Positions 1-64,000 of a stretch of 64,000 bases of DNA are shown here, in pieces. The DNA lies in assembly GCA_000708525.1 (NCBI GenBank), contig JMRP01000007.1:1-64000 (forward strand), given 5' to 3'. This stretch comes from Cyanobium sp. CACIAM 14. GTDB taxonomy: Bacteria; Cyanobacteriota; Cyanobacteriia; PCC-6307; Cyanobiaceae. Position 1 is the stretch's first letter; the number at the start of each line of letters is the position of its first letter. Made by a program: the position numbers and the translations under genes. The notes beneath the pieces were generated by a model that had not been told where the DNA came from, searched no databases, and worked only from the letters and a program-made list of their open reading frames with translations.

Positions 1-277
1 ACCATGGCAGAGCCTCCGGCTCGAGCACCCTGCCTCTCCTGCAGGCACCGGGCACGATTGCATGAACGGGTCCAAGAGCCCTGGGGAGCAAGGGCGTTCC
101 GAATCCCAGCAGGCCACCTTGCGTCCATCGGCCAAGGCTCCGGCTCTGCAGCCATCTCGATCGCATTTGAGATGGCCATGATGGCGCACTTGATGCTGGT
201 GGGCTGCGCTCTTCCTCGCTTGCCGATACCATCACGGTGTCTTCCGGCCGATCAGGTCGCCTTCCGGCAGGCCGTCC

Positions 278-736
278 CTACACGGTGATCCGCAGTGCTG
301 CCACCAGGGTCTGGCGCCAGGTGCCTGGCAGTTCCCAGTGGTCGGCTCCCAGCCGGATCCGGGCGGCATAGGCGGCCGTAGCCAGCAGCCCCTCGGCCCG
401 GGCCGGAGGCACCGGCACGTAGACGAGCACCTCAAGCTGTTCACCGGCGGCGGTGCTGACCACCACGGCCTCGCGTTCGTAGTGACAACCGGTGCCCACC
501 CCCTCCTGTGCGTCCAGGATCGCCAGATCCTGGGGAAACAGGTGATGCACCACTCCCCAGCAGTGGCTGTCGGCCTCAGGGACGATCCCCGCAAAGCCAG
601 CCCCGGTGAGGGAGCGTTTGGTGATCCCCCAGCGCCAGCCGTCCAGGCGGGCCACCAGCCCCTGGCCGTCCCAGCGCGGGCAGCGCGCCCTGAGCTGCAG
701 CGGATCCAGGTTCGATCCATAGCTGAAGGCCGGCAT
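278..736 (-). CDS. gamma-glutamylcyclotransferase-like (AIG2/GGCT fold) protein
   Basis: This 152-residue protein begins MPAFSYGSNLDP. The YGSNL motif near the N-terminus is the substrate-binding loop of the gamma-glutamylcyclotransferase/AIG2 fold, whose members release 5-oxoproline from gamma-glutamyl amines or peptides. The rest (GVVHHLF, Asp-Ala-Gln-Glu, then a YEREAVVV strand) fits the family's small barrel. I chose the ATG at 736 because the longer in-frame extension lacks family character and the motif normally lies within about ten residues of the start. The substrate cannot be told. It is monocistronic and followed by a secreted protein gene on the same strand. Confidence 0.75.
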   Translation of the reverse strand: MPAFSYGSNLDPLQLRARCPRWDGQGLVARLDGWRWGITKRSLTGAGFAGIVPEADSHCWGVVHHLFPQDLAILDAQEGVGTGCHYEREAVVVSTAAGEQLEVLVYVPVPPARAEGLLATAAYAARIRLGADHWELPGTWRQTLVAALRITV

Positions 737-833
737 CCTGCCCGGCTCGGCGAAGGGGAGCCGGTTCACTGAGGACGCCTGTTCACTGCGGCCGTCAGAG
801 GTGTCCCTCGGGCTCTGCAGGGTCGGCCCACCG

Positions 834-1325
834 TCACCAGCGGCATCCCTGCACCGAGATCCGGTAGCTGTAACCGAGGGCGCCGGGATCACCGCTGGCG
901 CCGACCTTGAAGTTCATCTCGGTGGCCCCCTTGCCGGGGACGGCGGGGTAGGGGCCGAACATGCGACCAGTGCCGATCGCCGGCCTCAGGGTTTCGCTGA
1001 AGACCTGCAAACTGCTGCCATCGCTGAACTTCATGTAGCCCTCCACCGGATAGCTGGCGTTGGGATCAGAGGAATTGGCCGTGAAGTAGAACCTGAAGCT
1101 GCTGTAGGGCCGGGTGACCAGGAAATCGGTGTTCCAGTTGGTCTTGCCGATGATCTTGCCGGGCCCCACTGATTTCGCCACCACCGGTGAGAGGCCCTTG
1201 CCCCCGATCGGGGGCAGGAAGCTGCACCGGGACTGGGCCAGCACCTTCGGGGTCGGCAGCGGCACCATGGCCATCACGACACCAACGACCACCAGGGGAT
1301 GCGCAAGGATCGAGCGGGCCATCAT
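834..1325 (-). CDS. secreted hypothetical protein
   Basis: The product is about 163 residues. It opens with a clear Sec signal peptide: Met-Ala-Arg-Ser, a hydrophobic stretch, then an LAQS cleavage region near residue 31. The mature part has two cysteines, one just after cleavage (RCSF) and one at the very C-terminus (QGCRW), which could form a disulfide. It is rich in Gly, Ser and aromatic residues, as in a small periplasmic beta-protein. I do not recognise the family. Several start codons are stacked (GTG at 1328, ATG at 1325 and 1322); 1325 is used. Confidence 0.6.
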   Translation of the reverse strand: MMARSILAHPLVVVGVVMAMVPLPTPKVLAQSRCSFLPPIGGKGLSPVVAKSVGPGKIIGKTNWNTDFLVTRPYSSFRFYFTANSSDPNASYPVEGYMKFSDGSSLQVFSETLRPAIGTGRMFGPYPAVPGKGATEMNFKVGASGDPGALGYSYRISVQGCRW

Positions 1326-1399
1326 CACGACGGACGTGCCTTCGCCCGCAAGCGACTCACGGATGTCGAGCGGACGGCAAGCTGCAGGCGCAGGAAGGA

Positions 1400-1666
1400 T
1401 CAGCTGCGAGGCTTGATCAGCTGCAGCACCTGGGGACCGAGTCCACCGGCTCGTCGTTCACAGTCGAGTCCTTCCAGTATGGCCCTGGCGGAAGCCTCCA
1501 GATCGCCATCATGGGCGGCCTTCCGTGCCCGTTCGTGGCAGGTGGCCGCCTGAAGAAGCAGACGCTGGCGGGCGTCGGGCTCTGGCATCATCGGCGCCCC
1601 CGCCTTGGGGCGTGCTGAACGTTCCGCCTTCCAGGCGACGGGGGCGGATGGACTGGAGGCGATCAT
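1400..1666 (-). CDS. short conserved hypothetical protein
   Basis: This protein of about 88 residues has a proline-rich N-terminus and a helical C-terminal half starting at MMPEPDARQ, with the segment ILEGLDCERRAGGLGPQVLQ. The helical, charged C-terminus looks like a short conserved protein of picocyanobacteria, though this is from memory only. The longer frame starts with TTG at 1717; the ATG at 1666 is preferred, and the ATGs in the MMPEP segment are also possible. Function is unknown. It lies in a run of three small minus-strand ORFs. Confidence 0.5.
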   Translation of the reverse strand: MIASSPSAPVAWKAERSARPKAGAPMMPEPDARQRLLLQAATCHERARKAAHDGDLEASARAILEGLDCERRAGGLGPQVLQLIKPRS

Positions 1667-1896
1667 GAACGGCAGGGGATTCGCACCAAGGAAGGCATCT
1701 GGGAAGGCATGTCGCAACGATGGAGTTGGTGTGTCTCGAACCCCTTCGTTGCAATCACATTATCGCATCACAGATTGCCTGGCCGAATTCTCATGAAGCC
1801 CGCAAGCGGAACGAATTCGAAAGAAATCAGCCCCTTGGGTGATCTCAAGAACGGGAGCGCCGAATGGCCGGCCTCGCCTGCGCCGGCCAGCGAATC

Positions 1897-2163
1897 TCAG
1901 GTGCCGGGTTCCTCCAGATTCCCGCCCAGCGCAGCGATCTGGGAGCGCAGCTGGGCCGAACGCTGCTGATCACCCCGCGTCAGAGCGACGGCAAGGGCGA
2001 ACTCCAGTTTCTCGAGCTGGTGACCTCCCTCCTCAAGGGAGTGACGGCGCCACTGGCACTGGGGCGCAGGGCCGGTGGGGCGCGAGACGCCGTTCTGGTG
2101 AACGGAGCCTGAGGAGGACGGGCAAGGGGAGGTGGGGAAGGCCATGGCTCTGTTTCTTTTCAT
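1897..2163 (-). CDS. short hypothetical protein with helical C-terminus
   Basis: The product is 88 residues. Its C-terminal half (LEKLEFALAVALTRGDQQRS, followed by an LRSQIAALG helix) looks like a conserved amphipathic helical pair, while the N-terminal 40 residues are low complexity. The ATG at 2163 and the internal ATG at 2145 are both plausible starts. No function is assigned. It is the middle gene of three small minus-strand ORFs. Confidence 0.5.
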   Translation of the reverse strand: MKRNRAMAFPTSPCPSSSGSVHQNGVSRPTGPAPQCQWRRHSLEEGGHQLEKLEFALAVALTRGDQQRSAQLRSQIAALGGNLEEPGT

Positions 2164-2193
2164 TTTGTCACGCCTGGCCAGGGTGGCGTGCTC

Positions 2194-2478
2194 TCAGGCG
2201 GCAGCGGAATAGCCGCCATGTCCCAGGGCGTCGACAGGGGCGGGTTCTGCCGGGGCGACATCGATCTCCAGCAGATGGCGACAGTCCTGGAGCAGCCGCT
2301 CGACGTTGTCGAGGCTGGCCAGTTCCTCGGGCTCCGGCTGGGCCTGGCGCGACGCCTGCAGCTCGACCGCCGCCAGGCGCTGCTCCAGGGTCACCAGCCG
2401 TTGGGAGAGCGCATGAATGGTTTCTGCAAGATCTTCGGCATTGCGGGTGATCCGGAAGGACACCGAGGCGGGAGCCAT
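2194..2478 (-). CDS. small coiled-coil hypothetical protein
   Basis: This 94-residue protein has a predicted coiled-coil core (ETIHALSQRLVTLEQRLAAV), an acidic linker (PEPEELASLDNVERLL) and a Pro/Ala-rich tail. A heptad-like Leu pattern covers roughly residues 20-45. The start at 2478 is chosen because SFRITRN follows closely; an upstream ATG at 2508 would add ten residues. Function is unknown, and oligomerisation through the coiled coil is an inference. Confidence 0.55.
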   Translation of the reverse strand: MAPASVSFRITRNAEDLAETIHALSQRLVTLEQRLAAVELQASRQAQPEPEELASLDNVERLLQDCRHLLEIDVAPAEPAPVDALGHGGYSAAA

Positions 2479-2589
2479 GGCAGGACAGGCGGCTGTGCTG
2501 TGCCGCATGACAACACACCCGACCGGTCCTCTCAAGCGTCGGTGGCGGAGATCTCCCAGACTGGGGCCTGCTGATGGAGCCCCGGGCGG

Positions 2590-3108
2590 ATGAACCATCC
2601 CTGGCATCTGCTGATGTACGCGATGGCCGGCTTCGCCGGGGGCCTGCTGGCCCTCCGCACCGGGATCCCCGCGGCGCCCCTGGCTGGCGCCTTGCTCGGG
2701 GCCGCCCTGGTCAGCGTGACCGGCCGGCTCGACGTGGCCCAGTGGCCCATCGGCACCCGCACCCTGCTGGAGATCGGGATCGGCACCGTGATCGGCACCG
2801 GTCTCACGGGCACGGCGCTGCTCGAACTGCGCCAGCTGTGGCGACCGGCCCTCGTCATTACCCTGACCCTGGTGCTCACCGGCCTGGCGGTGGGCATCGC
2901 CTGCAGCCGGCTGATGGGCATCGACCCGACGGTCGCCTTGCTGGGGGCCGCCCCTGGGGGCATCAGCGGCATGAGCCTGGTGGGCGCGGAGTTCGGGGTG
3001 GGCGCGGCGGTGGCCACCCTCCACGCAGTACGGCTGATCACGGTCCTGGTGCTCCTGCCGCTGGTGGTCAGGCTGGTGCTGCCCGCGACCGCTCCCCCCG
3101 GCGGCTGA
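2590..3108 (+). CDS. AbrB-duplication-family integral membrane protein (half-length)
   Basis: This 172-residue, very hydrophobic protein has about five transmembrane segments and the motif GAAPGGISGMSLVGAEFG. That motif marks the membrane domain of the COG3180 'AbrB duplication'/putative ammonia monooxygenase family. Family members usually carry two copies of this module in about 350 residues; this one carries a single copy, a common form in cyanobacteria. Despite the family name it has no DNA-binding AbrB fold. The transported substrate is unknown. It is followed 64 bp later by a secreted-protein gene on the same strand. Confidence 0.75.
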   Translation: MNHPWHLLMYAMAGFAGGLLALRTGIPAAPLAGALLGAALVSVTGRLDVAQWPIGTRTLLEIGIGTVIGTGLTGTALLELRQLWRPALVITLTLVLTGLAVGIACSRLMGIDPTVALLGAAPGGISGMSLVGAEFGVGAAVATLHAVRLITVLVLLPLVVRLVLPATAPPGG

Positions 3109-3172
3109 ACCTCCCTGGACAGAACCCCAGAGATCGATACGTTGGGCCACCCCGACCACCCGTCCCGGTCCC

Positions 3173-3628
3173 ATGGCCCCCCGTCACCCTCTCCATCCCC
3201 GACTGGGCCTGATCGCCCTCATGGCGGCCGCCGCCGGTCTGCTGGGCACCGTCGGTCCCCTCCGCAGCGCCCATGCGGGCAACGAGATCGAGGGTCCCGG
3301 CGGCAAGGGAGCCCAGGTGTACTGCTTCATGCGCAACAACGGCAACGTCCATGAAGTGAGCTGGACCGCCGCCTATGCCCTGATCAAGCGGCAGAGCGCC
3401 GGCGTGTTCAAGACCTCCCCCGAACATGCCGCGGTGATGATCACCGAAGCGGTGGTTCAGAACCCCGGCACTTACCCCGATTGCGGCCGCTTCCTGGGGG
3501 ATCTCTACGCCCCGCGCCCATCTGGAGGCAGTGCCGCCAGTCCCCAGGCCAGTCCCACGTCCATCTCGGTCGTCGGCGGTGGTAGTGCTGGTGGCAGCGG
3601 CATGACCCGGAGTGAGCGTTACAACTGA
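3173..3628 (+). CDS. secreted cyanobacterial conserved protein (DUF6554-like)
   Basis: The 151-residue product has a signal peptide (hydrophobic residues about 11-30, SAHAG cleavage region). The conserved core contains GGKGAQVYCFMRNNGN, AYALIKRQSAGVFKTSP, AAVMITEAVVQNPGTYPDCG and GRFLGDLY. The two cysteines could pair in the periplasm. I recall this pattern as a cyanobacteria-specific family, probably DUF6554, but the number needs checking. The C-terminal 40 residues are Gly/Ser-rich and not conserved in character. The 3' end overlaps the next gene by 17 nt, suggesting translational coupling. Confidence 0.7.
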   Translation: MAPRHPLHPRLGLIALMAAAAGLLGTVGPLRSAHAGNEIEGPGGKGAQVYCFMRNNGNVHEVSWTAAYALIKRQSAGVFKTSPEHAAVMITEAVVQNPGTYPDCGRFLGDLYAPRPSGGSAASPQASPTSISVVGGGSAGGSGMTRSERYN

Positions 3629-4061
3629 GGGGTTTCGCCGGCACGCCCCGATCCCTACTCGCCACGGCAGACAGCGGACCGCGGCCCTGATCGTCGTTCT
3701 CCTGCTCGCCGGGTGCGCCGAGGAGCCCCTGCCCCAGCGGCCGATCAGCCGCGAGGACTGCCTGCGGACGGTGAAGCTTGAGGAACTGCCGGCGGCTCTG
3801 GAGCGCTGCGACAAGGTGGTGGCGGCCTTCCCGAAGGACCCTGGCCCTCTGAACGAGCGCTTCCTGCTCCACACCCTGGCCGGTGACACTGCCGCCGCCT
3901 GCCGTGACATCGCCACGGCGACCGCCCTGGCGGCGAAGGTCCCCAGGGGCGGGCTGGATCCGATCCTGCGGCAGGACCTGGAGGTGCGGCTGAAGAGCTG
4001 CCGCGGGGAGGAGCCTCGACCGACGCCCTCCCCGGGGGCTCACGAGCGTTCCAGCCACTGA
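3612..4061 (+). CDS. putative lipoprotein
   Basis: This protein of about 149 residues starts with GTG and overlaps the preceding gene by 17 nt. A basic N-terminus (RHGRQR) is followed by a short hydrophobic segment ending in the lipobox LLAGC, so it is probably lipid-anchored at Cys35. The mature part contains C-L-R and ALERCDKVVAAFPKDPGPLN, a TPR-like helix pair, and further cysteines (AACRD, LKSC). Function is unknown. The 3' end overlaps the convergent helicase gene by 22 nt. Confidence 0.65.
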   Translation: MSVTTEGFRRHAPIPTRHGRQRTAALIVVLLLAGCAEEPLPQRPISREDCLRTVKLEELPAALERCDKVVAAFPKDPGPLNERFLLHTLAGDTAAACRDIATATALAAKVPRGGLDPILRQDLEVRLKSCRGEEPRPTPSPGAHERSSH

Positions 4062-5626
4062 CGCACCAGGTCGGGCAGTTCCCGCTGACGACGCCGGTCG
4101 TCGCGGCTGTCCAGAAGCCGGGAGATCCGCTCGGCCTTGCTGGCGATCAGCTCGTCCACCAGCCGGTCGGCGACCCCCAGCTGCAGCCAGTGGCTGGTGA
4201 GGGTGGCTCCCATGCCGATGCGGTGGCAGCGATCCTCCGCCTGCTCGGCGTCGCCGGGGGTCCAGGGCCGCTCGATCAGGACCACATGCCGAGCCCGGTG
4301 GAGGGTGAACCCCAGGCCGCCGGTTCCGTAGGTGGCGATGAGCAGGGGGCGTCGTCCCGCCTGAAAGTCCTCCACCAATCGCTGCCGGCGGGTCGGGGGG
4401 ACCGCCCCGACCAGGGGTCCGCCGTCCCCCTCGCGGCCCAGCTGCCGGTGCAGGGCCAGCGCGGTCGCCACGAAACTGGTGAACACCACCACCGCCTCAC
4501 CCCGAGCCAGCAGGCCGGCCAACAGATCCACGCTGGCGGGCAGCTTGTGATGGGAGCCGATCTGACGCAGGGCCGTGAACACGGCCAGCGCTTCAGCGTC
4601 GCGTCGCACCTCCCCGGCCAGCGCCCGGCGGCGGTAATCGGCGATCCGTGCCTCGAGGGCCCGCTGGAAGCCCTCCGCGGCGGCCCCGTCGAGCCGCACG
4701 GGGTGCTCGAGCCGCTGCTTCGGCGGCAGGTCCAGACACTGGGCCTTGCGGCGATGCAGCACCAGTGGGCGCACCAGCCGCTGCAGCTCCTCCAGCTGGC
4801 TGGCGCCGCTGGCCTGCCAGATCCGCCTCCCCCCCTGCTCCCGCCAGTGTCCCTGGCAGTACCGTTCCTCGTAGTGCCGCTGGTCGGACCCGAGCGGGTG
4901 GCCGATGGCGGCCAGCAGGGGAAAGAGCTGGACCGGCCGCCCGTTCTTCATCGGGGTGCCCGTGAGCAGCCAGATCGCGCGCAGCCGGGGATGGCGCGCC
5001 AGCCGCAGGAACGCCTGGGTGCGGGCGGCGCTCATGGTCTGGGCGAAGTGGGCCTCGTCGACGATCAGCACCGTGCCGGCGGCCGGCAGCTCGGCGGGCA
5101 ACCGGGCCCAGCTGTGCAGCTCCAGGCGCAGTCCCAGGGCCGCCGCCTCCTGCCGCCAGTGGTGGTGCAGCCCCGCCGGGGCCACCACCACCAGCCGGCA
5201 GTCGGCCAGACGCACCAGGGCACGGCCGGCGACCAGCGCCGTCAGGGTCTTGCCGAGGCCCATCGCATCGGCCAGAACGGCCCCGCGGCGCGCCAGCAGC
5301 CAGCGCACCGCCAGCCGCTGGTGACGGAACAGACGGCGACCATCGGGGAGCTCCCGGTCGGCAGCGGCGGCGGCCACGAGGGCCCTGTGGGCGGGGAGAG
5401 GCGGCAGCGGCTGGCCCAGCCAGGTGAACCAGCGGGCCAGCTCAGGGGTGAGCGGGAACCGGCCGCCGCACTGGCGCTGCAGGACCTCCGCCGCCTCCAG
5501 GGGGAACTGCCAGCAGCGGCGACGGCTCAGCCACTGGCCCCGGGGACGGATGGCCCGCAGCTGCGCCTGGGTCACGGCGTCGAAGGGACTGACCACCTCG
5601 ATCAGGCCTGAGGGGCCCAGGCGCAT
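4040..5626 (-). CDS. SNF2-family DNA-dependent ATPase with HARP-like N-terminus
   Basis: The 528-residue protein carries the SNF2/SF2 motifs in order: AMGLGKT (Walker A), VDEAH (Walker B), LLTGTP (motif III), VVVFTSF, ATYGTGGLGFTLHRA and QAEDRCHRIG (motif VI). SNF2 enzymes translocate on duplex DNA. The N-terminal 60 residues (SPFDAVTQAQLRAI, then RGQWLSRRRCWQFPLE) resemble the HARP module of SMARCAL1/annealing helicases, which ends in a W-x-F-P element. The ATG at 5626 is used; a TTG at 5662 would add 12 residues. It diverges from an HNH endonuclease gene, which is a suggestive pairing. Confidence 0.85.
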   Translation of the reverse strand: MRLGPSGLIEVVSPFDAVTQAQLRAIRPRGQWLSRRRCWQFPLEAAEVLQRQCGGRFPLTPELARWFTWLGQPLPPLPAHRALVAAAAADRELPDGRRLFRHQRLAVRWLLARRGAVLADAMGLGKTLTALVAGRALVRLADCRLVVVAPAGLHHHWRQEAAALGLRLELHSWARLPAELPAAGTVLIVDEAHFAQTMSAARTQAFLRLARHPRLRAIWLLTGTPMKNGRPVQLFPLLAAIGHPLGSDQRHYEERYCQGHWREQGGRRIWQASGASQLEELQRLVRPLVLHRRKAQCLDLPPKQRLEHPVRLDGAAAEGFQRALEARIADYRRRALAGEVRRDAEALAVFTALRQIGSHHKLPASVDLLAGLLARGEAVVVFTSFVATALALHRQLGREGDGGPLVGAVPPTRRQRLVEDFQAGRRPLLIATYGTGGLGFTLHRARHVVLIERPWTPGDAEQAEDRCHRIGMGATLTSHWLQLGVADRLVDELIASKAERISRLLDSRDDRRRQRELPDLVRQWLERS

Positions 5627-5722
5627 CTCCACCAGGGGGGCGGCCAATGCGTCAAAAAGCAATCACCAACACATTGACACCCTGGACAAGGAGGCCAGAC
5701 TCCCGCCAACCGAGGCGCGCTG

Positions 5723-6160
5723 ATGCAGGCCAGGGATGGAGTCTTTCTCGAAGACCTCTGCCCCAAGCTGCGAGCGCGACGATGGCGGCAGTCGCTGCAC
5801 TGGATGACGGGCGGGCGCTGCCTCTACTGCGGCGAGACTTCGGAATCCATCGATCACGTGCATCCACTCAGCCGCGGAGGCATGAGCGTGACCGAGAACT
5901 GCGTGCCGGCCTGCCTGGGCTGCAATGGGCGCAAGGGCGACAGCGATGCCTTCGCCTGGTACCGGAACCAGCCCTTCTACGACCCGCGGCGGGCGATGGC
6001 GCTCAAGGCCTGGACCGAAGGGGACCTGCGGCTGGCCCTGCGACTGCTGCAGTGGGTCAGCCCCGGCGAGCCGGAACCGGGTTCCGCCGCCCAGGGCGGA
6101 GAAGGTCACCAGACGCGGCAGGCGTCCACCCCGTTGTGGCGCTGGCAGATGGCCTCCTGA
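5723..6160 (+). CDS. HNH endonuclease family protein
   Basis: This 145-residue protein contains a compact zinc-stabilised HNH motif. CLYCG is followed by IDHVHPLSRGG (first His of the HNH), then TENCVPACLGCNGRKGD with the Asn and the second Cys-x-x-Cys pair. The fold cuts DNA with a single metal ion. A helical tail after the nuclease (RRAMALKAWTEGDLRLALRL) may bind DNA or a partner. It is divergent from the SNF2 gene. Its last 55 bases overlap the convergent small ORF at 6106-6228. Confidence 0.85.
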   Translation: MQARDGVFLEDLCPKLRARRWRQSLHWMTGGRCLYCGETSESIDHVHPLSRGGMSVTENCVPACLGCNGRKGDSDAFAWYRNQPFYDPRRAMALKAWTEGDLRLALRLLQWVSPGEPEPGSAAQGGEGHQTRQASTPLWRWQMAS

Positions 6161-6228
6161 TCCTGGGGATGCTCCGGCGCCAGCAGCACGGCCGCCAGCA
6201 CCAGCCCAGCCGCCAGGATCAGTGGCAT
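6106..6228 (-). CDS. small single-pass membrane protein
   Basis: This ORF of about 40 residues has one hydrophobic helix (ILAAGLVLAAVLLAP) and a short tail EAICQRHNGVDACRVW with two cysteines. The tail is strikingly non-random, and I recall similar tiny proteins in picocyanobacteria. The frame stays open upstream, so a GTG at 6327 would give 73 residues; the ATG just before the helix is preferred. It overlaps the HNH gene's 3' end on the opposite strand. Function is unknown. Confidence 0.45.
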   Translation of the reverse strand: MPLILAAGLVLAAVLLAPEHPQDQEAICQRHNGVDACRVW

Positions 6229-6418
6229 CCCGACGTGGACCCGGGCCTGTGGCCGGATCCGGCCAGGGCGGATGCGGCCGGGGGCGAGACTGGCGGAGAG
6301 GCCGGCACTGAACGCAGAGGTGGTCACGGAATCGAGGCTGGATGATGGTACAGATGTACTGACGGCTGGCGGATCTGTCAACCAGGCGCCGGCTCCGGGG
6401 GGGGTGGTGCATGCGGCG

Positions 6419-7315
6419 ATGCCCGCCGCGGCCGCCGCCATCGGCCGCATGCTGGTGCTGGGCGGTGGCTACACGGGCCGCCGCATGGCCGAGGCTCTGG
6501 AAAGGGCCGGCGTGCCGGTGGTTCTCACCCGCCGGCAACCCCTGGCCAGCCAGGAGCGTCCAGGGTGGCTGCGCTTCGATCCCCATCAGGGTGTGCTGCC
6601 CTCCCCGCAGGACCTGCTCGGCATCACCCACGTGCTGGTGACGATCCCTCCCGATGCCGGCGGCCGGGATCCGGTGCTGGACGCCCTCCTGGCGCGGCTG
6701 CTGGAGCTGCCTCTGGACTGGTTGGGGTACCTCTCCACCACGGGGGTCTACGGAGACACCGGCGGCGCCTGGGTCGATGAGAGCAGCCCCACCCGACCGC
6801 TGCTGGAGCGCAGCCGGGCCCGTCTGGCCTGCGAGGAGGCCTGGCGCCGCAGTGGCCTGCCGGTTCAGGTGCTGCGGCTGCCGGGGATCTACGGGCCGGG
6901 CCGCAATCCGCTGGAGAACCTGCGCAACGGCACCGCCCGCCTGATCCACAAACCGGGCCAGGTGTTCTCCAGGATCCACGTGGACGACATCGTCGGGGGC
7001 CTGCTCCACTGCATCGCCCTGCCGGCCGTCCGGAGGCCCGAAACCCTGATCCTGGCGGACCGCTTCCCCTGCCCTTCCAGCGAGCTGCTGGGGCTCGCCG
7101 CCCATCTGCTCGGCTGCCCGCTGCCGCCGTTCGAGCGCTTCGATGAGGTCGCTCCCAGCATGAGCGGCATGGCCAGGAGCTTCTGGAGCGAGAATCGCCG
7201 GGCCTGCAGCCGGCTTCTGAGGAGGGGACTCGGCTACCGCCTGCTCTACCCCTCCTATTGGGAGGGATTGTCGTCAGGAGTCGGGAGCTTCTTCGGCGCT
7301 CCGAAGATCTTGTGA
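6419..7315 (+). CDS. NAD-dependent epimerase/dehydratase family (extended SDR-like) protein
   Basis: This protein of about 298 residues has an N-terminal Rossmann dinucleotide motif (MLVLGGGYTGRRMAEAL) that is close to the YeeZ-type reduced SDR family. It also has YLSTTGVYGD (SDR active-site region with Ser/Tyr), LRLPGIYGPGRNPL and IHVDDIVGGLLHC (substrate-lid and NAD-fold signatures). The activity is probably NAD(P)-dependent modification of a nucleotide-activated or small metabolite, but the substrate is unknown. Starts at 6419 and 6449 are both possible. The last 61 bases overlap the convergent small membrane protein gene. Confidence 0.8.
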   Translation: MPAAAAAIGRMLVLGGGYTGRRMAEALERAGVPVVLTRRQPLASQERPGWLRFDPHQGVLPSPQDLLGITHVLVTIPPDAGGRDPVLDALLARLLELPLDWLGYLSTTGVYGDTGGAWVDESSPTRPLLERSRARLACEEAWRRSGLPVQVLRLPGIYGPGRNPLENLRNGTARLIHKPGQVFSRIHVDDIVGGLLHCIALPAVRRPETLILADRFPCPSSELLGLAAHLLGCPLPPFERFDEVAPSMSGMARSFWSENRRACSRLLRRGLGYRLLYPSYWEGLSSGVGSFFGAPKIL

Positions 7316-7437
7316 TCCGTCAGGGACGGCACATTCAGATCGGAACCCATCTTCTGCCAATCGACCACGATCCACTGGTTCCGCAAGGCATACCCAGCCC
7401 CCAGCAGCAACACACCCAGAAGAATCAGACGGACCAT
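7255..7437 (-). CDS. small membrane-anchored hypothetical protein
   Basis: The 60-residue product has one N-terminal hydrophobic helix (LILLGVLLLGAGYALRN) and a polar tail (WIVVDWQKMGSDLNVPSLTD). It probably sits in a membrane with the tail on one side. The ATG at 7437 is embedded in CATG and overlaps the divergent pdxA ATG on the other strand. The 3' end overlaps the convergent epimerase gene. The charge asymmetry and the protein-like tail argue that it is real, but this is the weaker of the overlapping genes. Confidence 0.5.
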   Translation of the reverse strand: MVRLILLGVLLLGAGYALRNQWIVVDWQKMGSDLNVPSLTDHKIFGAPKKLPTPDDNPSQ

Positions 7438-8461
7438 GGCATCAGCCGAAGGGCACTGGGCCACATGCAAGCGGAGCCGGGGGCGCCTTGTCATCTCCCT
7501 GGGGGATCCGGCCGGCATCGGCGCCGAAGTGACCCTCAAGGCCCTGGCGGGGCCGCGTCCCGCGGGAGAGGAGGTGGTGCTCGTGGGTTGCTCCCGCTGG
7601 CTGCGGCACTGCCACGAACGGCTGCGGCAGCTCAGCGACGTTCCCCTGGCAGACCCTGCCGGCTTCAGGCTGGTGGACATCCCGCTGGAGCGACCGATCA
7701 CCCCCGGGATCAGCTGTGCCGCCGCCGGAGCCGCCAGCTTCGCCTGGCTGACACGCGCCGTGGAGCTGGTGGTCGGGGGCGATGGCGACGCCCTGGTCAC
7801 GGCCCCGATCGCCAAGGCCAGCTGGGCCGCCGCAGGCCATGCCTACCCCGGCCAGACCGAACGGCTGGCGGAACTCACCGGCGCCGGTGACGCGGCGATG
7901 CTGTTCACCGCTGCGGCCCCCGGTGGAAACTGGCGATTCAATACCCTGCTGGCCACCACCCACATCCCGCTGGCCGAGGTGAGCCTGCGGCTGGGGCCCG
8001 ACCTGGTCAGCCGCCGGCTGGACGCCCTGCTGGCGTTCTGCCGGCGCTTCGCCGCCAGGCCCCGACTGGCGGTGGCGGGGCTCAACCCCCATGCGGGGGA
8101 AGAGGGGCAGCTGGGCCGGGAGGAGCAGGACTGGCTGATCCCGACACTCCTGCAGTGGCAGCAGCGACATCCGGAGGTGCGCCTGGAGGGGCCGGTCCCA
8201 CCGGACACCTGCTGGCTGGAAGCGGCCGCCGCCTGGCGGGGCGACGCCGCAGGGGCGGACGGCTACCTCGCGCTGTACCACGACCAGGGCCTGATCCCCG
8301 TGAAACTGCTGGCCTTCGATGCCGCCGTGAACACCACGCTGGGTCTGCCGTTCCTGCGCACCTCCCCGGACCACGGGACGGCCTTCGGAATCGCCGGCCG
8401 AGGGGTGGCGAGAGCCGAGAGCATGGCGGCGGCGATCCGGACCGCCCGGGAACTGGGCTAG
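7436..8461 (+). CDS. pdxA: 4-hydroxythreonine-4-phosphate dehydrogenase
   Basis: This 341-residue NAD-dependent enzyme of pyridoxal-5'-phosphate synthesis oxidises 4-phosphohydroxy-L-threonine. Recognition rests on LGDPAGIGAEVTLKAL near the N-terminus, TAPIAKASW, GHAYPGQTERLAEL, GLNPHAGEEGQLGREE, YHDQGLIPVKLLAF and LPFLRTSPDHGTAFGIAGRG. The histidines in these blocks are the family's metal ligands. Length is normal. The ATG at 7436 gives a slightly long N-terminus (MASAEGHWATCKRSRGR). The stop overlaps the convergent accB stop by 4 nt. Confidence 0.95.
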   Translation: MASAEGHWATCKRSRGRLVISLGDPAGIGAEVTLKALAGPRPAGEEVVLVGCSRWLRHCHERLRQLSDVPLADPAGFRLVDIPLERPITPGISCAAAGAASFAWLTRAVELVVGGDGDALVTAPIAKASWAAAGHAYPGQTERLAELTGAGDAAMLFTAAAPGGNWRFNTLLATTHIPLAEVSLRLGPDLVSRRLDALLAFCRRFAARPRLAVAGLNPHAGEEGQLGREEQDWLIPTLLQWQQRHPEVRLEGPVPPDTCWLEAAAAWRGDAAGADGYLALYHDQGLIPVKLLAFDAAVNTTLGLPFLRTSPDHGTAFGIAGRGVARAESMAAAIRTARELG

Positions 8462-8943
8462 GCGGTGCGGATGCGCATCAGCACCTGGCCGAACTCCACC
8501 GGGGTTCCGTTCTCCACCAGGATCTCCACCACCTCGCCGCTGACCTCGGCCTCGAGTTCGTTCATCAGCTTCATCGCCTCGAGGATGCAGACCGGTTGGC
8601 CGGCGGTGATGCGGGATCCCACTTCGACGAAGGGAGGCTCTCCCGGCGCCGAGGCCCGGTAGAACGTGCCGACCATGGGTGCCGTGATCGCCTGGAGATC
8701 GCTGCGCACCGAAGCCGACGGCGGTGGCGGAGCCGACGGAGCGGGAGGCGTGCCGGTCGGGGCGGGGGCCGCCGGCAGTGGGGCCGCCGCCGCCGGTGCC
8801 TGGACAACCGTGACCGGGGCTGCGGATGGGAGGTTGCGGCGCACCTCCAACCGGAAGTCGTCACCCTCCAGCCGGAGTTCCTGGATGTCACTCTCCCCCA
8901 GGAGAGCCAGCAACTGACGCAGTTGGTCGTGGTCGAGCTGCAT
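8458..8943 (-). CDS. accB: biotin carboxyl carrier protein of acetyl-CoA carboxylase
   Basis: The 161-residue BCCP subunit carries biotin between carboxylase and carboxyltransferase in the first step of fatty acid synthesis. It has an N-terminal structured segment, a flexible Ala/Pro-rich linker (residues about 40-78) and a C-terminal biotinyl domain with the acceptor motif EAMKLMNE, whose Lys is biotinylated. The domain opens with APMVGTFYRASAPGEPPFVE, including the usual thumb. It lies 5 bp downstream of efp on the same strand, a common efp-accB operon arrangement. Confidence 0.97.
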   Translation of the reverse strand: MQLDHDQLRQLLALLGESDIQELRLEGDDFRLEVRRNLPSAAPVTVVQAPAAAAPLPAAPAPTGTPPAPSAPPPPSASVRSDLQAITAPMVGTFYRASAPGEPPFVEVGSRITAGQPVCILEAMKLMNELEAEVSGEVVEILVENGTPVEFGQVLMRIRTA

Positions 8944-8948
8944 GGGGA

Positions 8949-9509
8949 TCAGGACTCCCGTCCGAGGTAGCTGTCGGTGCGGGTGTCGACCTTGATCTTC
9001 TCGCCGATGGAGATGAACAGGGGCACCATCACCTGGGCACCGGTCTCGAGGATGGCGGGCTTGGTGCCGCCGGTGGCGGTGTCGCCCTTGACGCCGGGGT
9101 CGGTCTGGGTGACCTCCAGCACCACCGAATTGGGAAGCTCCACCTCCAGGGGCTTGCCGTTCCAGGAGACCACGCTCACCTCCATGCCTTCCTTGAGGTA
9201 TTTGCGGCCGTCACCGATCTGCTTGGCGGTGAGGCGGGTCTCCTCGTAGGTGGACATATCCATGAAGACGTAGTCGTCTCCTTCCATGTAGGTGTGCTGC
9301 AGGGTCGCCTTCTCCAGAAGGGCCTGGGGCATGGTCTCGCCTGCCCGGAAGGTCTTCTCCACCACGTTGCCGCTCTGCACGGCCTTGAGCTTGGTGCGCA
9401 CGAACGCCGATCCCTTGCCCGGCTTGACATGGAGGAACTCGACGACACGCCAGACCTGACCGTCGAGTTCGATCGTGGTGCCGGTACGAAAGTCGTTGCT
9501 GGAGATCAT
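8949..9509 (-). CDS. efp: translation elongation factor P
   Basis: The 186-residue protein starts [17 protein letters not shown] and has the domain I tip [16 protein letters not shown], whose Lys32 is equivalent to the residue modified in other bacteria. It ends with the conserved [20 protein letters not shown] binds between the P and E sites and relieves ribosome stalling at polyproline. Length and all three beta-barrel domains are normal. The ATG at 9509 is chosen because upstream residues are not family-like. It is the first gene of an efp-accB pair. Confidence 0.98.
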
Positions 9510-9530
9510 TCCGGCGGATCGGATCGGGGG

Positions 9531-9536
9531 ATTGTA
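9531..9536 (-). promoter_or_regulatory. candidate -10 element for efp-accB
   Basis: On the minus strand the hexamer reads TACAAT, 21 bases upstream of the efp start and inside the 112-bp gap separating efp from the divergent cyclophilin gene. No good -35 match is visible. This is a weak assignment from position and sequence only. Confidence 0.3.
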
Positions 9537-9621
9537 CGTCTGGCTACAGGCTCTCCCCGTGACGGTGTCCCTGGAAGGGACTGGAGGTTGTGCCAAAGTC
9601 CAGGCAGTCACAAGGGAAACC

Positions 9622-10734
9622 ATGGACCGGCGACGCAGGTGCAGTGGCTTCAGCAGGCTCGCGGCACCTCTGGCGGGACCGCTCGGGACCGCCCTGGCCC
9701 TGGTGCTCAGTCTGCTGCTGGCGGCCCCCCCGGCCTGGGCCTACCTACCCCAGGGCAACGCGGTCAGCGATCCCACCGCCCTGCTGCGCAATGCCCTGCC
9801 GATCGAGCAGGAGGATCTGCAGAATCTGCAGCACCGCCTCGAGGACACCAGCGACGACCTGCGGGCCAAGCGCTGGAACAGCCTGACCGGTTCCGTGCGC
9901 CGGGCCCAGTCGCTGCTGGCCGGCAGCCGCGATCGCATCCTGGCCAGCTTCGACGTCGCCGACCGTCCCGCCGCCGGCGATCTGCTGACCGATGCGGACG
10001 GCCGTCTGCAGGAGCTCGCGGCCGCCGCCGAGGCCCAGCAACGGGATCCATTCCTGGCTGCCCGGCGCGAAGCCCTCGCCGACATCGGCCGGGCCGAGGC
10101 CCTGCTGGTGGGCCCCTTCCCGTTCACGATCCCCGCTGAATTCGATGCCCTGCCGCGTCTGCTGGGGCGCGCCACCGTGCGACTGACCACCACCAAGGGT
10201 GACCTGATCACGGTGGTGGACGGCTACAACGCGCCCCTGACCGCCGGCGCCTTCGTGGACCTCGTCCAGCGGGGTTTCTACGACGGCCTTCCCTTCGACC
10301 GCGCCGAGGACTTCTACGTGCTGCAGACCGGCGATCCCAAGGGTCCGGAGACGGGATTCATCGATCCGGCCACCAAGCAGGAGCGGCGGGTCCCTCTGGA
10401 GATCAAGGTCCCCGGCGAGGCGGCCCCCTTCTACAACCAGACCTTCGAGGATCTGGGTCTGTTCAAGGCCGAGCCGGTGCTCCCCTTCGCCAGCAAAGGC
10501 ACCCTGGGCTGGGCCCATTCCGACAAGAACCTGAGCGACGGTTCCTCCCAGTTCTTCCTCTTCCTCTTCGAACCGGAGCTCACCCCCGCCGGCCTCAACC
10601 TGATCGACGGCCGCTACGCCGCCTTCGGCTACGTGGTGGATGGGCTCGACGTCCTGGAGGAACTGACCGCCGACGACGGCATCGTCAGGGCCACGGTGAT
10701 CGAGGGGGCGGACAACCTGCGCCCCCATGCCTGA
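9622..10734 (+). CDS. cyclophilin-type peptidyl-prolyl isomerase, TLP40/CYP38-like
   Basis: This 370-residue protein begins with a signal peptide (hydrophobic residues about 23-37, PAWA cleavage). A helical N-terminal region of about 150 residues follows ([18 protein letters not shown], then [17 protein letters not shown]). The C-terminal cyclophilin domain has [55 protein letters not shown] and [17 protein letters not shown]. The layout matches the thylakoid-lumen TLP40/CYP38 family involved in photosystem II assembly. Several cyclophilin active-site residues are substituted, as is usual in that subfamily. The 3' end overlaps thiL by 8 nt. Confidence 0.88.
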
Positions 10735-11749
10735 GGGGCCCACCCTGGCGGAGCTGGGGGAGGCCGAGCTGATCAGACGCCTCGGCGCCTTCGCCCCGAC
10801 CGGCCAGTTCGGCGACGACGCGGCCCTGCTGGCCCTGGGACGGTCCACCCCAGCCTGCCCCCACCGACTCCAGCTGGTGGTCAACACCGATGTGCTGGTG
10901 GAGGGGGTTCATTTCAGCGACGCCACCACCGGGGCCACCGACGTCGGCTGGCGGGCCGCCGCCGCCAACCTCTCCGACCTGGCGGCCATGGGCTGCCAGG
11001 ACGCCCTGGGGATCACCGTGGGACTGGTGGCTCCGGGACACACCCCCTGGTCCTGGGTGGAGGGGGCCTATGCCGGCATGAGCGAGCTGCTGATCGCCCA
11101 TGGGGGCGTCCTGCTGGGGGGGGACTGCAGCGACGGCCGCCAGCGCCTGCTGGCGATCACCGCCCTCGGGCGGCTCGCAGACGATCGGGGCGGGCCCATC
11201 CGGCGGGGAGACGGGCGGCCGGGTGATCATCTGATCTCCACAGGCACCCATGGGCTGAGCCGGCTGGGTCTGGCCCTGCTGCAGGGGGCCGACCTGCCCT
11301 CACTGTCGGCGGCGGAGCGCGAGCGGGCGATCGGCGCCCACCGGCGTCCGCGGCCCCGCTTCGACGCGGTGGCGGCGCTGGCCGGCTGCCGACCGACGGG
11401 CCTGCCCTGGCGGGTGGCGGGTTGCGACAGCAGCGACGGACTGGCGGCCGCGGCGGAATACCTGGCGGTGGCCAGCGGTTGCACGGCCCTCCTGGAGCAG
11501 GCCGCACTGCCCGTGGCAGCGGGGCTGGAGGGACTGGCCGAGGCGGAGAGCTGGTGCCTCTGGGGCGGCGAGGATTTCGAGCTGGTGCTGGCCCTGGAGC
11601 CGGCATGGGCCGACGCCCTGCTGGAGCAGCTGGAGGGCTCCAGCCGGATCGGCATCCTGACGGCCCCCCAGCGGGCTGGGGCGCTCCTCTGGTCGGAGGG
11701 CGGGGAACCGATCCGGCCCCCGGGGGAGGCCTTCCGGCATTTCACCTGA
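10727..11749 (+). CDS. thiL: thiamine-phosphate kinase
   Basis: The 340-residue ATP-dependent kinase converts thiamine phosphate to thiamine diphosphate. Diagnostic blocks are GQFGDDAALLAL, NTDVLVEGVHFS, WRAAAANLSDLAAMG, LLGGDCSDG and the late WGGEDFELVLAL. The Asp-rich motifs coordinate Mg-ATP. Length is normal. It overlaps the upstream cyclophilin gene by 8 nt, implying coupled translation, although the two functions are unrelated. Confidence 0.95.
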   Translation: MPEGPTLAELGEAELIRRLGAFAPTGQFGDDAALLALGRSTPACPHRLQLVVNTDVLVEGVHFSDATTGATDVGWRAAAANLSDLAAMGCQDALGITVGLVAPGHTPWSWVEGAYAGMSELLIAHGGVLLGGDCSDGRQRLLAITALGRLADDRGGPIRRGDGRPGDHLISTGTHGLSRLGLALLQGADLPSLSAAERERAIGAHRRPRPRFDAVAALAGCRPTGLPWRVAGCDSSDGLAAAAEYLAVASGCTALLEQAALPVAAGLEGLAEAESWCLWGGEDFELVLALEPAWADALLEQLEGSSRIGILTAPQRAGALLWSEGGEPIRPPGEAFRHFT

Positions 11750-11813
11750 GGGGCTCTCCATCTGAAGGGTCAGAGAACCCGCTGGAGCCCCATGGGGCCT
11801 CAGATGGGGAGGC
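11750..11813. terminator. structured bidirectional terminator candidate between thiL and gap2
   Basis: The 64-bp gap between the convergent thiL and gap2 genes holds nested inverted repeats. CCATCTGA (11758-11765) pairs perfectly with TCAGATGG (11800-11807), and the arms extend outward with one G-T mismatch. Inside lies the 12-bp perfect palindrome GCCCCATGGGGC (about 11787-11798). There is no U-run on either strand, so this is a hairpin-type stop or mRNA 3'-end stabiliser rather than a textbook intrinsic terminator. Confidence 0.5.
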
Positions 11814-12836
11814 TCACTTCCAGTTGCGGGCGACCACCTCGGCCAGGTCGACGACGCGCTGGCTGTAGCCCCATTCGTTGTCGTACCAGCAGATCACCTT
11901 CACCATGTTGTCCCCCATTACCAGGGTCAGATCGGCGTCGACGATCGCCGACTCATCGGTGCCGGCGTGGTCGGTGGAGACCAGGGGCAGGTCGCAGAAC
12001 TTGATGATGCCCTTCATGCCGTTCTCCGAAGCCGCCTTGAGGGTGGCGTTGACTTCCTCCTTGGTGGTGCTGCGGCTGACCTCGAGAACCAGATCCACCA
12101 CCGACACGTTGGGGGTGGGGACCCTCAGGGCGATCCCGTTCAGCTTGCCCTGCATCGGCGGATAGACCAGAGCGACGGCCTTGGCGGCACCGGTGGAGGT
12201 GGGCACGATGTTGACGGCGGCAGCCCGGGCCCGGCGAAGATCGCGGTGGCTGGCGTCGAGGATCCGCTGGTCACCGGTGTAGCTGTGGGTGGTGGTCATC
12301 GTGCCCTTGACGATGCCGAAGGCCTGGTCGAGCACCTTCACCACCGGAGCCATGCAGTTGGTGGTGCAGCTGGCGTTGCTGATGACGGCGTAGTCGTCAT
12401 GGCGGTACTGGTCGGCGTTGACGCCGACGACGAAGGTGCCGACACCTTCACCCTTGCCGGGGGCGGTGATCAGGACCTTCTTGGCGCCCGCTTCGATGTG
12501 CTTGCTGGCCCCCTTCTCATCGATGAAGACACCCGTGGCCTCGATCACCAGATCGACGCCCCACTCCTTCCAGGGAAGGTTGAGGGGATTCCGGTCGGAA
12601 AAACATTTGATCGCCTTCCCGTTCACCACGATCGTGTCGTCGGTGTGGCTCACTTCCGCATTGCGGATGCGGCCCAGCATCGTGTCGTACTGGAGCAGGT
12701 GCGCGTTGGTCTTCGGATCGGAGGTGTCGTTCAGACCGACGACCTCGATGCCGGTGTTGGCCCCGCGGCTGAGCCAGCAGCGCATGAAGTTCCGACCGAT
12801 TCGGCCAAATCCGTTGATCGCTACGCGCAAGGTCAT
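11814..12836 (-). CDS. gap2: glyceraldehyde-3-phosphate dehydrogenase, Gap2 type
   Basis: The 340-residue enzyme has the Rossmann start [18 protein letters not shown], the active-site [13 protein letters not shown] with the catalytic Cys, [20 protein letters not shown] and the C-terminal [17 protein letters not shown]. The [11 protein letters not shown] block and the [20 protein letters not shown] segment are typical of the cyanobacterial and plastid NADP-linked Gap2. That enzyme works in the Calvin cycle and gluconeogenesis. Gap2 normally takes part in CP12-PRK regulation, though CP12 is not in this window. It is monocistronic, with a 133-bp upstream gap. Confidence 0.97.
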
Positions 12837-12883
12837 GGCAGAAGGCGGTGAAACCCGCTAAGAAGGGAGGATTTTGGCTGCCG

Positions 12884-12889
12884 ATCATA
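12884..12889 (-). promoter_or_regulatory. candidate -10 element for gap2
   Basis: The minus strand reads TATGAT about 48 bases upstream of the gap2 ATG, in the gap shared with divergent murC. No convincing -35 box is seen. The call rests only on the hexamer and its position. Confidence 0.3.
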
Positions 12890-12969
12890 CAGAAATGAGG
12901 TTCCTGCCCTTTCCCGCAGCCGCAGGGCCCCGGATCGGACGGTCGGCAAAGCGAAGTATCTCGTAAAGG

Positions 12970-14484
12970 GTGGAGGGGGGTTCTGCCGTTATTTTCGGCG
13001 TGGCCTGGAGGCAGCCCTTGATCCCGAAGCTCGATCGCCGTCAGCCGCTCCACTTCATCGGGGCCGGTGGCATCGGCATGTCCGCGCTGGCGGGGATCCT
13101 CGCGGAGAGGGGGTTCAGGGTCAGCGGCTCGGACCCCCGCCCCGGGCCGGCGCTGGAGCGCCTCCACGCCGTCGGCGTGCGGATCTTCCCCGCGCAGACC
13201 GCCGAGACCATCGCATCCCTGCTCGCGGGGGGCGATGGGCCGAGCCCCGCCGCCACCGCCCCCCCTCCCCTGGTGGTGATCAGCTCGGCGGTGCCCCCAG
13301 CCAATCCGGAGCTGAGTGAAGCCCGACGCCAGGGCCTGACGATCGTGCACCGCTCGGACGTGCTGGCGGCCCTGATCAATTCCCAGCCCTCCATCGCGGT
13401 GGCGGGCAGCCATGGCAAGACCACCACCAGCACCCTCATCGCCACGCTCCTGGAGGCCGTGGGCGAGGACCCCACCGCGGTGATCGGCGGCATCGTGCCG
13501 CTCTTCGGCAGCAACGGGCGTCAGGGCAGGGGTCGGCTGCTGGTGGCGGAGGCCGACGAATCGGACGGCTCCCTGGTGAAGTTCCGGCCTCACCTGGGGG
13601 TGCTCACCAACATCGAACTCGACCACACCGACCACTACCAGGACCTCGCCTCGCTGGTGGCCACCCTGCAGCGCTTCGCCGGCGGCTGCACGGCCCTGCT
13701 GGCCAACCGGGACTGCCCCGTGCTGCGGGAGCATTTCGAACCCTCCAGCTGGTGGTCCACCACCAGCCCGGAGGACGTGGCCTTTGCCGCCATTCCGTTG
13801 GAGGAACGGGGCGATGGCACCCTGGCCGCCTACCACGAGAACGGGCTGGCGCTGGGCAGCATCGAGGTGCCCCTGCCCGGTCGCCACAACCTCAGCAACA
13901 CCCTGGCGGCCATGGCGGCCTGCCGGCTCGAGGGGGTGCCGTTCGAGGCCCTGCGGCGGGCGGTGGCGGGCCTGCGCCCGCCGGGCCGCCGTTTCGACTG
14001 CCGCGGCCTCTGGCAGGAGCGGGCGATCGTCGATGACTACGCCCACCACCCCAGTGAAGTGGCGGCCACCCTGACCATGGCCCGGCTGATGGTGGACAGC
14101 GGGCGCAGCCCGCTGCCGCTGGTGCCTCGCCGTCTGGTGGCGGTGTTCCAGCCCCATCGCTTCACCCGCACCGCCCAGTTCCTGGAGGACTTCGCCGCCG
14201 CCCTGTGCCGGGCGGACGCGGTGCTGCTGGCGCCCCTGTACGCGGCCGGCGAGGCCCCGCTGGAAGGAATCTCCAGCCCGGCCCTGGCCGAGGCGGTGCG
14301 CGCCATCGCCCCGGACCTGCCGGTGGAGGTGGCGCCCAGCATGGACGCCCTGGCGGAGCTGGTGGCCGACGCCACCTGTCCGGGCGACCTGGTGCTGGCC
14401 ATGGGGGCCGGGGACGTGAACAGCCTCTGGGACCGCCTCGGAGCCCTGAACGACCGTGGTCGCCCCCCGGCCCTGGCGGCCTGA
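12970..14484 (+). CDS. murC: UDP-N-acetylmuramate--L-alanine ligase
   Basis: The 504-residue ATP-dependent ligase adds L-Ala to UDP-MurNAc. It has the N-terminal UDP-binding motif [20 protein letters not shown], the ATP loop [18 protein letters not shown], the Mur ligase block [42 protein letters not shown] and the C-terminal [12 protein letters not shown]. The GTG at 12970 is used; the first 25 residues are poorly conserved, so the true start could be slightly downstream. murB follows after only 4 bp, so the pair is an operon. Confidence 0.95.
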
Positions 14485-14488
14485 GGGG

Positions 14489-15382
14489 ATGGTCTCGGCA
14501 CCCTTCGGCGAACCCCGTCGTTCGATCCCGCTGCGGGAGTACACCACCTGGAAGGTGGGCGGCCCTGCCGAATGGTTCGCCGAGCCTGGCGACCAGGAGG
14601 AGCTGATCGCCCACGCCGCCTGGGCAGCCGGCACAGGAGTTCCCTTCCGCTGCATCGGGGCCGGCTCCAACCTGCTGATCGCCGACGCCGGCCTCGCCGG
14701 CCTCACCCTCTGCAACCGGCGGCTGCAGGGCAGCCGGCTGGACCCGGACCAGGGGTGGGTGGAGGCGGAGGCGGGCGAACCGATCCCCACCCTGGCCCGC
14801 AAGGCGGCCCGCAGCGGCCTGCGGGGTCTGGAGTGGGCGGTGGGCATCCCCGGCACGGTGGGAGGGGCTGTGGTGATGAACGCCGGAGCCCAGGGGGGCT
14901 GCACCGCCGAATGGCTCCATTCGGTACGGGTGCTGGATCCCCGCAGGCCCAAGGTCCCCTTCGAGCTGCCGGCGTCCGCTCTGGACTTCGCCTACCGGCA
15001 CAGCCGCCTCCAGGAGGAACCCCTGCTGGTGCTCTCGGCCCGGTTCCGGCTGGAGGCGGGCCACGATCCAGCGGCCGTCACCGCCCGCACCAGCGCCAAC
15101 CTGCAGAGCCGGACCAGCACCCAGCCCTATCAGCAGCCCAGCTGCGGCAGCGTGTTCCGCAACCCTGAACCCCTCAAGGCGGGCCGGCTGATCGAAGCCC
15201 TCGGCCTCAAGGGGGTCTCGATCGGCGAGGCCCAGGTGTCACCGATCCACGCCAACTTCATCGTCAACACCGGAGCCGCCACGGCCGCGGACATCGACGC
15301 ACTGATCCGGCTGGTGCAGGAGCGGGTGCTCGCGGCCCGAGGGATCGAGCTCCACCCCGAGGTGAAGCGGCTGGGGTTCTAA
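14489..15382 (+). CDS. murB: UDP-N-acetylenolpyruvoylglucosamine reductase
   Basis: This 297-residue FAD enzyme reduces UDP-GlcNAc-enolpyruvate to UDP-MurNAc. Visible blocks are [16 protein letters not shown], the FAD-binding [48 protein letters not shown] with the catalytic Ser, and the C-terminal [13 protein letters not shown]. It follows murC by 4 bp. Together they supply precursors for peptidoglycan. Length and motifs are normal. Confidence 0.97.
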
Positions 15383-15409
15383 CCTGCGCCCACGCGTTCC
15401 TCTTAAGGC

Positions 15410-15745
15410 ATGGCAGGCTTCGGACTCCCCAATTTCGGACAGCTGACCGAGGCCTTCCGCAAGGCTCAGCAGATCCAGCAGGACGCCCAGAAGCTCCAGG
15501 ACGAGCTCGATGCGATGGAACTCCAGGGCAGCGACCCCGACGGCCGTGCCAGCGTCTGGCTCTCGGGCAACCAGCAGCCCCTCCGGGTGCAGCTGAGTCC
15601 GGAACTGCTCGCCGAACCGGTCGAAACGGTGGAAGCAGCCGTGCTGGCGGCCCTCTCCAAGGCCTACGAAGTCTCCACCAGCACGATGCGAGAGCGGATG
15701 GAATCACTCACCGGGGGTCTGGATCTTCCCGGCCTGGGGAGCTGA
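15410..15745 (+). CDS. YbaB/EbfC family nucleoid-associated protein
   Basis: The 111-residue protein has a helical start ([20 protein letters not shown]) and the family's central beta region ([20 protein letters not shown]), then helix [21 protein letters not shown]. YbaB/EbfC proteins form dimers that bind DNA and alter nucleoid structure. It lies 27 bp after murB. Its final 38 bases overlap the convergent rsgA gene. Unlike many bacteria, it is not next to recR or dnaX here. Confidence 0.9.
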
Positions 15746-16772
15746 GGTCCTGCTCCACCGTCTGCCGCCGGGTGCGGCGGGAGGGGAGGCGCCACTGGGG
15801 TTCGAGCAGCGGTTCGAGCCGGTCACCCCGCTGACGCAGACCTGAGCCACTCCGGCGGGGCCGGCCCCCCCGCGTCGGGGCACCCGCCCGGGCCTCCAGG
15901 TCCTCCAGACAGCGGCCGAAGAGATCCTGGCGGTCCCATCCCGCGGCCATCGCACAGCCAGGATCCCCCTGGTGGCGGCAGTTGGCGAAGCGGCAGGGGG
16001 TGGCGGCGCGGCGGGCCCGCAGCTCGGGGAAGGCCGCCGCCAGATCCTGAGGGTCGGATGGCAGCGCGGGCGTGTTGAAGCCGGGGGAGTCGGCCACCAG
16101 GGCCCCCGGCACCAGGGGGAACAGTTCGACGTGCCGGGTGGTGTGGCGGCCCCGGCGCAGGCGACCGGAGACGGCGGCGACACGCAGCTCCAGCGCCGGA
16201 ACCAGGGCATTGAGCAGGCTGCTCTTGCCCACGCCGGAGGGACCGCAGAGGACGGCGATGCCGGGTTGGGCCAGCAGGGCCCGCACTGCCTCGAGACCCT
16301 CCCCGGTCCGGGTGGAGACCGCCACCGCGCCGTAGCCCCAGTCCTCCAGCCGCCCGCACCAGGCCCGGGCCTCGGCCGCGGGCAGCAGATCGGCCTTGCT
16401 CAGCACCACATGCACCGGCTGGCCGGTGGCCTCGGCGGTGATCAGAAACCGGGTGAGCTGCAGCGGATCGAGCATGGGCTCCGCCAGGGCCACGACCACC
16501 ACCACCCGGCTCACATTGGCCACCGCCGGCCGCTGCAGCAGGTTTCGGCGCGGCTCCAGGCCCACCACCGCGCCCCGGCGGGCCCGCCAGTCGATGGCGC
16601 CCACCCCCACCCGGTCGCCCACGACCACCTGCTGGCCGCTCTTGTCGAGGCGGCTGCGACGGGTGCACAGCAGAGTCCCGTCCACTCCCGGCGATGATTC
16701 GCCATCGAGCGTCACCAGGCAATAGTTGGCCTGAAGGGCCACCACCCGTCCCGGCAGCGGCTCAGGCCCCAT
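15708..16772 (-). CDS. rsgA: ribosome small subunit-dependent GTPase A
   Basis: The 354-residue circularly permuted GTPase helps mature the 30S subunit. It has an N-terminal OB-like domain and the G4 motif [13 protein letters not shown]. Then come G1 [15 protein letters not shown], the switch region [13 protein letters not shown] and G3 [10 protein letters not shown]. The C-terminal zinc site has [15 protein letters not shown] basic tail of about 50 residues ([11 protein letters not shown] and beyond) extends past the usual domain. It overlaps the upstream TusA-like gene by 11 nt and is last in the grpE-dnaJ-tusA-rsgA run. Confidence 0.96.
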
Positions 16773-17040
16773 CCCTTCGCACCAGGAGTCTCACCCCCTC
16801 GCCAGCGGCGAACGGGGCCGGCTCCGCACGCTCCACCACATGGCCCTCGGAGCGCAGCCCCTCCCCCACCATCTGCTCAGGTTCGCCTTGGTCCAGATCG
16901 ACCTGCAGCCAGCCGCCGGCCGGCAGCTTCTCGAGCGCCAGGCGAGCCCGGATGAAATTCAGCGGGCAGGGGGTGCCCCTGAGGTCGAGCACCGCCGGGG
17001 CCCCGGAAGGATCCTGCCCCGATGGCGACGGTCCCGTCAT
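16762..17040 (-). CDS. TusA-like sulfurtransferase family protein
   Basis: The 92-residue protein has the TusA/YeeD/SirA signature LDLRGTPCPLNFIRARLAL, in which the Cys of the C-P-x-N motif carries a persulfide in known members. It then has LQVDLDQGEPEQMVGEGLRS and a short C-terminal strand. TusA relays sulfur for tRNA thiolation or other pathways; the partner here is not evident. It sits 5 bp after dnaJ and overlaps rsgA by 11 nt, a conserved-looking but functionally mixed operon. Confidence 0.85.
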   Translation of the reverse strand: MTGPSPSGQDPSGAPAVLDLRGTPCPLNFIRARLALEKLPAGGWLQVDLDQGEPEQMVGEGLRSEGHVVERAEPAPFAAGEGVRLLVRRDGA

Positions 17041-17045
17041 GCCGT

Positions 17046-18170
17046 TCAACCGAAGAGGCCGCCGAACAGGCCGCTCTTGTGATGGGGACGCTGACCCTTG
17101 CGAGTGTGGTGACCGGCCAGCTGCTCCAGGAGTTCCCGCTCCTCGCCGCTGAGCCGGGTGGGCAGCTGCACCTTGACGGTGAACTGATGGTTCCCGCGGG
17201 CCACCGGATTGCCCAGCCGGGGCACTCCCTTGCCCTGCAGGGTGATCACCGCGCCGGGTTGGGTGCCGGCGGGGATCTCCAGCTGCTCGTGGCCGTCCAC
17301 GGTCTCCACCTCGATGGTGTCCCCAAGGATCGCCTGGAGGTAGTTGAGGGACACCTCGGAATGGATCGTGACCCCGTCGCGGCGCAGGTTGGGATGGGAC
17401 TGGACGGCAAGGAAGACGTAGAGATCGCCCGCCGGGCCGCCCCTCTGGCCGGCATTGCCCTCCTGGCCCACCCGCAGCCGCGTGCCGGAATCGACCCCGG
17501 CGGGAATGTTGATCCGCAGTTTCTTGCGCACCTGCTGCAGCCCTTGGCCTCCGCAGGCAGGGCAGGGATCGGCGATCACCTGACCGGTACCCTCGCAGCT
17601 GGGGCAGGGCGCCACCTGGGTGAAGCTGCCGAAGGGCGTGCGGGTGGCCCGCCGCACCTGGCCGGCACCGCCGCAGGTGCCACAGGTGGTGGGACCGCTG
17701 CCGGCCTTGGCACCCGAACCGCTGCAGGTGGTGCAGGTTTCCAGATGGCGGATCTGAACGTCCTTCTCGCAACCGAAGACGGCTTCGCTGAAGCTGATGG
17801 TGAGGTCCAGGCGCAGGTCGTCCCCCTGGCGGGGCCCGCGGCGGCGCGCGCCGCCACCGGCAGCTCCGGCGGCACCGCCGAACCCGCTGAAGAAGGTCTC
17901 GAAGAGGTCGGCGAAGCCCCCCATGTCCCCCATGTCGGGCATGCCGCCACCGCCTCCCAGGCCGGCCTCGCCGAACTGGTCGTAGCGGGCCCGGGCCTGG
18001 GGATCGCTGAGAACTTCGTAGGCCCTACCGATCTCCTTGAACCGCTCCTCGGCGCCGGGATCCTTGTTGACATCGGGGTGGTACTGACGGGCCAGCCGCC
18101 GGTAGGCCTTCTTGAGACTGTCGGCGTCGACGTCCCGGCTGACCCCGAGAAGGTCGTAGAAGTCGGCCAT
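17046..18170 (-). CDS. dnaJ: chaperone DnaJ, type I
   Basis: The 374-residue co-chaperone begins with a J domain (residues 1-70) containing the HPD motif (YHPDVNKD). A Gly-rich linker with [15 protein letters not shown] follows. There are four CxxCxGxG zinc motifs ([32 protein letters not shown]), then the substrate-binding C-terminal domains. It stimulates DnaK ATPase and delivers clients. Its ATG overlaps the grpE stop (TGATG), giving coupled translation. The extreme C-terminus is short and basic ([10 protein letters not shown]). Confidence 0.97.
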
Positions 18171-18919
18171 CAGCCGTCCAGCTCCCCGCCGCCGGACGTC
18201 GGGGAGTCGGAGGAGCGGACCTCACCCCCAGGACCGGGACCCATCGACACCTTCACCAGGGCATGCCGCAGCACGCGACCGTTGAGGTGGTAGCCCCGCT
18301 GCAGCTCCTCGATCACCACGTCCTCGGGATGATGCTCACTGGGTTCGCGCAGCACGGCTTCGTGCAGTTTGGGGTCGAAGGGTTCACCTTCCACCCGCAT
18401 CGGTGACACACCGAGCTGCTTGAACACATCGACCAGCTGCTTGTACAGATTCTGATAGCTCCGGTGCAGGCTCTGGGCCTCCTCGCTCTGGGGATTGAGC
18501 TGCTGCCGGGCGCGATCGAAGTTGTCGACGACCGGCAGAATCTCGGTGAGGGTGGTGCAGGTGATGTGCAGGCGCTGCTCGTCCTGATCACGGCTCTGGC
18601 GCTTGCGGAAGTTGTCGAAATCGGCCGCAATGCGCATGTACTGGCTCTTGAGTGCCTCGTTCTCGCTGCGCAGAGCGGCGAGTTCGGATTCGAACTGCGC
18701 CATCCGATCGGAGCCAGCGGCGGGGTCCGAAGGCGTCTCGACGGAGGTGTCGCCGCTGGCCTGCGCTGGGTCACCCCCAAGAGCTGACGTCACCGGGTCC
18801 GCCCCACCAGCGGTCGTGGCCTGCAGATCCTCGAGGAGGGTCTCGACCCGGGCTGCATCGACCGTGCCCTCCTGGGGATCGATCCGGTCCTCGTGGGCAG
18901 GGGTGGTTTCGCCGGTCAT
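18170..18919 (-). CDS. grpE: nucleotide exchange factor GrpE
   Basis: The 249-residue DnaK exchange factor has a long acidic, low-complexity N-terminus (about 75 residues). A coiled-coil helix follows ([20 protein letters not shown]), then the conserved [16 protein letters not shown] and the C-terminal beta domain ending [20 protein letters not shown]. It is the first gene of a minus-strand heat-shock run followed by dnaJ. No CIRCE inverted repeat is seen in the 109 bp separating it from the divergent pilB. The long N-terminus is usual for cyanobacterial GrpE. Confidence 0.96.
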
Positions 18920-19028
18920 GCGTTCTGGCAGAGCTCTCAGATCCCGTTATGTTGAATGCCCAGCAGCCCACCCCACAAGCGGCGGAAGCCCGCACCTTCA
19001 CCGGCTTCCCTCCCCAAAGTCCCTTTCC

Positions 19029-20486
19029 ATGCAACCCGAAAGCCTCACCCAGCGTCCTCAGGTCAACGGAACGGAACCCACCTCCCTCTTCCACGATCTC
19101 GATCTGGGTCAGGCCACCACCGTCCAGCCCCAGCGGGCGGCCGAGACCGAGGATCTCGAAGCCAGCAGCTCGGGCGATGGCGTTTCGCCTGTCATGAGCC
19201 TGGTGGACCGCATCCTGATCGAGTCCCTCACCACCGGCACCAGCGACGTCCACGTCGAACCCCAGGAGGACGGACTGCTGATCCGCTTCCGCCAGGACGG
19301 GGTGCTGCGCAGCATCGACAAGCTTCCCCGGACCCTGGTCCCGGCGGTGACGTCGCGCTTCAAGATCATGGCCGATCTGGACATCGCCGAACGGCGGCTG
19401 CCCCAGGACGGCAGGATCCGCCGCAACTTCCGCGGGCGCACCATGGATTTCAGGGTCAGCACCCTGCCCGGCCGCTATGGCGAGAAGATCGTGCTCCGAC
19501 TGCTGGACAGCGGCGCCACCCAGCTCGGTCTGGACAGCCTCATCACCGACCTGGACGCCCGCAAGACGCTGCGGGACATCGGCTCCAAGCCCTTCGGCAT
19601 GATCCTTGTCACCGGACCCACCGGCTCCGGCAAATCCACCACCCTCTACGCCCTGCTCTCCGAGCGCAACGACCCTTCGATCAACATCTCCACGGTCGAG
19701 GATCCGATCGAGTACACCCTCCAGGGGATCACCCAGACCCAGGTGAACCGGGAGAAGGGCTACGACTTCAGTTCCGCCCTGCGGGCCTTCATGCGGCAGG
19801 ACCCGGACGTGCTGCTGGTGGGGGAGACCCGCGACCTGGAAACCGCCCGCACGGCCATCGAAGCGGCCCTGACCGGCCACCTCGTGCTCACCACCCTTCA
19901 CTGCAACGATGCGGCGAGTGCCTTCGCCCGGCTCGATGAGATGGGTGTGGAACCCTTCCTGGTGAGCGCCTCGCTCCTCGGGATCGTCTCCCAGCGACTG
20001 GTGCGGCGTCTCTGCGGGGAATGCCGGGTGTCCTACCACCCCAACCCCGGCGAGCTGGCCCGCTTCGGCCTGGTGGCCAGCGATGAGAGCGACATCACCT
20101 TCTACCGCGCCAACACGGTCCAGCCGGGAACGGAGGGCTGCTGCAGCGCCTGCCAGGGACGGGGCTATTCCGGCCGGGTGGGTGTGTACGAGATCCTGCG
20201 CATGAACGAGAGCCTCTCCTCGGCCGTGGCCAAGCGGGCCACCACCGAAGAGCTGCGCCGGCTGGCCCTGGAGTCCGGCATGAAAACGCTGCTGGGGTAC
20301 GGCCTCGACCTGGTGCGTCAAGGGCTCACCACCCTGGATGAGGTGGAGCGCATGCTGCTCACCGATACGGGACTCGAATCGGAACGCCGCGCCCGGGCCC
20401 TGAGCACCCTCACCTGCCGCAGCTGCGGCGCCGGCCTTGAAGACGAATGGCTCGAATGTCCCTACTGTCTGAGCGTTCGCAACTGA
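19029..20486 (+). CDS. pilB: type IV pilus extension ATPase PilB (GspE/PulE family)
   Basis: The 485-residue secretion ATPase powers pilus extension. It has Walker A GPTGSGKS (residues 196-203), an Asp box near ISTVEDPIEYTLQGITQTQ, Walker B LLVGETRDLETARTAIEAA, the His box LTGHLVLTTLHCNDA and a zinc tetracysteine region (CGECRV ... CSACQGRGYSGRVGVYEIL). A second C-terminal ribbon (CRSCG ... CPYC) follows. It is shorter than typical PilB because the N-terminal MshEN region is reduced to about 50 residues. It is first in pilB-pilT-pilC, divergent from grpE. Confidence 0.92.
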   Translation: MQPESLTQRPQVNGTEPTSLFHDLDLGQATTVQPQRAAETEDLEASSSGDGVSPVMSLVDRILIESLTTGTSDVHVEPQEDGLLIRFRQDGVLRSIDKLPRTLVPAVTSRFKIMADLDIAERRLPQDGRIRRNFRGRTMDFRVSTLPGRYGEKIVLRLLDSGATQLGLDSLITDLDARKTLRDIGSKPFGMILVTGPTGSGKSTTLYALLSERNDPSINISTVEDPIEYTLQGITQTQVNREKGYDFSSALRAFMRQDPDVLLVGETRDLETARTAIEAALTGHLVLTTLHCNDAASAFARLDEMGVEPFLVSASLLGIVSQRLVRRLCGECRVSYHPNPGELARFGLVASDESDITFYRANTVQPGTEGCCSACQGRGYSGRVGVYEILRMNESLSSAVAKRATTEELRRLALESGMKTLLGYGLDLVRQGLTTLDEVERMLLTDTGLESERRARALSTLTCRSCGAGLEDEWLECPYCLSVRN

Positions 20487-20491
20487 GCTGA

Positions 20492-21568
20492 ATGGAACTT
20501 CTCATCGAAGACCTGATGCAGGAGCTGGTCAAGGAGGGCGGTAGCGATCTGCATCTTTCTGCGGGAGATCCCCCCTACGGACGCTTCAGCGGCCAGTTGC
20601 GGCCCATCGTTCAGGACACCAGACTCACCGAGGAGAGTTGCAACAAGCTGATCTTCTCGCTGCTCAACAACGCGCAGCGAAAGACCCTTGAGCAGAACTG
20701 GGAACTCGACTGCTCGTACGGTCTCCGGGGCGTGGCCCGCTTCCGGGTGAACGTGTACCGCCAGAGGGGCACCTATGCCGCCTGTCTGCGGGCTCTCGGC
20801 AACACCATCCCCAGTCTCGACAAGCTGGGTCTGCCCCCGATCGTCGAGGAGATCAGCAACAAGCCCAGGGGGCTGGTGCTGGTGACGGGCCCCACGGGGT
20901 CCGGCAAGACGACGACCCTCGCGGCCCTGATCCAGCACATCAACGCCACCCGTTCGGAACACATCCTCACCATCGAGGACCCGGTCGAATTCACCTACAA
21001 GAACGTCAAGTCGGTCATCCATCAGCGGGAACTCAACGAAGACACCCGCAGCTTCGCCAACGCCCTGAGGGCGGCTCTGCGGGAGGACCCCGACGTAATT
21101 CTGGTGGGTGAGATGCGCGACCTGGAAACCATCCAGCTGGCCATCACCGCCGCGGAGACCGGTCACCTCGTCTTCGGCACCCTGCACACGAGCTCGGCTT
21201 CCCAGACGGTCGACCGGATGGTGGACGTGTTCCCCGCCGGCCAGCAGACCCAGATCCGGGTGCAACTCAGCGGCAGTCTGCTGGCGGTCTTCTCCCAGAC
21301 CCTCTGCAGGAGCGCCCAGCCCAGCAACGGGGCTTTCGGACGGGTGATGGCCCAGGAAATCATGATCAACACCCCCGCCATCGCCAACCTGATCCGGGAA
21401 GGCAAGAGTTCCCAGATCTATTCCCAGATCCAGACGGGTGCCAACCAGGGCATGCAGACCCTTGATCGGGCCCTGGCCAACCTGGTGGAGGAAGGCAAGG
21501 TGACCCGCGAGGAGGCTCTCCAGAAAACCACCAAACCCGACGAGCTGATCAGGCTTCTCGACCGATGA
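20492..21568 (+). CDS. pilT: type IV pilus retraction ATPase PilT
   Basis: The 358-residue hexameric ATPase depolymerises the pilus for twitching and DNA uptake. It has the N-terminal PAS-like domain (GGSDLHLSAGDPPYGRFSG), Walker A GPTGSGKTTTLAALI, IEDPVEFTYKNVKSVIHQRE, Walker B DVILVGEMRDLETIQLAITAAETG and the LHTSSASQTVDRMVDVFP block. A C-terminal AIANLIREGKSSQIYSQIQT (AIRNLIRE-like) is the retraction-specific motif. It is 5 bp downstream of pilB and intact, unlike the following pilC. Confidence 0.96.
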   Translation: MELLIEDLMQELVKEGGSDLHLSAGDPPYGRFSGQLRPIVQDTRLTEESCNKLIFSLLNNAQRKTLEQNWELDCSYGLRGVARFRVNVYRQRGTYAACLRALGNTIPSLDKLGLPPIVEEISNKPRGLVLVTGPTGSGKTTTLAALIQHINATRSEHILTIEDPVEFTYKNVKSVIHQRELNEDTRSFANALRAALREDPDVILVGEMRDLETIQLAITAAETGHLVFGTLHTSSASQTVDRMVDVFPAGQQTQIRVQLSGSLLAVFSQTLCRSAQPSNGAFGRVMAQEIMINTPAIANLIREGKSSQIYSQIQTGANQGMQTLDRALANLVEEGKVTREEALQKTTKPDELIRLLDR

Positions 21569-21623
21569 GCTCGCCGGGCTTTCCCCCGCCTGAGCCCCAG
21601 CCCCCTTCCAGCCGCACGCAGCG

Positions 21624-22878
21624 ATGACTGCCTTCGTCGTCACCTACACCACCAAGTCCGGCCAGCGCCGGGAGATGACCCTGAATGCCGACAATCCCTC
21701 CATGGCCAGGAGGGAACTGCGCCGGCGGGGCATCCTTGCGACCACCCTGGTGCGGAAGGAGACCCCCCCGGATCCCCCAGGGAACGGGTACGAAGGGTGG
21801 GTCCTCCGTCTCGGGGCTGCTGGCCGATCTGCTCGAGGGGCCGGTGACCATCCGCGACAAGGCCCTCTTCGCCAACAAGCTCTCCGCCCTGGTGGATGCG
21901 GGTGTGCCGATCCTGCGCAGTCTCGACCTGCTGCGGATTCAGCAGCGCTCCAAGAAGATGCGTCAGGCCCTCACGGGGATGACTCAGGACGTCAACCAGG
22001 GGGACAGCCTCGGCAACTCGATGCGTCGATGGCCCAAGGTCTTCGACAACCTCAGCATCGCCATGGTGGAAGCCGGCGAGGCGGGTGGTGTGCTCGACGA
22101 GACTCTCAAGCGCCTGGCCAAGCTGCTGGAGGACAACGCCAAACTCCAGAACCAGATCAAGGGCGCCATGGGTTACCCGGTCACCGTGCTGGTGATCGCG
22201 ATCGCGGTGTTCCTCGGCATGACCATCTTCCTGATCCCGACCTTTTCCAGCGTCTTCGCCCAGCTGGGTGCGGAATTGCCGTTGTTCACCAGGATGATGC
22301 TCGCCATCAGTGACTTCCTGCGCTCCTGGCGGGCGCTGATCCTGCTGGGGGTGCTCGTCTCGATCGCCTTCTGGCTGGTATCGATCTACAACACCCCGAT
22401 CGGCCGACGGCAGATCGATGGCTTGCTTCTCAAGCTTCCCCTGTTCGGAGAACTGCTTGAGAAAACAGCCAGTGCCCAGTTCTGCCGCACCCTCAGTTCC
22501 CTTTCCAAAGCCGGGGTTCCCATCCTTCTGTCCCTTGAGATCGTGAGAGAGACGACCACCAATTCCGTGATCGCCGATGCCATCAGCTCCTCCAGGACCG
22601 AAGTCAGCGAAGGCATGCCGCTGAGTGCAGCTCTGCGCATGAAGAACGTCTTCCCGGAGATGTGCGTGAACATGCTCGCGATCGGCGAGGAGACCGGAGA
22701 GATGGATGCCATGCTCTCCAAAGTGGCTGACTTCTACGAAGATGAGGTGACCGCCATGGTCAAGGCGCTGACCTCCATGCTCGAGCCGGCCATGATCGTG
22801 CTCGTGGGCATCATCGTGGGATCCGTGTTGCTGGCGATGTATCTGCCGATGTTCTCGATCTACGAGCACATCCGCTGA
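21624..22878 (+). pseudogene. pilC: type IV pilus platform protein PilC, interrupted by a +1 frameshift
   Basis: The N-terminal 49 residues (MTAFVVTYTTKSGQRREMTL, ending TLVRKET) lie in one frame. The rest lies one frame over: SGLLADLLEGPVTIRDKALF, the first GspF domain with FANKLSALVDAGVPILRSLD, membrane helices and the second domain with FCRTLSSLSKAGVPILLSLE, ending at 22878. The switch falls at a run of seven C at 21763-21769. Removing one C joins the halves cleanly as ...ETPRIPQGTGTKGGSSVSG.... PilC is the inner-membrane platform for PilB and PilT. It may be a true lesion, a slippage-switchable tract or a sequencing error. An ATG at 21685 could start the second frame alone. Confidence 0.85.
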
Positions 22879-24149
22879 GCGCCCAGGGCCCGTCCTGCCA
22901 GCCAGCCCGAACTCCAGCAGTGCTGGAAGTTGAACCCCCCCGTCACGCCGTCGACATCGAGGAGCTCGCCCACCAGATGCAGGCCGGGGCAGCGTCGGCT
23001 CTCCATCGTGGCCAGATTCACCTCCGCCAGGGGAACGCCCCCCGCGGTCACGAACTCCTCCCCGAAAGGCCCCCGGCCGGCGATCCGGTAGCGGCTGTTC
23101 CGCAGGGCGGTGATCAGCGCCTGCTCGCCCCGGCGGGGCAGATCGGCCCAGCGCAGCTCGGCGCCAAGCCCGTGGCGCTCGAGCAGATGCCGCCAGAGAC
23201 GTCGGCTGAGATCGGGCCAGGGGCGCCAGTTGCCCAGCAGACGGCGGGCCTGGTCGCGACGCGCCTCGGCGAACCATCGCTCCAGCTCCGCAGGCGGGCG
23301 GCCACCACTCCAGTCGACCCGGAGCTCGGCACGGTAGCGGCACATCCGCAGGTCCCGGGCCGCGAAGGCGGTGAGCCTCAGGAGGGCCGGACCGCTCAGC
23401 CCCCGGTGGGTGATCAGCACGGCCCCCCGCTGGCGCAGGTGCGCGTCCCTGGGCGGGGGCGGGGAACCCTCCGCCGCTGGCGGCAGCAGGAGCTCCAGCT
23501 GGACCGGGTCCATGGCCACGCCGGCCAGGTCCGCCAGGGGGTGATCCCCCAGGCTGAGGGAGAACAGGGAAGGCACCGGCTCCACCAGGCCATGGCCCAG
23601 GGAGGTGGCGATCCGATGGCCACTGGGGTGGCTCCCCGTCGCCAGCACGAGGCGTTCGGCCAGCACCGTGGCCCCGGAGCGCAGCCTCAGCCGGAAACCA
23701 CCGCCCTCCAGGGCTTCCGCCGCCTGGCCGGCCTGCCCCGTGTGCACCGCCACCCCGGCGCGGATCGCCGCCTGGCGGAGGGCGTCCACCACCGATTCGG
23801 AGCGATTGCTGCAGGGAAACATTCGCCCATCGGGCTCTTCCACCAGCTGGAGCCCGCGGGCCTCGAACCAGGCCACGGTGTCGCCGCTGGCGAAACGCGA
23901 GAAGGGACCGCGCAGGGCCCGGCCGCCACGCGGGTAATGCTCCGCCAGCACCCGGGGATCCCAGCAGGCATGGGTGACGTTGCAGCGGCCACCGCCGCTG
24001 ATCCGCACCTTGTGCAGCGGCTCGGACGTGGACTCCAGCACGATCACGCCGCCGCCGGCCGTTCCGACCGCTTCCGCCGCGGTGATCGCGGCCATGAAGC
24101 CGGCGGGACCACCCCCCAGCACCAGCACGGACGCACGGCTGGGCAGCAT
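22860..24149 (-). CDS. FAD-dependent oxidoreductase, HI0933/BaiN family
   Basis: This 429-residue flavoprotein has the Rossmann motif VLVLGGGPAGFMAAITAAEA, the family signature KVRISGGGRCNVTHAC, GRMFPCSNRSESVVDALR and LATGSHPSGHRIATSLGHG. A C-terminal FAD block has FVTAGGVPLAEVNLATMESR and VTGGFNFQHCWSSGWLAGR. The HI0933 family is widespread, but its substrate is generally unknown. The ATG at 24149 is only 6 bp from the divergent dusA ATG. The 3' end overlaps pilC by 19 nt. Confidence 0.9.
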   Translation of the reverse strand: MLPSRASVLVLGGGPAGFMAAITAAEAVGTAGGGVIVLESTSEPLHKVRISGGGRCNVTHACWDPRVLAEHYPRGGRALRGPFSRFASGDTVAWFEARGLQLVEEPDGRMFPCSNRSESVVDALRQAAIRAGVAVHTGQAGQAAEALEGGGFRLRLRSGATVLAERLVLATGSHPSGHRIATSLGHGLVEPVPSLFSLSLGDHPLADLAGVAMDPVQLELLLPPAAEGSPPPPRDAHLRQRGAVLITHRGLSGPALLRLTAFAARDLRMCRYRAELRVDWSGGRPPAELERWFAEARRDQARRLLGNWRPWPDLSRRLWRHLLERHGLGAELRWADLPRRGEQALITALRNSRYRIAGRGPFGEEFVTAGGVPLAEVNLATMESRRCPGLHLVGELLDVDGVTGGFNFQHCWSSGWLAGRALGAQRMCS

Positions 24150-24155
24150 GGAGCC

Positions 24156-25178
24156 ATGGAGCACAACTACCGCTTCAGTGTGGCGCCCATGCTCGACTGC
24201 ACGGATCGGCACTTCCGGGTGCTGATGCGCCAGATCAGCCGGCACTGCCTGCTCTACACCGAGATGGTGGTGGCCCGGGCCCTGCACCACATCGCCCGTG
24301 GCGGCGCCGCCGCGGGCCTGGGGGAACGGCAGCGTCGACTCGAGCGGCTGCTGGGGTTCGATCCGATCGAGCGGCCCCTGGCGCTGCAGCTCGGCGGCGA
24401 CGACCCGGAGCTGCTGGCGGATGCCGCCCGCATGGGGGCCGACTGGGGGTATGACGAGATCAACCTGAACGTGGGCTGCCCCAGCGAAAAGGTGCAGCTG
24501 GGGCGGTTCGGTGCCTGTCTGATGGCGGAGCCGGAGCGGGTGGCCCGCTGCGTGGAGGCCATGGCGACGGCCACGACGCTGACGGTGACCGTGAAGCACC
24601 GCATCGGCATCGACGAGCGGGACTCCTACGAGGAACTGCTGGCCTTCGTGGACACGGTGGCCTCAGCCGGCGCCGGCCGGTTCGCCGTCCATGCCCGCAA
24701 GGCCTGGCTGAACGGTCTCGACCCGAAGCAGAACCGCACGATCCCTCCCTTGCGCTGGGATCTGGTGCAGCGGCTCAAGCAGGAGCGCCCCCACCTGAGG
24801 ATCGAGCTCAACGGTGGGCTCCAGGAGCTGGGTTCCTGCCAGGAACAGCTCTCCTGGGCAGACGGTGTGATGGTGGGTCGGGCGGCCTATGCCCACCCCC
24901 TGCGCTGGAAGGGGGTGGACAGGGACGTGTTCCGGGATCGGAGCGCCCCTGAGGCAAGCCCCTCGACCGTGGTGCGGGGCGTGATCCCGGCCGCCGAGCG
25001 GTGGTGCGCGGCGGACGGGCGTCTCTGGCCCATCGCGCGGCACCTGGTGCACGTGGTGGAGGGGGTCAGCGGTGCCCGCCACTGGCGGGGGTGGCTGACA
25101 AGGGAGGCGGGCCGGCGCGACGCGGGCGCCGAGGTGCTCGACGAGGCCGCCCGACTGCTGGAGGAGCGGGGCCTCTGA
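24156..25178 (+). CDS. dusA: tRNA-dihydrouridine synthase A
   Basis: The 340-residue FMN enzyme reduces uridine in the tRNA D-loop. It has FSVAPMLDCTDRHFR, LQLGGDDPELLADAARMG and the active-site stretch EINLNVGCPSEKVQLGRFGA with the catalytic Cys. It also has VKHRIGIDERDSYEEL, FAVHARKAWLNGLDPKQNR and GVMVGRAAYAHP. The AWLNGLDPKQNR segment is the DusA subfamily hallmark. The start at 24156 is chosen because MEHNYRFSVAPM follows directly; the in-frame sequence upstream is antisense to the oxidoreductase gene. Confidence 0.95.
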   Translation: MEHNYRFSVAPMLDCTDRHFRVLMRQISRHCLLYTEMVVARALHHIARGGAAAGLGERQRRLERLLGFDPIERPLALQLGGDDPELLADAARMGADWGYDEINLNVGCPSEKVQLGRFGACLMAEPERVARCVEAMATATTLTVTVKHRIGIDERDSYEELLAFVDTVASAGAGRFAVHARKAWLNGLDPKQNRTIPPLRWDLVQRLKQERPHLRIELNGGLQELGSCQEQLSWADGVMVGRAAYAHPLRWKGVDRDVFRDRSAPEASPSTVVRGVIPAAERWCAADGRLWPIARHLVHVVEGVSGARHWRGWLTREAGRRDAGAEVLDEAARLLEERGL

Positions 25179-25243
25179 GACGGCAGGGATCCGGCAGGGA
25201 GGACGAAGGCGGCGCCGGCCGGACCCTCGCCATCGATCCCGCA

Positions 25244-25747
25244 TCAATCCTGGGCAGCCCCCTCCTCCCCACCGCCGCCGCTGCGGCGACGGCGAACCCG
25301 GCCGGCCTCGAAGGAATCGCTGGCGGCACCGCCGCCGCCATAGCTCCGGTCTTCCCAGCCCCTGGCGCCGGAGCCGCGGTCGGCGCCGTACCCGCCGGCC
25401 TCACCGCCGCGGCCATAGCCGCCGCCGTAACCACCTCCACCGCCACCGCCATAGCCGCCACCGCCGTAGCCGCCCCGCCGGGGGCCACCACCGCCACCGC
25501 CGCCGCTGCGGGGTTCGGCCTTGTTGATGCGAAGGGGGCGACCCATCAGCTCGGCGCCCTGCAGCGCCTCGATGGCCCGGGTCTCCATGTCGGCATCGGC
25601 CATCTCGATGAAGGCGAAGCCGCGCTTGCGACCGGTGTCGCGCTCGAGCGGCAGCGAGCAGTTGACCACTTCTCCGTAGGGCGCGAACAGCTCTGCTACG
25701 TCTTCCTGTTCGGCGCGGAAGGGAAGATTGCCGACGAAGATACTCAC
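25244..25747 (-). CDS. rbp: glycine-rich RNA-binding protein (RRM family)
   Basis: The 167-residue protein has one RNA recognition motif with RNP2 (IFVGNL) at the very N-terminus and RNP1 (RKRGFAFIEM) around residue 42. A long Gly/Tyr/Arg-rich tail (residues about 85-150) is built from GGYGGG-type repeats. Cyanobacterial Rbp proteins are often cold-induced and affect mRNA localisation or stability. It starts with GTG at 25747, giving MSIFVGNLPF. The low-complexity tail is encoded by a CCGCCAC-type repeat tract at about 25400-25510. Confidence 0.93.
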   Translation of the reverse strand: MSIFVGNLPFRAEQEDVAELFAPYGEVVNCSLPLERDTGRKRGFAFIEMADADMETRAIEALQGAELMGRPLRINKAEPRSGGGGGGGPRRGGYGGGGYGGGGGGGYGGGYGRGGEAGGYGADRGSGARGWEDRSYGGGGAASDSFEAGRVRRRRSGGGGEEGAAQD

Positions 25748-25814
25748 TGACCGATGCGGGGGAACTGAGGGGCGGAGGACCGTGGCGCGCGCGGGCGCCT
25801 GCAACGGTCCAAGA

Positions 25815-27257
25815 CTAAGACCGGGACGCCTGATTCTCCCGTCCCGCGGCGGAGTCTTCCCCGATCCCCTCCAGGCGGCCCCGCGCCCGCCGCAGCTGTT
25901 CCGCCACCCGGCTGAAGCCGGTGCCGCCCTCACTGACCCGGGCCGCCACCACCTGCCGCGGCGCGATCACCGCATGGATGTCCGCCTCGAAGGTGGGATG
26001 CAGCTCCCTCCAGCGCTCCAGCGGCAGCTCCGCCAGCAGAAGCCGCTGCTGCAGACAGTCCTTCACCAGGCCGCCCACCAGCTGATAGGCCTCCCGGAAC
26101 GGCACGCCCCGGGCCACCAGATAGTCGGCCACATCGGTGGCGTTGGAATAATCGGCGGCCACGGCGGCCTCCAGCCGGGCCGGCCGGAAGACGAGCCCCT
26201 CCTCGAACAGGACCGCCATCGCCTCGAGGCAGTCGAGGCAGGTCCGCACCCCGTCGAACAGGGCCTCCTTGTCTTCCTGGAAGTCCTTGTTGTAGGCCAG
26301 GGGCAGGCCCTTGATCATGGTCAGCAGCCCCATCAGATGGCCGAACACCCGCCCGCTCTTGCCGCGCACCAGTTCAGGGACGTCGGGATTCTTCTTCTGG
26401 GGCATCAGGCTGCTGCCGGTCGCGCAGCGATCGGTGAGTTCCACGAACCCGAACTCCTCGCTGGCCCAGAGGATCACCTCCTCCGCCAGGCGGCTGAGAT
26501 GCACCATCACCAGGGACAGGGCCGCCATGGTCTCCACGGTGAAGTCCCGGTCGCTCACCGCATCGAGGCTGTTGCTGTAGATCGCCTCGAAGCCGAGTTC
26601 CTCGGCGGTCTGGCGCCGGTCGATCGGCACCGGCGTTCCCGCCAGGGCCGCCGCCCCGAGGGGGCAGACGTTGACGCGGCGCCGCACGTCGGCGAGGCGC
26701 TGCCGGTCCCGCTCGGCCATCTCCACGTAGGCGAGCAGGTGATGGGCCAGGCAGAGCGGCTGGGCCCGCTGCAGATGGGTGTAGCCGGGAATCAGCGTGT
26801 CGGCATGGGCCTCGGCCTGGCTGAGCAGGGCCCGCTCGAAGCGGACCAGCGCCGTATCGATCGCATCGATCCGCCGCCGCAGCCAGAGGCGCAGGTCGGT
26901 GCCCACCTGATCGTTGCGGCTGCGGCCCGTGTGCAGCTTCTTGCCGAGGGGACCGAGCAGGGCGATCAGCCTCCGCTCTACGGCGAAGTGGACGTCCTCG
27001 GCCTCCAGACCCGGGTTGAAGCTGCCGGCGGCCGCCTCGGCGCGGATGATCTCCAGGCCCTCGATCAGCCGCTGGGCCTCCTCCGCCGTGATCACACCAC
27101 AGCGGCCCAGCATGCGGGCGTGGGCCACCGAGCCATCGAGATCCTCCTGGAGCAGGAGGATGTCGAAACCGATCGAAGCATTGAACCGTTCGATGGCCGG
27201 ATGCAGACCCTGCTCGAAGCGATCGCTCCAGGTGGAAGGGGTGGGGTCGGCGGCCAT
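25815..27257 (-). CDS. argH: argininosuccinate lyase
   Basis: The 480-residue homotetrameric lyase makes the last step of arginine synthesis, splitting argininosuccinate into arginine and fumarate. Signature blocks are [58 protein letters not shown] and the fumarase-superfamily loop [20 protein letters not shown]. Length and motifs are normal. GTG-ATG codons stack at 27260/27257; the ATG is used. It lies 67 bp upstream of rbp on the same strand. Confidence 0.97.
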
Positions 27258-27295
27258 CACGGAATCCCTGGCAGCCCCTCAGCTTGCCATTCGTC

Positions 27296-28699
27296 TCAGG
27301 CGGGCAGGCTGGGGAGCACCACCCCGTCCCGCACCTTCAGCACCACCATCGAGGCGTCGTCCTCGAGCCTTCGGTCGCTGCCCACGAAGCGATCGAGGCG
27401 GGCGAAGAGATGGTCGAGGATGGCCTGGGCATCGAGGGCCCCGCGGCAGGCCCCATGGAAGGCCCGCTCCAGCCGTTCCTCGTCGAAGCGCTCACCGCTG
27501 AAGCCGCTGGCTTCCGTCACCCCGTCGGTGTAGTACAGGATCACGTCGCCAGGCTCCAGCTGCAGTTCGCCGCAGCCGTAGTCGGCCTCGCTCTGCAGGC
27601 CGATCAGCAGGCCAGGGGTGTCGAGCCGTTCCACCCGGCCGCCCTGACGGCGCCACAGCAGGGGCGGGTTGTGGGCCGCGTTGGCGTAGCGCAGCAGCCG
27701 GGTGCGGGGGTCGTAATCGGAATAGAAGAGGGTGACGAAGCGGTGCGAATGGGCCAGGTCCTCCTGGGCCAGCTGGTTGAGGTCGTGGAGGATGCGGTCC
27801 GGGGGCAGACCGCTCAGCACCTCGGCCCGCAGCATGCCCCTCAGCAGGGTCATGAGCAGGCCGGCCGGGACCCCCTTGCCCATCACGTCGCCCATCACCA
27901 GGGCCCAGGGGGCCTGCTCGCGCCGGTGGCCGGTGAGCTGGGGCCGGGTGGGGATGAAGTCGTAGTAGTCACCTCCCACCTGGAAGGCGGGGCGGCAGAG
28001 CGCCGCCAGCTCCACCCCGTCGATCACGGGGCAGTGATCCGGCAGCAGCTGGGACTGGAGCTCGGCGCCGATGCTCAGCTGGCGGTCGAGGCGTTCGTGG
28101 CGACGCATGTCCTGCTGCAGCAGCTCGTTCTCCAGCGCCACGCCGGTGAGGTCGGCCACCAGCTGGAGGTGGCGGCGGCGCACGTCGCTCCAGCTGTAGC
28201 CCCGCCGGCTGCTGAACACATACAACCGGCCCCGCTGACGGCTGCGGGCCACCACGGACGTGGTGAAGACCTGGGCGCCACCCAGCAGGCGCTGGACCAG
28301 GGAGTCCAGCAGGGCCGCGACGGCTTCGTCACCGGCCTGGTTGCCCAGATGCTCGTCGGAGAGGGCGGCCAGCTGCCGCAGCACCTCGGCGCTTCGCTCG
28401 CCGGGGGTGGCCTGGAGCTGCTCGCGCCAGAGGCGGCCATCGGGATGGAAGACCACCAGCAGGCTTCCCTCGCCCTCCACCAGCCGGGACGCCACCAGGG
28501 GCACCAGTTCGAGGAAGCGCTTGAGGTTGGTGTAGCTGCGCAGGGCGAAGGCCAGCGAAGCCAGCAGCTCCTGGTTGCGCCGCTGTTCGCGGCCGAGGCT
28601 GTCGAGCAGTTGCCGCAGCGATGCCGTGACGGACAGGGTCTGGCCGGGACGGGAGGGGCTGGAAGTGGGGAGGGGCTGCGGAGGCGGCTGGCTGCTCAC
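27296..28699 (-). CDS. PP2C-type (SpoIIE/RsbU) serine phosphatase with GAF-like domain
   Basis: This protein of about 467 residues has an N-terminal helix (SVTASLRQLLDSLGREQ), a GAF-like sensory region (about 70-215) and a C-terminal SpoIIE phosphatase domain. That domain shows FQVGGDYYDFI, LVMGDVMGKGVPAGLLM, YANAAHNPPLLWR and ILYYTDGVTEASG, including the metal-binding aspartates. Such proteins usually dephosphorylate anti-anti-sigma partners in stress signalling. No partner-switch genes are adjacent. The longer frame starts with TTG at 28723; the GTG at 28699 is used. Confidence 0.9.
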   Translation of the reverse strand: MSSQPPPQPLPTSSPSRPGQTLSVTASLRQLLDSLGREQRRNQELLASLAFALRSYTNLKRFLELVPLVASRLVEGEGSLLVVFHPDGRLWREQLQATPGERSAEVLRQLAALSDEHLGNQAGDEAVAALLDSLVQRLLGGAQVFTTSVVARSRQRGRLYVFSSRRGYSWSDVRRRHLQLVADLTGVALENELLQQDMRRHERLDRQLSIGAELQSQLLPDHCPVIDGVELAALCRPAFQVGGDYYDFIPTRPQLTGHRREQAPWALVMGDVMGKGVPAGLLMTLLRGMLRAEVLSGLPPDRILHDLNQLAQEDLAHSHRFVTLFYSDYDPRTRLLRYANAAHNPPLLWRRQGGRVERLDTPGLLIGLQSEADYGCGELQLEPGDVILYYTDGVTEASGFSGERFDEERLERAFHGACRGALDAQAILDHLFARLDRFVGSDRRLEDDASMVVLKVRDGVVLPSLPA

Positions 28700-28784
28700 C
28701 GAGCGGCCGCGGAGGATTCGCAAGGTAGCAATCCCCGATGGCCTTGACGGTCTGTCGGTCCAGGGTCAGGAGTCGGGGATGGGC

Positions 28785-30473
28785 TCAGGTGGCCAGCAGG
28801 GCTTCGACGAATTCGAAGCTGTTGAAGGGCCGCAGGTCACGGATCCCCTCGCCGGCACCGATGAAGCGGATCGGCAGGCCGGCCTCCGAGGCCACCGCCA
28901 GGGCGACACCACCGCGGGCGCTGCCGTCGAGCTTGGTGAGCACCACGCCCGTGAGGCCGGCGGCGCCGGCGAAGGCCATCGCCTGTCGCAGGCCGTTCTG
29001 CCCCTGGCTGGCATCGAGCACCAGCAGCGACTCCACCACCGCCTCCGGCGCCAGCTTGTCGATGGTGCGCCGCACCTTGCCGAGCTCCTCCATGAGGTTG
29101 TGCTTGGTCTGCAGCCGGCCGGCCGTGTCCACCAGCACCAGCTCCGTGCCCTTGGCGCGGGCGGCGCCGATGGCGTCGTAGACGACGGCGGCGGGGTCGG
29201 CGTTGGCGGTGGGGTTGGCCACCACCGGCACGCCGCTGCGCTCGCCCCAGACGCTCACCTGCTGCACCGCAGCTGCCCGGAAGGTGTCGGCGGCGGCGAT
29301 CAGACAGCTGTAGCCGCTGCGGACCGCCAGGTTGGCCAGCTTGCCGAGGGTGGTGGTCTTGCCGACCCCGTTCACGCCCACCAGCAGCCAGACGTTGAGC
29401 CGGTGGTGCTGGGGCGCCAGCAGCTCCGTGCCGCCGGAGCGGATCGGCTCCTCCAGCAGACCGCGGAGCTGTTCCTTGAGAAAGCGCAGGCCCTCGGCCG
29501 GGTCCACCACCTCCTCGTTGAGGCGGCGGCGCAGGGCCTCGAGCACCTGATCGGTGGCCTTCACCCCCACGTCGGCCCGCAGCAGGGTGCTCTCCAGATC
29601 CTCCAGCACCGCCGGGGTGAGGGGATCGTCCCCGAGCGTCTCCAGCAGGCGGGTGACGAAGCCCTTGCGGGTCTTCTCGAGGCCCCGCCGCAGCCTCCCC
29701 AGCCAGTCGATCTCCTCGAGGGAGACCTCCTCCACCCGGCGGCCCTGGGCGGCCAGCACCTCCGCGGACCAGGTGAAGGTGGCATCGAAGGCCCCCAGGC
29801 TCGGGTCGGCCGTGTCCGACTCCACCTCGCCCGCGGCGCCCACCTCGCCCGCTGCGGCGGACGCCGCGGTTCCGGCGGGCGCCGCCGGGGCAGGGATCTC
29901 CGGGGCGGGCGCCGCGGGCGCCGGGGCCTCCCTGGGGATCGCCTCCTGGGCGGTGAGCTCCTGCAGCCGCTGCTGGCGCTGGGCGGCGGCCTGCTCCAGC
30001 AGCGAGAGACCGGTGGCCACCGGCGCGGCAGGGACGGCAGGAGCTTCCGGTGGGGCAGGGGCTTCGGGCGCCGCTGGGACTTCCGCTGGCGCTGAGGTTT
30101 CCGGTGCCCTCTCGCTGGAAGGTGCAGGGGCAGGGGCGGCCTCCTGCCGGGCCGCGTCCTGCTGGGCCTTGAGGCGTGCATAGGCCTGCCGGGCCCAGGC
30201 CAGGGCATCCTCGTCGACGCCGCTGCCGCGGTCGGCAGCGGCGTCGGCGGGCTGTCCGGCCGGGGGCGCCTGGGGCGCTTCCTTCCGCAGCTCCGGCGCT
30301 GCGTTGGAGGAGACTTCCGGGGAGGGCACTGGCGACGGCGGTGCCGGAGTATCTGCCGCAGGCGGTTGCGCGGGCAATGGTTCGGGCTGCTCTGCAGGCG
30401 GAGCCGCAGCGGGGGACTTCACTGCGGGGGACTCCTGCCCTGTCGCCTTGCGTCTGAACCAGTCGAAGACCAT
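28785..30473 (-). CDS. ftsY: signal recognition particle receptor FtsY
   Basis: The 562-residue SRP receptor GTPase docks translating ribosomes at the membrane. It has a very long Ala/Pro/Glu-rich N-terminal A domain (about 240 residues). The NG domain follows with the N-helix bundle (LRRGLEKTRKGFVTRLLETL), G1 GVNGVGKTTTLGKLANL, the DTFRAAAVQQ insertion, G3 DTAGRLQTKHNLMEEL, G4 TKLDGSARGG and GAGEGIRDLRPFN. The A domain is low complexity and probably membrane-associated. nusB lies 11 bp upstream on the same strand. Confidence 0.97.
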   Translation of the reverse strand: MVFDWFRRKATGQESPAVKSPAAAPPAEQPEPLPAQPPAADTPAPPSPVPSPEVSSNAAPELRKEAPQAPPAGQPADAAADRGSGVDEDALAWARQAYARLKAQQDAARQEAAPAPAPSSERAPETSAPAEVPAAPEAPAPPEAPAVPAAPVATGLSLLEQAAAQRQQRLQELTAQEAIPREAPAPAAPAPEIPAPAAPAGTAASAAAGEVGAAGEVESDTADPSLGAFDATFTWSAEVLAAQGRRVEEVSLEEIDWLGRLRRGLEKTRKGFVTRLLETLGDDPLTPAVLEDLESTLLRADVGVKATDQVLEALRRRLNEEVVDPAEGLRFLKEQLRGLLEEPIRSGGTELLAPQHHRLNVWLLVGVNGVGKTTTLGKLANLAVRSGYSCLIAAADTFRAAAVQQVSVWGERSGVPVVANPTANADPAAVVYDAIGAARAKGTELVLVDTAGRLQTKHNLMEELGKVRRTIDKLAPEAVVESLLVLDASQGQNGLRQAMAFAGAAGLTGVVLTKLDGSARGGVALAVASEAGLPIRFIGAGEGIRDLRPFNSFEFVEALLAT

Positions 30474-30484
30474 CGCGTTCCTGC

Positions 30485-31105
30485 CTAGACCCTGGCGGCG
30501 GTGAACCGCCGCAACACGCCGTTGATCATGCGCCGTCCCTGCTCATCGCTGTAGCGGTTGGCCAGTTCCACCGCCTCGCTGCAGGCCACGGCCGGCGGGG
30601 TGGCGAAATCCTCGAGATCCACCACGGCCAGCCTCAGGATGTCCCGGTCGACCCTGGGCAGACGGGTGAGGCGCCAGCCCTCCATGACCGCGTCGATGCG
30701 GCTGTCGAGCCCCTTGCGGTCGCGCAGCACCGCCCGGGTGCGGGCGATCGCATCGAGGCGCACGGCCTCCTGGTCGGCCAGCAGCAGCAGCCGGGGCAGC
30801 TCAAGGCAGGCGGACAGCCGGTTGAGGGCCTGCTCGGCGTGGGAGAGCCCCTCCTGCAGGTGTCGCCGCACCCGCGGCAGCTGCTTCTCCCCTTCGTCCT
30901 CCAGTTCGCTGTCGAGCAGTCGCTGCTGCGCCTGCTGCAGATCCTCGGCGGAGCGGTCGAGAGCCTCGCGCACGTGCTGGCTCAGGCTGGTGGCGGCCTG
31001 CTGGAGCAGAAGGTCGAAGGAGGCTGGGGAGGCGTCGGCGCCGCGGTCACTCACCTGACCCAGCATCAGCAGGGCCAGTTCACGGGCAAGGGTGCGACTC
31101 TGCAT
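30485..31105 (-). CDS. nusB: transcription antitermination factor NusB
   Basis: The 206-residue all-helical RNA-binding protein starts QSRTLARELALLMLGQVSD and ends with MINGVLRRF, preceded by VACSEAVELANRYSDEQGRR, the NusB hallmark. NusB binds boxA with NusE to prevent premature termination in rRNA operons. Length is typical of the cyanobacterial version, with a longer central helical insert than E. coli NusB. Its ATG overlaps the DUF502 stop (TGATG) and ftsY follows 11 bp later. Confidence 0.95.
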   Translation of the reverse strand: MQSRTLARELALLMLGQVSDRGADASPASFDLLLQQAATSLSQHVREALDRSAEDLQQAQQRLLDSELEDEGEKQLPRVRRHLQEGLSHAEQALNRLSACLELPRLLLLADQEAVRLDAIARTRAVLRDRKGLDSRIDAVMEGWRLTRLPRVDRDILRLAVVDLEDFATPPAVACSEAVELANRYSDEQGRRMINGVLRRFTAARV

Positions 31106-31833
31106 CAGGAGGGCTGGGGGGCGCGAAGCTGGGCCATCAGGCTGGAGAAGCTCCGGTTGGAGGTGGGTTCCCGTTCGTCGGGACTGACGATGCCGGCGGA
31201 GATGATCGTGCGGAACGCATCCTCCACGCTCAGGTCCAGATCCTTCACCAGCCGCTCGGGCACCACGGCATACCAGCCGGTGGTGGGATTGGGCGCCGTG
31301 GGGATGAACACGCTGAGCATGGTCTCGCTGAAATCGGACTGGATCGAGGAGCCGATCACGCCGGTGACGAAACCCAGGGCGTAGAGGCCTTCGCGGGGAT
31401 ATTCCACCAGCACCACCCGGCGGAACCGGGAGGAACTGCCCTGCAGGAAGGTCTCGAGCAGCTGCTTGAGCGTCTTGTAGACGGACCCCGCCAGGGGGAT
31501 GCGCAGGAGGGTGCCCTCACCGAACTCCAGCAGCCAGCGGCCGACGATGTTGCGGGCCATCAGGCCGATCAGGAGGATGCCCAGCAGCGGCACCAGCAGC
31601 CCCACCCCCAGGTTGATCAGGTCCTGGAGGATGGGGTTGAGGGTGTTGAACGGGTTGAACTGCTTGGGGATCGAGGTGAGGAAGGCCAGCACGAAACGGC
31701 TGACCGTGGTCGCGAGCCAGATGGTGGTCGCCAGCGGAATGACCACCAGCAACCCGGCGATCAGATCGTTCTTGAGATCCTGCTGGAGACGGTTACCCAG
31801 CGGTTGATCGGTACTGGGACTGGATGGGACCAA
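31105..31833 (-). CDS. DUF502 family membrane protein
   Basis: This protein of about 242 residues has two N-terminal transmembrane segments (LIAGLLVVIPLATTIWLATT and LGVGLLVPLLGILLIGLMAR). A conserved cytosolic domain follows, with EFGEGTLLRIPLAGSVYKTLKQ, RRVVLVEYPREGLYALGFVTG and SVFIPTAPNPTTGWYAVVPE. This is the DUF502 family, conserved from cyanobacteria to plants (LIKE COV). Its biochemical role is unknown. No ATG precedes the conserved part; a TTG at 31833 is used, and another lies at 31905. It sits between an HpsJ-like gene and nusB. Confidence 0.85.
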   Translation of the reverse strand: MVPSSPSTDQPLGNRLQQDLKNDLIAGLLVVIPLATTIWLATTVSRFVLAFLTSIPKQFNPFNTLNPILQDLINLGVGLLVPLLGILLIGLMARNIVGRWLLEFGEGTLLRIPLAGSVYKTLKQLLETFLQGSSSRFRRVVLVEYPREGLYALGFVTGVIGSSIQSDFSETMLSVFIPTAPNPTTGWYAVVPERLVKDLDLSVEDAFRTIISAGIVSPDEREPTSNRSFSSLMAQLRAPQPS

Positions 31834-31883
31834 TGGACGGGGTCCGGGCGGCGAGACCCTAACGGTAACGATCCGCGGGGGGC

Positions 31884-32534
31884 TTACAGCACGCTCCCCA
31901 GGCAAAGGATGGTGAAGGCGACGATCAGCACCACGGCGCCGAGCGATCCGCCGTAGCGGCGCTGGTTGAGGCTGACCCTGCTGGTCTGCTCGGTCTGCTT
32001 GAACTGGGTCTCGAGCTGATCCAGCTGCCGGTCGATGAAGGCCCTGGCGGCCTGGGTCTTCTGGGCTTCTGTGGCGCCGGGAGGCACCTGGCCGCTGGCC
32101 TCGGCCTGCTTGATCAGCTGCTGCAGCAGGGCGGGATCCTTGCTCTGCTGGCGGGCCATCTCGAGCTGACCTCGCTTGGCGGCGAGCTGCTGGTCGCTCT
32201 GCTGCTGCATCAGCTGGTCACCGCCGAAGGCGATCGGCAGGGAGGCGGTGAGCAGCACGGCCAGCAGACCGCTGATGATGCAGACGGTCCAGAGCACCGG
32301 CGGGCGCGTCTCGGCCGGATCTTCGAGCCGAGAGGAGAGGTACATGAGCAGCAGACCCACCAGCGCCATGGGTGACTGGCTGATCAGCCGCTCCACCACC
32401 AGCTGGCGGAAGGGCTCCTCCTCCCAGTCCCAGAGGGTGACCACGCCGACCAGCTGCAGAGCCAGCAGCACCACCAGCGTGATGCCCATCCAGCGCAGAA
32501 GAGGGCTGAATCGGGTGGAGGAGACGGCGGTCAC
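31884..32534 (-). CDS. HpsJ-like membrane protein
   Basis: This 216-residue protein has about four hydrophobic helices: MGITLVVLLALQLVGVVTLW, a second with MALVGLLLMYLSSR, VCIISGLLAVLLTASLPIAF and a C-terminal helix. Between the third and fourth lies a long charged coiled-coil stretch (GQLEMARQQSKDPALLQQLI through QLDQLETQFKQTEQ). The layout matches the cyanobacterial HpsJ family named after hormogonium polysaccharide loci, but the role in unicellular strains is unknown. It starts with GTG at 32534, 15 bp from the divergent queG GTG. Confidence 0.75.
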   Translation of the reverse strand: MTAVSSTRFSPLLRWMGITLVVLLALQLVGVVTLWDWEEEPFRQLVVERLISQSPMALVGLLLMYLSSRLEDPAETRPPVLWTVCIISGLLAVLLTASLPIAFGGDQLMQQQSDQQLAAKRGQLEMARQQSKDPALLQQLIKQAEASGQVPPGATEAQKTQAARAFIDRQLDQLETQFKQTEQTSRVSLNQRRYGGSLGAVVLIVAFTILCLGSVL

Positions 32535-32549
32535 GCAACGGCCCACGGG

Positions 32550-33545
32550 GTGGATGGACTCTACCGGCTGCCCTTGAACGCTCCCCTTCCTCTCGACGCG
32601 CTGGCCACGGCCCTGCGGAGCCGGGCCGAAGCACTCGGTTTCGCGCCGGTGGGCCTCGCCGCGGTGCCAGGCGGCCCCAGGCTGCCGCTGCGCACGGCCG
32701 CCCTGGAGCGCTGGCTGGCGGCCGGCCATCAGGGGGGAATGGCCTGGATGAACGATCCCCGGCGCCGCCGGATCGAGGCGCTCCTGCCGGGGGTTCGCAG
32801 CGTCCTGGCTGTGGGCTGGAACTACCACGTGGCCGTCCGGCCGGCGCCGGGCAGCCTGCGGGTGGCCCGCTATGGCTGGGGCCGCGACTACCACCGGGTG
32901 ATCGACGGGCGGCTCCGGCAGCTGGGACGCTGGCTGGAGCAGGCAGCGCCCGGCAGCAGCTGGCGGGCCTGTGTCGACAGTGCTCCCCTGCTCGACAAGG
33001 CCTGGGCCGAGGAGGCCGGCCTGGGCTGGATCGGGAAGAACGGCAACCTGATCCATCGCCGGCGGGGATCGTGGCTGCTGCTCGGCCATCTGCTCACCAG
33101 CCTGCCCCTGCCGCCCGACCGGCCGGCCGAACCGCTCTGCGGCGCCTGCTCGGCCTGCCTCGAGGCCTGCCCCACCGGCGCCATCGTCGAGCCGTTCGTG
33201 GTGGATGCCCGCCGCTGCATCGCGTATCACACGATCGAGAACCGCGACGCCGAGCTGCCGGCACCGATCCGGGCGCAGCTCAGCGGCTGGGTGGCCGGCT
33301 GCGACATCTGTCAGGAGGTCTGTCCCTGGAACCGCCAGCCCCTGCCCGCTTCCACCGAGCCGGACGTGCAGCCCCGGCCATGGCTGCTGGACCTGCGTGG
33401 CGCGGAGGCCCTGGGATGGAGCGATGCGGCGTGGGACGAGCGGCTGCGGGCCTCGGCCCTGCGCCGCATCCGCCCGTGGATGTGGCGCCGCAACCTGCGG
33501 GCCGCCATGGCGGGCGGCTGGGGCAACGCGTGGACGGATCCCTAG
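32550..33545 (+). CDS. queG: epoxyqueuosine reductase
   Basis: The 331-residue cobalamin-dependent iron-sulfur enzyme makes the final queuosine step in tRNA. It has WNYHVAVRPAP, GRDYHRVIDGRLRQL, CVDSAPLLDKAWAEEAGLGW, GKNGNLIHRRRGSWLLLGHL and two 4Fe-4S motifs, CGACSACLEACPTGAI and CDICQEVCPWN. Length is close to the short QueG form. It starts with GTG, and the N-terminal ten residues are uncertain. The gene is followed by a TPR gene 24 bp later. Confidence 0.94.
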   Translation: MDGLYRLPLNAPLPLDALATALRSRAEALGFAPVGLAAVPGGPRLPLRTAALERWLAAGHQGGMAWMNDPRRRRIEALLPGVRSVLAVGWNYHVAVRPAPGSLRVARYGWGRDYHRVIDGRLRQLGRWLEQAAPGSSWRACVDSAPLLDKAWAEEAGLGWIGKNGNLIHRRRGSWLLLGHLLTSLPLPPDRPAEPLCGACSACLEACPTGAIVEPFVVDARRCIAYHTIENRDAELPAPIRAQLSGWVAGCDICQEVCPWNRQPLPASTEPDVQPRPWLLDLRGAEALGWSDAAWDERLRASALRRIRPWMWRRNLRAAMAGGWGNAWTDP

Positions 33546-33569
33546 GGTGGGGGGATTCGGGATGATTCC

Positions 33570-34478
33570 GTGGGCCGGCGGCTGTGGCGACTGCTTTCCT
33601 CCCTCTGCCTCACCCTGCCGCTGACGGCCTCCCCCCTGGTGGTGTACGGCCTGCCGGCGCAGGCCATGGTGCCCTATGTGTACCTGCCCCAGGACAAGGA
33701 GCTGGAGGGGGCGGGGCTGGGCATCGCCCAGGCGGCGGCCAGGCTGCTCCGCCTCGGCCAGGCCGAGGATGCCGCCCGGCTGGCGGAGCTGACCGTGCGG
33801 CTGCTGCCGGAGGACCCGCGCGGCTGGGTGCTGCTGGCGGAGGCGGAACTGCGCAGCAACCAGATCGACAAGGCCGTGGTGGCCCTGGGCCGGGCCAAGC
33901 AGCTCGATCCGAACAACGCCGGCATCTGGTTCGCCGAGGGCTCCCTGGCCCTGCGCAACGGCAAGCCCCAGGACGCCATCGGCCTGCTGCGCAGGGGTCT
34001 GGAGCTGGACGGCAAGAATGCCGGCGCCTACTTCGATCTCGGCAACGCCCAGATCCTGCTGGGCAACAACGAGGCGGCTCTGGGCTCCTTCGAGAAGGCC
34101 GCCAACCTGCGCAAGGATTTCTGGGAAGCGATCAACAACCAGGGCCTGGTGCTGTTCGAGGCAGGCCGCAGCGGCGAGGCGATCGGCCGCTGGCAGCGGG
34201 TGCTGAAGATCAAGCCGGACATCGCCGAAACCTCCCTGGCCCTGGCGGCGGCGCTGTATGAGCGCAGCCCGGCGGATCGCGCCGAGGCGCTGCGGCTGGC
34301 GGAATCCGCCCTGGCCGAGGAACCCAACTACGTGAAGGAGAGCTTCCAGAAGGAACAGCTCTGGGGCCCGCGCCTGCGCGCCCTCACGGGCCGGCTGCTG
34401 GCCCTGCCGGAGCTGAAGCCCACCGTGGAACGGGCCCTGGCCAACGCTTCCTCCGGCGACGGCGACGCGTCACCCTGA
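33570..34478 (+). CDS. exported TPR-repeat protein
   Basis: The 302-residue protein has a hydrophobic signal sequence (residues about 8-33, PAQAM cleavage region) and five or more TPR repeats. Examples are GWVLLAEAELRSNQIDKAVV, GIWFAEGSLALRNGKPQDAI, GAYFDLGNAQILLGNNEAAL and EAINNQGLVLFEAGRSGEAI. It probably scaffolds protein complexes in the periplasm or lumen; the partners are unknown. Its position between queG and the topoisomerase gene matches the order I recall in picocyanobacteria. It starts with GTG at 33570. Confidence 0.88.
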   Translation: MGRRLWRLLSSLCLTLPLTASPLVVYGLPAQAMVPYVYLPQDKELEGAGLGIAQAAARLLRLGQAEDAARLAELTVRLLPEDPRGWVLLAEAELRSNQIDKAVVALGRAKQLDPNNAGIWFAEGSLALRNGKPQDAIGLLRRGLELDGKNAGAYFDLGNAQILLGNNEAALGSFEKAANLRKDFWEAINNQGLVLFEAGRSGEAIGRWQRVLKIKPDIAETSLALAAALYERSPADRAEALRLAESALAEEPNYVKESFQKEQLWGPRLRALTGRLLALPELKPTVERALANASSGDGDASP

Positions 34479-34502
34479 GCCGGCCCCACCGGACGCCATC
34501 TG

Positions 34503-34508
34503 TAGGCT
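34503..34508 (+). promoter_or_regulatory. candidate -10 element upstream of topoisomerase A gene
   Basis: TAGGCT lies 32 bases before the ATG at 34541 in a 62-bp gap. It resembles the relaxed TAxxxT -10 element of cyanobacterial promoters. No -35 box is apparent. Confidence 0.3.
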
Positions 34509-34540
34509 GAGCCCCCTGAGCCGCCCCACAGCAGGTACGG

Positions 34541-37003
34541 ATGGCCGAGGAGCGCGTCCAACCCATCGCCCTGCATCAGGAGATGCAGCGCTCCTACCTC
34601 GAATACGCGATGAGCGTGATCGTGGGGCGGGCCCTGCCGGACGTGCGCGACGGCCTCAAACCCGTGCAGCGGCGCATCCTCTACGCGATGCACGAGCTGG
34701 GGCTCACACCCGACCGCCCCTACCGCAAGTGCGCCCGCGTGGTGGGCGACGTGCTCGGCAAGTACCACCCCCACGGGGACCAGGCGGTCTACGACGCCCT
34801 GGTACGGCTGGTGCAGACCTTCGCCAGCCGCCAGCCCCTGCTCGACGGCCATGGCAACTTCGGCTCGGTGGACGACGATCCCCCGGCCGCCATGCGGTAC
34901 ACCGAGACCCGCCTGGCGCCCATCGCCAACGAGGCGCTGCTCGATGAGATCGGCAGCGACACGGTCGATTTCGCCCCCAACTTCGACGGCTCCCAGCAGG
35001 AGCCCACGGTGCTGCCCGCCCAGCTGCCCTTCCTGCTGCTCAACGGCTGCACCGGCATCGCCGTGGGCATGGCCACGAGCATCCCCCCCCACAACCTGGG
35101 CGAGATCGTCGATGCCCTGATCGCCCTGATCCGCAAGCCGGACCTGCCGGAGGAGAAGCTCCTGGCCCTGGTGCCGGGCCCCGATTTCCCCACCGGCGGC
35201 GAGGTGCTGCTGGGCAACGGCGTGCGCGACACCTACCTGACCGGCCGGGGCAGCATTCCCATGCGAGGGGTGGCCCACATCGAGGAGGTGCAGCCCGGCA
35301 AGGGACGCCACCGCCGCAGCGCGGTGGTGGTCACGGAGCTTCCCTATCAGCTGAGCAAGGCGGGCTGGATCGAGAAGCTGGCCGAACAGGTGAACGACGG
35401 CAGGATCGGGGGCATCGCCGACATCCGCGATGAGAGCGACCGCGAAGGGATGCGGGTGGTGGTGGAACTGCGGCGGGATGCCGAGGCGGAGAAGGTGCTG
35501 GAGGAACTGCAGCGGCGCACGGCGCTGCAGAGCAACTTCGGCGCCATCCTGCTGACGCTGGTGAACGGCCAGCCCCAGCAGCTCAGCCTGCGTCAGATGC
35601 TGCAGCAGTTCCTCGAGTACCGGGAACTCACCATCCTGCGGCGCACCCGCCATGCCCTGAAGCGCTGCGAAGACCGGCTGGAGGTGGTGCTGGGCCTGAT
35701 CCGGGCCCTCGACGATCTGAAGCGCGTGATCGAGATGATCACCGCGGCACCGGACGCCGGCACCGCCAGGGCCAGCCTGCAGGTGCACCTGGACATCAGC
35801 GAACGCCAGGCCGATGCGGTGCTGGCCATGCCCCTGCGGCGGCTCACGGGGCTGGAGCAGGAGGGACTGCGCAAGGAGGCGGAGGATCTGCAGGAGGAGC
35901 GCAGCCGGCTGCGGCACCTGCTGGACGACCGCGACACCCTCCTGGACACGATGGTGCGGGAACTGAAGGGGCTGCGCAAGCGCTATGCCACCCCCCGCCG
36001 CACCCGCCTGGTGGAGGGGGGGGATGCCCTGGTGGCCCAGCGGGCGGCGGCCGTGCGACCCAGCACGGAACTGCAGCGGCAGCAGGCCTTCGAGGCACTG
36101 GCCAGCGATGGCCGGCTGATGATCCAGGCCGATGGGACGGTGCGGGTCGTAACGCCCCAGGTGCTGGGGCGGCTCCATCTGGCGGAACCGGCGGAGCTGG
36201 CCGAACTGCCGCCGCCGGCGCGGCTGATCCTGCCGGTGGCCGAGCAGCCCGCCCTGCTGGCCTTCACGGCCGGCGGCCGGGTGGCCCTGCTGCGCTGGGA
36301 ATTCGCCGGCCAGCAGCCCGGCAAACTCGAACGCTTCCTGCCGGACAGCCTGCAGGGAGAGCGGGTGGTGCAGGTGCTGCCCCTGCCTGGCTCGGGGAGC
36401 CTGGGCCTGCTGAGCACCGACGGCCGCTTCAAAAGGCTGCCGATCGAGGATTTCCTCGAGCTCTCCGGCCGGCCCGCCACCGTGCTCAAGCTCAAGGAGG
36501 GGGTGGAACTGCAGCGGGTGGTGCCCTGCCGGGAGGGGGAGGATCTGGTGGTGGCCACCAGCACCGGCCGCCTGCTGCGGCTGCCCGTGAACGAGGCCAA
36601 CCTGCCGGTAATGGGCCGCACCGCCCAGGGTCCGGTGCTCCTGCGCCTGCTGCCGGGGGAGAGGGTGGTGGGGGCCGCCTGCGCCGGCCAGAGCGGCCAC
36701 GTGCTGCTGGCCAGCCGGAAAGGGCAGCTCAAGCGGTTGCGGCTCGATGACCTGCGTCCCTGCCAGCGAGGGGCGATGGGGCAGATCGGCCTGAGGTTCC
36801 TGGAGCGGGACGACGCGCTGGTGGATCTGCAGGCGGACGAGGCGCCGCTGATCGGCGTGACGCTGGAGGGCGGCGAGGGCCGGAGTCTGCGGCTGCAGGC
36901 CGATCAGCTGCCGCCGGAGGACTGCGGAGGATCCGGCATGGCGCTGCCGCTGAAGACCGGCGATGCCCTGGGCGAGCTGGTGCCGCTGATCGGGGAGGTC
37001 TGA
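34541..37003 (+). CDS. type IIA DNA topoisomerase subunit A (GyrA/ParC-like)
   Basis: The 820-residue DNA cleavage subunit has [20 protein letters not shown] near the N-terminus, [20 protein letters not shown] and the catalytic RYTETRL with Tyr120. It also has [40 protein letters not shown] and a beta-pinwheel C-terminus from about residue 500. The GyrA-box position reads [10 protein letters not shown], a poor match to Q-R-R-G-G-K-G, so decatenating ParC-like function is possible. The symbol is left blank for that reason. The residue equivalent to quinolone-site Ser83 is Gln81. Confidence 0.93.
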
Positions 37004-37033
37004 GCCGACAGGGCCGGGGTTGAGGCCGCGGCG

Positions 37034-38689
37034 CTAATCCAGGATGACGGCGTTTCCACTGGTGCGGAGCTCCCAGGACACCCCTTCCAGCTGAGGTAGT
37101 TCGCGACCATCGTCCAGTCCGATCTCGGCCTCGATCAACGCATTGAGCTTGGTGTTCATCGTGGCCACGAGGTCGTTGGTCACGCCTTCCGACATGGCCA
37201 GATTGCACAGTTCCGCAGGGTCCTCCTGCAGGTCGAACAACTCGAGATCATTGTACCTGTACAAATCCTCGAGCGATCTTGGCGTGTTGTGCTCCAAGGG
37301 AGAAAAGTAGCGATTGAATTTATATCTTCCATCGACAATTGTTCTCACACTCCCTCGCTTCCTGAGGTTTGGCTTGCCGGCACTCCTGAGAGCCTCGGAG
37401 AAATCCATACCATCGGCCATCAGCCTGGCGGCATTGGCCAACGGATCGCTGTCGATCATCGACAGCCCACTGTAGGTGAACAGCGCCCCATCGCGCAGCT
37501 GATTGGCCGTCGCTGACGCAGGGTTCGTGAGCAGTTTCGTCAGGTCCTTACCGGGCAAGTCGCGACCAGCGAAATCGGAGATCTGAGAGTCCGTTGCACC
37601 CGCCATTGCCAGAAGAGTCGGAGCCACATCCATATGGCTGGTCAGGGCCTCACAGTCCTGGCCTCCTGAGACCTCCGGATGCACCATCAGCAAAGGCAGG
37701 TGGATGCACTCTTCATAGGGCGTTGGACCCTTGCCACGCATTCCCCCGTGAGCGCCACCCATTTCTCCGTGATCCGACGTAAAGACGACGATCGTGTGGT
37801 CACTCAGCTTCAGATCATCCAGTTCCTTGAGGAGGGAGAGGATCTGCAGATCGACGGCGCGAATGCTGTTCAGGTAAAAGTTATTGAGCCGCTGCCACCG
37901 ATCGGCATCGGGACGGATCTGCCCCAGGTAGTAATCCCAAGCCTTCACATAGTCGAGATGGGCGGGCGGGCGCCCAGGCTCGGTAATGGACTGGTACAGA
38001 CTGGCCGGGATCTCCAGATCCCATTCCTTTCTGTAGAATTCATGATCGGGGGCACGGACAGCTTTTGACATCAGGCAGCCGTTATCCTGCAGATTCTCGC
38101 CTGGCGCATCCGTATTAAAATACATCACGTCGTGTGGATTGACAAGGCTGACAGTCAATGCCCAAGGCTGGCCATCATCGTTCAGTGGACGACCATGTTT
38201 CCGCAGCCAGGTCACGGCACTTTGTGCGATCAGGCCGTCGAATTCATACCCACCCAATTGGTGACCGACGATATCGCCAGGTGAGTTATAGTCGGAAAAA
38301 CCATACGTTTCCATCTCGGGAGTCAGCAAGCGAGTGGGCTCTGCCTGATCAAACGATCGGGTGAGGTGCCATTTTCCCTTGTATGCCGTGTAATAGCCTG
38401 CCTTTCTGAGCATGTGACCGATCGTCGGGATGTCGGTCGAGAGGTCCTTGACCCATGGAAGATCCAGATTTTCATACATTCCAGTAAGGGCTGTCTGCAG
38501 CCCCGTCATGAGCACAGAACGAGAGGAGGTACACTGGGTGGCCGGGCAGTAGTGCCGGTGGAAGTTCACGCCTTCCGTTTGCAGCCTCTCCATGCCGGGC
38601 AGGGAGAACCCAGCGGGCCATTTCCTGAAATAGGCCTGCTGGTCGGTGAAGACAAAGAGGATATTCAAGGACTTCACTCTTACCTGCAT
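37034..38689 (-). CDS. sulfatase family (alkaline phosphatase superfamily) hydrolase
   Basis: The 551-residue protein starts NILFVFTDQQAYFRKWPAGF with the first metal-binding Asp. It has KGKWHL, VVFTSDHGEMGGAHGGMRGK (the second metal and His block), IHLPLLMVHPEV and HMDVAPTLLAMAG. The motif at the formylglycine position is C-T-S-S-R (Cys53-Arg57), not the canonical C-x-P/A-x-R. It would hydrolyse sulfate or related esters if matured. Base composition is visibly more AT-rich than its neighbours, suggesting recent acquisition. No signal peptide is seen. Confidence 0.88.
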   Translation of the reverse strand: MQVRVKSLNILFVFTDQQAYFRKWPAGFSLPGMERLQTEGVNFHRHYCPATQCTSSRSVLMTGLQTALTGMYENLDLPWVKDLSTDIPTIGHMLRKAGYYTAYKGKWHLTRSFDQAEPTRLLTPEMETYGFSDYNSPGDIVGHQLGGYEFDGLIAQSAVTWLRKHGRPLNDDGQPWALTVSLVNPHDVMYFNTDAPGENLQDNGCLMSKAVRAPDHEFYRKEWDLEIPASLYQSITEPGRPPAHLDYVKAWDYYLGQIRPDADRWQRLNNFYLNSIRAVDLQILSLLKELDDLKLSDHTIVVFTSDHGEMGGAHGGMRGKGPTPYEECIHLPLLMVHPEVSGGQDCEALTSHMDVAPTLLAMAGATDSQISDFAGRDLPGKDLTKLLTNPASATANQLRDGALFTYSGLSMIDSDPLANAARLMADGMDFSEALRSAGKPNLRKRGSVRTIVDGRYKFNRYFSPLEHNTPRSLEDLYRYNDLELFDLQEDPAELCNLAMSEGVTNDLVATMNTKLNALIEAEIGLDDGRELPQLEGVSWELRTSGNAVILD

Positions 38690-39025
38690 CCAACGTCATC
38701 ATTCATCCTGCCACAGTGCCTCTCGAAACCGATCGGTTTCAAGCAACCCGGGATCCGCGGATGATGCCCATCCCTGTGTGGGGTTGGTACGCCACAGGGA
38801 TTGCGCTGCGGCGCCTGCACGGACAGAACTTCAGAGCTCAACCAGGGCATCGCTGTGGCCCGACTCACGCTCCGGGCGAAGGCGTCGAAGCGGTGGCCAG
38901 CCACTGGATCAACTGCGCCGGGTTCCCGTCGTCCAGGGGTCGTGGGAACGGCAGGTGTCCCCCCGGATCCGTGCGAAGAACGGAAAGGAGGCCATGGCTG
39001 GGCGGTAAGGGTGCCTGCAGGACGA
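38690..39025. other. intergenic stretch without a supported gene
   Basis: This 336-bp gap separates the sulfatase start from the end of the VOC gene. Open frames exist on both strands, but none has recognisable domains, and high GC keeps frames open by chance. The promoter of the sulfatase gene must lie here. It may also hold remnants of a displaced gene, but I see none clearly. Confidence 0.4.
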
Positions 39026-39388
39026 TCAGAGCTCCTGACCGAACATGATGCGGTGACCGTCGATGGTACGAACACCGAATTCCCTCATGCCCCAGGGCTT
39101 GTCCGCCAGTTCCTGGATGAACTCCGCTCCGGATTCCCGGTATTCCGCAAACAACGCGGCGGCATCATCGACGGTGACATAGCCGAAGTAGGAGTGATCC
39201 CCGAGCTCCACGGGGGGCGTCGCGTCCACACACTCGCCGAGCATCACGCGAAAGCCGCCTCTGGAGAGAAACGACCAGCCGGGCGCCGTGAAATCGATGG
39301 ACAGGCCGAGTACGGACCTGTAGTAGTCCGTGGATCGGGCCAGATCCAGCACCGCCAGCACGAACCGGACCTTCGTGATTGTTACCAT
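39026..39388 (-). CDS. VOC (glyoxalase/bleomycin-resistance fold) family protein
   Basis: This 120-residue single VOC module has KVRFVLAVLDLARSTDYYRS at the first beta-alpha-beta, GWSFLSRGGFRVMLGEC, SYFGYVTVDDAAALFAEYRE and the closing GVRTIDGHRIMFGQEL. VOC proteins are metal-dependent or binding dimers acting in detoxification, antibiotic resistance or dioxygenase reactions. The ligand is not predictable here. It lies in the accessory block between the sulfatase and DUF1254 genes. Confidence 0.88.
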   Translation of the reverse strand: MVTITKVRFVLAVLDLARSTDYYRSVLGLSIDFTAPGWSFLSRGGFRVMLGECVDATPPVELGDHSYFGYVTVDDAAALFAEYRESGAEFIQELADKPWGMREFGVRTIDGHRIMFGQEL

Positions 39389-39632
39389 GAACGATCCTCA
39401 GCGAGGCCACAAGGAACCTCACACCAGGAGTGTCGCCCAGTGTAGGAACCTTCCTGGACCCTGGACTGCCCGTCGCTATGGGGGGATCCGCAGCGCATGG
39501 CCCAATGGAACGCGGCGTCCCTGGATCCCATCTCTCCAGGTCTCCAGATCGGAAGCAGGTGAAGCGACCTTGCCGCAATCCATTGCCGGCAACCGAGGTC
39601 ACGATCTGGAGGTCGCGCTGGTTGTCGGGCAT

Positions 39633-39655
39633 CTGACGCTGGCGAGAAGCGTCAG
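39633..39655 (-). terminator. hairpin just downstream of the DUF1254 gene
   Basis: CTGACGCT (39633-39640) and AGCGTCAG (39648-39655) form a perfect 8-bp stem with a 7-nt loop, 11 bp past the DUF1254 stop in its reading direction. No U-tract follows on that strand, so it may be a Rho-assisted terminator or an mRNA 3'-end stabiliser. Confidence 0.45.
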
Positions 39656-39666
39656 CTTGAAGCACG

Positions 39667-41082
39667 CTATTGAACTTTCCTCACCAAGGGCGGCGTCCAA
39701 GTGGCGTTCAGGATCGACGGGGTCGTGTCCTTCGGCCAGTACATCCGCAACATCGGGATGAACTCGCCTGCGGGAGCGGGTAGCCAGTTCGATTCCTTGT
39801 CCTTGCCCGGTGAATCCTTCTGGAAGTACAGCGTGATCGAGCCATCAGGGTTGGCCTTCAGGTGGTCGCGCGGGCTGACGGTGAACTTGTTCAGCGGGTT
39901 CGGAACGAACCACCAGCCCTGGTCAATCATGTACATCGTGATCGACCAGAAACCATTGACCGGCGGCGTCTGACCTTTCGCAAAGGTCAGCGTGTACCTG
40001 TTGGCACCGGTGAGCTTGGCACCCGTGCTGTCCACCATTGTGTACGGGTAGACCGCGTCTTCCTGCAGGTTGGCCGGCCAGCCGAAGGCGGCGACGACCG
40101 CACGCTTCATGTAATCCGTTCCGTACCGGCCCAGTCCCTTGGTGATCTGCCAGCCGTCAACCATTGTTCCCAGACTTTTCTGGTTGGCGCCGATCTTGTC
40201 GAGCGCGATCCTGGGCAGATCCTTCAGTGCCGCCTGCACGGCCGGCTCGAGCTTCGCCAGGGCGAAGGGCTTGCACGGTTCGAAGCCGATCCTGGCGAAG
40301 CGCGCCAGCGCCGGCGCATCGGCTGCATCGGCAGGAGAATCCGCGCACATCCGCCTGCTCAGCCAGTTGAAATAGCCCTCGGTGCCCATCGCCAGGATCA
40401 CGGCCTGCGGCTTGTCGGTCATCGAAATGCCTGGATTGGGATCCACCGCCGGTGCGACGGGGATGGACGGCCTTCCCCAGGCGGAGAGCGGCGTGATCCT
40501 GTACTGCGCCTGCAGCGCGTTGGTGGCCTTGTAGTCGGCCTCGGTGCCGTTGGCGTAGGTTCGGCCGAGGATCACGATGTAGCGCGATACCGCCGGAATG
40601 TGCTTCATGCCCTCGGGCACCGCTCCCTTCCAGCCCGGACCGGTGATCAGGTAGTTGGCGGCTTTGCTGTCACCAGTGCGGGTGCCAGGACTGGCAAAGA
40701 TCGTCATCCACAGGTCGACCATCGGGAACAGGTGGAAGCGATCACCCATGTCCGGATGACTGAAGACCTGTGGCTCCTTCAGGTCGAGCCAGGCGATCGA
40801 ATAGAGCGTGTCGGCGTTCGGTGCCGACACGCCGCGATAGTTCGCCGGTGGATAACGCTTGACGTTGAGGAACTGATTCAACGGCGCCTGCAGCTCGGTG
40901 GGTTTGGCGACATTGGACATCTGGATCCGTGTCACGTCAGTGGTGACAAGCGAATAGCCGTAGACATAGGCGTCGGTGGCGATCGCGACCGCCTCTCGAG
41001 GCGTGACTGTTGCTGAAGCAATCAGCGGCGCGGCTGGAATCACCAGCAGTGCAGAGGCCAAACCCAGCAACAGCGTTCGCAT
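39667..41082 (-). CDS. exported DUF1254/DUF1214 domain protein
   Basis: The 471-residue protein begins with a signal peptide (MRTLLLGLASALLVIPAAPL, ASA cleavage). The DUF1254 region has EAVAIATDAYVYGYSLVTTD, APNADTLYSIAWLDLKEPQV and FHLFPMVDLWMTIFASPGTR. The C-terminal DUF1214 region has ANRYTLTFAKGQTPPVNGFW, WSITMYMIDQGWWFVPN and GSITLYFQKDSPG. These paired domains occur together widely, but their activity is unknown. I chose the ATG at 41082 because the signal peptide starts there; the frame is open to 41193. An 8-bp hairpin follows the stop. Confidence 0.9.
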   Translation of the reverse strand: MRTLLLGLASALLVIPAAPLIASATVTPREAVAIATDAYVYGYSLVTTDVTRIQMSNVAKPTELQAPLNQFLNVKRYPPANYRGVSAPNADTLYSIAWLDLKEPQVFSHPDMGDRFHLFPMVDLWMTIFASPGTRTGDSKAANYLITGPGWKGAVPEGMKHIPAVSRYIVILGRTYANGTEADYKATNALQAQYRITPLSAWGRPSIPVAPAVDPNPGISMTDKPQAVILAMGTEGYFNWLSRRMCADSPADAADAPALARFARIGFEPCKPFALAKLEPAVQAALKDLPRIALDKIGANQKSLGTMVDGWQITKGLGRYGTDYMKRAVVAAFGWPANLQEDAVYPYTMVDSTGAKLTGANRYTLTFAKGQTPPVNGFWSITMYMIDQGWWFVPNPLNKFTVSPRDHLKANPDGSITLYFQKDSPGKDKESNWLPAPAGEFIPMLRMYWPKDTTPSILNATWTPPLVRKVQ

Positions 41083-41804
41083 GGACTTCGGTTGGTGCGA
41101 GCGCCAGGTATCAGCGGCGACGGAGAATTCCATGGCGTCAGATCTGTTTGGATCAACCTTGTCGGACAAAGCACAGCCGTGCCGATGCGCCATCGCCGCG
41201 CACAGGTCGAGCCGCCTTAGAATTACTAGTGTCGCCGCCTTTCAGATCAGGTCAGACAGGGCTGAACCTTCATGCATTGAAATGGAAGTCATGCGGTCGC
41301 ACAGATGAGTCGGCTCTGGGAAGAATGTTCACAAGGCTCCGTGATGTCAGGCCCAGATCAACATGATCGACAACTGTCTGTCCGGCATACGTCCGCCAAC
41401 CCATTGAACGCTTCGACCCAGGCTTCAACAACCTGGCGAGGTTGCATGTTCAGCCGGCTTGCACTTGTTATTGGGAACCCATCGTTTCAATATTCGAACG
41501 CCTCCTGGCCATCCGCCGTGAGCATCCCAAGGATCCGAGCAGCCACGTCGCCAGCGACTGGTCTGGGTGGAGGGGTCTCCTGTGCGTTCCCTCTCGAAAA
41601 CCGGAGCAGGGCTGACCCCTTGGTCAGCCGGCCTTCGCGGACATCAGCCTCCGGGACCTGGGCCGTCCGCAGCAACTTCATTCGCTCCCTGGGTCGGAGA
41701 CCCTCTGGGGATGCAGGGCCCCGCCCGCGCCATTCCCCAGGAGCGGCAGAAGCCGCCTACCTTCTCCCAAGGGAAGGCCCACCCAGGGCCTGACGGCAGC
41801 AGTG
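41083..41804. other. long intergenic region within the accessory block
   Basis: This 722-bp gap lies between the divergently oriented DUF1254 and phytochelatin-synthase-like genes. It is less GC-rich than flanking core DNA near 41.2-41.5 kb. Two open frames (41305-41793 plus, 41487-41681 minus) have no recognisable features and are not called. A possible fragment of an NTF2/SnoaL-like gene lies at 41358-41447. The rest may hold promoters for both flanking genes. Confidence 0.5.
41358..41447 (-). pseudogene. possible 5' fragment of a SnoaL/NTF2-like gene
   Basis: On the minus strand an ATG at 41447 opens MQPRQVVEAWVEAFN, which strongly resembles the first helix of SnoaL-like/NTF2-superfamily proteins. 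The similarity ends abruptly at residue 15 and the frame stops at residue 29. This reads like a truncated remnant. The segment is short, so chance resemblance cannot be excluded. Confidence 0.3.
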
Positions 41805-42560
41805 ATGGCGCGTTCCAGACTCCCGTTTGCCGGCCTGGTGCTGCTCTCCCTGGCCCTGACGGCACCGGCGTCGGCCGGCAGCCTGGCGATTCCCCTGACG
41901 GACCCGGCGGGGATGGAGCTGCTGGTGGGCAGCCGCGAGCGGGCCGACTATGGCCCCCTGGCCGAGCAGTTCCTCACCCAGGCGAACCTCGCCTACTGCG
42001 GCGTGGCCAGTGCCGTGATGGTGCTCAACAGCCTGGGCGTGCCGGCACCGGCCGTGGCCGGCTACGGCCCCTACCGCTTCTGGACCCAGGAGAACGTCTT
42101 CGAGGCCACGGCCGGCGCGGGGATTCCCAGGCCAGAGGTGGTGCGGCGCCAGGGCATGACCCTGGACGAACTGGCCGCCCTGCTCGCCGGCCACGGGCTG
42201 ACGGTGGAGACGATCCACGGCGATGCCATCAGCCTGGAGGCGTTCCGAGGCCTGCTGCGCCGCAGCCTCGCCGAGCCGGGCGACCGGCTGCTGGTGAACT
42301 ACGACCGCCGCTCCCTGGGCCAGGCCGGCGGGGGACACATCTCGCCGCTGGCGGCGTACCACGCCCCCAGCGACCGGGTGCTGATCCTCGACGTGGCGCG
42401 CTACCGCTACCCCTCGCTCTGGGTGCCGGCCGCCAGCCTCTGGCAAGCGATGCGCACCATCGACACCACGTCGGGGCGCGCCCGGGGGCTGGTCAGGGTT
42501 CGCCAGTCGCCAACGGCGCCACCGTCTCCAGGAAACGCTCCGCCACCCGGTCCCAACTGA
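41805..42560 (+). CDS. exported phytochelatin-synthase-like cysteine peptidase
   Basis: The 251-residue protein has a signal peptide (LVLLSLALTAPASAG). The papain-like phytochelatin synthase core follows, with LTQANLAYCGVASAVMVLNS (catalytic Cys65), GGGHISPLAAYH (His178) and VLILDVARYRYP (Asp196). Spacing of the Cys-His-Asp triad mirrors the short cyanobacterial PCS (Nostoc alr0975 type), which mainly hydrolyses glutathione to gamma-Glu-Cys. Export suggests action on periplasmic glutathione or conjugates. GTG-ATG codons stack; the ATG is used. The 3' end overlaps the convergent glycosyltransferase by 68 nt. Confidence 0.9.
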   Translation: MARSRLPFAGLVLLSLALTAPASAGSLAIPLTDPAGMELLVGSRERADYGPLAEQFLTQANLAYCGVASAVMVLNSLGVPAPAVAGYGPYRFWTQENVFEATAGAGIPRPEVVRRQGMTLDELAALLAGHGLTVETIHGDAISLEAFRGLLRRSLAEPGDRLLVNYDRRSLGQAGGGHISPLAAYHAPSDRVLILDVARYRYPSLWVPAASLWQAMRTIDTTSGRARGLVRVRQSPTAPPSPGNAPPPGPN

Positions 42561-43593
42561 ACGGCTTGACGTGCTCCCGCCCGAAGGCCCGGCACCGCTG
42601 CTGGAGCTCGGTGTCGGTGAGCAGGGTGAGCAGGGCCTCCGCCAGCGCCGCCGGATCCCGCGGCGGCACCAGCAGCCCGGCCCGTCCATGGGGCACCACC
42701 TCGGGGATGGCGGTGCTGATGGTGCTCACCACCGGCAGCCCGCTGGCCATCGCCTCGAGGAACACGATGCCGAAGCCTTCCTGCACCGACGGCAGGCAGA
42801 AGATCGACGCGCGTCGGTACCAGGCGCGCACCTCGGCGTCCTCCGCCAGGGCCCCCAGCAGCCGCACCACCGCCCCGAGCCCGAGCCGCGCCACCTGGTG
42901 CTGCAGCGCGCCATGCTCGGGCCCGTCGCCGATCACCACCAGCCGGGCAGTGGGCAGGCGCTCCTGCACGCTGCCGAAGGCGGTGAGCAGATCGGCCACC
43001 CGCTTGCGGGGGTACTGGCGGGCCACGCACAGCACCGTGTGGGGCTCGCGGGCGGCATCGAGGGCGGCGGGCGCGCCGTGGTCGGGTGGGGCCCACAGTG
43101 CGATGTCGATGCCCTCCGGCAGCACCCGCAGCCGCTCGGCAGACACCCCATAGAGCGTCTCGATGCGTTCGGCGCTGTAGCGGCTGGTGGAGAGCACCAG
43201 CGGCGCGCGGCGGGCGTTGCGCCGCTCCAGCAGGGAGAGGCCCCAGAGCATCAGCCGCGGCCAGCCGCGCTCGCAGCGGGCCTCGTCGGCCAGCACGCCC
43301 TTGAGGCTGCACACGTAGGGCACCGGGCAGCGGTGCGCCACCCGGAAGCCGTCGATGTCGAAGCCCACCACCAGGTCGTAGCGGTCCGCCAGGGCGGCCA
43401 GCCGCCGGGGCAGGGTGAGGTTGAACCAGAGCCGGCGCAGCAGCAGCCCGCGGGGCCAGGGTCCCTCGGGTCCCAGCCGTTCCACCTGGTGGCCCCGGGC
43501 GGTCAGCGCCGCCGCCAGCCCGCCGATGGCCGCCGCGGTGCCGCTCCCCTCGGCCACCTCCTGCAGCCAGGAATCCAGGAAGGCGATGCGCAT
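42493..43593 (-). CDS. GT4-family glycosyltransferase
   Basis: The 366-residue GT-B enzyme has an N-terminal acceptor domain (EGSGTAAAIGGLAAALTARG, FDIDGFRVAHRCPVPYVCSL) and a C-terminal nucleotide-sugar domain. The latter has VLCVARQYPRKRVADLLTAF, LVVIGDGPEHGALQ and the GT4 E-x7-E motif VQEGFGIVFLEAMASGLPVV, then HGRAGLLVPPRDPAALAEAL. It probably adds a sugar to an envelope polysaccharide or lipid. The acceptor is unknown, and it stands alone rather than in a polysaccharide cluster. It lies 16 bp downstream of purF on the same strand. Confidence 0.93.
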   Translation of the reverse strand: MRIAFLDSWLQEVAEGSGTAAAIGGLAAALTARGHQVERLGPEGPWPRGLLLRRLWFNLTLPRRLAALADRYDLVVGFDIDGFRVAHRCPVPYVCSLKGVLADEARCERGWPRLMLWGLSLLERRNARRAPLVLSTSRYSAERIETLYGVSAERLRVLPEGIDIALWAPPDHGAPAALDAAREPHTVLCVARQYPRKRVADLLTAFGSVQERLPTARLVVIGDGPEHGALQHQVARLGLGAVVRLLGALAEDAEVRAWYRRASIFCLPSVQEGFGIVFLEAMASGLPVVSTISTAIPEVVPHGRAGLLVPPRDPAALAEALLTLLTDTELQQRCRAFGREHVKPFSWDRVAERFLETVAPLATGEP

Positions 43594-43609
43594 GGGGCGG
43601 GCCCGGGGC

Positions 43610-45172
43610 CTACACCCGGGCCGCCAGGCCGGTCGGCTCGAGCATCAGCTTGCTGGAGCGCACCGCCTCGTCCATCTCGATCGGATAGTCGCCGTCGAAG
43701 CAGGCGGTGCAGAAGTGGGTGGACTGGGTGTGGGCCGCATCCACCATCCCCGCCTTGCTGAGATAGGCGAGCGAATCGACGCCCAGGTGCCGTTCGATCT
43801 CCTGCAGGGTGAGGCGGGCGGCGATGAGATGGTCCTGGGTGTCGGTGTCGATGCCGTAGAAGCAGGGATGGGTCACCGGGGGGGAGCTGATCCGCATGTG
43901 CACCTCGGTGGCCCCCGCCTCCCGCAGGGCCGCCACCAGCTTGCGGCTGGTGGTGCCGCGCACGATCGAGTCGTCGATCACCACCACCCGCTTGCCGGCG
44001 AGCACATCGGGCAGGGGATTGAGCTTCACCCGGATGCCCGCCTCCCGCATCGCCTGGGTGGGCTGAATGAAGGTGCGGCCCACGTAGCGGTTCTTGATCA
44101 GGCCGTCGGCGAAGGGGATGCCGCTGACCTGGGAATAGCCGATCGCCGCCGGGATGCCCGAGTCGGGCACGCCGATGACGATGTCGGCCTCCACCGGGGT
44201 CTCGCGGGCCAGCGCCTCACCGATCCGCACCCGGTAGCTGTAGAGGGATTCGCCGAAGAAACGGCTGTCGGGCCGGGCGAAGTAGATCATCTCGAACACG
44301 CACAGCTTCTCCGGCTCCTCGCACCAGCGCCGGCGCTCGGGGATCGGATCGGCCTGGCGGAAGTGGATCAGTTCGCCCGGTTGGACGTCATCGACGTAGC
44401 TGGCGCCGATGATGTCGAGGCCGCAGGTCTCGCTGCTGGCAACCCACTGGCCCTCCTCGGGCTCCCCCAGCAGGCCGAACACCAGCGGCCGGATGCCGTG
44501 GCCGTCGCGCAGGGCGAAGAGGCCGTCGGGGGTGCCGATCACCAGGCTGAAGGCGCCGCGGCAGCGGGCCGCCGCCGCCCGGATCGCCGCGTTCCAGCCC
44601 AGGCCGGAACCCACCGCCTCCTGCAGGGCGAAGGCGATCAGCTCGGAATCGGTGCTGGAGGTGAACTCCCCGGCCAGGTGATCCAGCGAGGCCCGCAGCT
44701 CCGCGGCGTTGACCAGATTGCCGTTGTGGGCAAGCGCGAAGGGGCCCAGACGGGTCATCAGCACCACGGGCTGGGCGTTGCAGACCTTGCTGCTGCCGGT
44801 GGTGGAGTAGCGGTTGTGGCCGATGGCCAGCTGGCCGGGCATGCGCTCCAGCACGTCCTGGTCGAACACCTGGCTCACCAGGCCCATGTCCTTGTGCAGC
44901 CGCACCCTGCTGTCGTCGAACACGGCGATCCCCGCCGACTCCTGGCCCCGGTGCTGCAGGGCGTAGAGGCCGAAATAGGTGAGGTTGGCGACCGCCTGGC
45001 CCGGGGCCATCACGGCGAAGACACCGCAGGCCTCCTCGGGCTTGTCGGGTCGCTCCCGAGCAGCGGGATCGCTCGCGAGGGGTGCGGTGGTCAGGGCGGC
45101 AGTGGTCAGGGAGGGGGTGGCCAGGGAAGTGTGCGCATCGCGACGGTCGGCGTGACTGTCAGCGGAAGGCAC
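43610..45172 (-). CDS. purF: amidophosphoribosyltransferase
   Basis: The 520-residue first committed enzyme of purine synthesis transfers glutamine amide nitrogen to PRPP. The glutaminase domain starts after a cleavable propeptide, with Cys49 in EEACGVFAVMA as the new N-terminal nucleophile. It then has LQHRGQESAGIAVFD, GHNRYSTTGSS and TDSELIAFAL. The phosphoribosyltransferase domain has VVIDDSIVRGTTSRKLVAAL. Cysteines near CGLDII and FCTACFDGDYP suggest the 4Fe-4S (Bacillus-type) enzyme. It starts with GTG at 45172, 40 bp after purL. Confidence 0.97.
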   Translation of the reverse strand: MPSADSHADRRDAHTSLATPSLTTAALTTAPLASDPAARERPDKPEEACGVFAVMAPGQAVANLTYFGLYALQHRGQESAGIAVFDDSRVRLHKDMGLVSQVFDQDVLERMPGQLAIGHNRYSTTGSSKVCNAQPVVLMTRLGPFALAHNGNLVNAAELRASLDHLAGEFTSSTDSELIAFALQEAVGSGLGWNAAIRAAAARCRGAFSLVIGTPDGLFALRDGHGIRPLVFGLLGEPEEGQWVASSETCGLDIIGASYVDDVQPGELIHFRQADPIPERRRWCEEPEKLCVFEMIYFARPDSRFFGESLYSYRVRIGEALARETPVEADIVIGVPDSGIPAAIGYSQVSGIPFADGLIKNRYVGRTFIQPTQAMREAGIRVKLNPLPDVLAGKRVVVIDDSIVRGTTSRKLVAALREAGATEVHMRISSPPVTHPCFYGIDTDTQDHLIAARLTLQEIERHLGVDSLAYLSKAGMVDAAHTQSTHFCTACFDGDYPIEMDEAVRSSKLMLEPTGLAARV

Positions 45173-45212
45173 GGGGCTGCGATCACAGAACTTTCTTCAT
45201 CATCTTGGCCCA

Positions 45213-47588
45213 TCACCGATCGGGCGGCGGCCCGGCCGCCCCCATCCGCCGGGGGATCGCCTGCTCGTAGGTGTCGCGCAGCCGCTCCAGGGCCAGCTCC
45301 AGCAGGGGCCGGCCGGCCTGGCGGATGCTGAGGGTGGGCTCCGGCGTCACGGTGCCCAGGGCCCGGGCCGGCAGCGGCTCCCCGTCCGCGGCGGCGGCAG
45401 CCAGGGCCTGCCCCCAGGCCGCGGCCCGCTCCGGCGCCACGCTCACCAGCAGGCGGGCGCCGCCCTCGGCGAACAGCGCCCGGTCGGGACGGCCGCCGGC
45501 GGGCAGATCGACGCGGGCCCCCAGGCCAGAGGCGATGCAGGCCTCCGCCAGGGCCACCGCCAGGCCGCCATCGGAGAGGTCGTGGGCGGAGCGCACCAGA
45601 CCGGCGGCGATCGCCTGGCGCAGGAAGCCCTGCACCCGGCCCTCCAGGGCCAGGTCCACCAGCGGCGGCCGGCCCGTGAGCGCCCCGTGGATTCCCTCCA
45701 GATAGCTGCTGGCCCCCAGCCCGACGCGCTCGTCGCCTCTCTCCTCCGGCGGCACCCCCAGCAGCCAGACGGCATCGCCGGGCTCCCGCCAGGCCAGCCC
45801 CGTGACGTGGGCCAGATCATGCACCAGCCCCACCATGCCCACCACCGGCGTGGGGTGGATGGGCAGCAGGCGGCCGTCCGGCAGGCGGGTCTCGTTGTAG
45901 AGGGAGACGTTGCCGCCGGTGACGGGGGTGGCCAGGGCGCCGCAGGCCTCCGCCAGGCCCCGGCAGGCCATGGCCAGCTGCCAGTAGCCGGTGGGGGTGT
46001 CGGGGGAGGGGAAATTCAGGTTGTCGGTGACCGCCAGCGGTTCGGCGCCGGTGCAGGAGAGGTTGCGGGCCGCCTCGGCCACCGCCGCCATGGCGCCCCG
46101 CTCCGGATCGAGGGCCACCCAGCGGTTCGGGCAGTCCACCGTCGCCGCCACGCCCCGGCGCGCCGGCGCCAGGGCGCCCGCCCCCTGCTGGGGCCGCAGC
46201 CGGATCACCGCCGCATCGGCCCCCCCGGGGAGCACCACCGTGTTGGCCTGCACCTGGTGGTCGTACTGGCGCCACACCCAGCGCTTGCTGGCGATGGTGG
46301 GGTCGTCGAGCAGACGCAGCAGCACCGTGCCCCAGTCCAGCCGGCCCTCCGGCAGGGCGAGGCCCGCCGCCGCGTCCGCCGGGGGCAGCTGGGCCTCGCT
46401 CCAGCTCCAGTGCCCGCGGATCTCGGCCGGGGGTTCGGCCAGCAGGTCGTGATGATTGATCGGGGTGTCCTCCGCCAGCGCGCTGGCGGGCACCTCGGCC
46501 GCCACCGCACCGTGCTGCAGCACCCGCACCACGTTCTCCTGCAGCACCCGGCCCACCACCGCCGCCTGCAGCCCCCAGCAGCGGAAGCGGGCCATCAGGG
46601 GCTCCTCCCGGCCGGCCGCCACCACGAACAGCATCCGCTCCTGGGATTCGCTCAGCAGAAATTCGTAGGCCGTCATGCCCGGTTCGCGGGCCGGCACCCG
46701 ATCGAGATCGAGCTCGATGCCCAGGCCGCCCTTGGCGGCCATCTCCGAGCAGCTGCAGGTGAGCCCCGCGGCGCCCATGTCCTGGGCCGCCACCACATCG
46801 CCGCTCTGGAAGGCCTCCAGGCAGGCCTCGATCAACCCCTTCTCCAGGAAGGGATCGCCCACCTGCACCGCCGGCCGATCGTCCAGAGACGCTTCGGTGA
46901 GCTCGGCGCTGGCGAAACTGGCGCCGCCCATGCCGTCGCGGCCGGTGGTGCTGCCCACGTAGACCACCGGATTGCCCACACCGGCGGCACCCGAGCAGAC
47001 GATCTCCTCGGTCTCCATCAGGCCCAGGGCCATGGCGTTCACCAGGGGATTGCCGGCGTAGCTGGGATCGAAGGCCACCTCTCCGCCCACGGTGGGCACC
47101 CCCACGCAGTTGCCGTAGTGGGCGATGCCGGCCACCACCCCCTCCATCAGCCCCACGTTGCGCTCCTCCTCCAGCGGACCGAAGCGCAGGGCGTTGAGCA
47201 GGGCGATGGGCCGCGCCCCCATCGTGAAGATGTCCCGAAGGATGCCGCCGACGCCCGTGGCGGCGCCCTGGAAAGGCTCCACGGCCGACGGGTGGTTGTG
47301 GCTCTCGATCTTGAAGGCCAGGCGCTGGCCCTCGCCCAGATCCACCACGCCGGCGTTCTCCCCGGGGCCCACCAGGATGCGCGGGCCGCTGGTGGGGAAG
47401 CCCCGCAGCAGCGGGCGGGAGTTGCGGTAGCAGCAGTGCTCCGACCACATCACCCCGAACATGCCCAGCTCGGCCCGGTTCGGAGCCCGGCCCAGCCGGC
47501 GGCAGATCTCCTCGTAGTCGCTCTGGCTCAGGCCCTCCTTGCGCAGGGCTTCCGGCACCGAAAAGGACGGGGTGGGGGCGGGAACCAC
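45213..47588 (-). CDS. purL: phosphoribosylformylglycinamidine synthase subunit PurL
   Basis: This small-type PurL of about 791 residues works with PurS and PurQ in step four of purine synthesis. It has [80 protein letters not shown] and [20 protein letters not shown]. The second half repeats the fold, with [12 protein letters not shown] and [20 protein letters not shown]. The frame extends to a TTG at 47603; a GTG at 47588 is used. It follows the PRC-barrel gene and precedes purF. Confidence 0.97.
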
Positions 47589-47615
47589 CGGCGGGTGCGG
47601 CAACGGCCCCCAGTA

Positions 47616-48434
47616 TCAGATCCAGGGGTCGTCGTCCTCGTGGGGGTCCCGGCCCCGGTGGCGGTCACGGCGGCGGGGCGGCTCCACCGGGGGCGCCGCA
47701 GGCCCTTCCTCCTCGGGCCAGTCCTCCAGCGGGTCGGGGCCCGCCTGCTCCGCCCCGCCGGCGACATCGCGGTCGTGACCACGCTCCCGCTCGGGCCAGG
47801 GCACCTCATCCCGCCAGGAATCCGGCCAGGGGGGCTCCTCCAGCCAGCCCTCCAGCCGCTCCTCGACGCGGCCGCTCACCTCCTGCACCTGCTCCTTCCA
47901 GCGGCGGGAGCGGCGCAGCAGCTGCTGGCGCACACTCGCCCGGGCCAGGGGCAGATCATCGAGCCCCTTCAGGGCGGTGAACACCCGGCCGGGCTGCTGG
48001 TCGACGATCCGGTCGGGGCTGAGCCGCCAGCGGCTGGTGCCCGGCAGGCGCGGATCCGTGCGGGCCACCAGATAATGGAGAATGCGGCCGCTGCGCAGCT
48101 CCACCGCCGCGTCGGCCACCACCCCCAGGGGCACGTCGTCGGCCCCGGTGAGGGCCGCGTCGATCAGGGTGGGAAGCCGCTCGAGGGTGGCCGCATCCGT
48201 TTCGGCCGGCTCCCCCTTCACGAACACCTCCTGCTCCCCAAGCCCCTTGAGCTGGTCGAGGCGCCAGATCAGCCGCCGCTGACCGAAGGCGGAGGGGCGG
48301 CTCGCCCAGCCCAGCAGACGATGGACCGGGGGGTGCATCCAGCCCAGCACTCCCGTGCCGCGCTCGAGGCCCTGATCACAGCGCACCTGCCGCCGCAGCA
48401 GATCGCTCAGCAGCAGCTGCTCGGGAAGGCCCAC
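47616..48434 (-). CDS. PRC-barrel domain protein
   Basis: This 272-residue protein has two PRC-barrel-like modules (about 5-85 and 90-150) with GQRRLIWRLDQLKGLGEQEV and VPLGVVADAAVELRSGRILH, followed by YLVARTDPRLPGTSRWRL. The C-terminal 100 residues are acidic then strongly basic low complexity. PRC barrels adapt proteins to RNA or photosynthetic complexes; the specific role here is unknown. It lies 4 bp after dnaN, a position I recall as conserved in picocyanobacteria. It starts with GTG at 48434. Confidence 0.8.
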   Translation of the reverse strand: MGLPEQLLLSDLLRRQVRCDQGLERGTGVLGWMHPPVHRLLGWASRPSAFGQRRLIWRLDQLKGLGEQEVFVKGEPAETDAATLERLPTLIDAALTGADDVPLGVVADAAVELRSGRILHYLVARTDPRLPGTSRWRLSPDRIVDQQPGRVFTALKGLDDLPLARASVRQQLLRRSRRWKEQVQEVSGRVEERLEGWLEEPPWPDSWRDEVPWPERERGHDRDVAGGAEQAGPDPLEDWPEEEGPAAPPVEPPRRRDRHRGRDPHEDDDPWI

Positions 48435-48438
48435 GACC

Positions 48439-49611
48439 TCAGCTGCTGCGGATCTGAACAGGCATCACCAGGTAGGTGAACGGGTCGTCGGCCTCCAGCG
48501 GCGCCAGCACCGCCGGGGTGGTGGGGGCGTTGCACTGCAGCACCACCTGGTCGGTGCCCATCGCCTTGAGCCCATCGAGCAGATAACGCACGTTGAAGGC
48601 GATCTCGATCGGCTCCCCCTCGAGGGTCGCCGCCAGGGATTCCGAGCCGCTGCCCACGTCCTGGGCGTCGGCCCGGATCGTCACCGCGCCCGCGCCGGGA
48701 TCGGTGCTGATCTTGACCACGTTGTTGTGCTGGTCGGCCAGCACCGCCACCCGCTCGAGGGCGGCGATGAAGGCCCGGCGGTCGAGGACGAGCCGCCGAC
48801 TGAAGGCGGGGGGGATCAGCTGGCGGTAGTTGGGGTAGGTGCCGTCGAGGCTGCGGCTGGTGAGCACCTGGTCGGCGGAGAGCACCACCACCTGGCCGCG
48901 CTCGCAGAACAGGCTCAGCGGCTCCTGGCCGCCGCGGCCGGAGAGGATCCGCTCGAGCTCCCGCAGGGAGCGGGCCGGGACGGTGACGGAGAATCCATCG
49001 CCGTCGCCCTCGACCGTGGCCCCGTCGGAACCGGCGGGGGTCTCGACGGCGTGGGGGAGACGCTGCACGGCCAGCCGGTGGCCGTCGGTGGCGGCGCACT
49101 CGAGGCCCTCGCCATCCAGCCGCAGGTGCACCCCCGTCAGCAGCTGCTTGTTCTCATCCGGGCTGCTGGCGAAGAGCGTGGAGCGCAGCCCCTTCACCAG
49201 GGCATCGGCGTGGAAGCGGATCGGCGTGCCGCTCTGGGCCAGGGGCAGGTCGGGAAAGTCGTCGGCGGGCATGCCGCGCATCCGGTAGCTGCCGGAGCGG
49301 TTCGTGAGCTCCACCTGCTCCTCCCCCTCGGGGCAGCTGAGGCTGATGGGGCTGTCGCTGGCGAGGCGCGCCACGATCTCGCCGAACATCTTCGCCGGCA
49401 GCGTGATCGCGCCGCTGGTCTCCACGGCGGCGGGGACGCTGGTCTGGATGCCGAGGCTGAGGTCGAAGCCGGTGAGGCTGAGCCGGCCGGTGCCCGCATC
49501 GGCGGTGAGCAGGACGTTGGCCAGCACCGGGTGGGTGGGCCGGCTGGCCACCGCGCGGCTGACCAGCTGGAGGCTGGCGCTGAGTTCAGCCTGGGAGCAG
49601 ACCAGCTTCAT
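48439..49611 (-). CDS. dnaN: DNA polymerase III sliding clamp subunit beta
   Basis: The 390-residue clamp starts MKLVCSQAELSASLQLVSRA and contains three clamp domains: LANVLLTADAGTGRLSLTGF, LLTGVHLRLDGEGLECAATD with DGHRLAVQR, and AFNVRYLLDGLKAMGTDQVV near the end, closing with FTYLVMPVQI. It encircles DNA and tethers polymerase. There is an inserted linker in domain 2 (ATVEGDGDGFS). It is the first gene left of the probable origin region and heads the dnaN-PRC-purL-purF run. Confidence 0.98.
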   Translation of the reverse strand: MKLVCSQAELSASLQLVSRAVASRPTHPVLANVLLTADAGTGRLSLTGFDLSLGIQTSVPAAVETSGAITLPAKMFGEIVARLASDSPISLSCPEGEEQVELTNRSGSYRMRGMPADDFPDLPLAQSGTPIRFHADALVKGLRSTLFASSPDENKQLLTGVHLRLDGEGLECAATDGHRLAVQRLPHAVETPAGSDGATVEGDGDGFSVTVPARSLRELERILSGRGGQEPLSLFCERGQVVVLSADQVLTSRSLDGTYPNYRQLIPPAFSRRLVLDRRAFIAALERVAVLADQHNNVVKISTDPGAGAVTIRADAQDVGSGSESLAATLEGEPIEIAFNVRYLLDGLKAMGTDQVVLQCNAPTTPAVLAPLEADDPFTYLVMPVQIRSS

Positions 49612-49974
49612 GGCAGGGGCCGGGGGCCGGTGAGGCGATCGGGAGGCCCCACGGTTTCACAGGGCGCGACAAAGCGCAACGGGTGGATCTCCCGACTGTT
49701 CCAAGGATCAATAAGGATTGGAAACCTTGAAAACAGCCAGTCGTCGTAGGGACGGTGGAAAACGGGTAAACACGATGACATCCCTTGCCACAGCTGGCGT
49801 CTTCCGGAGGATCGGCTGAGGAAACGGCGGCCGGATCCTGCCGCCGCAAGCGGTTTTCCCCTGATTCCCGGGGCTGGGGAAAGAGGATGGGGCCCGACGG
49901 GGTTTCCACTCCCCGCGCTCTCCCGCCGGAGAAGGGGGTATGTCCCAGGATTTCCCCAGACGGTCTGGTGACCG
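49612..49974. other. candidate chromosomal origin region (oriC)
   Basis: The 363-bp gap between dnaN and thrC has five degenerate DnaA-box-like 9-mers relative to TTTTCCACA. They are GGTGGAAAA (49754, reverse), TTTTCCCCT (49854), TGGGGAAAG (49875, reverse), GTTTCCACT (49902) and ATTTCCCCA (49950). An AT-richer patch (AATAAGGATTGGAAACC, about 49710-49726) and several GATC sites lie on the dnaN side. Picocyanobacterial chromosomes are usually numbered from dnaN, and thrC near the end fits. The boxes are imperfect, so this rests on context. Confidence 0.5.
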
Positions 49975-51105
49975 TCAGAACCCCATCACCTTCGCCACCG
50001 TCTCCGTTTCCGGGGCGATGCCGGTGTGGAAGCGGGCATCGTTGTGCTCGATCGCCGTCGTCGGGTCCTTGAGGCCGTTGCCCGTGAGCACGCAGACCAC
50101 CGTGGCGCCGGCCGGCACCTCCTGGCGTCGCTTGAGCAGCCCCGCCACCGACGCGGCACTGGCCGGCTCGCAGAACACCCCTTCCTCCTGGCCCAGCAGC
50201 TTGTAGGCCTCGAGGATCTCGGCGTCGGTCACGGCCATGAAGTCGCCGTCGCTTTCGCGCCGGGCCACCAGCGCGTTGTCCCGGTTCACCGGGTTGCCGA
50301 TGCGGATCGCCGTGGCGATGGTGTCGGGCTGCTCCACGGTGTGGCCCAGCACCAGCGGCGCGGCACCGGCGGCCTGGAAGCCCATCATCCGCGGCAGGAC
50401 GCTGCTGTGGCCCGCCTGGCGGTACTCCTTGAAGCCCATCCAGTAGGCGCTGATGTTGCCGGCGTTGCCCACCGGGATGCACAGCCAGTCGGGGGCCTCC
50501 CCCAGGGCATCCACCACCTCGAAGGCGGCGGTCTTCTGGCCCTGCAGCCGGTAGGGGTTGAGGGAGTTCACCAGGGTGACCGGGTAGCGCTCGGCCACGT
50601 CGCGCACGATGGCCAGGGCCCGGTCGAAGTTGCCCTGCACGGCCAGCACCTCGGCGCCGTAGAGCAGGGCCTGGGCCAGTTTTCCCTGGGCCACGTAGCC
50701 GTCGGGAATCAGCACGAAGGCCCGCATGCCGCCCCGGCGGGCATAGGCGGCGGCCGCCGCCGAGGTGTTGCCGGTGCTGGCGCAGATCACGGCTTCCGAG
50801 CCCGCTTCCTTCGCCTTGCTGATGGCCATGGTCATGCCCCGGTCCTTGAAGGAGCCGGTGGGGTTGAGGCCGTCGTACTTGAGGAACACCTTCACGCCCC
50901 GGCCCACCCGTTCGGCGATTACCGGTGCCGGGATCAGGGGGGTGGCGCCTTCCCGCAGCGTCACCACCGGGGTGGCGTCGCTGACCGGCAGCCAGGGGCG
51001 GTAGGCCTCGATCAGCCCCGGCCAGTCCTGCAGGGTGGGCTGCCGCCCCAGGCGCCTGAGGGCTCGCAGCAGGGGCACAGAGGACAGCGGTGAGGCTGAC
51101 GTCAA
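49975..51105 (-). CDS. thrC: threonine synthase
   Basis: The 376-residue PLP enzyme converts O-phosphohomoserine to threonine. It has [37 protein letters not shown] with the PLP Lys, [39 protein letters not shown] and [14 protein letters not shown]. Length is that of the short bacterial form. The frame begins with TTG at 51105 and a GTG at 51078 is an alternative. It is the first gene to the right of the candidate origin. Confidence 0.97.
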
Positions 51106-51127
51106 GGTAGGTCTCCGGTCTGGGGCG

Positions 51128-51730
51128 TCAGGGGGCGGGGGTCTTGGGGGCGGGAGCGGCCGGTGCCGCTTCGGCGCTGTTGCCCCGCAGCCCGTCGAGG
51201 GGGGATTCCGAGAAGAACCGCACCAGCTCCCCGATCGAGGCCGCCTTGGAGAGCAATCCCATCAGGGCCGGCAGGCTCACCTCCAGTTCCTGGGTGGGGT
51301 AGGCCTTGAGGAAGGAGATGGCGGAGAGGGCGCCGTTGTTCTGGTAGGTGCCGAGCACCATGGCCGAGCGCAGGGCCGGCAGCCCCGCCTCTGGGGCCCT
51401 CAGGGGGAACAGGATGCGGGCTAGGCGGGCGAGGATCGCCTCGCCGATGCGGGTGTTCAGCAGCCGGCTCATCAGCACGATCGGCAGCTGCACCGACTCG
51501 TTCAGCAGCCGGCTCACGTCCTTGGGGTTCTGGCGGCTGAGACGCAGGACGTCGCGCAGCAGGCCCCTGGCCTCGCCCGTCGTGGCCAGATGGTCGAGAT
51601 CGGCGACCGGAATCGAGCGGCGGAACGCTCCGCTGGTGAAGACCAGGTTCTGGCTGGCGAAGGCCGCCGGCAGCGGCAGGCACAGCCCCAGGCCCAGGGC
51701 AGCGGCCGCGAGCCTTCGCCGCTTGTTCAC
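51128..51730 (-). CDS. exported DUF1400-type protein
   Basis: This 200-residue protein has a signal peptide ([19 protein letters not shown]). A helical region follows with [40 protein letters not shown] and [17 protein letters not shown]. This is the DUF1400 module often found at the N-terminus of cyanobacterial alpha/beta hydrolases. No hydrolase domain follows here, so it is a stand-alone version. Function is unknown. It starts with GTG and lies between thrC and the ABC1 kinase gene. Confidence 0.8.
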
Positions 51731-51764
51731 GGAATTCTCCCTTGGATGGACCGACTCTAAGGAT

Positions 51765-53705
51765 TCAGGCGCCGCTCACACCCGCCGCCAGCCGCACCTC
51801 CGGGGCCACCAGCACGTCGCGCAGCAGGTGCACCATGCCCCGTTCGGCCAGGCCCTTCGCCACCTGCAGCCCCATGCGGCGCAGATCCGGTTCCGTCAGC
51901 AGCCGGGGCAGGCGCTTCAGCAGCAGGGAAGGTTCGAAGCCCGGCAGGTCCCGCAGAATCCCCACCAGCTGCCGGATGGGCTCCAGATCCAGCAGCGGCA
52001 CCGCCTCCGGGCCCGCGGGCCGTCCCCGCAGGCCGGGCGGCTGGAAGCGGGGCGGCAGCTTCCGGCCGAGCCGCAGGGCGGTGTTCCAGGCCAGGGAATC
52101 CATCTGAAGCACCACCGCGTCCACGAGCTGCTGACGCAGCAGGCCGCCGGTGGGGGAGAAGAGGAAGTCGAGCACCTGATCGAGCAGGCCCTCCAGATCC
52201 AGCTGCTGTTGCAGGGAGGCGCTGGCCACCAGGCTCTCGAGCCGCTGCCAGCGGAAGTCCTCGCCGTCGAAGAGCATGTCCCGCAGGCTGCGGCGCAGCT
52301 CGGGATCGGGATCCTCCATCAGCCGGCGGGCGAAGTAGGGGTAGGCGGCGCCGAGGATCTTGAAGTCGGGATCGACGCTCAGGGCGATCCCCTCGAGGGT
52401 CACCAGGGAGCGGATGATCAGCGCGTAGTAGGGCGGGACCTGGAAGGGGAAGCGGTACATCACCCCGGAGAGATCGTCGGTGACGGCCTTGAAGTCCATC
52501 CGGCTCACGCCCATCTCCAGGGCCTGGCCGAACACCTTCTCGAAGGCCGGCACGATCGGCTCCAGGTCAACCTCCTCCCCCAGGAAGCCCAGCTGCACGA
52601 AGTCCCTCGAGAGGGCGGTGAAGTTGCGGTTCACCAGGTGCACCACCGCCTGGATCAGGCCGGTCCGCGCCTCCCGGCTCACCTGGCTCATCATGCCGAA
52701 ATCCAGGTAGGCGAGGCGGCCGTCGGCAAGGGCCAGCAGGTTGCCGGGGTGGGGATCGGCATGGAAGAAGCCGTGCTCCAGCAGCTGCTGCAGGCTGCAG
52801 TTCACGCCCACCTCCACCATGTCGTCCGGGTCGATGCCGAGGGCCCGCACGGCGTCGAGGTTGGTGAGCTTGACGCCGTCGATCCACTCCATCGTCAGCA
52901 CCCGCCGACTGGTGGCCTGGCGGTGGATCGCCGGCACGGCGATGCGCGGGTTGTGGCTGTGCAGCCGGGCGAAGGTCTCGGCGTTGGTGGCCTCGTTGAG
53001 GTAGTCCATCTCCTCGAACACCCGCCGGCCGAGCTCATCGATCAGGCCCACCAGATCGCTCCTGATCACACCGACGTTGCGGTTGAGCCAGGAGGCGATG
53101 TTGCGGACGATGTAGAGATCGAGGGTGATTTGCTCCCGCAGTCCGGGCCGCTGCACCTTCACCGCCACCCGCTCGCCGCTCCTCAGCACGCCGCGGTGCA
53201 CCTGGCCGAGGGAAGCGGCGGAGATCGGCTCCTTCTCCAGGGAGGCGAAGATCGTCTCCACCGGGGCGCCCAGGTCCTCCTCGATGCAGGCCATCGCCAG
53301 GGCGCTGTCGAAGCCGGGCAGCTGGTCCTGCAGCTGGGCCAGTTCCTCCAGCAGCAGGGGCGGGATGACGTCCGGTCGGGTGGAGAGCGCCTGGCCCGCC
53401 TTGATGAAGGCGGGGCCGAGGGCCACGAGCAGCTCGGCGCACTCGCGGGCGCGGGCGCGGGCGCGGGTCGGCGTGGCCAGCTGGCCGGTGAACCAGTCGC
53501 AGCCGACCCCCAGCAGGTAGAGGCCGATCGGCACCAGGGTCTGCCACACCCGCCGCGCCAGCCGCATCGGATGGCCCGCGTAGAGGCGGGTGATGGCGGC
53601 CGGGTCGTAGCGGAGCAGGCCCGCCGCCTCGAGGAAGTCGCCCATCTCCACGCCGGGGTCCAGGCGCTGGGCGCTCGATGCGGGGGCTGGGGGGGAGGAG
53701 ACCAT
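51765..53705 (-). CDS. ABC1/UbiB-family atypical kinase
   Basis: The 646-residue protein has the KxGQ signature FIKAGQALSTRPDVIPPLLL, the Ala-rich loop SAASLGQVHRG, VAVKVQRPGL with the ATP Lys, the catalytic HADPHPGNLLAL and LDFGMMSQV. ABC1 kinases regulate prenylquinone metabolism; cyanobacterial and plastid members affect plastoquinone and tocopherol. A Thr-Arg-Ala-Arg-Ala-Arg-Ala-Arg run near residue 80 is encoded by a GCGGGC tandem. The C-terminus has a hydrophobic segment. It diverges from recN. Confidence 0.93.
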   Translation of the reverse strand: MVSSPPAPASSAQRLDPGVEMGDFLEAAGLLRYDPAAITRLYAGHPMRLARRVWQTLVPIGLYLLGVGCDWFTGQLATPTRARARARECAELLVALGPAFIKAGQALSTRPDVIPPLLLEELAQLQDQLPGFDSALAMACIEEDLGAPVETIFASLEKEPISAASLGQVHRGVLRSGERVAVKVQRPGLREQITLDLYIVRNIASWLNRNVGVIRSDLVGLIDELGRRVFEEMDYLNEATNAETFARLHSHNPRIAVPAIHRQATSRRVLTMEWIDGVKLTNLDAVRALGIDPDDMVEVGVNCSLQQLLEHGFFHADPHPGNLLALADGRLAYLDFGMMSQVSREARTGLIQAVVHLVNRNFTALSRDFVQLGFLGEEVDLEPIVPAFEKVFGQALEMGVSRMDFKAVTDDLSGVMYRFPFQVPPYYALIIRSLVTLEGIALSVDPDFKILGAAYPYFARRLMEDPDPELRRSLRDMLFDGEDFRWQRLESLVASASLQQQLDLEGLLDQVLDFLFSPTGGLLRQQLVDAVVLQMDSLAWNTALRLGRKLPPRFQPPGLRGRPAGPEAVPLLDLEPIRQLVGILRDLPGFEPSLLLKRLPRLLTEPDLRRMGLQVAKGLAERGMVHLLRDVLVAPEVRLAAGVSGA

Positions 53706-53808
53706 GGCGGGGGAGCACCGCCGCGGCGCCGGCGGGCGGAACCCCTTCTAAACGAAAGTCACAGCCGCTACGGTCGGGCCACGTACCGATCGCTCGCCGG
53801 AGGCCTGG

Positions 53809-55782
53809 GTGCTCACGGGTCTGCGCCTCGAGAACATCGCCCTGATCGAGCGCCTGGAGCTGGCGTTCTCCGAGGGCTTCACCGTGCTCACCGGTGAGAC
53901 CGGAGCCGGCAAGTCGATCCTCCTCGATGCCCTCGATGCCCTGCTGGGGGGAGCCCAGGGCAGCCAGGGGGCGCGGCTGCTGCGGCGTGGGGCCGTTCGT
54001 GGCCGGATCGAAGCCAGCTTCCGCCTGGCGCCGCCCCTGCTCGAGTGGCTGGAGCGGCAGGAGCTGGAGGCCGAGGAGGGGGAGCTGCTGCTCAGCCGCG
54101 ACTGGCGCCTGCAGGACGGCCGGCTCACCAGCCGCCACCGGCTCAACGGGCTGGTGGTGAGCCGCACCCAGGTGCTGGACCTGCGTCCCCTGCTGCTGGA
54201 TCTCACCGTGCAGGGCCAGACCCAGCAGCTGGCCCGGCCCGGCCAGCAGCGCCGCTGGCTGGATCGCTTCGCCGGTGAGGGCACCGCCACGGCCCTTGCC
54301 GCCACCCGGGCCGCCTGGCGCCGTTGGCGGCAGCAGGCGGACGCCCTGGAGCGCGCCCTGGCCGACCGGGAGCGTTCCGCCCTGGAGCGGGCCCGCCAGG
54401 AGGAACTGCTGGCCGATCTGGAGGCGGGCGGCCTCGAGGATCCCCAGGAACGGCAGCGGCTTCAGGCGGAGCAGGACCGGCTGGCCCACGGGGTGCGGCT
54501 GCAGGAGGGCGTGATGACCCTGCTCGGCCGGCTGGTGGAGGGTGCCGAGGGGGCCCCGTCGGTGCTGGATCACCTGGCCGCCTGCGACCAGGAGCTGCAG
54601 ACCATGGCGGGCCTGGATGCCGGCGTGGCCGACCTGCAGGGAGCCTGCGCCGATGCCCTGGCCCGGCTGCAGGATCTCAGCCGCGATCTGGATCGCTACG
54701 GCGCCCTGCTGGAGAGCGATCCGGAAAGCCTGGCCCTGCTGCAGGAGCGGATGGCCCGGCTCAAGGCCCTGGAGCGGCGCCACGGCCAGGAGCTGCCGGA
54801 GCTGATCGCCCTGCGCGACCGGCTGCGGCAGGCGCTTGGGGAGGGCGGTTCGGAGGCTGCGCTGGCCGGCCTGCAGGCGGCCGAGGCCGCCGCCCGTCAG
54901 GAGCGGGATCGGGCCAATGCCCTGCTGAGCCGGGCCCGCAGCGCCGCCGCCCGGACGCTCGAGGACCAGCTGATGGAGGCCCTGCGGCCCATGGGCCTGG
55001 CCGCTGTGCGGTTCGCCGTGGAGCTCTCGCCGGCCGAGCCCGGCGAGGAGGGGGCCGACGCGGTGCGGTTCCTGTTCTCCGCCAACCCGGGGCAGCCACT
55101 GGCTCCGCTGGCGGAGGTGGCTTCCGGCGGCGAGATGAGCCGCTTCCTGCTGGCGCTGAAGACCTGCCTGGCCGCGGCCGATCCCCACGTCACCCTGCTG
55201 TTCGACGAGATCGACACCGGAGTGAGCGGCCGGGTGAGCGGGGCGATGGCCCAGCTGCTGCGCCGCCTGGCGGAGCGGCGCCAGGTGTTCTGCGTCACCC
55301 ACCAGCCCCTGGTGGCCGCAGCGGCGCACCACCACTTCCGGGTGAGCAAGAGCGTGGTGGCGGGTCACACCCACACCCGGGTGTCCCACCTGCGGGACAC
55401 TGCCGAGCGCCAGGCGGAACTGGCGGAACTGGCCGGAGGCGATACCGGCGAGGCCCACAGCTACGCGGCGAGCCTGCTGGGCTCAGGGAATCCGCTCGCT
55501 GCCGCCTCGACCGACCCCGCCGCTTCCCACCCCGGCCCGTTCGAGCAGCCCCAGCAGCAGCACGGCGATGGCGGCGGTGAGCAGCACCGTCAGCAGCTGG
55601 GCCGGCCCCAGGGGCGCCAGCTCCAGAACGCGGCGGATGCCGGGGACCGCCAGCAGCAGCAGCCAGAGCCCCAGGCCGAGGCCGGCCACGGCCGCGGTGA
55701 CGGGGCTGCGGCCATCCCCGTTCAGCCACACCAGGCCGCCGCCGGCGAGCAGCAGCAGGGAGAACACCAGACTGCGGCGTGA
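53809..55782 (+). CDS. recN: DNA repair protein RecN with abnormal C-terminal extension
   Basis: The first 560 residues are an SMC-like RecN ATPase: RLENIALIERLELAF, Walker A LTGETGAGKSILLDAL, a long central coiled coil, the signature VASGGEMSRFLLALK, Walker B TLLFDEIDTGVSGRVSG and the D/H-loop VFCVTHQPLVAAAA. RecN aids double-strand-break repair. Normal RecN would end shortly after HSYAASLL at about 55480. Here there is no stop, and roughly 100 more residues of Gln/Gly-rich sequence run antisense over the P-type ATPase. It starts with GTG at 53809 behind an SD-like CGGAGG. Confidence 0.93.
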   Translation: MLTGLRLENIALIERLELAFSEGFTVLTGETGAGKSILLDALDALLGGAQGSQGARLLRRGAVRGRIEASFRLAPPLLEWLERQELEAEEGELLLSRDWRLQDGRLTSRHRLNGLVVSRTQVLDLRPLLLDLTVQGQTQQLARPGQQRRWLDRFAGEGTATALAATRAAWRRWRQQADALERALADRERSALERARQEELLADLEAGGLEDPQERQRLQAEQDRLAHGVRLQEGVMTLLGRLVEGAEGAPSVLDHLAACDQELQTMAGLDAGVADLQGACADALARLQDLSRDLDRYGALLESDPESLALLQERMARLKALERRHGQELPELIALRDRLRQALGEGGSEAALAGLQAAEAAARQERDRANALLSRARSAAARTLEDQLMEALRPMGLAAVRFAVELSPAEPGEEGADAVRFLFSANPGQPLAPLAEVASGGEMSRFLLALKTCLAAADPHVTLLFDEIDTGVSGRVSGAMAQLLRRLAERRQVFCVTHQPLVAAAAHHHFRVSKSVVAGHTHTRVSHLRDTAERQAELAELAGGDTGEAHSYAASLLGSGNPLAAASTDPAASHPGPFEQPQQQHGDGGGEQHRQQLGRPQGRQLQNAADAGDRQQQQPEPQAEAGHGRGDGAAAIPVQPHQAAAGEQQQGEHQTAA

Positions 55783-57876
55783 GGCGGCCTCCGCCTCCGG
55801 CCAGAAGGCCAGCACCAGCACCGCCAGCGTCACGACCGAACCCTGAAGGAGCGACCGGCGCCATGTCCGGGGGCCGAACAGGGGCGCCTCGGGGGGGCGG
55901 GGCGGCTGCCGCATCAGATCGGGCCTGCCCGGCAGGGCCTCGAACACCACGGTGCAGGCCGGATCGATCACCAGGTGCAGCAGGGCGATGTGCACGGGCA
56001 GCAGGATCAGGGGCTGGCCGGGAACCAGCAGCGGCAGCAGGCCCAGCGTCGCGATCGGCAGGTGGATCGCCAGCGTGTAGCCCAGGGCGAGGTGCAGGTT
56101 GGCGTCCACCCTCCGGCCCAGTTCCAGCGCCCGCACCAGATCACGGAAGGTGTCCTCCAGCAGCACCAGATCCGCCGATTCCCGGGCCACGGCCGTGCCC
56201 CGCCGGCCCATGGCCACGCCGATGTCGGCGGCCTTCAGGGCCGGGCCGTCGTTGACCCCATCGCCGGTCATGGCCACCACCTCGCCGGCGGCCTGCAGGG
56301 CGCGCACCAGCTGCAGCTTCTGCTGGGGCAGCACCCGGGCGAACACCGACACCTCGCGGATGCTGTCGGCCAGAGCGCCGGGCGGCAGGGCCGCCAGCTC
56401 CTGGCCGCAGAGCACCGGCCCGGGCGGAAGGCCGGCCTGATCGCCGATCGAGCGGGCGGTCACCGGACTGTCGCCGGTGATCATCACCACCCGCACGCCG
56501 GCCCCCCGCGCCGTGGCGATCGCCGCCGGCACATCGGCCCGCAGCGGATCGGCCAGGGCCAGAAACCCCACCGGTTCGAACAGGTAGTCGTGCACGCCGG
56601 CGGCCTCTCCGTTCACCTGCGCAGCCGGGCCGGGATGCAGCGGGGCGCCATCGAGCCCGCGGGCCACCGCCAGCACCCGCAGCCCCCGGGCGGCGAGCCC
56701 CTCGGCCGCGGCCAGCAGCGCGCCGGTCTGGGCGGCATCGATGTGGCAGAGATCGGCGATCGCCTCCGGTGCCCCCTTCGCCGCCAGCCGCGGGCGGCCG
56801 TCGCCGTCCCGCCAGAGACGGGAGAAGACCAGCAGATTGCTCTGCAGCGGGTATTCCCTCTCCAGGGGCCAGTCGGGATGGAGGTGTTCGGTGTCGCCCA
56901 GATGGTCGAGGGCCAGGCGCTGGATCGCCAGTTCCATGGCATCCACCGGATCGCCGCGGCTGGCCAGCACCGCCATCTCCACGAGATGGTGAAAGGGTTC
57001 CTCCAGGGGCTCGCCGGCCTGCCAGTGCTCCAGCTGCGGCCAGGTGAGCAGCTGCTGGACACCCATGCGGTTCTCGGTGAGGGTCCCGGTCTTGTCGACG
57101 GCGAGCACCGTGGCGCTGCCCAGGCTCTCCACCGCCGCCGGCCAGCGGGCCAGCACGCCGATCCGTGCCAGCCGCAGAGCCCCCAGCGCCAGGAACAGCG
57201 CCAGCACCACGGGAATCTCGTTGGGCAGCACCGCCAGGGCCAGGGCGAGGGCGGCGAGCAGGGCGTGGGGCCAGTCGCCGCTGGCGGTCCCCTGGAGCAC
57301 CGCCAGGGCGGCGCAGAGCCCCAGGGCCAGCACCGTGAGACGGGAGGTGAGGCGCCGCGTCTGCCGCTGCAGGCGGGTGAGCGGGGGCTGCACCGTTGCC
57401 AGGCTGCTGCCCAGCCGGCCCAGTTCGGTGGCCTCGGCCACGGCGGTCACCGTCGCCCAGCCCCGGCCGCCGGCCACCAGCGACCCCGCCAGCACCGGCT
57501 CACCGGGGCGCGCGCGTGCCACCGGCAGGGATTCCCCGGTGAGCAGGGATTCATCCAGCCACAGCCCCACCGCCTCGCTGAGGGCGGCATCGGCCGCCAC
57601 CCGATCGCCTTCCTCCAGACGCAGCAGATCCCCCACCCGCACCTGATCCACGGGAAGCTCCAGGTCCACGCCCTCGCGGCGCACGTGGGCGTGGGGCGCC
57701 GAGAGGCGGGCCAGTTCGGCCAGGGCCCGCTGGCTGCGTTGCTCCTGAATGACATCCAGGAGGGTGATGGCGACCACGAACACCAGCAGGATCCCGCTGT
57801 CGATCCACTCCCCGAGCAGGGCGTAGATCGCGGCGCAGCTCAGCAGCAGCAGGTTGGTGGGCTCCAGCCAGCTCAT
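55483..57876 (-). CDS. P-type cation-transporting ATPase lacking the N-terminal domain
   Basis: The 797-residue pump has the actuator loop LLTGESLPVARA, the M4 motif LPNEIPVVLALFLALG, phosphorylation motif LAVDKTGTLTENRMG and the nucleotide domain with AAKGAPEA. It then has MITGDSPVTARSIGDQAG, the hinge MTGDGVNDGPALKAADIGVA and about six C-terminal helices. The IMP-like PNEIP sequence resembles the P-type subgroup with PEEFP; the transported ion is uncertain. The usual cytosolic N-terminal cation-ATPase domain is absent and M1 starts about six residues in. It follows the decarboxylase gene by 49 bp. Confidence 0.9.
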   Translation of the reverse strand: MSWLEPTNLLLLSCAAIYALLGEWIDSGILLVFVVAITLLDVIQEQRSQRALAELARLSAPHAHVRREGVDLELPVDQVRVGDLLRLEEGDRVAADAALSEAVGLWLDESLLTGESLPVARARPGEPVLAGSLVAGGRGWATVTAVAEATELGRLGSSLATVQPPLTRLQRQTRRLTSRLTVLALGLCAALAVLQGTASGDWPHALLAALALALAVLPNEIPVVLALFLALGALRLARIGVLARWPAAVESLGSATVLAVDKTGTLTENRMGVQQLLTWPQLEHWQAGEPLEEPFHHLVEMAVLASRGDPVDAMELAIQRLALDHLGDTEHLHPDWPLEREYPLQSNLLVFSRLWRDGDGRPRLAAKGAPEAIADLCHIDAAQTGALLAAAEGLAARGLRVLAVARGLDGAPLHPGPAAQVNGEAAGVHDYLFEPVGFLALADPLRADVPAAIATARGAGVRVVMITGDSPVTARSIGDQAGLPPGPVLCGQELAALPPGALADSIREVSVFARVLPQQKLQLVRALQAAGEVVAMTGDGVNDGPALKAADIGVAMGRRGTAVARESADLVLLEDTFRDLVRALELGRRVDANLHLALGYTLAIHLPIATLGLLPLLVPGQPLILLPVHIALLHLVIDPACTVVFEALPGRPDLMRQPPRPPEAPLFGPRTWRRSLLQGSVVTLAVLVLAFWPEAEAASRRSLVFSLLLLAGGGLVWLNGDGRSPVTAAVAGLGLGLWLLLLAVPGIRRVLELAPLGPAQLLTVLLTAAIAVLLLGLLERAGVGSGGVGRGGSERIP

Positions 57877-57925
57877 GCGCTCTGAGCGGATCCCCCCCTG
57901 CATAGCCCGGCGGCCTGGACCGGGA

Positions 57926-59287
57926 TCAGTGGTGGAACCCCGAGGCTTCCTCGCCGCTGAGATGGGCGTGCCGGGGATGGCGCTCGAAGAAGGCCACGGC
58001 CTGGCGGATGTCCTCCAGCAGCAGGGCGGCCAGATCCCGGCTGACGCCATGGCGTACGAGGATCCGCTGCACGCTTCTGTCCTGGCAGTGGGCCGGAAGC
58101 GTGTAGGCGGGAACCTGCCAGCCCCGCACCCGCAGCCGATCCGCCAGGGAGAAGAGATTGAAGCCCGGCTCCGTGCCCTCCTTCATCGTCCAGCAGACGG
58201 CCGGGATGCCGCTGGCCGGATCGCCCCCGTAAACGATCTCGAAGGGTCCCAGTCCGGCGATCGCGTCGGCCAGGAATCGGGCCGTGTCGTAGCAGGTGGC
58301 ATGCACCTTTCGATAACCCTCGCGGCCCAGCCGCAGGAAGTTGTAGTACTGGGAGACGACCTGGCCTCCCGGTCTGGAGAAGTTCAGGGAGAGGTCACGC
58401 ATGTTCCCCCCCAGGTAATTCACCCAGAACACCATCTCCTCCGGCAGGTCGGAGGCCTCCCGCCAGAGCACCCAGCCCACCCCCAGGGGAGCCAGGCCGA
58501 ACTTGTGGCCGGAGGCATTGATCGAGCGGACCCGGGGAAGCCGGAAATCCCAGATCAGATCGGGGGCGCAGAAGGGCGCCAGAAATCCGCCGCTGGCGGC
58601 GTCCACGTGAATGGGGATGTCCAGGCCGGTGCTGTCCTGCAGCCCGTCGAGGGCGTCGGAGAGCTGCCGCACCGGTTCGTACTGGCCCGTGAAGGTGACC
58701 CCGAGCGTGGGTACCACGCCGATGGTGTTCGCGTCGCAGGGCGCGAGGGCCTTCTCGGGCGTGAGGATCCACCGCCCCGGCTCCATCGGGATCTCGCGCA
58801 GCTCGATGTCCCAGTAGCGGCAGAACTTGTGCCAGCAGATCTGCACCGGACCGGTCACCAGATTCGGCCGGTCGGTGGAGAGACCGGCGCGTTTCCTGGC
58901 CGCCTCCCAGCGGCGCTTCATCGCCAGCCCGCCGAGCATGGCGGCCTCGCTGGAGCCGGTGGTGGAGGCGCCGATGGACCCGCTGATCGAGGGGGCGTTC
59001 CAGAGATCGGCCAGCATGTGGAGGCATCGGGCCTCGATCTCCGCTGTCTGGGGATATTCGTCCTTGTCCTCGATGTTCTTGTCGATGCAGAGGTTCATCA
59101 GGTCATGAACTTCCTCCTCCACCCAGGTCTGGCAGAAGGTGGCCAGATTCTGGCGGGCATTGCCATCGAGCATCAGCTCGTCGCGCACCGCCGCGTACAC
59201 CACCCTGGGATCGCTTTCCACCGCCGGGAACTGCTGTTTCGGCAGGGGGCCGACCAGATCCACCGCGGCATAGATGTCGTCGTCCAT
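57926..59287 (-). CDS. gad: glutamate decarboxylase
   Basis: The 453-residue PLP enzyme converts glutamate to GABA, consuming a proton. It has [48 protein letters not shown] with Asp229, and the PLP lysine at [15 protein letters not shown] (Lys262). The C-terminus ends ASGFHH, reminiscent of the His-containing autoinhibitory tail of E. coli GadB; that parallel is inference. It precedes a P-type ATPase gene on the same strand, suggesting a joint role in acid or ion stress. No Glu/GABA antiporter is nearby. Confidence 0.95.
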
Positions 59288-59490
59288 GATCGCTCCAGGT
59301 GAGACGTCGCACGAGGGAATCCTGGAGTCGGGGAGGCAACCCGACGGTTCCGGTTCGGCCGCTTTACCGGCTGACAGAGAGGTGTAGGCGCGGTTGTCTG
59401 CCCGCAGCGGAGCCCGGTGGATCCTGCGATGATCCATCCTCATGCCGCGATCCCTCCAGGAGAGGACGTATGGCCAACCTTCTGCTGTAG

Positions 59491-59832
59491 GTGCTTCTGG
59501 GGATCCTGGCCGGTTTCCTCAGCGGGCTGATCGGCATCGGCGGCGGCGTCATCATCGTTCCTGCGCTGATCTTCGGCTTCGGCCTGTCCCAGCATCAAGC
59601 GCAGGGCACAACCCTGGCGCTCCTGGTTCCGCCGATCGGTCTGCTTGCAGCCTGGACCTGCTACCAGCACGGTTATGTCCACCTCAGGATCGCCCTGTTC
59701 ATCTGTCTTGGCTTTCTGGTGGGCGGTCTGCTCGGCGCCAGGCTCGCCACCCAGGTGCCGGATCAACTCCTGGAGCGGATCTTCGGGGGAGCGCTGATGC
59801 TGATCGCCTTCAAGATGATCCTGGGACGCTGA
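59491..59832 (+). CDS. TauE/SafE-family membrane protein, half-length, with upstream nonsense codon
   Basis: This hydrophobic 113-residue protein has the TauE/SafE glycine motif [16 protein letters not shown] and about four membrane helices, one copy of the repeat that normally occurs twice. An ATG at 59470 with a strong ribosome site (AGGAGAGG, 59458-59465) opens MANLLL, then TAG at 59488. The next codon, GTG at 59491, continues in frame as [13 protein letters not shown]. So the original gene probably began at 59470 and was interrupted, unless translation reinitiates at the GTG. Known family members export organic anions. Confidence 0.75.
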
Positions 59833-60146
59833 GCCTCTGCCATGGACTCTTCGAATCCCCAGGGCTGACCCCTTCCAGTCTGATTTCGGCCATGGGCACC
59901 CCTCGGTGCGAGGGATCGATCGTCACTTCCCTCCGCGCGGCATGGTTCGCCGGGGAGTGGATAGGGTTGAAGGGGTCCCGGTGGATCCGGGGTGAGCAGT
60001 CGGCAGGGTTCAGACGTAAGAAGGGCGCGGCGCTGGGAATCTGCGGAGGAGGACCTCCGGACGCGACGGCGTCCTTCCTGAGCCTGAGCGTCTCTGGTCC
60101 GGGGCTCCGCCGGCACGAAAGCCGCCAACCACGGAATCCCACGACC
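59833..60146. other. intergenic stretch without a supported gene
   Basis: The 314-bp gap between the TauE-like and DUF3175 genes shows no open frame with recognisable features. A frame is open upstream of the DUF3175 start, but it reads as low-quality Arg/Ser-rich sequence. I see no tRNA or obvious hairpin with a U-run. Confidence 0.4.
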
Positions 60147-60476
60147 ATGGAATCCCACGAACCGAGCAGACCCGACGATCGCCGGCGGTGGTCGCAGCGG
60201 GTCTCGGAGACCAGCAACGCTCTGGATCTGGAGCCCGGTGTGTTCACCTGGGAGGATCCACTGGCGATCGCCCGCTCGCTGCAGCGCTCGGCGGAGAGGA
60301 GCCGGCGGCGGAAGAGCGATCCCTTTCGCTCGGCCCTGTCGATGCTCAGCTTCTACATCAACCGTGCGGGCCGGCAGCTGCCGGCCGTGCAGCGCGCCCG
60401 GCTGGAGGCCGCCAAGGAGGAGCTGCGGCAGCTCTACGGCCGGCCCCGGCGGCTTTCCCGCCCACCGGCACCATGA
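60147..60476 (+). CDS. DUF3175 family protein
   Basis: The 109-residue protein has the compact conserved core RWSQRVSETSNALDLEPGVF, DPLAIARSLQRSAERSRRRK and PFRSALSMLSFYINRAGRQL, followed by a short helix. I recognise this as DUF3175, a small family common in proteobacteria; its function is unknown. The frame extends far upstream (to 59442), but the ATG at 60147 fits the family length. The stop overlaps the next ATG (ATGA), implying coupled translation. Confidence 0.8.
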   Translation: MESHEPSRPDDRRRWSQRVSETSNALDLEPGVFTWEDPLAIARSLQRSAERSRRRKSDPFRSALSMLSFYINRAGRQLPAVQRARLEAAKEELRQLYGRPRRLSRPPAP

Positions 60477-60661
60477 AGACCCCCGAGGACACCGAGACGA
60501 TCTGTTCGTGCACCGTCGAGGCCCTGCGGCTGTTCGACGGGCTGCTGGAGCCCTGACAGTGGCACGGCCAGCGCTTCGACAGTCCGGAGGTGGTGTAGCC
60601 GCTGGTCTTCCGCCGGCTGGACGGCGAGAGCGTGCTGGGTGGATGGATCGCATTGGGCTGA
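60473..60661 (+). pseudogene. small ORF interrupted by in-frame TGA and TAG
   Basis: The ATG at 60473 overlaps the DUF3175 stop. The frame reads MKTPEDTETICSCTVEALRL, then FDGLLEP, stop TGA (60554-60556), QWHGQRFDSPEVV, stop TAG (60596-60598), and PLVFRRLDGESVLGGWIALG, stop at 60659. The segments between stops look protein-like. Both internal stops are one base from TGG. A decayed gene is the simplest reading. I do not recognise the family, and the open 27-residue first part alone may be what is translated. Confidence 0.5.
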
Positions 60662-60789
60662 CCGTGCCCTTCTTCCTGGTCCTGCGCCGGGAGGCAGGCA
60701 GGCCGGGGGCCCCGGATCCACTCGCTTCACATTCCTTTACAGTTCAGTTGGACCGTGAAGGGCTGCTGGGCCCCGAGGGAGCTGCCGCG

Positions 60790-61611
60790 ATGCGCTGGAC
60801 CGTTGCCGACATTCCCGACCAGTCCGGTCGCGTCGCCCTGGTCACGGGTGCCAACAGCGGCCTCGGCCTGGAGACGGCCCGGGCCCTGGCGGCGAAGGGC
60901 GCCACGGTGCTGCTGGCCTGCCGCTCCCGCGCCCGGGCGGAGCAGGCGCGTCAGGACCTGCTCACCGCCGCCGCCAGCACTGGCGCCCTCGACGTGCTGC
61001 CGCTCGATCTGGCCGATCTGGCCGATGTGGCCGCCGCCGCCCGCTCGGTGGCGGAGCGTTACGGGCGCCTCGATCTGCTGATCAACAACGCCGGCGTGAT
61101 GGCAACGCCCCGGGCCCTCACCCGGAACGGCTTCGAGCTCCAGTTCGGCACCAACCACCTGGGCCACTTCGCCCTCACCCTGGCCCTGCTGCCCCTGCTG
61201 CGCGAGCGGCCCGGCGCCCGGGTGGTCACGGTCACCTCGGGCACCCAGTACTTCGGCCGCATCGCTTTCGATGACCTCCAGGGGGAGCGCCGCTACGACC
61301 GCTGGCAGGCCTACGGCCAGAGCAAGCTCGCCAACGTGATGTTCGCCCTCGAACTGCAGCGGCGCCTGACGGCCCAGGGCAGCCCCGCCCTCTCCCTGGC
61401 GGCCCACCCCGGCCTGGCCCGCACCAACCTGCAGCCGGCCTCCATCGCCGCCACCGGCTCCTGGGTCGAGCCGCTCGCCTACCGGCTCATGGATCCCCTC
61501 TTCCAGAGCGCCGCCATGGGGGCCCTGCCCCAGCTGTTCGCTGCCACCGCCCCGCAGGCCCGGCCGGGCGGCCATTACGGCCCCCGCCAGTGGGGCGGCC
61601 TGCGCGGCTGA
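60790..61611 (+). CDS. short-chain dehydrogenase/reductase, truncated by an in-frame TGA
   Basis: The 273-residue SDR has the cofactor motif VALVTGANSGLGLETARALA, LLINNAGVMATP, QFGTNHLGHFALTLALLP, VVTVTSGTQYFG and the active-site WQAYGQSKLANVMFALELQR (Tyr-x3-Lys), then AAHPGLARTNLQP. It resembles retinol-dehydrogenase-like SDRs. Past the stop at 61609-61611 the same frame continues for 37 codons with PTEVRVAPAALDAG and RRLWDVSEALC, the normal family C-terminus, to a second stop at 61723. The gene is probably truncated, and some function may survive. Confidence 0.88.
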   Translation: MRWTVADIPDQSGRVALVTGANSGLGLETARALAAKGATVLLACRSRARAEQARQDLLTAAASTGALDVLPLDLADLADVAAAARSVAERYGRLDLLINNAGVMATPRALTRNGFELQFGTNHLGHFALTLALLPLLRERPGARVVTVTSGTQYFGRIAFDDLQGERRYDRWQAYGQSKLANVMFALELQRRLTAQGSPALSLAAHPGLARTNLQPASIAATGSWVEPLAYRLMDPLFQSAAMGALPQLFAATAPQARPGGHYGPRQWGGLRG

Positions 61612-61748
61612 CCCACCGAGGTGCGCGTCGCCCCGGCGGCCCTCGATGCCGGCCAGTGCCGGCGTCTCTGGGACGTGAGCGAGGCTCTCTGCGCCGAGGC
61701 GGCTCCCCTGCCGGCCCTGGCCTGAGCCTCTCCCAGGTCCATCCCCCG

Positions 61749-61754
61749 TAGACT
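61749..61754 (+). promoter_or_regulatory. candidate -10 element upstream of uvrA
   Basis: TAGACT lies 22 bases before the uvrA ATG, in the 51-bp gap after the dehydrogenase tail. It fits the relaxed TAxxxT pattern, with no clear -35 box. Confidence 0.3.
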
Positions 61755-61776
61755 CATCGGCTGCCGACCGCACCCC

Positions 61777-64000
<2,224 letters not shown>

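What the first reader, a model, noticed from the sequence alone, without database searches (positions are those of the whole stretch)
4040..6160. HARP-like SNF2 ATPase divergent from an HNH nuclease
The SNF2 protein has a short N-terminal module resembling the HARP domain of annealing helicases, and its divergent neighbour is a stand-alone HNH nuclease. In eukaryotic ZRANB3 an SNF2 annealing helicase and an HNH nuclease are fused in one protein acting at stalled forks. A split bacterial pair could do similar fork remodelling, or act in defence.
Basis: partly seen in the sequence, partly recalled or inferred. Interest (0 to 1): 0.5.

Follow-up and report, generated by a model that had tools for sequence, protein, structure and literature searches.

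The report
Cyanobacterial SNF2 translocase beside HNH nuclease
Two DNA-handling genes, a motor protein and a small DNA-cutting enzyme that resembles free-standing enzymes of cyanobacterial viruses, sit back to back in a stable housekeeping stretch of picocyanobacterial genomes; they do not look like a split version of the human repair protein ZRANB3, but the cutting enzyme is kept even by tiny genomes and its job is unknown.

Summary
An SNF2-family ATPase (4040-5662, -) stands divergent from a stand-alone HNH nuclease (5723-6160, +), with catalytic motifs intact. In 250 genomes of the order, 133 carry the SNF2 and all 133 have the HNH beside it. Adjacency means little, because the surrounding block (gap2-thiL-ppi-efp-accB-pdxA-SDR-HNH-SNF2-lipoprotein-DUF6554-abrB) is colinear in the family members opened. 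The SNF2 was lost alone at least twice (a Prochlorococcus-like clade and genome G141), with no general relaxation of the HNH. The pair is missing together in nested genome G191.

HARP is only indirectly supported. The window's N-terminus matches no Pfam family; three distant relatives match HARP weakly (best E 2.9e-4, below cut-off), and a profile comparison links the two modules (82% probability), though a single-profile search does not.

A split ZRANB3 is not supported: no fusion, no sequence match to the ZRANB3 HNH structure, no defence gene among ten neighbours. The HNH's nearest relatives found outside the family are cyanophage HNH genes; in two opened phages these run against the strand of tail genes, as homing enzymes do.

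Best reading: a HARP-like translocase and a separately conserved, probably domesticated phage-type HNH. New member of a known kind.

The parts
4040..5662 (-). SNF2-family ATPase/translocase, 540 aa from TTG 5662 or 528 aa from ATG 5626 (preferred)
   Evidence: AF2 model pLDDT 88.4, pTM 0.87; ATPase core like INO80/ISW1/CSB, Z about 28
5435..5626 (-). N-terminal 64-aa module, probably HARP-like (predicted strand-helix-strand-strand-helix)
   Evidence: secondary structure; no direct Pfam hit; transitive link via L076-L078; non-circular single-profile search not significant (L076 E 0.3, L078 E 2, L077 not in the rows printed, which reach E 4.5)
5723..6160 (+). stand-alone HNH nuclease, 145 aa, zinc-ribbon (C-x2-C / C-x2-C) type with WYRxQxFYDPRR extension
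   Evidence: AF2 model poor (pLDDT 63)
6116..6157 (+). conserved C-terminal tail of the HNH (RQASTPLWRWQMAS), joined by a linker of variable length
   Evidence: RWQMA[SA] in the 18 of 34 rows of the Cyanobium-like type; 11 of the 16 other rows end in Q-x-A
5663..5722 (.). divergent intergenic region (60 bp; 96 bp if SNF2 starts at 5626)
   Evidence: gaps between matched segments 63-235 bp, median 180, in 129 genomes
3173..4061 (+). flanking conserved genes: DUF6554 protein (3173-3628) and lipoprotein with a weak TPR match (3612-4061, overlaps the SNF2 3' end)
6272..12836. flanking housekeeping block: SDR/epimerase, pdxA, accB (BCCP), efp, thiL, gap2 (GAPDH), and a cyclophilin-like ppi (name recalled from sequence; no NCBIfam match at 1e-10)

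Best explanation
Two separately conserved DNA-handling genes that share a divergent promoter region inside a stable picocyanobacterial gene block. The SNF2 protein is a single-motor double-strand DNA translocase with a probable HARP-like N-terminal substrate module; by analogy with SMARCAL1 it most likely rewinds or branch-migrates DNA at stalled forks or repair intermediates (inferred). The HNH protein is an active-looking metal-dependent nicking/cutting nuclease, of the same family as free-standing homing-type HNH nucleases of cyanophages, probably domesticated before the main Cyanobiaceae radiation and now serving a function of its own that does not need the SNF2. Shown: motifs, conservation, synteny, loss pattern, phage relatedness. 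Inferred: activities, direction of host/phage transfer, biological role.
For: SNF2 motif residues invariant in 32 rows and a confident model. N-terminal module links to HARP through distant relatives. HNH catalytic and zinc residues invariant in 34 of 34 rows. HNH present in 241 of 250 order genomes at E <= 1.9e-42 but SNF2 in only 133. SNF2-only loss in the Prochlorococcus-like clade (bootstrap 100) and in G141, where a possible 36-aa SNF2 remnant is left (E 0.010). HNH constraint not generally changed without SNF2 (excess identity 9.4 versus 9.6 points, 6 versus 7 loci, p 0.95). Cyanophage rows among the phage matches show 35-41% identity over about residues 4-105; the gene runs against tail or structural genes in S-CRES1 and S-CBS2. 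Host sequences form one clade, shallow except for the L079 paralogue, next to deeper phage branches. RecG is present over cut-off in 12 of 13 genomes tested, so the SNF2 is not the only candidate fork remodeller.
Against: SNF2 was not found without HNH (0 of 133), and in G191 the pair is missing together from an otherwise intact block. Both genes are absent in the g21/g30 lineages, which branch first in a weakly supported part of the tree, so they may have been gained together; this fits a functional unit too. In G141, which lost SNF2, the HNH also lost its usual C-terminal ending and shows the lowest excess identity (3.2 points). Direction host-to-phage versus phage-to-host is not resolved (midpoint-rooted tree), and not all opened phage copies run against their neighbours (S-CBS1 does not). 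The phage search also hit many actinophages (for example Microbacterium 72 of 367 records). HARP assignment of the window protein is transitive only; the single-profile search was not significant.
Confidence: 0.55

Rival explanations
1. The two proteins act together as a split ZRANB3-like machine: the HARP-SNF2 motor remodels a stalled fork and the HNH cuts it.
For: 133 of 133 co-occurrence with divergent adjacency; joint absence in G191 and in g21/g30; probable HARP-like module; [quoted passage not shown]
Against: Block-wide colinearity explains adjacency; HNH is present without SNF2 in 108 of 241 genomes and is not generally relaxed; ZRANB3 HNH entry 5MKW not matched at E <= 10; distant relatives L076-L078 and 77 of 80 named loci (the ones not of Cyanobiaceae type) show no HNH in the stretch held; divergent, so not an operon.
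Confidence: 0.2
2. The HNH is a host-borne, phage-derived nuclease that protects against cyanophages (by cutting a site that related phages carry), with SNF2 an unrelated neighbour or a helper.
For: Nearest relatives found outside the family are cyanophage HNH genes; present in hosts with the smallest genomes; extra copies in genus g2.
Against: Defence genes are usually patchy and in islands (recalled); this one is near-universal in the family, sits in one place and evolves slowly; PADLOC gives only weak HNH-domain matches for it and none for ten neighbours.
Confidence: 0.1
3. SNF2 is a transcription-recycling (RapA/HepA-like) rather than a fork-remodelling translocase.
For: SNF2 motor of a bacterial protein; RapA model hit E 1.2e-4.
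Against: The RapA hit covers 43 residues of a 959-position model; the N-terminal module points to HARP instead.
Confidence: 0.1

Closest known systems
SMARCAL1/HARP annealing helicases (Pfam HARP PF07443)
   Same: N-terminal module plus a single SNF2 motor; N-terminal modules of distant relatives match the HARP model, best E 2.9e-4
   Different: Window protein gives no HARP match; much shorter (recalled); single module; bacterial
ZRANB3/AH2
   Same: An SNF2 motor and a zinc-type HNH nuclease are encoded side by side
   Different: Separate, divergent genes; HNH does not match 5MKW by sequence; HNH kept without SNF2; the 36-residue motif core from C-x2-C to C-x2-C-N has constant spacing between C-x2-C and DH
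Free-standing HNH endonucleases of cyanophages (PHROG 2214; S-CRES1 gp74, S-CBS2 gp017, PSS2)
   Same: HNH motif, upstream W/R segment and WYRxQxFYD-like extension, stand-alone gene
   Different: Host gene sits at one syntenic place, looks vertically inherited and slowly evolving; has a conserved C-terminal tail
Geobacter metallireducens HNH nicking endonuclease (PDB 4H9D; described so in PMC5481773, passages read)
   Same: Best solved-structure match of the HNH profile, E 3.1e-9 over positions 16-75
   Different: Only the core aligns; the conserved C-terminal half does not
Phage SNF2-type DNA helicases (PHROG 62)
   Same: E 3.7e-66 over residues 45-513; Arthrobacter phage Shrooms helicase aligned from residue 14, 27%
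   Different: No HARP match in three phage proteins tested

Membership tests
SMARCAL1/HARP annealing helicase | SNF2 ATPase motor with complete helicase motifs | tested here: met
SMARCAL1/HARP annealing helicase | HARP domain N-terminal to the motor | tested here: inconclusive
   No Pfam HARP hit for 15 of 15 Cyanobiaceae modules including the window's; 3 of 14 modules, all from distant relatives, hit HARP, best 20.7 bits against a cut-off of 25; hhalign link 82%; non-circular HMM E 0.3 (L076) and 2 (L078); fold comparison did not cover the N-terminus
SMARCAL1/HARP annealing helicase | ATP-dependent annealing or fork regression | not testable with these tools
   biochemistry needed
ZRANB3 | SNF2 motor and HNH nuclease in one polypeptide | tested here: not met
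   separate divergent genes in the window and in all 129 genomes with both rows listed
ZRANB3 | HNH domain of the ZRANB3 type (sequence match to 5MKW) | tested here: inconclusive
   5MKW not among 23 sequences at E <= 10; that the copy holds 5MKW was not verified, and absence from a sequence search does not exclude a shared fold
ZRANB3 | ZRANB3-specific helical insert in the HNH domain | tested here: inconclusive
   7 residues between C-x2-C and DH in 34 of 34 rows; exact place of the ZRANB3 insert not checked residue by residue
ZRANB3 | PCNA/clamp-binding motifs and NZF | not tested
   no clamp-motif scan was run
Free-standing phage-type HNH homing endonuclease | HNH catalytic motif and stand-alone gene related to phage copies | tested here: met
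Free-standing phage-type HNH homing endonuclease | mobility: varying insertion sites, patchy presence | tested here: not met
   same place beside SNF2 in 133 genomes and in the same block in five SNF2-less loci; 241 of 250 genomes; a further copy elsewhere in genus g2
Anti-phage defence system (DISARM, Zorya, Dpd, BREX helicases) | full-length match to a defence helicase and defence gene neighbours | tested here: not met
   partial matches to longer models only; 0 of 10 neighbouring proteins match PADLOC at E <= 0.001

The most novel reading that the evidence does not exclude
A cyanophage homing-type HNH nuclease was captured by the ancestor of the main Cyanobiaceae, together with a HARP-SNF2 motor placed back to back with it, to form a two-protein fork-processing module: an independent, unfused analogue of ZRANB3. 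Later lineages such as Prochlorococcus dropped the motor but could not drop the nuclease, which had become a core gene of the most abundant phototrophs on Earth.
Probability: 0.17. Interest if true: 0.65.

Novelty: new member of a known kind. Interest (0 to 1): 0.36.

Why it matters
If the domestication reading holds, nearly every picocyanobacterium sampled, including streamlined Prochlorococcus-like genomes of 1.4-2.0 Mb, keeps a phage-type HNH nuclease as a core gene of unknown function. That is directly testable with a gene knock-out. The SNF2 neighbour is a plausible bacterial HARP-type translocase; [quoted passage not shown]

Tried and rejected
Adjacency as evidence for function: rejected as weak, because the block is colinear in the loci opened.

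Relaxed selection on HNH after SNF2 loss: not seen overall (6 versus 7 loci, p 0.95; G141 alone is low at 3.2 points).

HARP by Pfam in the own genome: no match at E <= 10. HARP by PDB sequence search with the module profile: only matches at E 1.2 and above, to unrelated chains. HARP by fold comparison: the 50 rows shown are filled by the ATPase core, model residues 68-512, so the N-terminus stays untested; no row is named as a HARP chain, which is no evidence either way.

HNH structure: poor model (pLDDT 63), so not searched by fold.

Three are Cyanobiaceae-type by their N-terminal module (L085, L086, L088), two of them with the HNH; L086 starts inside the SNF2 reading frame region. None of the other 77 has an HNH in the stretch held by profile (E <= 0.05) or motif. 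Some stretches are short.

RecG replacement: rejected, RecG present over cut-off in 12 of 13 genomes (the exception, G191, is 95% complete).

HNH as the UV-induced PMM1528 of PMC2921402 (passages read): probably a different, generic HNH. This is an inference from position: the conserved locus lies near 31 kb in several small genomes, and a generic HNH lies near 1.46 Mb in G007.

Literature: searches (open-licence PMC only) listed no paper whose title or abstract start describes this pair. PMC5481773, PMC2921402, PMC6102989, PMC2292703, PMC9069017 and PMC9371921 were seen as passages; PMC3441193 was searched for four terms with no occurrence.
Full report
Observation. The SNF2 gene (4040-5662, minus) and the HNH gene (5723-6160, plus) are present as described. 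Pfam gives SNF2-rel_dom (E 1.2e-19), Helicase_C (1.7e-12) and HNH (1.9e-9). The SNF2 ORF opens with TTG, but relatives outside the closest ones align from about residue 10-15, so ATG 5626 is the likelier start. Both genes are under purifying selection (dN/dS 0.12-0.26 for HNH, 0.16-0.26 for SNF2; 8 comparisons each). The window lies in a 3.2-Mb genome of one picocyanobacterial family. A named record carrying the pair is a Synechococcus sp. UW140 MAG contig (L088).

Distribution. In 250 genomes of the order, SNF2 is found in 133 at E <= 1e-20. HNH is found in 243 at E <= 1e-8, of which two (G191, G196) are weak at 4.8e-10 and 3.9e-9; the other 241 are at E <= 1.9e-42. All 133 SNF2 genomes have the HNH divergent next door: 129 of 129 with both rows listed, with 63-235 bp between matched segments, median 180; the remaining four were seen in fetched loci (G181 cut by the contig end, G069, G241; G153). 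Counted by hand from the table, the 108 HNH-only genomes are 107 of genera g2, g3, g4, g7 and g12, plus G141 of g9; in a few of them (for example G099, G179, G225, E about 1e-45) the best match may be the second copy rather than the one at this locus. Genome size (1.4-2.0 Mb) and the tree suggest that these five genera are Prochlorococcus. In 292 genomes of the phylum, the HNH at E <= 1e-15 occurs only in this family (36 of 36 hits); the SNF2 at E <= 1e-40 occurs in 21 family members and 3 distant genomes at 35-38% identity. A profile search of 194 genomes of the class finds HNH-containing proteins in 191, but in the rows listed the matches outside the family are short and weak (best 2.9e-15), mostly to the HNH core.

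Why adjacency says little. Twenty loci were fetched; 11 of them are SNF2-bearing family members. The order abrB-like, DUF6554, lipoprotein, SNF2, HNH, SDR, pdxA, accB, efp, ppi, thiL, gap2 is the same in these 11 as far as the stretch reaches and the gene was detected; the lipoprotein was not detected in L069, L074 and L080, and the abrB-like gene not in L082. In the five Prochlorococcus-like loci the block is in the same order without SNF2 and without a detectable lipoprotein; the abrB-like gene was detected in two of the five. None of ten neighbouring proteins matches PADLOC. A divergent pair that stays together inside a frozen block is not evidence of joint function.

History. A seven-gene tree with six outgroups (only pdxA and gap2 for these; the deep family nodes are weak, support 40-67) places the HNH-only clade g2/g3/g4/g7/g12 (bootstrap 100) well inside the pair-bearing genomes, and G141 beside a pair-bearing genome (100). 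So SNF2 was lost alone at least twice. In G141 an 887-bp gap holds a possible 36-residue SNF2 remnant (E 0.010 in a three-sequence search). G191 (g29) lies inside a 14-genome clade supported at 100 (81 for its exact place) and lacks both genes from an otherwise intact block: one joint loss. The g21/g30 lineages, which branch first with weak support, also lack both in every genome sampled (8 genomes at these thresholds; G196 has only the weak HNH match), so either the pair was gained after they split or it was lost there. HNH-only loss was not seen. HNH is on average as constrained where SNF2 is gone as where it is present (excess identity over four neighbours 9.4 against 9.6 points; 6 and 7 loci; p 0.95). 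This speaks for a function of HNH that does not need SNF2. The joint loss, the absence of SNF2 without HNH (0 of 133) and the loss of the usual HNH ending in G141 speak mildly for a link.

The SNF2 protein. The AF2 model is confident (pLDDT 88.4, pTM 0.87), and the motor matches INO80, ISW1 and CSB at Z about 28 over 369-409 residues. The N-terminal part is predicted as strand-helix-strand-strand-helix. It matches no Pfam family in the window or in 15 of 15 family members. The equivalent modules of the three distant relatives match only HARP (E 2.9e-4, 4e-4, 0.068; all below the 25-bit cut-off; 0.013 and 0.011 for L077 and L078 when the whole proteins are scanned). Profile-profile comparison joins the two sets over 60 columns (probability 82%, P 1e-5), but a single-profile search from the family side does not (L076 E 0.3, L078 E 2). 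HARP-like is therefore likely, not proven. By analogy with SMARCAL1 (annealing and branch migration of HARP proteins: abstract start of PMC4035279 in the listing) an annealing or branch-migrating translocase is the best guess. RecG is present over cut-off in 12 of 13 genomes tested, so this would be an additional, dispensable factor, in keeping with its repeated loss.

The HNH protein. The presumed metal- and zinc-binding positions (assigned from recalled HNH knowledge) are invariant in 34 of 34 rows, as are parts of the flanks (CPK, WR, WYR-x-Q-x-FYDPRR, A..AW). The best solved match is 4H9D (E 3.1e-9), described in PMC5481773 as a Geobacter HNH nicking endonuclease. The ZRANB3 HNH entry 5MKW (named there; passages read) is not matched at E <= 10. 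Among 50,697 phage records, 367 hold a match at E <= 1e-3; 146 are named Synechococcus, Prochlorococcus or cyanophage, and many others are actinophages (Microbacterium 72, Mycobacterium 43). Of the 25 rows listed, 22 are cyanophages at 35-41% identity over about residues 4-105. Five were opened. In S-CRES1 and S-CBS2 the HNH gene runs against the surrounding tail or structural genes; in PSS2 the match runs against its neighbours and is unannotated; in S-EIVl it stands between hypothetical genes; in S-CBS1 it is unannotated between same-strand genes. Two clear cases and one likely one thus look like free-standing homing genes. In a midpoint-rooted tree with 18 viral-collection loci, the host proteins form one clade (shallow except for the L079 paralogue) next to deeply diverged phage copies; L163, filed as viral, falls inside it and is a cyanobacterial contig. 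Domestication of a phage-type HNH is the simplest reading, but the direction is not proven.

Mechanism, with steps marked. Shown: intact ATPase and nuclease motifs, conservation in place, separable loss. Inferred from families: DNA translocation by SNF2, metal-dependent DNA cleavage by HNH. Guessed: fork or repair-intermediate remodelling by SNF2, and a separate DNA-processing task for HNH. The ZRANB3-like joint machine remains possible (about 0.2) but has no specific support beyond co-occurrence.

Novelty. HARP-like SNF2 proteins, phage SNF2 helicases and HNH nucleases are all known; PMC5481773 (passages) itself mentions bacterial ZRANB3-like proteins and stand-alone bacterial HNH relatives. 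I file this as a new member of known kinds. The more interesting leftover is a near-universal phage-type HNH in picocyanobacteria whose role I found described in none of the searches listed.

Noticed in passing
L079:6923-7264 (G009) and similar copies in other g2 genomes: A second, diverged HNH copy (51-56% identical to the window's) lies elsewhere in several 1.6-1.7-Mb g2 genomes, surprising for streamlined genomes.
   Followed up: partly
window 6116-6157 and the ends of A2 rows: The HNH ends in a conserved peptide (RWQMA[SA] in 18 of 34 rows, the Cyanobium-like type) after a linker of very variable length; 11 of the 16 other rows end in Q-x-A, some of them in genomes without SNF2, while G141 has lost it.
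   Followed up: partly
L188:2501-2785 (S-CBS1) and L191:2501-2815 (Cyanophage PSS2, NC_013021): HNH coding matches without an annotated gene in the deposited phage records.
   Followed up: no
L163 (IMGVR_UViG_3300006334_001582): A contig filed as viral carries abrB-like, DUF6554 and HNH in host order, so it is a cyanobacterial fragment.
   Followed up: yes
L085 (CALPNT020000066.1): A contig titled Bifidobacterium breve MAG carries the Cyanobiaceae-type SNF2-HNH pair, so it looks mis-binned.
   Followed up: partly
window 3612-4061: The lipoprotein ORF overlaps the 3' end of the convergent SNF2 gene by 22 bases; it was not detected in the five Prochlorococcus-like loci that lack SNF2 but is kept in G141 and G191.
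   Followed up: no
G191 (genus g29): No RecG over the cut-off (only a 1206-aa frame matched, probably Mfd) in a 1.9-Mb genome that also lacks the SNF2-HNH pair; genome 95% complete.
   Followed up: no
PMC6102989, table passage: A different, longer SNF2/RAD54 helicase is listed as specific to low-light Prochlorococcus clades LLII/III (SS120, about 3.2 kb); not compared with the window's gene.
   Followed up: no
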